The translations under genes and the position numbers were made by a program. Shown here one piece after another: positions 1 through 35,185 of a stretch of DNA of 35,185 bases. A model generated the notes under the pieces. The model was not told the origin of the DNA and made no database searches. It worked only from the letters and a program-made list of their open reading frames with translations. This stretch comes from Deltaproteobacteria bacterium (lineage in GTDB: Bacteria > Desulfobacterota > DSM-4660 > Desulfatiglandales > HGW-15), in assembly GCA_016931115.1 (NCBI GenBank), contig JAFGFM010000016.1:1-35185 (forward strand). Direction: 5' to 3'. The first letter of the stretch is position 1; every line of letters starts with the position of its first letter.

Positions 1-471
1 CTGGACAGGCAGTGCATCAGGGAATTTGTGCTAAAGCTGGATGATTATACCTCAAAATATGATATTTTTCTTTCTCTCGGATGCGGTGCAGGTGTTCAGG
101 CAATTGCCACCATGTACCCTGAGATCCCTGTGGCCCCGGCCCTTAATACGGAATTCCTTGGCGAGACCAGGGATCAGGGGCTGTGGATGGAGAACTGTCA
201 GGGGTGCGGTGACTGTATGCTCTTTGATTTCGGGGGTATCTGCCCGATTGCAAGGTGCGCCAAGCAGCTTTTTAACGGGCCGTGCGGCGGCTCGAAAAAT
301 GGGGTATGTGAAGTAAACCCTGAAATCCCATGTGCATGGCAGGAGATCGTAGATAGGCTTGCATCATTTAATGCCCTGGATAAACTTGAGAAGATATATC
401 CGCCAAAGGACTGGTCAAAAAAACATGGGAACGGGCCCAGGAAGATAGTGAGGGAGGATCAGCAAAAGTGA
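1..471 (+). CDS. metV: MetV-like methylenetetrahydrofolate reductase C-terminal-domain protein (5' partial)
   Basis: The reading frame is open from base 1, so the N-terminus lies outside the window; an in-frame GTG at 28 is the first internal start candidate but probably not the true one. The visible part carries a cysteine-rich block (CQGCGDC, then CPIARCAKQ and NGPCGG) typical of MetV. MetV is the small zinc- or iron-sulfur-containing partner of MetF in acetogens and many Desulfobacterota. It is thought to help MetF reduce methylene-tetrahydrofolate to methyl-tetrahydrofolate in the methyl branch of the Wood-Ljungdahl pathway. The stop overlaps the GTG start of metF (GTGA at 468-471), so the two are translationally coupled. 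The family call is firm. Which redox carrier docks here cannot be read from the sequence. Confidence 0.85.
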   Translation: MDRQCIREFVLKLDDYTSKYDIFLSLGCGAGVQAIATMYPEIPVAPALNTEFLGETRDQGLWMENCQGCGDCMLFDFGGICPIARCAKQLFNGPCGGSKNGVCEVNPEIPCAWQEIVDRLASFNALDKLEKIYPPKDWSKKHGNGPRKIVREDQQK

Positions 472-1385
472 CAGTGAAAAGCAATCTGAAAAGGGTTCTT
501 GAAGAGGGTAAATTTGCAGTGACCGCTGAATGTGGCCCGCCAAAGGGTGCAGACCCTGATGTGATAATGCAAAAGGCAGCCCTTTTAAAGGGTATAGTTG
601 ATGCGGTAAATGTAACAGATAATCAGACCGCTATTGTCAGGATGTCAAGCCTTGCTGCATGCAGCCTGTTAATAAAGGCAGGTATTGATCCGGTTTTTCA
701 GGCGGTTGTAAGGGATAGGAACAGGATAGCACTTCAGTCCGATATCCTTGGGGCCGCTGCCATGGGTATGAATAATGTCCTGTGCCTCAGCGGGGATCAT
801 CAGATATTTGGCAATGAGCCGCAGGCAATGGGTGTTTTTGATATTGATTCTATCCAGTTATTAAATGCAGTTAAAAATATGAGGGATAAAGGGCAGCTAA
901 TCGGTGGCGATAAACTCACAAAGGCCCCTGAGATTTTTATAGGTGCGGCCGCTAATCCATTTGCAGACCCCATTGAATTCAGGGTAATAAGGCTTGCCAA
1001 AAAGATCGCTGCGGGAGCGGATTTTATACAGACGCAGTGCATCTACAATATGGAAAGGTTTGAAAAGTGGCTTGAAATGGTAAGCGAGAGGGGGCTGACC
1101 GAAAAGGTGTACATACTCGGTGGAGTATCCCCGCTTAAATCAGCAGGCATGGCAAAATATATGAACAGCAATGTGGCTGGTATTGATATACCTGAATCCA
1201 TAATAAAAAGGATGGAAGGGGTTCCTAAAGAAAAACAGAAGGAAGAGGGGCTTAAAATCTGTGTTGAGACTATTCAGAGGCTTAAGGAACTTAAAGGCAT
1301 AAAAGGGGTTCATATAATGGCCATTGAGTGGGAAGAGGCTGTTCACGAAATTGTTCAAAAGGCGGGGCTGTTGCCGAGGCCCTGA
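468..1385 (+). CDS. metF: Methylenetetrahydrofolate reductase
   Basis: This 305-residue protein has the MetF TIM-barrel signatures: AECGPPKG near the N-terminus, VNVTDNQ, a block ending in LCLSGDH, ADFIQTQ for the folate/flavin region, and ILGGVSPL. It reduces 5,10-methylene-THF to 5-methyl-THF using FAD and, in anaerobes with MetV, probably an electron donor other than NAD(P)H. The length fits the short MetF form that works with MetV. The start is GTG at 468, overlapping the metV stop, which argues for a MetVF complex made in fixed ratio. The next gene follows after 25 nt, so metV-metF-glutamate synthase genes probably form one transcript. No regulatory site is visible inside the window. Confidence 0.92.
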   Translation: MTVKSNLKRVLEEGKFAVTAECGPPKGADPDVIMQKAALLKGIVDAVNVTDNQTAIVRMSSLAACSLLIKAGIDPVFQAVVRDRNRIALQSDILGAAAMGMNNVLCLSGDHQIFGNEPQAMGVFDIDSIQLLNAVKNMRDKGQLIGGDKLTKAPEIFIGAAANPFADPIEFRVIRLAKKIAAGADFIQTQCIYNMERFEKWLEMVSERGLTEKVYILGGVSPLKSAGMAKYMNSNVAGIDIPESIIKRMEGVPKEKQKEEGLKICVETIQRLKELKGIKGVHIMAIEWEEAVHEIVQKAGLLPRP

Positions 1386-1410
1386 GACGGAAGAGTTGGA
1401 GAAGTAAAGT

Positions 1411-2808
1411 ATGCCATCTAAATATGTTATACACACTAAACAGATTGATCACAGGTTTGAACCTTTAACCAGGTCAGGTATTATTGCCTGGGAAGAGGGG
1501 TGCCTGAAGTGCCCTGTCTGTGTGAAAAAGGAGTGTGTCTATGGTGTCTATGAAAAGAGAGAGCTTAATCCAGGGCAGATGATCGACTCTATAGACAATA
1601 AATGCATGAGCTGTCTCAGGTGCGTACAGAACTGCCCCGGGCAGCTTATTCAGAAGTCCATAAACCCTGAGTTCATGGAGATGGGGGATACGCACTGGAC
1701 CCCTGATATAATAGCCCGTCTGTGGTACCAGGGTGAGACCGGCAAGATACCTGTATCAGGGGCAGGTTATCCCGGCCCCTTTTCAGGCCCGGGGTTTGAT
1801 TCCATGTGGACAGATATGTCCGAGATAGTACGCCCCACAAGGGATGGAATTCATGGCAGGGAATATATAAGCACAGGTGTAGATATAGGCAGTACCCCAA
1901 AGAATCTTGTCTTTGATAAAGAGGGCAGGATGGTGAAAAATGAGTCAGCCATTATAGATATCCCAATACCTGTCATAATGAGGGCGCCTGATTTTGGCGC
2001 TATCAGCGGTAACACAATAAAGGGGTGGATATCTGCGGCAAAAAAACTTGAGACATTACTTGCCATCCCGGTAAAAAGGATCATTCCGGAATTTTTAAAA
2101 CTGAGCGCACATATTATCCCTGTTATCTCCTCAAAGGATATCGAAGGGCTCAACATAAATGAGCATGTAAGGATGGTGGAATATATCTGGGATGAAAAGG
2201 GTGCGAGTAATCTTAAAAAGGTTAAGAAGATGTTTCCTGAAGCCCTTATCTCAGTAAGGCTCTATCTTGATGGGGATTTTGAAAAAAAGGCTATGGAGAT
2301 ATTTGAAGCAGGATGCTCTATAATTAATCTTGAAGGCAGTTATAACGGCAGGGTGAGGGATGATGCCTCCATATATATGAAGGATGCAATAAGAAGGATA
2401 CATCTCGCATTTGTAGAGAAGGGTGTGCGTGATGAGATGACGCTGATTGCGAGCGGTGGATTTTCCATGGCGGAACATATCGCAAAATCAATACTCTGCG
2501 GCACAGATGCGGTGTACGTGGATTTTCCCATATTGATAGCCCTTGGATGCCGGATGTGTCACAGGTGCGAACAGGGCATTCCATGCCCGGTTGAAATAGA
2601 TAATGCCTCTATAAAATGGGTGGCTGCAAGAACGATCAACATTATCGGGGCATGGCATAATCAGCTTCTTGAGGTAATGGGCGCAATGGGAATCAGAGAC
2701 GTGAGACGTCTTCGGGGCGAGGTTGGAAGGGCCATGTTTTTTGAAGAGCTTGATAAAAACATATTCGGCTCTTTAAACAGGGTTGAGGAGGGGTTTGAAC
2801 TTGAGTGA
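1411..2808 (+). CDS. Glutamate synthase-related FMN-domain protein with N-terminal 2x[4Fe-4S], degenerate paralogue
   Basis: This 465-residue protein starts with a ferredoxin-like part: C31, C34, C37, C42 and C65, C68, C71, C75 suggest two [4Fe-4S] clusters. The rest resembles the FMN/2-oxoglutarate domain of glutamate synthase, ending with IASGG, a GTDAVY phosphate-binding-like stretch and a C-rich GCRMCHRCEQGIPCP block where GltB carries its 3Fe-4S ligands. It lacks the KPG-x-GG motif and the GGTGAAP-type segment that the downstream paralogue keeps, so it may be a non-catalytic or differently specialised subunit. A GGAG lies upstream of the ATG. It belongs to the metVF transcript. Family membership is clear; a true glutamate synthase activity is not established for this copy. 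Confidence 0.75.
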   Translation: MPSKYVIHTKQIDHRFEPLTRSGIIAWEEGCLKCPVCVKKECVYGVYEKRELNPGQMIDSIDNKCMSCLRCVQNCPGQLIQKSINPEFMEMGDTHWTPDIIARLWYQGETGKIPVSGAGYPGPFSGPGFDSMWTDMSEIVRPTRDGIHGREYISTGVDIGSTPKNLVFDKEGRMVKNESAIIDIPIPVIMRAPDFGAISGNTIKGWISAAKKLETLLAIPVKRIIPEFLKLSAHIIPVISSKDIEGLNINEHVRMVEYIWDEKGASNLKKVKKMFPEALISVRLYLDGDFEKKAMEIFEAGCSIINLEGSYNGRVRDDASIYMKDAIRRIHLAFVEKGVRDEMTLIASGGFSMAEHIAKSILCGTDAVYVDFPILIALGCRMCHRCEQGIPCPVEIDNASIKWVAARTINIIGAWHNQLLEVMGAMGIRDVRRLRGEVGRAMFFEELDKNIFGSLNRVEEGFELE

Positions 2809-4285
2809 TAACAGAAAATTTCATTTGCCTGAGGTTGTGAGAACCCCATCCCGTTTCAGGAATGCAATCGGCAAATACCGGTTGAACCGCACTGATGCAT
2901 GCACCTCCTGCGGGAAATGCGTGGAGATTTGCCCATATGGAGTGCATGTAATGAAAAGGGGCAGGGTCTATGTCAAAAATCACTACCTTTGTATCGGAAA
3001 GGAGTGTCCAAATCCATGCACGTTAGGGTGTCCTGAAAATGCGCTCTCTTTCAGACGTAACCCTACCTTTGATACAATGGGAGATTACAGGTGGACACCT
3101 GATCTGCTTGCAAGCACATGGTATATGTCAGAATTTGGTGATGTCCCAAAGGCAGGGCTTAATTACCGCACAGGGGATAGTGGCGGCGGGTTTGATAAAC
3201 TCAGGATAAAACTTAGGAAAGAGGAAGAATCGCTTGATCTAACTGATGAAGATATTGATCTCTCGGTTGAACTGAACAGGCGTGAGGACAATGCGCACAG
3301 GGTTAAGATAGAGGTGCCTTTTTATGGCGGCGGCATGTCATACGGCTCTGTAAGCGTAACCACAATCCTGAGCAGGATGAAGGCAGCAAAACTGCTTGGC
3401 ACACTCTGCTGCACAGGTGAGGGAGGTTACCCTGATGAGCTTAAGCCTTATGATGACAATGTTATAACACAGGTTGCAACAGGACTTTTTGGTGTCAGGG
3501 AGGAGACCATCCAGCGCGTAAGGATGGTGGAATTCAAGTATGCCCAGGGCGCCAAACCGGGTCTGGGAGGTCATCTCCTGGCTGACAAGGTTACACCCGG
3601 CGTGGCAAGGATGCGTGAGGCAGTGGCGGGTTTTCCGCTTTTTTCGCCATTTCCGTTTCACAGTGTTTACTCGGTCGAAGACCACAAGAAACATGTGGAC
3701 TGGATAAAGGCAATAAATCCAAAGGCTGTTGTGTCTGTAAAGGTCTCTACCCCCACTGATGTTGATATGGTGGCGGTCGGGAGCTATTATGCAGGCGCCC
3801 ATGTTATTCACCTTGATGGCAGTTATGGGGGCACAGGTGCGGCCCCGGAGATAGCGAAAAAGAATATCTCCATGCCCATTGAGTATGCCATTCCAAAGGT
3901 TCATCAGTTTTTAATTGATGAAGGGGTAAGGGACAAGGTCACAGTAATAGCAAGCGGCGGTATAAGGACGCCCCATGATCTGGTTAAGATCATTGCCCTG
4001 GGGGCAGACGCTGTATGTACCGGCACCTCAGATATGGTGGCACTTGAGTGTATCCGCTGCCATAAATGTGAAAGCGGCAGGGGATGTGCCAGGGGCATTG
4101 CAACAACCGATACAGAGCTGGTACAGCTTATGAATAATGACTGGGGCACCCAGAGGATAGTAAATATGTTTCTTGCCTGGAGAAAGGAAATAATAAGGAT
4201 ACTGAAGAGACTGGGCATGAAAAGCATAAAGGAACTGGTTGGCAGGAAGGATGTGCTGGCACATCTGGATTACATTAATAAATAA
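2801..4285 (+). CDS. Glutamate synthase FMN-domain subunit with N-terminal [4Fe-4S] domain (GltB2-like)
   Basis: I place the start at TTG 2801, because GAGGAGG at 2785-2791 sits nine bases upstream; a TTG at 2783 would add six residues. The 494-residue protein has N-terminal cysteines C34, C37, C40, C44 and C64, C69, C73, C77 for two clusters. It then has a full glutamate synthase FMN domain: GGGMSYGSVS, KPGLGGHLL, LDGSYGGTGAAPE, IASGGIRTP, GADAVCTGT and the cluster block CIRCHKCESGRGCARGIATTD. In this family 2-oxoglutarate is aminated with ammonia delivered from a glutaminase domain. Here that glutaminase is encoded by the next gene. No NADPH-binding GltD subunit is present in the window, so ferredoxin may be the donor (inference). 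The gene overlaps its upstream paralogue by 8 nt. Confidence 0.85.
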   Translation: MSDNRKFHLPEVVRTPSRFRNAIGKYRLNRTDACTSCGKCVEICPYGVHVMKRGRVYVKNHYLCIGKECPNPCTLGCPENALSFRRNPTFDTMGDYRWTPDLLASTWYMSEFGDVPKAGLNYRTGDSGGGFDKLRIKLRKEEESLDLTDEDIDLSVELNRREDNAHRVKIEVPFYGGGMSYGSVSVTTILSRMKAAKLLGTLCCTGEGGYPDELKPYDDNVITQVATGLFGVREETIQRVRMVEFKYAQGAKPGLGGHLLADKVTPGVARMREAVAGFPLFSPFPFHSVYSVEDHKKHVDWIKAINPKAVVSVKVSTPTDVDMVAVGSYYAGAHVIHLDGSYGGTGAAPEIAKKNISMPIEYAIPKVHQFLIDEGVRDKVTVIASGGIRTPHDLVKIIALGADAVCTGTSDMVALECIRCHKCESGRGCARGIATTDTELVQLMNNDWGTQRIVNMFLAWRKEIIRILKRLGMKSIKELVGRKDVLAHLDYINK

Positions 4286-4288
4286 TCC

Positions 4289-4359
4289 GGTATACGGTCT
4301 GTGGTCTACGGTCTACGGGAAAAACAGGACCGAAAACCGAAGACCTCATACCGTAAACC
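4289..4359. repeat. Imperfect inverted repeat built of 7-nt tandem units
   Basis: The arms 4289-4318 and 4330-4359 are reverse complements at about 24 of 30 positions, with an 11-nt loop. The left arm is itself a 7-nt tandem array (tacggtc, tgtggtc, tacggtc, tacggga at 4293-4320). It fills nearly all of the 89-nt space between the two glutamate synthase genes and would form a long hairpin in their shared transcript. It has no run of T characteristic of an intrinsic terminator. Confidence 0.7.
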
Positions 4360-4374
4360 ATTTATTGGGTTACT

Positions 4375-7011
4375 ATGTCTGAAAAAATTATAAATAGTAT
4401 TATTCGATCAAGAAAAGATTTAATTTACGATCTTCCTGCGAATCATGTCTTTAATACTGAGGCTGAAGGGGGTTGCGGGGTTACCGGTTTTGCATGCAGC
4501 ATCCCTGTTCGTGGAAAACATATCTTTGAGCCCTCAAAACAGATGCATAACCGCGGTAATGGCCGTGGAGGCGGTATTGCCGCAATGGGGTTTGATCACA
4601 GGATGCTTGGTGTTTCACCTGAGATATTAAAAGAGAGCTATATACTCCAGATAGCGGTTCTTGAAGATGATGTTATCAGGGAGCTGGAAAATAATTTTAT
4701 AAAACCCTTTTTCAATGTGGATTTCGCTGAAAAGATACCGAGGATCGATGACTACAGGGATGTCCCCGGCCTTCTTGTAAAACCGCCTGATGTATGGAGA
4801 TTTTTTATCAGGGTAAAACCTGCTATTCTTAAGGAGTTCAAGGAAAAAAACAGGTTTGATGCCATGACAGAGAGGCAGGCGGAAGATGAATTTGTATATC
4901 AGAACAGCACAAAGATTAATTCAAAATATTATGATGCTACTGGCCTGCAGAGGGCATTTGTGCTCTCTCATGGACGTAACTTCTTTATTCTCAAGGTAGT
5001 CGGATATGCAGAGGAGGTGGTAAGGTATTATCAACTGGATGATTTCAAGGCAAATATCTGGATCGCCCATCAGAGATACCCCACCAGGGGAAAGGTATGG
5101 CACCCGGCTGGTGCACATCCTTTCATAGGCATGAACGAGGCCCTTGTTCATAATGGCGATTTTGCAAATTATCACTCTGTTAGTGAGTACCTTAAACAGA
5201 GGAATATTTATCCGAGGTTCCTGACCGATACCGAGGTCTCGGCCCAGTTGTTTGATTTATACAGCAGGACCTACGGGTACCCCCTTGAGTATGTCATCGA
5301 GGCGCTTGCCCCGACAATGGAAAGGGATTTTGATAAACTGCCTGTTGAAAAACAGAAAATATACAGGGCAATTCAGGCTGCCCACATACACGGCTCGCCT
5401 GACGGGCCATGGTTTTTCATCATCGCAAAAAATGATACTGAAAATAAAAGGCTTCAGCTCATCGGGATTACCGATACCGGAATGCTCAGACCCCAGGTGT
5501 TTGCCCTGCATGAAGGCCAGGTACAGGTGGGCCTTATCTGCTCTGAGCAGCAGGCAATAGATGCAACCCTTAAAAGTCTTTCTGATGAAGACCCCAGGAT
5601 AGGAACTGTTGCAGACATTTACTGGAACGCGAGGGGCGGAAGCCATACAGATGGCGGCTCTTTCATATTTAACCTGGATGAAATAAGGCCGGGCGCGATT
5701 GAGCGTAAGCTCACCTGCGTGGATAAATTCGGTCATGAGATCAGGGCTGAGCAGGAAAAGGTACCCTATCTGCCGGGGCGGGTCTATTACTCGATGGAGG
5801 AGGATAACAGGGAAAAGTTCAATGTCTCAAGGTTCTTTGATTTACAGCAGCCTGACCTCCTGTTTGAGTATATCAAAGAGGGTATCTTGAAATGGGATTA
5901 TGCAGACCTTATGGACTGCTTTAAAGAAATCAAGAAATGGTCCCGGAAAAATGATGCGCATCTTGGTGTGGCCATAAATGCAATCACTCGACTGATAGAT
6001 ATGCGTTATCCGACCGGTGACAAAAAGCGGCGATCCCTGCTCCAGATGATGAATCATACACTTGAAAATATATTCAGGTCTTTACCAAACCTTGAGAACA
6101 GGTCCAGGAAGAGCTCCTACAGGCTTATTGACTGGGAGAGCAGGCCATTTTTCAGGGGGCCGGATTATGATGAAAAGGTGCTTGTTATAGATGCGGAACT
6201 TTTTCCCCCTGAAGGTGATGAGCGCGACAGCAGGTTGTTAACTGAGGCATATTTCAGGGGTTGGAGAAGGTTCATCGTATTCGGTCTTAAAGGGCAGCGC
6301 TTTCATGGGTGCGGCCTCGGTCCTGAATCAGGCGGTGTGAGAATAGATATCTATGGCAATTCAGGGGACTACCTTGCATCAGGGATTGATGGCCTTACCA
6401 TCTGTGTGCACGGAAATAGTCAGGATCAGGTAGGCCAGATCATGAAGTCCGGTAAGCTGATTGTCTATGGCCATACTGGTCAGACATTCATGTACGGCGC
6501 CAAGGGCGGAGAGGTTTATATAATGGGTAATGCGGCAGGAAGACCGCTCATAAATGCTGTGGGAAGGCCAAGGGTTGTTATAAACGGCACATGCCTTGAT
6601 TATCTTGCAGAATCCTTTATGGCAGGGGACCCCCATAATGGCGGGGGTTTTGTTGTACTGAACGGGGTTGGTTTTGATGAAGATGGCAGGGTTGTTCCGC
6701 TTGATGCGCCCTACCCGGGCTCCAACCTCTTTTCTCTTGCCTCTGGAGGGGCCATATATGTGCGTGACCCTAACAGGACAATAGATAAAGAACAGCTTAA
6801 TGGCGGAGAGATCTATGATCTTGATGAAAAAGACTGGGAGCTGATTCTTCCTTTTCTAAAGGAAAATGAAAGGCTGTTCGGGATATCCATAGAGAATGAT
6901 CTCCTGAAGGTGAACGGGCAGAAAAAAGGGCCGCTTGAGGTATATTGCAAGGTTGTACCCATGAAATCGGGCGAGATGGAAGAGGATGGTCTTGAAGAGT
7001 GGGGAGTGTAA
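4375..7011 (+). CDS. Glutamate synthase glutaminase domain fused to GXGXG domain (GltB1-GltB3 fusion)
   Basis: This 878-residue protein has a class II (Ntn) glutamine amidotransferase domain with its nucleophile probably at C34 (GGCGVTGFA). The preceding 33 residues would be a cleaved propeptide. HQRYPTRG, NGD and TDTEVSAQL further along mark the same domain, which runs to about residue 440. A linker of roughly 160 residues follows. The C-terminal part (about 610-830) has the glycine-rich parallel beta-helix of glutamate synthase domain III (RFHGCGLGPESGG, GNAAGRP, GDPHNGGGFVVLNG). The FMN domain normally between them is missing and is supplied by the upstream genes. It would hydrolyse glutamine and pass ammonia to the FMN subunit. 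The start ATG is the first in the frame. Confidence 0.85.
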   Translation: MSEKIINSIIRSRKDLIYDLPANHVFNTEAEGGCGVTGFACSIPVRGKHIFEPSKQMHNRGNGRGGGIAAMGFDHRMLGVSPEILKESYILQIAVLEDDVIRELENNFIKPFFNVDFAEKIPRIDDYRDVPGLLVKPPDVWRFFIRVKPAILKEFKEKNRFDAMTERQAEDEFVYQNSTKINSKYYDATGLQRAFVLSHGRNFFILKVVGYAEEVVRYYQLDDFKANIWIAHQRYPTRGKVWHPAGAHPFIGMNEALVHNGDFANYHSVSEYLKQRNIYPRFLTDTEVSAQLFDLYSRTYGYPLEYVIEALAPTMERDFDKLPVEKQKIYRAIQAAHIHGSPDGPWFFIIAKNDTENKRLQLIGITDTGMLRPQVFALHEGQVQVGLICSEQQAIDATLKSLSDEDPRIGTVADIYWNARGGSHTDGGSFIFNLDEIRPGAIERKLTCVDKFGHEIRAEQEKVPYLPGRVYYSMEEDNREKFNVSRFFDLQQPDLLFEYIKEGILKWDYADLMDCFKEIKKWSRKNDAHLGVAINAITRLIDMRYPTGDKKRRSLLQMMNHTLENIFRSLPNLENRSRKSSYRLIDWESRPFFRGPDYDEKVLVIDAELFPPEGDERDSRLLTEAYFRGWRRFIVFGLKGQRFHGCGLGPESGGVRIDIYGNSGDYLASGIDGLTICVHGNSQDQVGQIMKSGKLIVYGHTGQTFMYGAKGGEVYIMGNAAGRPLINAVGRPRVVINGTCLDYLAESFMAGDPHNGGGFVVLNGVGFDEDGRVVPLDAPYPGSNLFSLASGGAIYVRDPNRTIDKEQLNGGEIYDLDEKDWELILPFLKENERLFGISIENDLLKVNGQKKGPLEVYCKVVPMKSGEMEEDGLEEWGV

Positions 7012-7036
7012 CAAGAGGCTTTAGATGGTATGGTCT

Positions 7037-7078
7037 GGCCCATTATTGCTGAGGCAGGATGTTCAGAAACAATGGGCC
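7037..7078. terminator. Possible hairpin between convergent gltB-like gene and glnB
   Basis: The arms ggcccatt (7037-7044) and aatgggcc (7071-7078) are perfectly complementary, with a second short gctga/tcag pairing inside. It lies where transcription from the + strand glutamate synthase gene meets the - strand glnB. Neither side has a convincing T tract, so termination is only suggested. Confidence 0.35.
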
Positions 7079-7119
7079 TTAATTCAGGTTGGCAGGTAAA
7101 GATTGAATAGATATAAAAT

Positions 7120-7461
<342 letters not shown>

Positions 7462-7598
7462 TTATCTCCATTTCCCTTTGGATTTGATTAGGGGGATATC
7501 TTTACAGTGAAAACAGGAGGCAATTTATTAGCTGAAATGGATAAATGTCAATATTTTTTATTAATAGTAATAATTATTCAATACAGGTTCTATAAAAT

Positions 7599-8735
7599 AT
7601 GAAAGTTTTATTAGCATTGGAAGACGGCACGACCTTTTACGGCCGTTCATTTACCGGGGCATGTGAAACGGCCGGTGAAGTGGTCTTTAATACAAGCATG
7701 TCAGGGTATCAGGAGATCCTTACTGATCCCTCATATTGCGGGCAGATTGTGACAATGACATATCCGCTTATCGGTAACTATGGAATAAACCATGATGATA
7801 TAGAATCGGGCAGGATACAGGTAAAGGCACTGGTGGTTAAGGAGTATCAGGAGATGCCCAGTAACTGGCGATCCAAATCCACCCTTAAAGATTATCTGAA
7901 TGCAGCAAATATACCGGGCATTGAGGGCATCGATACAAGGGCGCTTACAAGGCATATCCGTGAAAAAGGGGCAATGAGAGGAGCAATATCTACGAGCATA
8001 ACTGATCCGGCAGAGCTTGCCGAGGTGGCCAGGAATGCCCCTGATATGAAGGGTATGGATCTTGTTAAATATGTTACCTGTAAAACGCCCATGATTTGGT
8101 TAAAGGGTAAACCGGTTGAAATCACCGGTGGTCTTGATAAATTTGTATGGCCTATCAATAACGGCAAATGGCGGGTTGTTGCCATAGACTACGGTGTAAA
8201 ATACAATATCTTAAGGTCTCTTGAAAAGAATAACTGCAATATCCTTATTGTCCCGGCTGGTACTGATTCTGAGACTATTAATAAGCTGAGACCTGATGGC
8301 ATCTTTTTAAGCAATGGGCCAGGTGACCCTGCTGCTGTTACATATGCGGTTCAAACGATAAAAGAGTTGATTGGTAAAAAACCCATATTCGGGATATGCC
8401 TGGGTCATCAGCTTATCGGGTTATCTCTGGGGGGTAAAACCTTTAAACTAAAGTTTGGACACAGGGGCGGTAATCAGCCTGTGCAGGATCTTTTTACAGG
8501 GAAGGTGGATATTACCTCCCAGAATCACGGGTTCTGTGTGGATATGGATTCTCTAACAGACCCTGACATTGAGATCAGCCATGTTAATCTCAATGACAAT
8601 ACTGTAGAGGGGCTATTCCATAAAAAGATACCCCTGTTTTCAGTACAGTATCATCCTGAGGCATCGCCCGGCCCCCATGATGCGGAGTATCTGTTTAAGA
8701 AATTTACAGGGATGATGGAAGAGACAAAAAAATAA
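7599..8735 (+). CDS. carA: Carbamoyl-phosphate synthase small subunit (glutaminase)
   Basis: This 378-residue protein is the usual length for CarA. The N-terminal domain has LEDGTTFYGRSF and FNTSMSGYQEILTDPSY. The C-terminal class I glutamine amidotransferase domain has the nucleophile C267 in FGICLGHQL, SQNHGF, and the His/Glu pair in YHPEASPGP. It releases ammonia from glutamine and channels it to CarB for carbamoyl phosphate, feeding pyrimidine and arginine synthesis. It is separated from carB by about 160 nt containing an inverted repeat, so co-transcription is likely but not certain. No PyrR-type leader was recognised upstream. Confidence 0.96.
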   Translation: MKVLLALEDGTTFYGRSFTGACETAGEVVFNTSMSGYQEILTDPSYCGQIVTMTYPLIGNYGINHDDIESGRIQVKALVVKEYQEMPSNWRSKSTLKDYLNAANIPGIEGIDTRALTRHIREKGAMRGAISTSITDPAELAEVARNAPDMKGMDLVKYVTCKTPMIWLKGKPVEITGGLDKFVWPINNGKWRVVAIDYGVKYNILRSLEKNNCNILIVPAGTDSETINKLRPDGIFLSNGPGDPAAVTYAVQTIKELIGKKPIFGICLGHQLIGLSLGGKTFKLKFGHRGGNQPVQDLFTGKVDITSQNHGFCVDMDSLTDPDIEISHVNLNDNTVEGLFHKKIPLFSVQYHPEASPGPHDAEYLFKKFTGMMEETKK

Positions 8736-8738
8736 AAA

Positions 8739-8818
8739 GGGCTCAAGGCGCATGGCGCAGGGCGCAAGGAAGAACATGTATAAGCAGACCTTGTGCCTTG
8801 AGCCCTGGGCCTTGCGCC
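8739..8818. repeat. Imperfect inverted repeat built of 7-nt tandem units (carA-carB spacer)
   Basis: The arms 8739-8769 and 8789-8818 pair at roughly 24 of 31 positions. The left arm is a 7-nt tandem array (aaggcgc, atggcgc, agggcgc, then aagg at 8745-8769). The sequence differs from the repeat at 4289 but the design is the same. It starts three bases after the carA stop and would be a strong hairpin in a carAB transcript. It lacks a T tract. Confidence 0.7.
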
Positions 8819-8893
8819 TGATAACCGAAGCTGAAATGAATAATATTTTAAAGAAATAGTTAATGGCTAAATAAACATACTGGAATTACTCCC

Positions 8894-11800
8894 ATGCCTA
8901 AAAGAACAGACATAAAAAAGATATTGATCATAGGTTCAGGCCCTATTGTTATAGGTCAGGCCTGCGAATTTGACTACAGCGGTACACAGGCCTGCAAGGC
9001 GCTGAAGGAAGAGGGGTATGAGGTTGTGCTTATTAACAGCAATCCTGCAACCATCATGACAGACCCTGAAACCGCGCACCGCACATATATTGAACCTATT
9101 ACACCTGAGATTGTTATAAAAATTCTGGAGAGAGAAAGACCCCAGGCGATCCTTCCTACCCTTGGCGGGCAGACCGGTCTTAATACCGCTGTCAAGGTGG
9201 CTGAAACAGGCATACTTGAAAGGCTTGGCATTGAGCTTATAGGCGCCTCCATTCCTGTTATTCAGAAGGCTGAAGACCGTGAAAAGTTCAGGGACGCAAT
9301 ACATAAGATCAATCTCAGGGTGCCCAATAATGGTATTGTCAGAAACATGGAACAGGCGAGGGAGGTGGCCGAGCGGATTGGATACCCCCTTATAATAAGG
9401 GCAAGCTTTACACTTGGCGGAATAGGGAGCGGTATAGCATATAACCGTGAAGAGATGGAGAGCATTGCTAGCAGCGGTCTTGATGCAAGCATGATATCTG
9501 AGATCATTATTGAAGAATCCCTTATTGGCTGGAAGGAGTATGAGCTTGAGGTGATGAGGGATTTTAAGGACAATGTAGTTATCATATGCTCCATAGAAAA
9601 CTTTGATCCGATGGGCGTTCATACCGGTGACAGCATTACTGTTGCGCCTGCCCAGACCCTTACAGACCGCGAATATCAGGTGATGCGCGATGCGGCCATA
9701 GATATTATACGTGAAATCGGTGTGCAGACAGGCGGATCAAATATACAGTTTGCCATACACCCGAAAACAGGTGAAATGGTGGTTATTGAGATGAACCCCA
9801 GGGTTTCAAGGAGTTCAGCCCTGGCTTCAAAGGCGACAGGCTTTCCTATAGCAAAGATTGCTGCAAAGCTTGCTGTGGGGTACACTCTGGATGAACTTGC
9901 CAATGATATTACACGTGAAACCCGCGCGGCCTTTGAGCCCACCATTGACTACTGTGTTGTTAAGATACCAAGATGGACATTTGAAAAATTTCCCGGTGCA
10001 GTAGACAGTCTGACAACTGCCATGAAATCGGTTGGCGAAACAATGGCCATAGGAAGGACATTCAAGGAGTCTCTGCAAAAGGCTTTAAGATCCCTTGAGA
10101 TCGGGCGATTTGGCCTTGGTTCTGATACCCCGGGTTTAGAGGATGTTTATGATCTGCATGAGATAGAAGAGGGTCTGATAAACCCGAATTCCAGAAGGCT
10201 CTTTTTCATTCGCGAGGCTTTTAAGAGAGGTCTTGCAATAGAAAGGATAAACGAGCTGTCAGCTATCGATCCCTGGTTTCTGTTCAACATAAAACAGATT
10301 TATGAGATGGAAATGAAACTTAGGGGTATGGCAGAAGGCAATATCAATATCATGGATTTAACACCTGATTTCCTGAAACAGGTTAAGGAATATGGGTTCT
10401 CTGATGTCCAGCTCGGTAATATCTTCAATAGAACAGAAGATGAGATAAGGGAGATAAGAAAACTTAAGGGTATAGAGCCTGTATACAAGCTTGTTGATAC
10501 ATGTGCCGCAGAGTTTGAGGCCTATACACCCTATTACTACTCCACCTATGAGCAGGAAAACGAGTTAAGAAAGACGAATAAAAGAAAGGTGATAATACTT
10601 GGCGGCGGCCCCAACCGGATAGGTCAGGGCATTGAGTTTGACTACTGCTGCGTACAGGCATCATTTGCACTTAGAGAAATGGGCATAGAAAGCATCATGG
10701 TTAACAGTAACCCTGAAACAGTGAGCACAGACTATGATACCTCTGACAAGCTTTATTTTGAGCCCCTTACAAAAGAGGATGTCTTAAATATCATAGACCA
10801 GGAAAGGCCAGAGGGTGTTATTGTCCAGTTTGGCGGGCAGACACCCCTGAATATTGCTGTGCCCCTTGCCAATGCCGGTGTGAAAATCCTCGGCACCAGC
10901 CCGGACAGCATAGACAGGGCAGAGGACAGGGAAAGGTTCCAGATACTGCTTAATAAGCTCAATATACGTCAGCCGCAAAACGGCATTGCCACAAACAATG
11001 ATCAGGCAATAAAGATAGCAGAGGAGATAGGTTACCCGGTTATTGTAAGGCCATCATTTGTTCTGGGTGGCAGGGCCATGAAAATCGTATATGACAGAGG
11101 TGATCTTCAATATTACATGGAAACAGCCGTAAAGGTCTCACCCGGAAAGCCTGTACTTATAGACAAGTTTCTTGATCACACCACAGAGATAGATGTAGAT
11201 GCCCTCTCTGATGGTACAGATACTGTGATTGGCGGCATAATGGAACATATTGAAGAGGCTGGTGTACATTCAGGTGACAGCGCCTGTGTGCTGCCATCTA
11301 TATCACTTGGTCCTGAAATAATTAACCAGATCAGGTCATATACAAAGGCGATTGCAAAGGAGCTGAATGTTATCGGGCTTATGAATATCCAGTATGCTGT
11401 AAAGGATGGCATCATATATATGCTTGAGGTCAACCCGCGCGCCTCAAGAACTGTCCCCTTTGTTAGCAAGGCAACAGGTGTTTCCCTCGCGAAGCTCGCC
11501 ACAAAGGTGATAATGGGTTGCACGTTAAAGGAGCTGGGTTTTACTGAAGAGGTAATACCTGCTCATGTCTCATGCAAGGAGTCGGTGTTCCCATTTACAA
11601 GGTTCCAGGGTGTGGATACGATACTTGGCCCTGAGATGAAATCAACCGGAGAGGTCATGGGGATAGATACCTCATTTGAAATGGCCTTTGCAAAATCACA
11701 GCTTTCAGCGGGTCAGAAGCTCCCTCTTTCAGGCACAGTATTTGTAAGTGTCAAGGACTCTGATAAAAAGGATGTATTAAGACCTGTAACCATTCTAAGT

Positions 11801-12127
11801 CAAACCGGCTTTAATATTGTTGCCACAAGGGGCACAGCGGCCTACCTGAGGGAGAATGGCATCCCTGTAAAGGATGTCAACAAGGTAAGTGAAGGCAGAC
11901 CCCATATTGTGGATATGATAAAGAATGGTGAGATCAGTCTTGTTATAAATACCACGAACAACAAAAAGGCCATATCAGAGTCTTTCCCCATAAGAAGAAG
12001 CGCCCTTGTACTTGGAATCCCATATACAACAACCATAGCCGGGGCTGGCGCTACTGCCCTTGCAATTAAAAAGATGGTTGAAGGCAGAATAGATGTAAAG
12101 ACCATACAGGAATATCATAATATTTAA
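8894..12127 (+). CDS. carB: Carbamoyl-phosphate synthase large subunit
   Basis: This 1077-residue protein is the full CarB length. It shows the expected duplicated ATP-grasp architecture. Each half starts with a similar segment ([18 protein letters not shown] and [17 protein letters not shown]) and has an ATP-binding loop ([21 protein letters not shown]) and an EMNPR/EVNPR metal motif. The first half makes carboxyphosphate and then carbamate from bicarbonate and ammonia; the second phosphorylates carbamate. The last 130 residues form the MGS-like allosteric domain ([12 protein letters not shown]). No frame interruption is seen. The Shine-Dalgarno signal is weak, but the ATG fits the conserved N-terminus. 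purF begins 12 nt after the stop, suggesting a carB-purF transcript. Confidence 0.97.
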
Positions 12128-12139
12128 TAAGAGAATAAA

Positions 12140-13558
12140 ATGACGTGTTATTGTAATCGGATAAAAGAGAAGCCTGACAGGCCGAAAGATGAATGCGGGA
12201 TATTTGCAATATATCACCATGAAGATGCGGCAAAGCTGACCTATTTTGGTCTTTATGCACAGCAGCACAGGGGGCAGGAGAGCGCCGGAATTGTGGTATC
12301 AGATGGCGAGTGTGTTGTTGAGCATAAGGCAATGGGCCTTGTGCCTGATATCTTTAATGACAAGATACTTTCTGGTCTTAAGGGTAACATTGCTCTGGGT
12401 CATGTAAGGTATTCAACAACAGGCTCTTCATTATTGGCCAATGCACAGCCCTTCAGGATAAAACATGGAGGTAAATGCATTGCAATGGCCCACAATGGTA
12501 ACCTTGTAAATGCATTCACTATCCGTAAAGAACTTGAAGATGACGGCTCTATATTTCAGACCAGTATGGACAGTGAGGTGGTGCTTCACCTTGTTGCAAG
12601 GTCCATGAAAAAGGGGCTTGAAAAGGCGATGCAGGATGCTATGTCCAGGATAAAAGGGGCCTACTCTCTTGTGCTTATGACAGAGGATACACTTATTGCC
12701 GTGCGCGACCCCAATGGTTTCAGGCCCCTGTGCCTCGCACGGCTGAATGGAGGCTATGTTATTGCATCAGAGACATGCGCCCTTGATCTGGTTCAGGCAG
12801 AATATATAAGGGATGTTGAACCGGGTGAAATCATTATTGTAAACAAGGATGGCTTAAGGAGTATAAAGTCCTCTGAACCTGTAAGAAAGGCCCATTGTAT
12901 TTTTGAGCTTATCTACTTTGCGCGGCCTGACAGCTCTGTCTTTGGCCAGAATGTATATATGTTTCGTAAAAAACAGGGGCAGCTTATGGCAGAGGAGTTT
13001 CATGTGGATGCTGACCTTGTTATGCCATTTCCCGATTCAGGCAACTATGCGGCTATAGGTTTTGCGCAGGCATCTACCATACCGCTTGAAATGGGTGTTA
13101 TCAGAAACCATTACATTGGCAGGACATTTATCCAGCCCTCCCAGACCATGCGCGACTTTGGGGTCAAGGTTAAGCTCAACCCGGTAAAGGAACTGTTCAA
13201 GGGTAAACGTGTATTAATTATAGAAGATTCTATAATAAGGGGGACAACCTCAAAGACCAGGATCGAGACGCTGCGTAATATTGGGGCAAAGGAGATACAC
13301 ATGCTTGTATCATGCCCGCCCCACAGGTTTCCATGCCACTATGGCATAGACTTTTCAACAAAGGGTGAGCTTATTGCTGCACAGAAGTCTGTTGATGAGA
13401 TAAGGTCATTTATCGGTCTTGACAGCCTCGGCTACTTAAGTATTGATAACCTTGTAAAGGCTACCCATATACCAAGAACAGACCTGTGTCTTGCATGCTT
13501 TGACGGCAATTATCCGGTACCTGTTGATGAAGAAACAGGGAAGTTTTCAATGGAGTAA
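12140..13558 (+). CDS. purF: Amidophosphoribosyltransferase (Fe-S type)
   Basis: This 472-residue protein begins with a short propeptide of 18 residues and an Ntn-type nucleophile C19 (DECGIFAIYHHE). It continues with the glutaminase motifs (QHRGQESAGI, GHVRYSTTG, HNGNL). The C-terminal PRPP-binding loop reads VLIIEDSIIRGTTS. Cysteines at CIFELIYFARPDS, PCHYGID and LCLAC near the C-terminus match the four [4Fe-4S] ligands of the Bacillus-type enzyme. It catalyses the first committed step of purine synthesis: PRPP plus glutamine to phosphoribosylamine. Propeptide removal and cluster insertion are expected for activity. It sits 12 nt after carB, so purine and pyrimidine entry enzymes may share a transcript. 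Confidence 0.96.
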   Translation: MTCYCNRIKEKPDRPKDECGIFAIYHHEDAAKLTYFGLYAQQHRGQESAGIVVSDGECVVEHKAMGLVPDIFNDKILSGLKGNIALGHVRYSTTGSSLLANAQPFRIKHGGKCIAMAHNGNLVNAFTIRKELEDDGSIFQTSMDSEVVLHLVARSMKKGLEKAMQDAMSRIKGAYSLVLMTEDTLIAVRDPNGFRPLCLARLNGGYVIASETCALDLVQAEYIRDVEPGEIIIVNKDGLRSIKSSEPVRKAHCIFELIYFARPDSSVFGQNVYMFRKKQGQLMAEEFHVDADLVMPFPDSGNYAAIGFAQASTIPLEMGVIRNHYIGRTFIQPSQTMRDFGVKVKLNPVKELFKGKRVLIIEDSIIRGTTSKTRIETLRNIGAKEIHMLVSCPPHRFPCHYGIDFSTKGELIAAQKSVDEIRSFIGLDSLGYLSIDNLVKATHIPRTDLCLACFDGNYPVPVDEETGKFSME

Positions 13559-13571
13559 AAATAAATCCATC

Positions 13572-14615
13572 ATGCCCGAATTTATTTTTGCAACCTGTCT
13601 GCCACGCTCAATGCCCTACCTTAAACGCGAACTGGCGCGAACGCGCCCGGATTTGCGGTTGGCATACTCCCGGCCCGGATTGATCACGATGCGCACAGAT
13701 GCTGTGCCACCGGGCCTCAGCACACCCGAGCCGCAAGCTGTTTTTGCGCGAGCCACCGGGCGCTCACTGGGCTTTGCTGACTCGCTTGATCGCATTGTTG
13801 AATTAGCGGAATTGGTAGCAGCCCCGGAAATCAGGGTTCACGTATTCGCGCGGGACCCGGTCAAACCCGATAAACAGATTCCAGACTACGAGGGTATAAA
13901 AAGGTGGCGCGACAGCGTCCGCGGGCAACTCGGTACCCGCGTGTTAGACGGCGATGATGCAAAGCCAGGTGACACTGTTCTCGACGTAGTGCTTCCGCCA
14001 CCAGGGATGACCGACCCGATCATGGTTGGTTGGCACATACACGACCATTGGCGCGGTGCTGCGCCCGGTGGTGTTTGTCAGGTCCCGGTTCCGCCGGAGG
14101 TGCCCTCACGGGCCTACGCAAAGATCGAGGAAGCGCTCCATTGGTCAGCTCTTGAGCTCCATGAGGGTGATGTCGTAGTCGAAATCGGGTCAGCCCCGGG
14201 CGGGGCAGCAATGGCGCTGCTGCAACGCGGAGCCAATGTTATAGGCATCGACCCCGCACGCATGGATCCCCGTGTGCTCGATTGGCATGGGGCATGCGGA
14301 ACTTTCCGTCATATCAGCAACTATGCAGAGCGCCTGCGCACACGCGATCTGCCTGCAAAGGTCGATTGGCTTGTGCTCGACGCTAACATCGCACCGCATC
14401 GTGCGCTCGTTGCACTCAAGCACCTGATGTCACTGCGAGGGAACTCTATACGCGGGCTGTTACTCACACTTAAGCTCCACGATGACGGCGTAATTGAGGA
14501 TTTGCCAGTGTTATTTGCTCAGATTAGCGAGCTTGCAGGGGCTATTTCGTTGCGCGCAACCCAGCTCCCGAGTGCACACCAGGAAGTGGTGGTGTGGGTC
14601 CAGCGCTCGCTATAA
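13572..14615 (+). CDS. RlmM-like SAM-dependent 2'-O-ribose RNA methyltransferase (likely acquired)
   Basis: Read from ATG 13572, the 347-residue protein resembles the bacterial RlmM/FtsJ-fold methyltransferases. Its N-terminal part is THUMP-like. PSRAYAKIEEALHW precedes the Rossmann domain with the SAM loop VVEIGSAPGGAA. The order of K (AKIEE), D (VLDAN), K (LTLKLHD) and E (HQEVVVWV) fits the K-D-K-E tetrad of 2'-O-methyltransferases. RlmM of E. coli modifies 23S rRNA at C2498; the target here is inferred only. The gene is visibly richer in GC and in GCG, CGC and CCG codons than both neighbours and has no clear Shine-Dalgarno. It begins 13 nt after purF. Together these suggest horizontal acquisition. 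Confidence 0.7.
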   Translation: MPEFIFATCLPRSMPYLKRELARTRPDLRLAYSRPGLITMRTDAVPPGLSTPEPQAVFARATGRSLGFADSLDRIVELAELVAAPEIRVHVFARDPVKPDKQIPDYEGIKRWRDSVRGQLGTRVLDGDDAKPGDTVLDVVLPPPGMTDPIMVGWHIHDHWRGAAPGGVCQVPVPPEVPSRAYAKIEEALHWSALELHEGDVVVEIGSAPGGAAMALLQRGANVIGIDPARMDPRVLDWHGACGTFRHISNYAERLRTRDLPAKVDWLVLDANIAPHRALVALKHLMSLRGNSIRGLLLTLKLHDDGVIEDLPVLFAQISELAGAISLRATQLPSAHQEVVVWVQRSL

Positions 14616-14988
14616 TGCATTTATAGGGTGGTGGATAAGAATGTATTATGCATGCAGCCTTAATCAGGTTTTTCTAGCAGCCTTCAGTTAATCTCTTGTC
14701 CTTATGCAGGTATTATCAGGAGTAAACAACATTAGAGAAACAAGGCCGGTCTGTATGGAAATATCCCCATTAGAATAGAGATATTTACCTTGTATTTTCG
14801 TGCCTTTCGTTGCCTGTCCCTCCATCTTGTCGCGTCATAACTTTCAGTGAAGACGGAAGCTTCAGCGACGGCGGATGTTTCGTGGTTCAGGTTGTCTTAT
14901 CTCATTTATTGCTCTGGAATTACTGCAATCTCTACAAACAGGTATAATCCATTTATTTGTAGAGACAAGGCATGCCTTGTCTCTATAG
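14616..14988. other. Non-coding spacer of 373 bp
   Basis: I see no convincing gene or RNA here. Short open frames exist but lack ribosome binding sites and run through a palindrome. The only clear structure is the 26-nt palindrome at 14960-14985. The segment is more AT-rich than the methyltransferase gene before it and could include remnants from that gene's arrival. Confidence 0.5.
14960..14985. repeat. Perfect 26-nt palindrome, copy 1 (TAGAGACAAGGCATGCC core)
   Basis: The segment equals its own reverse complement over 26 nt, with GCATGC at the centre. A near-identical copy lies at 20309-20336. It falls just downstream of the DUF169 stop on the - strand. Palindromes of this type, beginning GTAGAGAC, are known as dispersed small repeats in various bacteria. 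Confidence 0.75.
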
Positions 14989-15750
14989 TTATTTGTGTTT
15001 CCGGGGAACAGGCTCCTTCTTGGAATTCCATGCCTTAAATAATTTATTATAAATCTCAGGCTGTGGAAAGTCAGATAACATCATCATCTGTTCATTTGCA
15101 AACATGGATTCTTTGAAAAAATTTTTCAGCCCCTTTATGAACCCTGCAATTTTTGGTGCAGGGATTGAAAAGATCATTTCGCCTGCCTGGGTTAAGGCCC
15201 TCACATATTCACCAGGGTCAGGGAGCGTTATCCAGTATGCATTGTGGATAATTGGTGATGTTACAGCCCATGCGCACGAGAATGGAAAAAAGCTGGATTT
15301 TATACCCTCTCTTTCCTTTTCATCGATTGAAAGCAGCATGCTCCTTAACTGGTTTGTGTCTGCATAGATCATTATCAGGTCAGGTTCAAAGGATGCGCTA
15401 TTTAAAGGGGCAGTAAGGATCCCTGTGTATCTGCCATATTTAAAACCTTCATAGTTTTTTCCTGCATCATGGGCATGGGCTTTAGGCAACGGCACAAACC
15501 CGTAGGCCAGTACCGGCCCTGGGCAATAGCTGTCTTCCATGAGCATTGCCACTGTGAGCTTATCCCTTCTTGCAAGGGAAAATGCCTGGCATTGTGCATA
15601 ATGTTTCCCCTGATCCTTATAAGGTCTCAGTGCATCCTTTGGGATGTCCTGCCTTTTTACCACCATTTTAACTGCAACAGGGGATGTCTTAAGACCCAGT
15701 AACTGCTCCAGGGTTTCCCCATATCTTTTGTTTTTTCTTGTTTCCGGCAT
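14989..15750 (-). CDS. DUF169 family protein
   Basis: This 253-residue soluble protein shows the DUF169 pattern: LGLKTSPVAVKMV at the N-terminus, CQAFSLARR, then EDSYCPGP and a glycine/tyrosine-rich GFKYGRYTGILTAPL segment. DUF169 proteins are common in anaerobic archaea and Desulfobacterota, and their function is not established. Conserved cysteines (C54, C76) might bind metal or a cluster, but that is inference. AAAGGAG lies eight bases upstream of the ATG. There is no signal peptide. It is flanked by a spacer downstream and by the divergent DEAD-box gene upstream, so context gives no functional hint. Confidence 0.8.
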   Translation of the reverse strand: MPETRKNKRYGETLEQLLGLKTSPVAVKMVVKRQDIPKDALRPYKDQGKHYAQCQAFSLARRDKLTVAMLMEDSYCPGPVLAYGFVPLPKAHAHDAGKNYEGFKYGRYTGILTAPLNSASFEPDLIMIYADTNQLRSMLLSIDEKEREGIKSSFFPFSCAWAVTSPIIHNAYWITLPDPGEYVRALTQAGEMIFSIPAPKIAGFIKGLKNFFKESMFANEQMMMLSDFPQPEIYNKLFKAWNSKKEPVPRKHK

Positions 15751-16053
15751 AATTTCTACTCCTTTAGCAACATTAAACGATTATTACCTTGACCTGACAC
15801 CTTATTATTCGTATGATAGCCGCCAATTAACAGTGTTCTTGGTTGTAATTAAATAATAAATCACATTAGCCCCGGAATTACTCCGGGGCTTTTTTTTGAT
15901 CCGGATAATGTCTTACACTGTTCATCGATCCGGAATAATCCGGCCCTCAGCATACAGGAGGGTATTTTAAAAGGCAATCCACTGTATATAGAACGCAAAG
16001 ATTTGACCTGTTTTCCGCCCATGGCGGGAATAAATAATGAAAGAAGGTATATA
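15751..16053. promoter_or_regulatory. Divergent intergenic region with terminator and possible DEAD-box leader
   Basis: This space separates the DUF169 gene (-) from the helicase (+). It holds the DUF169 ribosome binding site, an intrinsic terminator at 15868-15898 on the + strand, three ATCCGG repeats (around 15900-15942) and a second hairpin ccctc...gaggg at 15944-15962 followed by TATTTT. No + strand gene ends here, so the hairpins probably belong to the helicase leader or to a small RNA. Confidence 0.45.
15868..15898 (+). terminator. Intrinsic terminator upstream of the DEAD-box gene
   Basis: The arms agccccgga and tccggggct form a perfect 9-bp GC-rich stem with a 5-nt loop, followed by a run of eight T on the + strand. 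The nearest upstream + strand gene ends 1.2 kb away, so this terminator either ends a short unannotated transcript or acts as an attenuator. Confidence 0.8.
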
Positions 16054-17286
16054 TTGAATTTTGACACATTTAGTTTTCATCCATCCATTGCGGCAAATAT
16101 CGCAGCCGCTGGTTATGAGGTCCCAACCCCTATTCAGGAAATGGCAATCCCAAAGGTAAAAGAGGGGCATGATATCATGGGCCTCGCACAGACCGGAACA
16201 GGTAAGACAGCGGCATTTGCGCTGCCAATACTTAACAGGCTTATAAAGGGGAAACAGGGTGGGGTGCGTGCCCTTGTGATAGCCCCTACACGTGAACTGG
16301 CTGAACAGATACATCAGTCATTTGAGACTCTAGGCAAAAAGACAAATATAAAAAGTGTTACTGTATATGGCGGTGTGGGTATTAACCCCCAGATACAGAA
16401 ATTAAGGTCTGCCGATATTGTTGTGGCATGCCCTGGCAGGCTTATTGATCATATAGAACGTAAAACAATAAGTCTTACAAAGGTGGAGGTGCTGGTATTG
16501 GATGAAGCTGACCAGATGTTTGACATGGGTTTTCTCCCAAACATCAGGCGGATTTTAAAACATCTTCCAAAGGCGCGCCAGACACTGCTCTTTTCAGCTA
16601 CAATGCCTCAGGAAATAAAACAGCTTGCCAGTGATATACTGAAGAATCCATCAACTGTGCAGGCAGGTGTTACTGCCCCTGCTGAAACTGTGAGCCATGC
16701 TATATACCCGGTTGCACAGCATCTGAAGACAGACCTATTACTTGAACTGCTTGAGACCAGTGATCCAGGGTCTGTCCTTGTTTTTACCAGGACAAAGCAT
16801 CGCGCAAAAAGCCTTGAAAAAAGGCTTGCTGCTGCCGGATACAGATCAGCCTCCATTCAGGGGAACCTTTCACAGTCAAGGCGTCAGGCAGCCCTCGAGG
16901 GTTTTAAGAGCGGTGAATTCCAGATACTTGTGGCAACGGATATTGCAGCCAGAGGCATAGATGTATCACGTATATCACATGTGATAAACTATGATATCCC
17001 CGCAACCCCTGAGGCATATATCCACCGAATAGGCCGTACCGGCAGGGCTGAATGCAGTGGTGAGGCATTTACCCTTGCTACCAAAGAAGATAAAGATATG
17101 GTGAAGGCAATAAATCGTTTAATCGGTTCTGAGGTAGAGCAGCGCACCATATCTACCTTTAATTATGGTTCACCGGACCCTGATATAAAAAGGCCATCCA
17201 TTGGAAGGGTTGTTTCACAGAGGAGATTCCCCGAAGTGAGAAACAGTTATAACAAGAGAAGACCAGCAGCAAAGATATTCAGTTAA
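16054..17286 (+). CDS. DEAD-box RNA helicase (RhlE-like)
   Basis: I choose TTG 16054 because AAGAAGG (16041-16047) is six bases upstream and the protein then begins MNFDTFSFHPSI, as RhlE-type helicases do; ATG 16021 would add eleven residues. The 410-residue protein has all motifs in order: Q motif (YEVPTPIQ), AQTGTGKT, PTRELA, DEAD, SAT, the C-terminal ATDIAARGID and HRIGRTGR. It unwinds structured RNA with ATP, typically in ribosome assembly or mRNA decay, often in the cold. The C-terminal tail is short and basic (SYNKRRPAAK), for RNA contact. It appears monocistronic, ending in a hairpin shared with the convergent M56 gene. Confidence 0.93.
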   Translation: MNFDTFSFHPSIAANIAAAGYEVPTPIQEMAIPKVKEGHDIMGLAQTGTGKTAAFALPILNRLIKGKQGGVRALVIAPTRELAEQIHQSFETLGKKTNIKSVTVYGGVGINPQIQKLRSADIVVACPGRLIDHIERKTISLTKVEVLVLDEADQMFDMGFLPNIRRILKHLPKARQTLLFSATMPQEIKQLASDILKNPSTVQAGVTAPAETVSHAIYPVAQHLKTDLLLELLETSDPGSVLVFTRTKHRAKSLEKRLAAAGYRSASIQGNLSQSRRQAALEGFKSGEFQILVATDIAARGIDVSRISHVINYDIPATPEAYIHRIGRTGRAECSGEAFTLATKEDKDMVKAINRLIGSEVEQRTISTFNYGSPDPDIKRPSIGRVVSQRRFPEVRNSYNKRRPAAKIFS

Positions 17287-17306
17287 CGACTGGTAAAGGA
17301 TTATTG

Positions 17307-17338
17307 CGGCTTCCATAAACAGAGAGTTATGGAAGCCG
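17307..17338. terminator. Shared hairpin between convergent helicase and M56 genes
   Basis: cggcttccataa and ttatggaagccg form a perfect 12-bp stem with an 8-nt loop, placed 20 nt after the helicase stop and 5 nt after the M56 protein stop on the other strand. A T-rich stretch (taaaactaattttt) follows on the + strand. It probably serves transcripts from the helicase and perhaps both. Confidence 0.65.
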
Positions 17339-17343
17339 TAAAA

Positions 17344-19758
17344 CTAATTTTTATTCGGCCACTTTTCATCAAGTTTAAATTCTATGGGCCACCAGACAAA
17401 ACAGTCAACATCCATACCATCCTTTTTGGCAGGTCTAAACTTGTATTTGACTATTGCCTCCAGTGCTGCCTGGTCAAAAACTCCAGCAGGATGAGCGTTT
17501 TTCACCTGTGGATCCTGTATCATGCCATCCTTACTGAGAATAAATCTCAAAACAACTTTGCCTTCTATCTTCTTCTCTTTGGCTTCAATGGGATATTCAG
17601 GAGGAACCGCTTCAATAACCTGCGGTGGGGTATCAATTTCGCCATGCCTAATAACAAGTTCACCTTCAGGATTGAAGATAAAGGTTTTATCATCCGGACC
17701 CGAAAGCGCAAACATTATGGGTAATCTGACAAAACAGTTAACATCCTTGCCATTCTTTATAGCAGGTTTAAACTTGAATTTGGCTATAACCTCAAGTGCT
17801 GACTTTTCAAAAATCCCTTCAGGTTCAGCACTATCTACCTGTGGCTCATGTGCAATGCCATCTTTACCGACAATAAATCTCAAAACAACTTTGCCTTCTA
17901 TCTTCTTCTCTATAGCCTCAATAGGGTATTCAGCGGCAAACTTTTCAATAACCTGCGGTGGTGTATCAACCTCCTTTAATACATAAACCGGTTCACCTGC
18001 GAGCATATTTTCGTCTTCATTCTCAGGTTGATCTGTTTTATTTGCCGCTGACAGTATGGTATCCTCGGTCCCTGTCATATCTTGCAGTTTTTTAAGGTAT
18101 TCATACATTTTTTCATGGTTACCCTGTGCCTTGTAACACATTGCAATTTGTTTAAACCATGCTTTCTTTGGTGCATCAGGTATATCCATGTATGTTTCTA
18201 TCGTATCAATTGCACTGTTGTAGTCCTTTTTTTCCATGTATATTCCAATAAGCATGCTAATTGTTTTTGGATTAGGATCATCCTGAAAATCAATCATCTC
18301 TTTAATAACCCTTATGGTGTTATCATAGTTTTTTGTCTGATAATATGAGGCGGCGGCTGCCTCAAGCATTTTAATATCCTTTGCATCGCTTTCTTCATAT
18401 CTTTTTTCCATCAATGGGCCAGCCTCTTCAAATTTTCCCGTTTCATATAAAGTGGCACCATAATAAGACGTAAGGTCCTGGTTGTCAGGGTATGCTTCAT
18501 AGCCCTCTTTAAAGACCTTTAATGCCTCATCCAATTTCTTATCGTTATACCAGTAATACCCGAGCATAAGATAAACATCCGAAGGGATTGTATCATTTGT
18601 TGTATCCATATAATCCAGAAGCACATTCCTGGCATTTTCAACTTCCTTATTTTCAAAAAGTTTCTGTGCCTCAACCATGGCCTTTTGTGCCTCTTCGGAG
18701 AGTGCGGTTTTATTATCGAGCCCCTCCTGTGCAAAACCTGTTATTGTATAAAAGATAAACCCTGTCATAAGAAGCATGACAATTGCTAATGCCTTAATTC
18801 TTTTTGTGCTTTCCTTGTATCTTACTATCATGGCAAGTCTCCTTTTTATTTGAGATTTATTTTCTATAATACCTGCCATTGCCGGTAGCTGTTGGTTCTG
18901 GCAGAATTTTTCAAGAAAACCGATAATTGTGCCTGCATAATCCTTTGATTGGTTATTCCTTATCCTTGCCAGCACCGATGCATCACAGGCAGATTCCTGG
19001 TCTATCCTCATCTTGTAAAAGGCATACCAGACAAGCGGATTAAACCAGTGAAAGACCTGAAGCAGGGTAATAATCCATGACACACCTATATCATGCCGCT
19101 TAATATGGCCAAGCTCATGCATAAAAATATAGGTAAGCTCTGACCTTGTGAGTTTTTCAAGCACTCCTTCCGGAAGCAAGAGCCTTGGCCTGAGGTAACC
19201 GAACAGGACAGGGCTCTTAACTGCGTCTGTGATGATAATCCCGATCACAGTGTTGATTTTCATAGTAATCTTGCATTCTTCAAGGAGGTCAAGGATATCT
19301 TTATCAACCAGCATGGGTTTCTGTTTTATGTTGAACCAGAATCTGAAGTTTTTGATGAGGATAAATAGGCCGATGGAGAGTACCCCTGCAAGCCAGGCAT
19401 AAAGCATGATCTCATTAAAGGAAAGATCATCAAGCCATGCCCAGTTGATGTTTGAAGAGGTGTTAAAAATAATACCTGTTATCATATCATCCTTTTCAAT
19501 GAGCATAGTATTAAGAAACTCTACCTCTGGAAATTTTATGGATATGAATTCAGGGAGTACACTACTCTTCTCATATTTTACAGGGATGATCATGCGGATG
19601 ATGAGCACCAGCCAAAGGCCATAATGCCACCATGCAGGGAGGCGCTTTGCCACTATGGATTTGATTACCAAAATAAGACATATAAAAATGCTTATATCTA
19701 TTGTGTAATCTATGAGCCATGAAAAGAAGGCAGGTAATGCCTTTAGTATTGTTTCCAT
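17344..19758 (-). CDS. BlaR1/MecR1-type M56 membrane peptidase with TPR region and two TonB C-terminal domains
   Basis: This 804-residue protein begins with an M56 peptidase part with several membrane helices (about 17-38, 45-60, 118-135, 320-342). The zinc site is HELGH (214-218) with E255 as probable third ligand (QESACDA). Residues 350-570 look like tetratricopeptide repeats. Two tandem TonB C-terminal-like domains follow; both start DTPPQVIE and contain EKKIEGKVVLRFI, showing a recent internal duplication. M56 proteins sense a signal outside the membrane and cleave or trigger loss of a BlaI repressor. That repressor gene lies directly upstream, its stop codon touching this ATG. There is no penicillin-binding sensor domain, so the signal is unlikely to be a beta-lactam. 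The role of TonB-like domains in such a sensor is unknown. Confidence 0.85.
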   Translation of the reverse strand: METILKALPAFFSWLIDYTIDISIFICLILVIKSIVAKRLPAWWHYGLWLVLIIRMIIPVKYEKSSVLPEFISIKFPEVEFLNTMLIEKDDMITGIIFNTSSNINWAWLDDLSFNEIMLYAWLAGVLSIGLFILIKNFRFWFNIKQKPMLVDKDILDLLEECKITMKINTVIGIIITDAVKSPVLFGYLRPRLLLPEGVLEKLTRSELTYIFMHELGHIKRHDIGVSWIITLLQVFHWFNPLVWYAFYKMRIDQESACDASVLARIRNNQSKDYAGTIIGFLEKFCQNQQLPAMAGIIENKSQIKRRLAMIVRYKESTKRIKALAIVMLLMTGFIFYTITGFAQEGLDNKTALSEEAQKAMVEAQKLFENKEVENARNVLLDYMDTTNDTIPSDVYLMLGYYWYNDKKLDEALKVFKEGYEAYPDNQDLTSYYGATLYETGKFEEAGPLMEKRYEESDAKDIKMLEAAAASYYQTKNYDNTIRVIKEMIDFQDDPNPKTISMLIGIYMEKKDYNSAIDTIETYMDIPDAPKKAWFKQIAMCYKAQGNHEKMYEYLKKLQDMTGTEDTILSAANKTDQPENEDENMLAGEPVYVLKEVDTPPQVIEKFAAEYPIEAIEKKIEGKVVLRFIVGKDGIAHEPQVDSAEPEGIFEKSALEVIAKFKFKPAIKNGKDVNCFVRLPIMFALSGPDDKTFIFNPEGELVIRHGEIDTPPQVIEAVPPEYPIEAKEKKIEGKVVLRFILSKDGMIQDPQVKNAHPAGVFDQAALEAIVKYKFRPAKKDGMDVDCFVWWPIEFKLDEKWPNKN

Positions 19759-20136
19759 TTATTCCCCCTGTTTTTCATCAAGGATGCGTTTCAGCTCTTC
19801 TATATCTTCCTTTGTCAGCTTTTCACTTTCTACCATGGCGGCGAGCGCTGGTTTTAAGGCCCCGCCAAATACCCTGCTTAAGAAAGAGCTGCTTTCTGCC
19901 TTTACAACAACAGATTCTTCGACAAGTGGAAAAAACTTATACTCTCTTCCTTTACCATCATGACCGACCGCCCCCTTGCTGACCAGCCGGTTCAGAAGAG
20001 TCCTGATGGTCTTTGGCTGCCAGTTTGTTGATTCTGATACAACCTCAATCACCCTGTTTGAGGTTATTGGGTTTTCATTCCATATTGCCTTCATTACTGC
20101 CCATTCTGCCTCTGAAATCTTTGGTATGTTATTCAT
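19759..20136 (-). CDS. BlaI/MecI family transcriptional repressor
   Basis: This 125-residue winged-helix protein matches the BlaI/MecI family along its length: ISEAEWAVMKAIWN, the recognition region NWQPKTIRTLLNRLVSKGAV, and GREYKFFPLV. A GGAGAG Shine-Dalgarno lies upstream of the ATG. Family members bind as dimers to dyads in front of their own operon and are removed from DNA after proteolysis started by the M56 partner, which is the next gene. Two dyads of suitable form lie 20-55 nt upstream, consistent with autorepression. The family, pairing and gene order are well supported; the inducing signal is unknown. Confidence 0.9.
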   Translation of the reverse strand: MNNIPKISEAEWAVMKAIWNENPITSNRVIEVVSESTNWQPKTIRTLLNRLVSKGAVGHDGKGREYKFFPLVEESVVVKAESSSFLSRVFGGALKPALAAMVESEKLTKEDIEELKRILDEKQGE

Positions 20137-20156
20137 CTCTCCTCCATTATTATCAG

Positions 20157-20191
20157 ATCACAATTGTAATTTAAGATATCACAAATGTGAT
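20157..20191 (-). promoter_or_regulatory. Two tandem dyads, probable BlaI-type operators
   Basis: ATCACAATTGTAAT (20157-20170) and ATCACAAATGTGAT (20178-20191) share the form ATCACA-AW-TGTRAT. They lie 21 bp apart, two helical turns, just upstream of the BlaI-type gene. The outer flanks (AGATCACA and TGTGATCT) are also mutually inverted. Paired dyads spaced like this are how BlaI/MecI dimers bind. Confidence 0.6.
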
Positions 20192-20308
20192 CTATGTCAA
20201 CAGGAAAAATTAAATAATTTTATTATTAGGATAACATATTGGAATTAATGGTGATATTTATAGTGAGTTGTTGTTGAGGTCATTTTATTGGGAAAGGGTG
20301 GCGCTACA

Positions 20309-20336
20309 GTAGAGACAATGCATGCCTTGTCTCTAC
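20309..20336. repeat. GTAGAGAC palindrome, copy 2
   Basis: This 28-nt palindrome has one mismatched pair and is nearly identical to the one at 14960-14985 (GTAGAGACAATGCATGCC core). It lies between the BlaI operator region and the stop of the beta-helix gene. The rest of the 260-nt spacer shows nothing further. Confidence 0.75.
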
Positions 20337-20396
20337 ATAGTATGGTTAATTTTATCAGGAATATTTATCACTCACAGGAATATTTTCTTTTCAACT

Positions 20397-22868
20397 CTAT
20401 TCTAAAAGAATCATGAGCCAGGGCATGCCTTTTGGCTTTTGCCTTGCACAGCCCGTATGTTTTGCATCATGCTGGAACATGGGCCAGGCTGAATTTGCCG
20501 GGCCGTATGACAGGGTATTAATCGCATAGAAGAAATAATCGTAACCATAAAAAGAATTAGAACCCAAATAAACAGTGCCGTCAGTTCCTATTGTCGGGGA
20601 CGAATAAACATGGCTCCCGGTGTTATATGCCCATTTTTGTGTACCGTCAGGATTGATCGCATAAAGATTATTATCATAGGACCCAACATAAATGGTGCCG
20701 TCAGCGCCTATGGCTGGAGAGGTGCTCACAATGTCTCCGGCAGTGAAGGCCCATTTCTGGGTGCCGTCAGGATTTACTGCATAAAGATTATTATCATTTG
20801 ATCCAACATAAATGATACCGTCATCGCCTATGACTGGAGAAGATGTTTTGCCATAGCTAGTAACCTCTCCAAAAGCAAACGTCCATTTCTGGCTGCCATC
20901 TGTATTGATTGAATAAAGAATATCACCAGACACCATATATATGGAACCGTCAGATCCTATGGCAAGGGAATCCACATCATAATAACTATTAGTGTAGAAC
21001 ACCCATTTTGGGCTGCCGTCAGGATTTACAGCATTGATATTACCCAGCGAGTCTCCTACATAAACAGTATTGTCAGACCCTATCACCGGGGAATAGAACC
21101 TGCCTGCATTATTGGGATGGTAAGCCCATTTCTGACTGCCATCAGGGTTTATCGCATAGAATTTGCGATCATGGGAGCCCACATAAACAGTGCCATCAGC
21201 AGCGATGGCCGGAGATGATCGCACATCATCTCCTGTAGGAAAAATCCATTTCTGTGTACCGTTTGGGTTGATTGCATAGAGGTTATTATCATTTGAACCT
21301 ACATAAATGGTCCCATCACGACCTATAGCAGGTGATGACTCATATCTCTCTCCGTTGGTAAAGACCCATTTTTGTGTGCCGTCAGGATTTATCGCATATA
21401 TCTTATTGCCATAAGAACCGGCATATATTGTGCCATCAGATCCGACGGCTGGTGAAGATGCTATAATGGCGTCTGTCAGAAAGGTCCATTTCTGTGTGCC
21501 ATCAGGGTTGTATTCATAAGCGCCCATATCCACTGTGGCTGTACGATCCATGTTACCGTCAATAATGCGGTCATTTCCATCATAGTCATTCTCTGGTATG
21601 GTAGATACGGAATTGTCCCCCACGTCTATACAGGGAGAATCCTTCTGCAAATGAAAATCTCCTTCTGCCGGATCCACAAAAAGGGGATCAGCATCAATAT
21701 TGCCCGTGCCTGTATAGCCCCCCTGGATATTGGAGTAGGTGACAACTATCGTTGCTGAGGTGCTGCCAATCTCTCCCGAGGTGTTTCCCCAAAGGATACA
21801 ATTGATCGCAGTAAGCGAGCCTTCCCAATTGCTTATCCCGCCATCGGCTGCTGCCTGGTTTGCCCGGAAGGTGCAGTTGGTCACTGTAGGGCTACCACCA
21901 TCGTTGCGCATCCCGCCACCGCCACCGCCAGCCGTGTTTCCTGTAAAAATGCAATTGGTTACAGCGGGTGAGGAGCTGTTGTTGAATATCCCGCCACCGT
22001 GAGTAGAGGCAGTGTTTGCTGAAAAAATACAGTTTATCACTATAGGAGAAGAGCTGTAATTAAACATTCCGCCACCATGTGAAGTAGAGGAGTTCCCTGT
22101 GAAGGTGCAGTTTGTCACCAGGGGAGAGGAGTTGTTTGTGTTGTAAATTCCTCCTCCATTTCCAGTATTCCCAGTAAAGGTGCAGTTTGTCACCAGGGGT
22201 GAGGAGTTGTCTGCGTTGTACATTCCTCCTCCTCTGCCAGTATTTTTAGTAAAGGTGCAGTTGTTCACAGTTGGTGAGGAGTTGTCTGCGTTGTACATCC
22301 CGCCACCATAACCGGACGCAGTGTTGTCTGAAAAAGTGCAGTCGCTTATAGTTGGTGAAGAAGCCCAAATGCCTATTCCACCGCCATAATCTGCCGTGTT
22401 ATTTGAAAAGGTACAGTTTGTTACATTCGGTGAAGCATTACCCTGGATGCTCATTCCTCCGCCGCCATATGCCGAGTTCAGGGTAAAGACGCAATTTGTC
22501 ACATTCGGTGATGCGCCACCAATGAACATCCCACCTCCAAATTCTTCCGATCCATTTGTGATGGTAAAACCATCAAGTTTTGCCGAAGAATCAACACCAT
22601 CGGCGACCACCACACTGCCTGATCCACCGCCGTTTATGGTGGTCACATCCGGCCCTGCACCATGAATGACCACGCCAGACTTCATGGTGATATTCTCATA
22701 ATACGTACCTGCTGCTACTTCAACAGTATCACCTTCACCGGCCGCATCAATGGCAGCCTGGATAGTTGAATATGCCTCGGAGGGGACATTCAGGGTAGCG
22801 GCAATAACTTTATCACCGGTTAATGAAAAAAACATAAGCATCATGAAAAGCGGGATTATCTTTTTCAT
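20397..22868 (-). CDS. Exported right-handed beta-helix / PQQ-like beta-propeller protein
   Basis: I start at the ATG at 22868 (MKKIIPLFMMLMFF), preceded by AAAGGA, which gives a signal peptide ending near VIAA; an upstream ATG adds 12 residues. The 823-residue protein has two parts. The first is a right-handed parallel beta-helix (about 20-440) with near-identical repeats of the pattern GGGMYN...SSPTVTNCTFTGNTA. It ends in the VDMGAYEY signature. The second is a chain of about eight blades of about 40 residues, each containing DGTIYVGSNDNNLYAINPDG and QKW, as in PQQ-like beta-propellers. The C-terminus carries AWPMFQHDAKHTGC. No anchor or sorting signal is seen. It is probably a secreted or surface protein for binding or adhesion; no enzyme activity can be assigned. 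Confidence 0.8.
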   Translation of the reverse strand: MKKIIPLFMMLMFFSLTGDKVIAATLNVPSEAYSTIQAAIDAAGEGDTVEVAAGTYYENITMKSGVVIHGAGPDVTTINGGGSGSVVVADGVDSSAKLDGFTITNGSEEFGGGMFIGGASPNVTNCVFTLNSAYGGGGMSIQGNASPNVTNCTFSNNTADYGGGIGIWASSPTISDCTFSDNTASGYGGGMYNADNSSPTVNNCTFTKNTGRGGGMYNADNSSPLVTNCTFTGNTGNGGGIYNTNNSSPLVTNCTFTGNSSTSHGGGMFNYSSSPIVINCIFSANTASTHGGGIFNNSSSPAVTNCIFTGNTAGGGGGGMRNDGGSPTVTNCTFRANQAAADGGISNWEGSLTAINCILWGNTSGEIGSTSATIVVTYSNIQGGYTGTGNIDADPLFVDPAEGDFHLQKDSPCIDVGDNSVSTIPENDYDGNDRIIDGNMDRTATVDMGAYEYNPDGTQKWTFLTDAIIASSPAVGSDGTIYAGSYGNKIYAINPDGTQKWVFTNGERYESSPAIGRDGTIYVGSNDNNLYAINPNGTQKWIFPTGDDVRSSPAIAADGTVYVGSHDRKFYAINPDGSQKWAYHPNNAGRFYSPVIGSDNTVYVGDSLGNINAVNPDGSPKWVFYTNSYYDVDSLAIGSDGSIYMVSGDILYSINTDGSQKWTFAFGEVTSYGKTSSPVIGDDGIIYVGSNDNNLYAVNPDGTQKWAFTAGDIVSTSPAIGADGTIYVGSYDNNLYAINPDGTQKWAYNTGSHVYSSPTIGTDGTVYLGSNSFYGYDYFFYAINTLSYGPANSAWPMFQHDAKHTGCARQKPKGMPWLMILLE

Positions 22869-23171
22869 CGTCAAAGTCCTTTCTTTTTTGAAAGCATTTA
22901 TCAATTAATAATACTTACAAACATGAAACTCTTTTAACCAGATATATAATTAAATTGTTAAAGAACTATGTTAAACCTGAGACTGTCAGGTGGAATATAA
23001 GAAAAAGAAAGGAACAAAGCTCTCAGCGGAATAGGCAATTTATAGCATATTACATGGAAATTCCAATATATATTTGCCAGATAAGAAAATGCCCCGCTTT
23101 GTTGCGGGGCATTGTATTGTTTTAGGTAATTTGAGATTTAATATTTTAGGTCTGTTTCAGGCTTTGCAAAA
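22869..23171. other. Non-coding spacer with a terminator
   Basis: This 303-nt spacer lies between two genes read on the - strand. It contains the terminator of the Sel1-repeat gene at 23081-23113 and otherwise AT-rich sequence with no gene. The 16-mer attaaattgttaaaga at 22949-22964 recurs at 33984-33999. Confidence 0.5.
23081..23113 (-). terminator. Intrinsic terminator of the Sel1-repeat gene
   Basis: aatgccccgc and gcggggcatt form a perfect 10-bp stem with a 6-nt loop. On the - strand it is followed by ttttctt. It lies about 60 nt beyond the Sel1-repeat gene stop. Confidence 0.7.
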
Positions 23172-24245
23172 TCAATTGCTCTTCAAAGCAGCAAGCAGTT
23201 TGCCTGTTTCCCTGGGTGCTGATAACTGTTTTAATAATTTTGCAGCCAGGTCATGGGCAGCCTTTCTTTCTTCATTTGTTAAGCCCTCTTTATCTGCCTC
23301 CTTAACAAGGCTCCCTGCCTCCTCGTGACCGTTCTCCTTTGCAATAAGCAGCCATACATACCCGAGTTGCTTATCAATAGCTGTGCCTGTGCCAAGGTAA
23401 TAGAGCACTGCAAGATCAAACTGTGCAACAGAGAGATTATTTTCTGCTGCCTTTTTCATCCACTCAAAACCCTTTTTTATATCCCGCTCTACCCCAAGCC
23501 CGCTGATATATTTTCGTGCAGTGTTATACTGGCTCCATCCATCACCATGCTCAGCGCTTGCCTTGAAAAGGTCAAATGCAATTTGATCATCCTGCTTTAC
23601 CATCTTACCTTCGCTATAGAGCTCGGCCAGAAATCTCTGTGCAAGGGCATTTCCGATTTTAGCGAATGCCTCAAGGCTCTGAAGCATCTTTTTTGCCCCT
23701 TCTGTATTCTCACCAGCTTCAAGAAGTTGCTTCTTAATAATGCAGCATACATCACGGCTCAGCTCATCACCCCTGTCACCTGATATGAGAAAATAATGAA
23801 ATGCCAGGGTTGTATCATATGGGAATTCAGCAGGTATGAGTATGCCGCCATACTCCACCTCTGTCTTTACCTCTTCAAAGATACTTCCCCCCTTAAGGTA
23901 TATGGTGCCTAAAATGAAAGAGGCATTAACGTTTCCACCCTTAGCTGCCTTTTCAAGCAGCCTGATACATTTTGTAAAATCCCTCTTTACCTCCTGCCCC
24001 TGTCCAAACAGCAGGGCTGCCTGGAACTGATCTTCAGGCGAACCGTTCATTGCAGCATGGAACAGCTCATCATTGCTGAGGTTCATAAGCTTGATTTCAG
24101 GGCTGTACATATCAGTCATCAAGCCTTCAGTCTCATTTTTCAGTTTGAATTGAGATGAATTTTTTGCCTGGCCTGCGTGTGCCTGGCTGCATAAGAAAAA
24201 TATTGCCGCTGTAACAGTAAGTGCAGTGCGAAAACAAACCCCCAT
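23172..24245 (-). CDS. Exported Sel1-repeat protein
   Basis: This 357-residue protein has a signal peptide (hydrophobic ALTVTAAIFFLCSQAHA, cleavage likely after AHA). It then has several Sel1-like (SLR/TPR-type) repeats, such as AAKGGNVNASFILGTIYLKG, ALAQRFLAELYSEGKMV, GWSQYNTARKYISGLGV and SVAQFDLAVLYYLGTG. Such alpha-helical solenoids mediate protein contacts in the periplasm. A conserved enzyme domain is not seen. GGGGGA precedes the ATG at 24245. It follows the DUF212 gene after 260 nt and ends at a clear terminator, so it is probably transcribed alone. Confidence 0.85.
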   Translation of the reverse strand: MGVCFRTALTVTAAIFFLCSQAHAGQAKNSSQFKLKNETEGLMTDMYSPEIKLMNLSNDELFHAAMNGSPEDQFQAALLFGQGQEVKRDFTKCIRLLEKAAKGGNVNASFILGTIYLKGGSIFEEVKTEVEYGGILIPAEFPYDTTLAFHYFLISGDRGDELSRDVCCIIKKQLLEAGENTEGAKKMLQSLEAFAKIGNALAQRFLAELYSEGKMVKQDDQIAFDLFKASAEHGDGWSQYNTARKYISGLGVERDIKKGFEWMKKAAENNLSVAQFDLAVLYYLGTGTAIDKQLGYVWLLIAKENGHEEAGSLVKEADKEGLTNEERKAAHDLAAKLLKQLSAPRETGKLLAALKSN

Positions 24246-24504
24246 TATTAAAAATCCCCCTTTTAAATCTTCCTAATCTCTGAATTAGTTTTTTCTTCTT
24301 ACCATAGGTTTGGAAAAGATGTATGCAAAAATCAATCCTAATAATATAAAAAAATAAAAACTAAATATATCAATGGTTTATTTTGAGGTAGTGTTGTGCA
24401 TCAGGAAAAATGTGAAAATATTTCCATAGTTATTGTGTAATAAAATGCTTCCGGAAGGAAAGGGATTACATATATTAATACTGATAATTGGTCCAACGCC
24501 GACT

Positions 24505-24930
24505 TTAAAATAAAAAGCGGATTATCAGGCTTGAAGCTGCACCAATAATAACACCAGTAATTATTTCATATGGTCTATGTCCGACAAGGTCTTTTAATAT
24601 TGGGTCACCCTGTATCTCTGCTGCAAAGTCAGGGTATCTTTTCTGGAAGGTATTATATATGGAATACATCCTCCCCCTGTCATAGATAACTATAATGCTC
24701 ATGACCGCTGCAAGCCCGAAGATAGCACTCTCAACACCTGCTGTATGCAATATTGTTACAGCCACCGATGTTATGACCGAGCTGTGTACACTGGGCATGC
24801 CCCCTGCCCAGATGATTCTCCACATTACACGCGACCTGTCATCTTTCCCATATCTGATAAAACCGAATAATACCTTTACTGTCTGGGCCATTATCCATGC
24901 TGCAAGGGCTGCTAATAATATAGTATTCAT
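24505..24930 (-). CDS. DUF212 family integral membrane protein
   Basis: This 141-residue protein has four likely membrane helices and the family motifs GGMPSVHSSVITSVAV, IYDRGRMY-like (the family usually has DAxGVR) and LVGHRPYEIITGVIIG. The family, annotated as divergent PAP2 or acid phosphatase/vanadium haloperoxidase-related, shares the PSxHS loop with lipid phosphatases but its activity is not proven. The odd IYDRGRMY variant may affect catalysis. The start lies 9 nt after the stop of the DUF1571 gene, so these two form one transcript. Confidence 0.8.
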   Translation of the reverse strand: MNTILLAALAAWIMAQTVKVLFGFIRYGKDDRSRVMWRIIWAGGMPSVHSSVITSVAVTILHTAGVESAIFGLAAVMSIIVIYDRGRMYSIYNTFQKRYPDFAAEIQGDPILKDLVGHRPYEIITGVIIGAASSLIIRFLF

Positions 24931-24939
24931 TTCGTCTCC

Positions 24940-25677
24940 CTAGAAATTGTATTTATCGTTTTCAGGGTCAAAGTCCTTTTCATTAAGCCCGACATTAAAC
25001 TTTAGATTATGAAAGATGTACTCTTCGTACAACTCACCTGACCAGTCATAAACAGTAACCTTGAGAGGTAGCAGATGTTCCTTGTCCAGGGAAAGGGTTA
25101 TCTTTGCGTTATAAAAACCCATGTCAGGAGGGAATACACCCCGGATTATCCACACTGCCCTGTCATCCACTATCCCCTCACCCGCAAGTCCAATAGTGCC
25201 TGCACCTGTCTCTTTGTGTCTGGCATAGCTATCTTCAAGGATATCATATATCTTTACAAGCCCGCTTCGTTTTAAAGGGTGATGATTCCTCTTCATGGCA
25301 ATGCTGCCTTCCGGGTCAATTCGAAGGGTGATAAAACCGAATAACCCACCGGAGTGCCCGACAATCTTGTTATTGTTACGGCCCTGGTCAAAGATCACCT
25401 CCTGCCCTTCAAACCTCCCCTTTACCCATTTAAAGTAGTAATGTGCAGGCTTTTTACACTTTGCCCTGATCTCAGGGTCATAATAGATAGTACCATTCTT
25501 GTTGACCTTTTTTTCAAGTGTGCAGGTAAAGTCTTTAACCTGTTCAAATTTTTTAATGGATTCAGTTACAAGAAAATCAACATCAACAGGCGCGGCAATA
25601 CCTATGTTCACGCCATGAATGAAACACAGGAACACTGATATCCCTAATATAAAGGCTGCCTTTTGTATAATCATCAT
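24940..25677 (-). CDS. Exported DUF1571-like protein
   Basis: This 245-residue protein begins with a signal sequence (AAFILGISVFLCFIHGVNIGIA). The mature part has the pattern seen in DUF1571 and related outer-membrane lipoprotein-sorting folds: VKDFTCTLEKKVNKNG, RAKCKKPAHYYFKWVKG, EGQEVIFDQG, and LDKEHLLPLKVTVYDWSGELYEEYIF. These fold as half-barrels that carry lipid or hydrophobic ligands; the ligand is unknown. There is no lipobox cysteine at the cleavage site. The start could be either of two adjacent ATGs (25677 or 25674). It is followed at once by the DUF212 gene, so a joint envelope function is likely. Confidence 0.7.
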   Translation of the reverse strand: MMIIQKAAFILGISVFLCFIHGVNIGIAAPVDVDFLVTESIKKFEQVKDFTCTLEKKVNKNGTIYYDPEIRAKCKKPAHYYFKWVKGRFEGQEVIFDQGRNNNKIVGHSGGLFGFITLRIDPEGSIAMKRNHHPLKRSGLVKIYDILEDSYARHKETGAGTIGLAGEGIVDDRAVWIIRGVFPPDMGFYNAKITLSLDKEHLLPLKVTVYDWSGELYEEYIFHNLKFNVGLNEKDFDPENDKYNF

Positions 25678-25739
25678 TACAAATACCTCAATTTACCAAA
25701 ATGGCGGTTTTTAACTTTAAAGATAAATTTGCTCTCGTA

Positions 25740-25782
25740 ATGCCCGTCCCGCATCAATTGCGGGATAAATTCCGACGGGCAT
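25740..25782. repeat. Palindromic element with nested stem
   Basis: Outer arms atgcccgtc and gacgggcat enclose an inner pair cccgca/tgcggg. The whole 43-nt segment folds into a stem with an internal hairpin. It lies upstream of the DUF1571 gene. Confidence 0.55.
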
Positions 25783-25814
25783 CCATTGTTATAGTTTTAA
25801 AATATTTAAAGCGG

Positions 25815-26102
25815 ATTCCCGCCTTCGCGCATTGGCGTCAAGTTAACAAAAATATCGTACCGAAAACATATTACATGGTAAGAGATATAAAATAAATATC
25901 CCTGAGAAAAACATCTATTCATAATTCAAGACGAAAAAATCATTTCTCACACAAAGTCACAAAGCTCACAAAGTTAAGAAACAAAAAAATATTATGTAAA
26001 AAACATTTGATTTTCTTAGTGTTCTTTGCGCCTCTGTGTGAGATATAGCTTTAGGCTTTTGCTTTTAGCCTTAGCTTGACGCAAATGCGCCTGCGCATGA
26101 AT
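25815..26102. repeat. Possible 288-bp MITE-like element with 28-nt terminal inverted repeats
   Basis: 25815-25842 and 26075-26102 are inverted copies at about 21 of 28 positions, including gcgtcaag at the inner ends. The element contains the shorter inverted repeat 25945-26043 and no gene, and so has the form of a miniature inverted-repeat element. The match is imperfect, so it could be two separate palindromes by chance. Confidence 0.4.
25945..26043. repeat. Inverted repeat built of 8-9-nt CACAAAG units
   Basis: The left arm (25945-25980) is a tandem array of cacaaagt, cacaaagct, cacaaagtt. The right arm (26013-26043) is its approximate inverse, ending ctgtgtgaga. The arms pair with a few mismatches and a 5-nt gap across a 32-nt AT-rich loop. 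Confidence 0.65.
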
Positions 26103-26155
26103 GACGTATTCAGCTCCACAGTTCTAAAAATTATTTTACAATACATCATTTTAGA

Positions 26156-27469
26156 TTATTTAAATTGATGCGATCTTGTTAATAGATTTTTTACATTAAC
26201 CCTTTTCTTTAATGTCACCATGCCTCCGAACCTGACATACTCCTCCTTTCTGCAGGCAGAGACCAGCCCTCCATTATGGTATGTCTTGTTCGGGCATCCA
26301 TCACACAGGTCCTGTCTGCCATCCTCAAGGATATCCTGTGGCTGAAGTATTAAAAGGCTCTGGATATAAACCTTTTCAAACAGGTTTAGCGGGTTTTTCA
26401 GGCAGCCCACAAGGTATGAAAACAAGCTCTTTCGGATATCCCTGTCCATTATCCCAAGTGGGAACATCATCTTTCCCATGCCATACATAAAGGTTTTAAG
26501 AAATGAGAGATATCGCCCCTTAAAAAAATGGTAACCATTCTGCATGAGCTCCATTGCACCTGATCCCATGAATCCATAAATCTTTTCCTTTGTGCCTATT
26601 ACATTTGAAAAGAGCCATTTTGGTGCATCAGGTACCTCTGTGCCGCCCAGGAATGAATTGGCTTTAAAGTTGGGGATAACCCTTTTCACCTGCCTGATCA
26701 GATCAGGTGAGGTAAGCTCTTTGTGTGTTTTGGTTGCATACTCCCTTGTGGAAAAGGCTGTCTCTTCATACTTTATCCTTTTGTTGTTTACATAAAGGTC
26801 CCAGTCTGTTTCTTTTCCGAGCACCCTTACAGGGATAATGGTGTTTGTGCAGACCTTATCTATATTTTTCACTGTCCATTCCACTATATCAGGCAGTTCA
26901 TTAATGGTTTCGGGAAGTATAGTCGTATTAAAACCGCAGATCATGCCCCCTGCCTTATGTATCATATCAGCATACTCCTGCCGAAGGTTGTTCAGCAATT
27001 TTTCGGTTTTATCCTTCCATGCAGGCCTATCCTGGCCCCTGTCCACATGGATAATAAATCCGAAGAGGCCCGCCTCCTTCAGGGCTTTCACCTTATCCTC
27101 ATTCAGTCTGTTTCCATTGGTCATGAGCACCGGTTTTACTCGGTAGGCTTTTACCGTTTTTACTATTGCTTCAAGGTCAGGATGAAGGAGTGGTTCTCCT
27201 CCGGTTATAAATACTGTATCAGTCTTTCTTAAACCAAGGGTAGCGATCAGCTCCTGTTCTATCTGAAACAGGGTCTTGTTGCTTTCCGGGTCGCTCTTCT
27301 GGTAGCAGTAGCTGCAATTGAGGTCACACCTTCTTGTGATTTCAAGCCATGTAAATGCATTGTCAGACATAGACCAGGGCATACGAAACAGATTATGAGT
27401 GCTTACCTTCTCTACCTGCTTGATGCCCTCCTTATTCCGGGCTGCCAGGTTTAATAATTTTTCTGCCAT
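26156..27469 (-). CDS. Radical SAM enzyme of unknown substrate
   Basis: This 437-residue protein has the radical SAM signature at C48, C52 and C55 (TRRCDLNCSYCYQ), the GGEP motif at 90-93 and MTNGNRLN for SAM binding. It therefore cleaves SAM with a [4Fe-4S] cluster. The C-terminal half is not a standard SPASM domain, but three cysteines (C389, C392, C406 in CDGCPNKTYHNGGLVSACR) may bind another cluster. The middle contains a hydrophobic, membrane-interacting-looking stretch (about 315-375). The start ATG has GGAG nine bases upstream. It is divergent from a sigma-54 activator and has a sigma-54-type promoter about 48 nt upstream of its start. No substrate, peptide or partner is visible beside it. 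Confidence 0.85.
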   Translation of the reverse strand: MAEKLLNLAARNKEGIKQVEKVSTHNLFRMPWSMSDNAFTWLEITRRCDLNCSYCYQKSDPESNKTLFQIEQELIATLGLRKTDTVFITGGEPLLHPDLEAIVKTVKAYRVKPVLMTNGNRLNEDKVKALKEAGLFGFIIHVDRGQDRPAWKDKTEKLLNNLRQEYADMIHKAGGMICGFNTTILPETINELPDIVEWTVKNIDKVCTNTIIPVRVLGKETDWDLYVNNKRIKYEETAFSTREYATKTHKELTSPDLIRQVKRVIPNFKANSFLGGTEVPDAPKWLFSNVIGTKEKIYGFMGSGAMELMQNGYHFFKGRYLSFLKTFMYGMGKMMFPLGIMDRDIRKSLFSYLVGCLKNPLNLFEKVYIQSLLILQPQDILEDGRQDLCDGCPNKTYHNGGLVSACRKEEYVRFGGMVTLKKRVNVKNLLTRSHQFK

Positions 27470-27516
27470 ATGATCATCTCCTTTGATTTAATATAGACCC
27501 GATAATCCATGTAGAT

Positions 27517-27532
27517 GGCATAATGTGTGCCA
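27517..27532 (-). promoter_or_regulatory. Sigma-54 promoter for the radical SAM gene
   Basis: On the - strand the sequence reads TGGCACACATTATGCC. It has a perfect TGGCAC -24 element and GG and GC separated by exactly ten bases; the -12 box is ATGC instead of TTGC. Transcription would start roughly 12 nt further, leaving a leader of about 37 nt with the ribosome binding site. Confidence 0.7.
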
Positions 27533-27537
27533 CCGAG

Positions 27538-27599
27538 GTTGATAATGCTAAATACAATAAAAACAATATGATAAAAGGTCAGCTTTGAATTTTATCAAC
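27538..27599. promoter_or_regulatory. Inverted GTTGATAA pair, possible activator site
   Basis: GTTGATAA (27538-27545) and TTATCAAC (27592-27599) are perfect inverse copies 62 nt apart end to end, between the divergent activator and radical SAM genes. They lie directly upstream of the sigma-54 promoter, where an enhancer-binding protein would bind. The distance is long for a single dyad, so this may be chance. Confidence 0.3.
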
Positions 27600-27613
27600 T
27601 CTGGAGATTATTG

Positions 27614-29128
27614 ATGTTGACAATATTTGCATTGCCTATATACATAATATGCATGACTGCTAAAAAACTATCATCAGAAGAGAGGGCGTTTTTCAGGCTT
27701 GTGTCCGGTGCAGCGCTTTCAAACCCGTTCAGTGATGAAAGGACCGAACTGGATATCAGGATAGCAGAGTGTCCGCCTGATGCCCCTTTAACAGAGCGCC
27801 TTGAATGCGTTTTTTTAAAAATGAAAGAACGTATAGAGAAACTTGAAAAAGAGGGCAGGGCAGATATCAGCCTTTATAGCGGTGATGACAGGGTCATTAT
27901 TCAGAGCACCTTTCTCTTTGAGATCTTCTTTATTTTTACAAGAGGGTTTGATGACCTTATTGCAAGGCAAATAAAGGCAGGGGAGTCGACCTGTGTAGTT
28001 CCATTCGGCAGGGATGCCATCTCATTATTTATCAAAAGGGGTTTTAGCCCTGATGATGCATGCAGGTTCTTTGCCATACTTTACCAGTTAAAACGGGCCT
28101 ATTACTTTGTTGACAAGGCCCTCATAGGTCAGAGCCCCTGCATGAGAGATTTGAGAAGGCATCTGTGGAACAATGTCTTTACATACGATATCCGCCTTTA
28201 CGAACGCTTTCTCATGAACCGGATGGAAGATTTTTCCACCATGATCCTCGGCGATACAGGCACAGGCAAAGGCACAGCCGCGGCAGCAATAGGCAGGTCA
28301 GGTTTTATACCCTATAACCCTGATAAGAATATTTTTACAGACAGCTTTATGAATAGTTTTATATCTATCAACCTCTCCCTGTATCCTGAAACACTTATAG
28401 AGTCTGAGCTTTTCGGGCACAAGAAGGGGGCGTTTACTGGGGCAATTAATCAGCACGAGGGCATATTCAGTAGATGCAGGCCACATGGTTCAATATTGCT
28501 GGATGAGATAGGCGATGTGTCACTTCCTGTCCAGCTTAAACTATTACAGATCCTCCAGGAGCGTACTTTCAGCCCGGTCGGAAGCCATGAAATCTTAAGG
28601 TTTAACGGCAGGGTGATTGCCGCAACCAATAAATCGATCAAGGAGCTCAGGGGTAGTGGTTTGTTTCGGAGCGATTTTTATTACAGGCTCTGCTCTGACT
28701 GTATTGTTGTGCCATCTCTTTCTGAACGTATACAGGAGGACCCTGATGAATTAAGGCTGATCCTTGAAAATATAGTAAGCCGTCTGACAGGTGAAAAATC
28801 AGAAGAGCTTGTTTCTCTGGTAATTGAATCCCTTGAAAAGAGTCCGGGCAGGGATTATTCATGGCCGGGTAATGTGCGCGAACTTGAGCAGGCTACGCGC
28901 AGGATACTCCTTACAAGGGAATACAGAGGCGAAAATGTGTCATCTTCAGGTGGAATAAAGGAGATGCTGAAAAATGGGATAGATTCCCAGAACATTGACT
29001 CCCAGGAGCTTATAAGCGGGTACTGCGCCCTCCTGTATGAGAGGTATGGAACCTATGAAGAGGTTGCCCGCAGGATGAATCTCGACCGCAGGACAGTAAG
29101 AAGATATATAGAGTTATATCAAGGTTGA
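27614..29128 (+). CDS. Sigma-54-dependent activator with unrecognised N-terminal domain
   Basis: Read from ATG 27614 (GGAG seven bases before it) the protein has 504 residues. ATG 27653 would remove a hydrophobic 13-residue start and give MTAKKLSSEERAFF, which looks more like a natural N-terminus. About 195 residues of unrecognised sensory domain come first; it is not a receiver, GAF or PAS type that I can see. The AAA+ domain has Walker A GDTGTGKG (213-220), the sigma-54 contact loop GAFTGA (272-277) and Walker B GSILLDEI. An alternative helix-turn-helix closes the protein (YEEVARRMNLDRRTVRRYI). It should open sigma-54 promoters using ATP. The divergent radical SAM gene has such a promoter; the symporter downstream does not show one. 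Confidence 0.88.
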   Translation: MLTIFALPIYIICMTAKKLSSEERAFFRLVSGAALSNPFSDERTELDIRIAECPPDAPLTERLECVFLKMKERIEKLEKEGRADISLYSGDDRVIIQSTFLFEIFFIFTRGFDDLIARQIKAGESTCVVPFGRDAISLFIKRGFSPDDACRFFAILYQLKRAYYFVDKALIGQSPCMRDLRRHLWNNVFTYDIRLYERFLMNRMEDFSTMILGDTGTGKGTAAAAIGRSGFIPYNPDKNIFTDSFMNSFISINLSLYPETLIESELFGHKKGAFTGAINQHEGIFSRCRPHGSILLDEIGDVSLPVQLKLLQILQERTFSPVGSHEILRFNGRVIAATNKSIKELRGSGLFRSDFYYRLCSDCIVVPSLSERIQEDPDELRLILENIVSRLTGEKSEELVSLVIESLEKSPGRDYSWPGNVRELEQATRRILLTREYRGENVSSSGGIKEMLKNGIDSQNIDSQELISGYCALLYERYGTYEEVARRMNLDRRTVRRYIELYQG

Positions 29129-29238
29129 CAAAGAAAAGAGGTTGAGATACAGAATAAAGCGCTTTTCGTCCGGTTTTCTAAAAATATGATAAAAAGATGG
29201 CAACAAAAGAATAAAACCCGACTTTTACAGGTGTCAGT

Positions 29239-29268
29239 CAGATTGTTACTGTTAACAGATACAATCTG
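29239..29268. promoter_or_regulatory. 30-nt near-perfect palindrome upstream of the symporter
   Basis: The segment pairs with its own reverse complement at 26 of 30 positions, centred on GTTAAC, with arms cagattgt and acaatctg. It lies 55 nt before the symporter start with no following T tract, so an operator is more likely than a terminator. Confidence 0.5.
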
Positions 29269-29323
29269 TTTATACTCGTTTTTAATGAAACAGGTATCAT
29301 ATCTTTGCTAGGGAGGGAATTGA

Positions 29324-30790
29324 ATGTCAACAGCGTTAATAATTGCAATCGGTTATTATGTTATCCTGAGTGTCGGCACCAGCATCTACCTCAAAAAAAA
29401 GGTAAAATCCGGCAGTGATTTTGTTACCGGAGGAGGGCATACACTTGCCTGGCCCCTGATTACAGCCGGTTTTGTGCTTGCGCCCCTTGGGAGCGGCCAT
29501 ACCCTTTCACTCTGGGAGGCATCAGCAGGTTTCGGGGCATCTGTGTTATGGTGGGGTATCATAGGGGGCGGTCTGTTTGTGCCCCTGTTTTTGTTATGGT
29601 TTGGCCCCTGGTTCAGAAGGCTTCATGTCCAGACATTCCCTGAAGGTATGGGTAAAATATTTGGCGAGGGCATAGGCTGGGTTATTTCAGCGGTATTTCC
29701 TGCGCAGCTCATCGGTATCTGTATAGCTGAGATACTGGCTACTGCAACAGCATTTTATGCCCTTGGCGGTGAGGCCATTCCATTTAATCCCCACTGTATA
29801 CTTCTCGCGGTTGGCCTTACAATCCTTTATATCATAGTAGCGGGTCTACAGCAGGTGGCATGGATGAATTTTGCCAACGCCATAATGCTGATACTTGGTT
29901 CATTTGCCGCTGTGTTTGCAACCGGAAGGTGGCTTAACAACGGTCATGGAGGATGGGAATCGGTGGCTGATTTCTATTCAAATGCAAATTTGCCTTTGCA
30001 TCTGAATATCCTTAATTTTTCACCGGATGTGATGTATGCACTGCTTATCCCATGCCTGTTTCTTCTTGTGTTCATGTGCAGTGCATCCCAGGCACAGTAC
30101 CAGCCGCTTCTTCTTGCAAGGTCTGAATCGGATATCAGAAAGGGCGTCTTCTGGGCATCCTTTGTCAATAGCCTTGTGACATATCCGTGGGTAATACTGG
30201 CGCTGGTTGGTATGTCTGTTACAGGGATTGCTGCTGCCGGCGCTAAACTCTCTGTACCTAAACTGGCATTAATGGCGCTTCCCCAGTGGATGGTAGGTAT
30301 ATTGATGATTGCTCTTCTGGCTGCAACCCTTTCAACCAGTTCCCAGCTCATACTGGCTTCATCTCATATGATTGTCCATGATATTTTCAAGAGGGCGGTA
30401 AACCCCAATATGAGTGACAGGACATTCCTGATACTTACAAGGGTCATGATCTTTGTATGCGCCATTATCGTTATTATCCCGGCCCTTAAGCTCCAGCTTG
30501 TGCTTTCCATATTCTTCTGGACATTTTCTTTTGGCATACCTGTGTTTGGCGTTTACCTGATAGGTATGGTGTGGAAGGTCAACAGGTTTGCGGCATGGGT
30601 GACCCTGCTGGCTGGTTACGGTGCAAATTTTCTGTGGACATTTGCATCACCCACATGGCTGCCGGATTTTATGAGCCTGAACGTATATCCGACAACATTT
30701 GCCACGGTTTTCTTTGGTATTGTCCTGAATCTTATTTTACCGGGAAAGCCTGGTTATTTGCGTCAGTTAAAAATGGCAGAGCAGAAGTAG
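29324..30790 (+). CDS. Sodium:solute symporter (SSS family)
   Basis: This 488-residue integral membrane protein has about 13 predicted helices. It shows SSS features: a YYVILSVGTSIYLKKKVKSGSDFVTGG start and the LAATLSTSSQLILASSHMIVHDI helix, whose serines and threonines fit the Na2 sodium site. The GSGHTLSLWEASAGFG stretch is part of the core. It imports an organic solute with sodium; substrates in the family include proline, pantothenate and carboxylates, and the sequence does not settle which. GGGAGG precedes the ATG. Two tiny membrane-protein genes follow 42 nt and 29 nt later, likely in the same transcript. Confidence 0.85.
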   Translation: MSTALIIAIGYYVILSVGTSIYLKKKVKSGSDFVTGGGHTLAWPLITAGFVLAPLGSGHTLSLWEASAGFGASVLWWGIIGGGLFVPLFLLWFGPWFRRLHVQTFPEGMGKIFGEGIGWVISAVFPAQLIGICIAEILATATAFYALGGEAIPFNPHCILLAVGLTILYIIVAGLQQVAWMNFANAIMLILGSFAAVFATGRWLNNGHGGWESVADFYSNANLPLHLNILNFSPDVMYALLIPCLFLLVFMCSASQAQYQPLLLARSESDIRKGVFWASFVNSLVTYPWVILALVGMSVTGIAAAGAKLSVPKLALMALPQWMVGILMIALLAATLSTSSQLILASSHMIVHDIFKRAVNPNMSDRTFLILTRVMIFVCAIIVIIPALKLQLVLSIFFWTFSFGIPVFGVYLIGMVWKVNRFAAWVTLLAGYGANFLWTFASPTWLPDFMSLNVYPTTFATVFFGIVLNLILPGKPGYLRQLKMAEQK

Positions 30791-30832
30791 AGAAAAATAA
30801 AATAAGAGAAATCTATAAAAGGAGATAACAAT

Positions 30833-30940
30833 ATGGCATGGCCCTGGAAAATACTCTTAATACAATTTGTAATAACTATGGGAATGGCTGTGGTTTTTTA
30901 TATAATCTGGAGACTCGCACATCCAGGTAAAAAATGGTAG
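30833..30940 (+). CDS. Single-helix membrane microprotein, 35 residues
   Basis: The ATG has GGAG eight bases upstream (30821-30824), a well-placed ribosome binding site. The product begins MAWPWKILLIQFVITMGM and continues to a single hydrophobic helix, ending in a positive tail (AHPGKKW). The charge pattern suggests the C-terminus in the cytoplasm. It lies 42 nt after the symporter. I do not recognise a family. The nearest known idea is the short single-helix accessory subunits reported beside SSS transporters. Coding status is inferred from the ribosome binding site, the helix and the conserved spacing. Confidence 0.6.
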   Translation: MAWPWKILLIQFVITMGMAVVFYIIWRLAHPGKKW

Positions 30941-30969
30941 GTATTGAAATATAAACAGAGGAGAATCTT

Positions 30970-31083
30970 ATGCCTATATTAGATGCAGCAATAGCTATTT
31001 ATCTAATCGGAATCATGGTTGTACTGGGGCTGATCATATCGATAGGAGCAATCAGACAAAAATTAGGTAAAAATAAAAAATAG
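30970..31083 (+). CDS. Second single-helix membrane microprotein, 37 residues
   Basis: The ATG has GAGGAG six bases upstream (30958-30963). The product starts MPILDAAIAIYLIGIMVV, contains one hydrophobic helix (about 8-28) and ends in a lysine-rich tail (RQKLGKNKK), again placing the C-terminus inside. It follows the first microprotein after 29 nt, and an intrinsic terminator closes the unit 35 nt later. Its charged tail and size resemble small symporter subunits, but no family match could be tested. Confidence 0.62.
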   Translation: MPILDAAIAIYLIGIMVVLGLIISIGAIRQKLGKNKK

Positions 31084-31118
31084 TTTCTAATCAGGGGTTA
31101 TCATAAAAATAAATTACC

Positions 31119-31155
31119 AGGGGCATAGGATCAAGGGTCTATCGCCCCTTTTTTA
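31119..31155 (+). terminator. Terminator after the symporter-microprotein unit
   Basis: aggggcatag pairs with ctatcgcccct (one bulged base), followed by TTTTTT. It separates the symporter unit from the ZupT-like gene, whose start is only 13 nt later. Confidence 0.65.
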
Positions 31156-31167
31156 TCTTTGCAACAT

Positions 31168-32061
31168 ATGAATAATGTACTTATAGCAATAGGCCTGACC
31201 CTGTTTGCCGGTATGGCTACCGGCATCGGGAGTATACTGGCATTTTTTGCCAAAAAGGATAACCACCGCTTTCTCTCTCTTGCCACAGGCTTTTCAGCAG
31301 GTGTCATGCTCTATGTCTCCTTTGCCGAAATATTTTTTAAGGGTCTTGAAACACTTGTGGAGCAGTATGGCGAGCGGTTGGGCAACTGGATAAATGTAGC
31401 CTCCTTTTTTGGAGGGATACTTTTGATAGGTGTTATTGACAGACTCATTCCTGCGGCAGAAAACCCTCATGAGATACATTCAGAAAGCGAAAATGCATTC
31501 ATAAAGAATCCTTTGGCTCCGGCACCCTGTACAGAGGATGCTTTATCAAAGAGGGAGCCGGGGACACATGATCACAGCCCTGGCCATAACAGGCTGATGC
31601 GTATGGGCCTTTTTACCGCCCTTGCAATCGGCATCCACAATTTCCCCGAAGGGCTTGCCACCTTCTTAGCTGCCCTTGATGACCCATCATTAGGCATTGC
31701 AATCGCTGTGGCCATTGCCCTTCACAATATCCCTGAAGGCATAAGTGTTTCTGTCCCTATTTTTTACGCCACAGGCAACAGAAAAAAGGCATTTCTTTTA
31801 TCATTATTAAGCGGTCTTGCAGAACCTGTGGGCGCAGTTGCTGCCTATATCCTTTTAAGGTTTGTGATGGGCTGGCAGACATCAGTTGTCCCTCAGGGCT
31901 TTATGGCAGTCATGTTCGGTGGTGTGGCAGGCATTATGGTTTATATAAGTCTTGATGAGCTTATCCCCACCAGCAGGGCATACGGCAAAGGGCATGACAG
32001 CATAATCGGCCTTGTAACCGGGATGGCGGTTATGGCATTAAGTCTGCTCATGTTTAAATAA
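31168..32061 (+). CDS. zupT: ZIP family metal transporter (ZupT-like)
   Basis: From ATG 31168 the protein has 297 residues with about eight helices. It has the ZupT signatures: [15 protein letters not shown], and the metal site pair [10 protein letters not shown] and [10 protein letters not shown] in helices 4 and 5, whose His and Glu residues bind the metal. A histidine-containing loop (HDHSPGH) precedes these. ZupT imports zinc and other divalent metals. An alternative TTG three codons upstream is less likely. No clear Shine-Dalgarno is visible, and a terminator ends just before the start, so its promoter is probably within or beyond that hairpin, or it is expressed by read-through. Confidence 0.9.
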
Positions 32062-32109
32062 CAGGTACTTATATTGTTAAACGATTTTTGGTGTCTTTAA
32101 AATATGACT

Positions 32110-33096
32110 TTATACCACTGCTGTCCAAATCTGAATATAGAGTGCGTTCCCAGATTTGCCCACAAAGGTTTTGACTCTAAGGTTCTGTTTTAATGCCTTA
32201 AAAAACAGTTCAATTTGCCATTGATCCTTATATATGGCTGATATAGTGGTTGCCCCAAACTCAAGGTGATTTGTAAGAAGCACTATCTAACATTCATTCT
32301 CCTTGTCCCAGACGACTACTTTACGCAGGATATGAGGGTAATCTTTTTTGGCATAAAAGCCTGAAAACTTGATGAGTTCATCGGATATAATATTGCGATT
32401 TTTTGATGGAGCAAGAACTTTAATTACTTCATAATCTGCATTCTCTTTTAAGCGCGTGACAAAATAGATTCCATTTGCTGTCCAATATGCAAAGAGACCA
32501 TAATCATTATAACCCCTATCCATGGCAATAATGGAGCCTGGCGCTAATGGTATTTTTCTGGCAATAGTAACATCATGTTTTCCTCCATTTGTTATGCAGG
32601 CATATGTTGGTAAATATCCATCATGATCTAATAGAAGATGCAATTTAACCGCTCCTTTTGTCCTGCGGAAATTTGCCCATGGAAACAGGGATAAGCATAG
32701 AGAAATTGTACTGCTATCCAGAGAAAGCAGTTTATTCTTGAAACTAAATTTATGTTTACCGGGCATCGATGTTTTACATAGGGAAAGAGTATCATAGAAA
32801 AGATCCCGGAACATCTCCCATGGCCTGTTAATATTTGCATAAGATAATGTGGACTTCTTTGGGGCATCTTTCATCCCTAAGTGACGAAGCTTTCCCTCGC
32901 AGCAAAGTAGTCCACTGCAGATTTCTCTAAGGCTTTTTGCTTGTGCTATCTGGCAGAATAGCATGGCTATAAAATGATCCCAGGAACTAAATCCTTTAGA
33001 ATAACGTTCCGCTTTAAAATTAATCACTAACCGATAAAATTGTTTCTTATTAAATACAGCTATTAGTTGACTGAATAAGCTCGAACATCGTTCCAT
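32110..33096 (-). pseudogene. IS4-family transposase, broken by an in-frame stop and 3'-truncated
   Basis: The start is the ATG at 33096 (AGGAGG just upstream; MERCSSLFSQLIAVF). It shows an IS4-type DDE transposase: N-terminal DUF4372-like part, D in LLSLDSST and D in AMDRGYND. A TAG stop at 32287-32289 interrupts the frame after DKENEC. Reading on in the same frame gives IVLLTNHLEFG and YKDQWQIELFFKALK, which is the Y-R-E-K signature with the catalytic Glu but with Q in place of R. The next stop at 32110 removes the usual C-terminus. So the catalytic Glu is lost in the normal product and the gene is dead. Confidence 0.85.
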
Positions 33097-33200
33097 GTGT
33101 TTGTCCTCCTTTTGTTTTTGGGAATTCGTTTTGTCTGATAACTTACGATCTCCCATAAGGAGGACTTTTTCAAACAGGCCAGGACCCAATATCCAAATTT
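32110..33200 (-). mobile_element. Remnant of an IS4-family insertion sequence
   Basis: The segment contains a decayed transposase gene and its upstream flank up to about 33200, where the sequence abruptly becomes a RAYT gene. The left end is not defined, because the gene is cut short, so no terminal inverted repeats or target duplication could be identified. Confidence 0.6.
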
Positions 33201-33980
33201 ATGAGGCGCCTTCTTACCGGATATGTCATAGGATTTAACCACAGGCATAAACGCAGAGGTCAACTATTTCAGAACAGGTATAAATCAATAGTATGCCAGG
33301 AAGAAAACTACCTTAGAGAACTGACACGGTATATCCACGTGAACCCTATTCAAGCTAAAATAGTTAAGACTCTTGATGAATTAAAGCATTACAAATATAC
33401 CGGTCACAGTGCTTTAATGGGGAATGTTGCAAGAGAATGGCAGGATAAAGAATATGTTCTCAGGTATTTTGGGAAGAATATCAGGAGAGCTAGAAAAGAG
33501 TATGAATTATTTGTTGAAGCCGGATTAAATGAAGGCAGGAAGAAAGAATTGACCGGAGAAGGTTTAATTCGGAGACTTGGAGGATGGGTAGGGGCAAAGG
33601 AAAAGCTTAGAGTTGGTGTTCACATAATGAGTGATGAAAGGATACTTGGGGATTCAGATATTGTGGATATCATAATGACCCAATCTGAATAAAAATTTGA
33701 AAGAAGACATCGTCTTAAACGAAAAGGGTATGATCTTGATTGTATAGCAGAACGGGTAGCTGAAGTATTGGGGATTGAACCTAAGGAAGTATATATTAAA
33801 GGTCGGCAAGGGTGGAAAGTAAAGGCAAGGAGTCTATTATTTTACTGGGCTTCGAGGGAATTGGGCATATCACATACTGACCTGGCAAAAAGGCTGGAAC
33901 TAACCATAGCAGCTGTTGGTTTCTCAGTGGAACGTGGAGAATTGCTTGCAAAAGAAGGTAACTACTTTCTGGAAAAATAA
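33201..33980 (+). pseudogene. REP-associated tyrosine transposase (RAYT), 5'-truncated with an in-frame stop
   Basis: The frame opens exactly at MRRLLTGYVIGFNHRHKRRG, which matches the middle of RAYT (Y1/HUH-type) proteins: RGQLFQNRYKSIVCQEENYL and LTRYIHVNPIQAKIV follow. The N-terminal third with the HUH motif is missing, and the IS4 remnant abuts at 33200. A TAA at 33690-33692 interrupts the frame; beyond it the same frame continues with RRHRLKRKGYDLDCIAERV and the helix-turn-helix extension (ELGISHTDLAKRL, FSVERGELLAKE), as in longer RAYTs. Without its HUH site it cannot be active. RAYTs are linked to REP-type palindromes, of which this window has several. Confidence 0.85.
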
Positions 33981-34100
33981 GTTATTAAATTGTTAAAGAG
34001 GATTGTCCCACTTTACTTTATGACCCGGACGGCAGCCATGTAGATGGGTGGCTGAAGCACAAAGGGAGTATATATCAATAGAAATTCTAACTGGAGGAAT

Positions 34101-34175
34101 TACCACGGAGAGCACAGAGAGCACGGAGAAAAAATAAAAGAAAAAATCTCCGTGGCCTCCGTGACCTCCGTGGTA
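34101..34175. repeat. Inverted repeat built of 9-nt CTCCGTGGC units
   Basis: The arms 34101-34129 and 34147-34175 pair at 24 of 29 positions across a 17-nt A-rich loop. The right arm is a 9-nt tandem array (ctccgtggc, ctccgtgac, ctccgtggt). It lies in the spacer between the RAYT remnant and the cupin genes. The remaining spacer shows no gene. Confidence 0.7.
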
Positions 34176-34235
34176 AGCTAAAACGATGTATCTAATATTT
34201 CGCTGAAATTATAAAATGCATTACTAAGCTCAGAT

Positions 34236-34673
34236 TTATACCCCATTAAACTGGCTTGAACCATAACTGTCAGCCAGCAGGCAGTGGCCAAAGTAAAAAG
34301 GTTTGTCCACCTTTTTCATAAATATGGGGGCATGCTGCACACCTGCGGGCAGGCAGATAATGGCTGCCGTGTTAATGGTATGCTTTTCCCACTCCTCTCC
34401 CATTGCTATCTCTGCCTCTGCTCCAAGCTCAGGCCAGTTCTCACTGCTTGCTGGTATAAAAAAGAGATATTCATCGCAGTTGTGGTTGTGGGGCGGGTCT
34501 GCCAGTACATGGGGGCTTAATATGCTTACGAAGTTGAAATTTATATCCACCTTGCCCAGCTTTTCCATATATTTCTGATCAAAACCGATATTAAGCATAT
34601 CTTTTTTCGGGAATACCGGGACCGTTACCTTTGCGCCACGGAGTACATATTTATCATATCTGGATTCAGCCAT
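34236..34673 (-). CDS. Cupin-like protein, paralogue 2
   Basis: I start at the ATG at 34673 (MAESRYDKYVLRG) because it has GGAG eight bases upstream and aligns with the start of the neighbouring paralogue (MSESKYGKYIVRG); an upstream ATG adds six residues. The 145-residue protein has a single cupin-type fold. Histidines and an acidic residue in PPHNHNCDEYLFF and the late histidine in GVQHAP could bind metal. The LGAEAEIAMGEE and KKVDKPFYF parts are shared with its neighbour. The role is unknown. Overall similarity suggests a tandem duplication, so the pair may form a heterodimer or act on related ligands. Confidence 0.65.
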   Translation of the reverse strand: MAESRYDKYVLRGAKVTVPVFPKKDMLNIGFDQKYMEKLGKVDINFNFVSILSPHVLADPPHNHNCDEYLFFIPASSENWPELGAEAEIAMGEEWEKHTINTAAIICLPAGVQHAPIFMKKVDKPFYFGHCLLADSYGSSQFNGV

Positions 34674-34722
34674 TTCTTTAATCTCCTTCAATACCTGATA
34701 TCAGACTGTAAAGTTAATGCCT

Positions 34723-35133
34723 TTATACGGGTTTTTTTACATATTCTTTAGCCATATAAATGCTGGAATAGATAACCGGTTTATCCACCTTTTTAAAATT
34801 GATCGGGCTGTGAACCATGCCTTTCGGTATTACAACTACAGTTGGTGTATTGATAACCTGTTTTTCACCCTCTATACCCATTGACACCTCTATCTCAGCG
34901 CCAAACTCCTCTGTGTCATTAGGGTTAGTCCCCATGAAGCAAAGGAATTCCTCAAAGTCATGAGAGTGTGCCTCTTCTATCCGGACCGGTTTTGATACAT
35001 AGTCCCATTTTATACGATGGTTTATACCTGCCCAGTCCTTTGGTTCACCAAAGGCAGAAGGTATTACTCCTGGCATGGATTCTTTGGAAGCAACCCCCCT
35101 CACAATGTATTTTCCATATTTGGATTCACTCAT
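34723..35133 (-). CDS. Cupin-like protein, paralogue 1
   Basis: This 136-residue protein starts at the ATG at 35133 with AAAGGAG upstream. Metal-binding-like residues are in EEAHSHDFEEFLCFMG (H, H, E) and GMVHSP (H), the usual four positions of a cupin site. FGAEIEVSMGIEGEKQVINTP and KKVDKP match the second paralogue, whose start is 49 nt further along the - strand. The two form one transcript read towards 34236. Upstream sequence ends at the window edge, so any further operon genes are outside. The substrate is not predictable from sequence. Confidence 0.65.
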   Translation of the reverse strand: MSESKYGKYIVRGVASKESMPGVIPSAFGEPKDWAGINHRIKWDYVSKPVRIEEAHSHDFEEFLCFMGTNPNDTEEFGAEIEVSMGIEGEKQVINTPTVVVIPKGMVHSPINFKKVDKPVIYSSIYMAKEYVKKPV

Positions 35134-35185
35134 CTTTCAGGTTCTCCTTTCTATGTAGATAAAGCAAGACGCACGCAGGAACTTA

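Follow-up and report, generated by a model that had tools for sequence, protein, structure and literature searches.

In a 35,185-nucleotide stretch of DNA from a Deltaproteobacteria bacterium (contig JAFGFM010000016.1, hereafter "the window"), a gene encoding a sodium/solute symporter of the SSS family is directly followed by two very small genes, whose products are termed here as micro1 and micro2. These microproteins behave as dedicated partners of one symporter lineage, with micro1 essentially restricted to it, and the three-gene unit probably encodes a three-polypeptide sodium-coupled importer in which both microproteins serve as permanent small subunits. SSS carriers are usually seen as single-polypeptide machines; if our reading is true, the study and annotation of such carriers have missed their partners. 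The finding adds two small-protein families that are absent from Pfam and NCBIfam, and possibly provides a bacterial model for the need of SGLT2 for MAP17.

Organization of the three-gene unit

The symporter gene (29324..30790, plus strand) encodes 488 amino acids with 13 predicted membrane helices. Its product is assigned to the SSS family (TC 2.A.21) by Pfam PF00474 (62.7 bits, cut-off 22.8), by profile matches to vSGLT, SGLT1/2, CHT1 and SiaT, and by models of its relatives that fit SSS structures at Z 27–35. The LeuT-type SSS fold was recovered in the model of a relative with 76% identity (L006), which superimposes on CHT1 with Z 35.2 (rmsd 3.0, 463 residues aligned), on SiaT with Z 34.6 and on SGLT1 with Z 33.1. 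An invariant S337-T338 aligns with the serine pair in TM8 of vSGLT as the Ser/Thr pair of the Na2 site; coupling to Na+ is putative.

The gene for micro1 (30833..30940, plus strand, 35 aa; MAWPWKILLIQFVITMGMAVVFYIIWRLAHPGKKW) starts 42 nt after the symporter, and that for micro2 (30970..31083, plus strand, 37 aa; MPILDAAIAIYLIGIMVVLGLIISIGAIRQKLGKNKK) follows after another 29 nt. Good ribosome-binding sites lie on the same strand 5′ of each ATG, in the regions 30817..30832 for micro1 (AAAAGGAGATAACAAT) and 30957..30969 for micro2 (AGAGGAGAATCTT). An intrinsic terminator is predicted 3′ of micro2 on the plus strand at approximately 31119..31155, formed by a GC-rich hairpin and a T-run (−15 kcal/mol, z −2.5), and the hairpin GGGGCAT...CCCTTTTTT is also found in L003, a locus of the same genus. 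Beyond this terminator begins the next gene, a frame for a ZIP-type transporter. The original prediction of a 35-codon and a 37-codon frame between an SSS symporter and a terminator therefore stands as made, including coordinates, lengths, gaps and ribosome-binding sites.

Each frame contains one hydrophobic stretch, with a best 19-residue Kyte-Doolittle mean of 2.5 in micro1 and 2.8 in micro2, in agreement with the prediction of one membrane helix each, and according to the positive-inside rule both would be oriented N-out/C-in. Lysine-rich tails had been proposed for both microproteins; the C-terminal tail of micro2 fits this description, while the tail of micro1, RLAHPGKKW, has only a moderate lysine content.

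Conservation of the microprotein pair behind the symporter

Relatives of the symporter were gathered from public genomes, mostly metagenome-assembled. The conservation of both frames after orthologous symporters, which had been put forward as a check of the prediction, was borne out in 30 of the 32 relatives (27 genomes), where the pair lies directly 3′ of the symporter in the same order and on the same strand. These relatives belong to Acidobacteriota, Deltaproteobacteria, Planctomycetes and Bacillota, and identity among the symporters ranges from 95% down to ~25%. The sample of genomes is uneven, and several loci can come from a single genome (four in G091, two in G166 and two in G652). The frames of the relatives are single-helix and 31–55 codons long, and in four loci with carriers of 25–28% identity (L026, L027, L043 and L044) they were recognised by position, ribosome-binding site and hydrophobicity, not by sequence. 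A purine-rich site precedes micro1 in 30/30 loci and micro2 in nearly all of them. Gaps vary from −4 to 66 nt between symporter and micro1, and from −4 to 171 nt between micro1 and micro2; genes overlap by 4 nt in L041 and L026, and a start abuts the preceding gene in L040, which suggests that the microprotein genes are translationally coupled in some relatives. The two remaining carriers (L032 and L045) have no detectable microprotein pair downstream, indicating that related carriers can manage without the microproteins. The pair-less carrier of L032 is found in the same genome as L030, a carrier with the pair.

A mechanical rule asking for two frames in tandem within 420 nt, of 28–60 codons, with a ribosome-binding site and a hydrophobic segment, found the pair at 29 of the 32 related symporters; L008 was missed because its two microprotein genes are 171 nt apart. 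Among 382 control ORFs drawn from the collected loci the rule fired three times, and the microprotein sequences show that these three belong to the same symporter family and had slipped past the control filter. The tandem pair is far beyond chance.

The association was also seen from the side of micro1. A micro1 profile run against 386 Acidobacteriota genomes matched the 12 symporter-bearing genomes with one copy each, 7 of which were not in the profile, and by coordinates these copies sit directly 3′ of the carrier; there was one extra, marginal match (E 0.004) within a 128-aa frame. Where wider flanks were available (21 loci), the carrier is the only large gene present throughout and the next commonest neighbours are found in 5. 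Since no other large gene exceeds this number, the link between microproteins and symporter is specific, and synteny is limited to the three genes and little else. No plasmid-borne relative of the symporter was found at E 1e-20.

Coding evidence and sequence features

Comparing the window with L003, differences at codon positions 1, 2 and 3 amount to 1, 0 and 11 in micro1, and to 9, 4 and 17 in micro2. This corresponds to 1.5 nonsynonymous changes in micro1 where 9.6 are expected if neutral (0/2000 simulations), and to 16 in micro2 where 22.8 are expected (p 0.0005). Six more pairs of loci point in the same direction, most of them significantly. The test by synonymous variation that had been suggested for these frames is thus positive for both, as changes are mostly synonymous and biased to the third position. 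Judged from these substitution patterns, both frames are under purifying selection, micro2 evolving faster than micro1, and both are almost certainly real, conserved coding genes.

The micro1 family follows the motif MxWPWKIL..QF..TMG.A.VFYIIWRL.H.GKKW, where a Trp at position 2–3 is near-universal and IWR or IWK closes the helix C-terminally in most members. The micro2 family follows D..IA.YL.GIMVVLGLI...GA.RQ, with A.YL...M..LG as the common motif of its alignment. Conserved residues do not clearly cluster on one face of either helix (p 0.2–0.96 for micro1 and 0.04–0.95 for micro2, by the angle chosen), and helical-face conservation is weak or absent. No model of Pfam or NCBIfam covers micro1 or micro2, and searches of Pfam, NCBIfam and PHROGs for a known family yielded scattered sub-threshold matches only, so both frames escape the libraries searched, much as the remark that they are too short for ordinary annotation had implied. 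OadG (TIGR01195) was rejected for micro1, which scores 13.7 bits where the cut-off is 36.05; among 28 members of the family only one gave a match. A common origin of micro1 and micro2 was rejected as well, as no relation between their profiles was found.

A three-polypeptide importer or transient regulators?

In the importer that we propose, the 13-helix SSS carrier would perform the transport, while micro1 and micro2 would each span the membrane once, oriented N-out/C-in, and would lie against the exterior of the carrier as permanent subunits, aiding its folding, stability and cycling. Two results weigh against this reading, namely the carriers of L032 and L045, which do without the pair, and the lack of clear clustering of conserved residues on a helix face. 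As the microprotein genes lie directly 3′ of the carrier gene, all three polypeptides would be made together from one mRNA. Physical association with the carrier, and a stabilising or tuning role, are both suggested by the analogy with MAP17 on SGLT2, and the regulated assembly or gating raised in the original prediction may also be considered.

There is a smaller but real chance that the microproteins are regulators, one or both binding the symporter temporarily and either inhibiting it or steering its degradation by FtsH, comparable to MgtR/MgtU on MgtB in Salmonella or SgrT on PtsG. Small single-helix proteins with such roles are known, including MgtR and MgtU as a pair on one transporter (PMC10710835), and opposite roles of the two microproteins would account for keeping both. 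However, 30 loci share a layout of one transcript with short or overlapping gaps, which would favour constant co-production and, with it, the permanent subunits of the proposed importer.

The sigma-54-dependent activator

Upstream of the symporter lies a gene for a sigma-54-dependent activator (27611..29128, plus strand) with a GAFTGA motif and a PF00158 match of 139.7 bits, which adjoins the unit without being conserved as part of it. It had been paired with the symporter into a compact solute-response module, where the activator senses a solute and controls the three-gene unit. Such control could hold locally beside the other readings, though we regard it as rather unlikely. The two genes are adjacent on the same strand, and between them lies a perfect 8-bp dyad, CAGATTGT-N14-ACAATCTG (29239..29268), both arms of which are kept in L003 with a different spacer, and which is a possible operator or activator site. 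On the other hand, no GG-N10-GC promoter was found in 29001–29400, including the region between activator and symporter, and the activator adjoins the symporter only in the window and in L003 (L005 and L008, with little upstream sequence, are outside this count), the neighbours in other relatives being unrelated. Because this adjacency is confined to the genus, the module is unsupported as a general property.

Structure models and the position of TM13

In some relatives the three genes share one reading frame, which allowed the stops to be read as glycine and the unit to be modelled as a fused chain. This was done for L006 and for L029, a carrier of ~39% identity to that of the window. The carrier was modelled at high confidence in both (pTM 0.84 and 0.83, respectively). 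The pLDDT of micro2 is 84–94 in both models, whose symporters share only ~39% identity, which speaks for the proposed importer although a lone helix may also reach this level, and that of micro1 is 45–68, reflecting poor placement. When the models are compared with the 14-helix carriers SGLT1/2, vSGLT and DUR3, the aligned range enters micro1 and ends at model residues 526–542. For placing micro2 the structure search was discarded, since it yields alignment ranges only and the rows that reach micro2 are distant folds of the APC superfamily.

From these alignments, which in both models put micro1 at or near the TM13 position, it could be argued that an SGLT-like carrier has been split, with its 14th helix (TM13) now encoded separately as micro1, and that micro2 is an additional helix resembling MAP17. 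We consider this improbable. The pLDDT of micro1 is low and covalent fusion biases it toward TM13, and the charge pattern of micro1 points to N-out/C-in, the reverse of TM13, which crosses the membrane in the outward direction; the linker and the opposite charge pattern together make the placement weak. Many SSS carriers also function with 13 helices, such as SiaT and CHT1, and no SSS–micro1 fusion gene was seen. Equally improbable is the broader form of this idea, a widespread and undescribed three-component SSS lineage whose carrier is completed by separately encoded helices, micro1 as TM13 and micro2 in the manner of MAP17.

Finally, the frames are short and were predicted by sequence alone, but that they are untranslated, with spacer or RNA signals being gene-like by chance, is scarcely credible given the third-position bias, the length, start, ribosome-binding site and protein motif kept across phyla, and the recovery of symporter genomes by the micro1 profile; Rfam found no family at the frames, which speaks neither way.

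Substrate and other features of the window

Neighbours scattered across the loci include alcohol dehydrogenases, short-chain dehydrogenases and LysR, and a UbiD/UbiX-like pair was recognised by eye in L087. A conserved metabolic neighbourhood from which the substrate could be read was sought and set aside, as the neighbours are scattered only; they give a hint that the symporter may take up an organic acid or an aromatic acid or catabolite.

Elsewhere in the window, two adjacent and related cupin-like proteins are encoded on the minus strand (34236–34691 and 34723–35133), of which the second has no Pfam match at 1e-5, and a relative is found near the symporter in L084. Two further features were noted by eye: downstream of the ZIP-type gene, a transposase-like frame on the minus strand adjoining a short REP-associated-transposase-like frame on the plus strand (32287–33692), and an rRNA 2′-O-methyltransferase-like frame (13491–14615) that overlaps the end of a purF-like gene.

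Comparison with known small partners of transporters

No paper describing two microproteins with an SSS carrier was found in the open-access library searched, and the closest systems each share only part of the arrangement. The symporter small accessory protein NF045580 is likewise very small, has one helix and is encoded next to an SSS symporter. It is however a single gene, which in the loci covered precedes its SSS gene, whereas the microproteins are downstream of theirs; its motif is different, and its SSS clade is another one (20–24% identity). A relation was rejected, as the NF045580 HMM gave no match at E 0.1 among 28 micro1 and 28 micro2 proteins, with a positive control scoring 75.9 bits, and as its profile showed no similarity to those of micro1 and micro2. 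In Desulfobacterota (L046–L061, at the locus centres) NF045580 lies directly upstream of this distinct SSS clade, representing a second, separate arrangement of SSS carrier and microprotein.

MetS (NF033493/NF033494), the small subunit of methionine/alanine importers of the NSS family, is similar in that it is short, has one helix and is co-encoded with an importer of LeuT fold. The MetS carrier, however, belongs to another family (NSS) and has one small subunit, and the MetS HMM NF033493 matched none of the 28 micro1 and 28 micro2 proteins (positive control, 45.3 bits vs 25).

MgtR/MgtU, MgtS, SgrT and AcrZ are also proteins of less than 50 aa that act on transporters as regulators, MgtR and MgtU being a small single-helix pair on one transporter (reviewed in PMC10710835). 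They differ in serving other transporter families, and none forms a pair directly behind an SSS carrier.

MAP17 (PDZK1IP1), the partner of human SGLT2/SGLT1, differs in being eukaryotic and not co-encoded, in being one partner instead of two, and in having no sequence relation that we could find to the microproteins. Yet its single helix packs on TM13 of SGLT2 and raises stability or activity, and the thermal stability of SGLT2 falls without it (PMC10803289). As a single-helix partner of an SSS-fold carrier, it resembles the partnership that we propose for micro1 and micro2.
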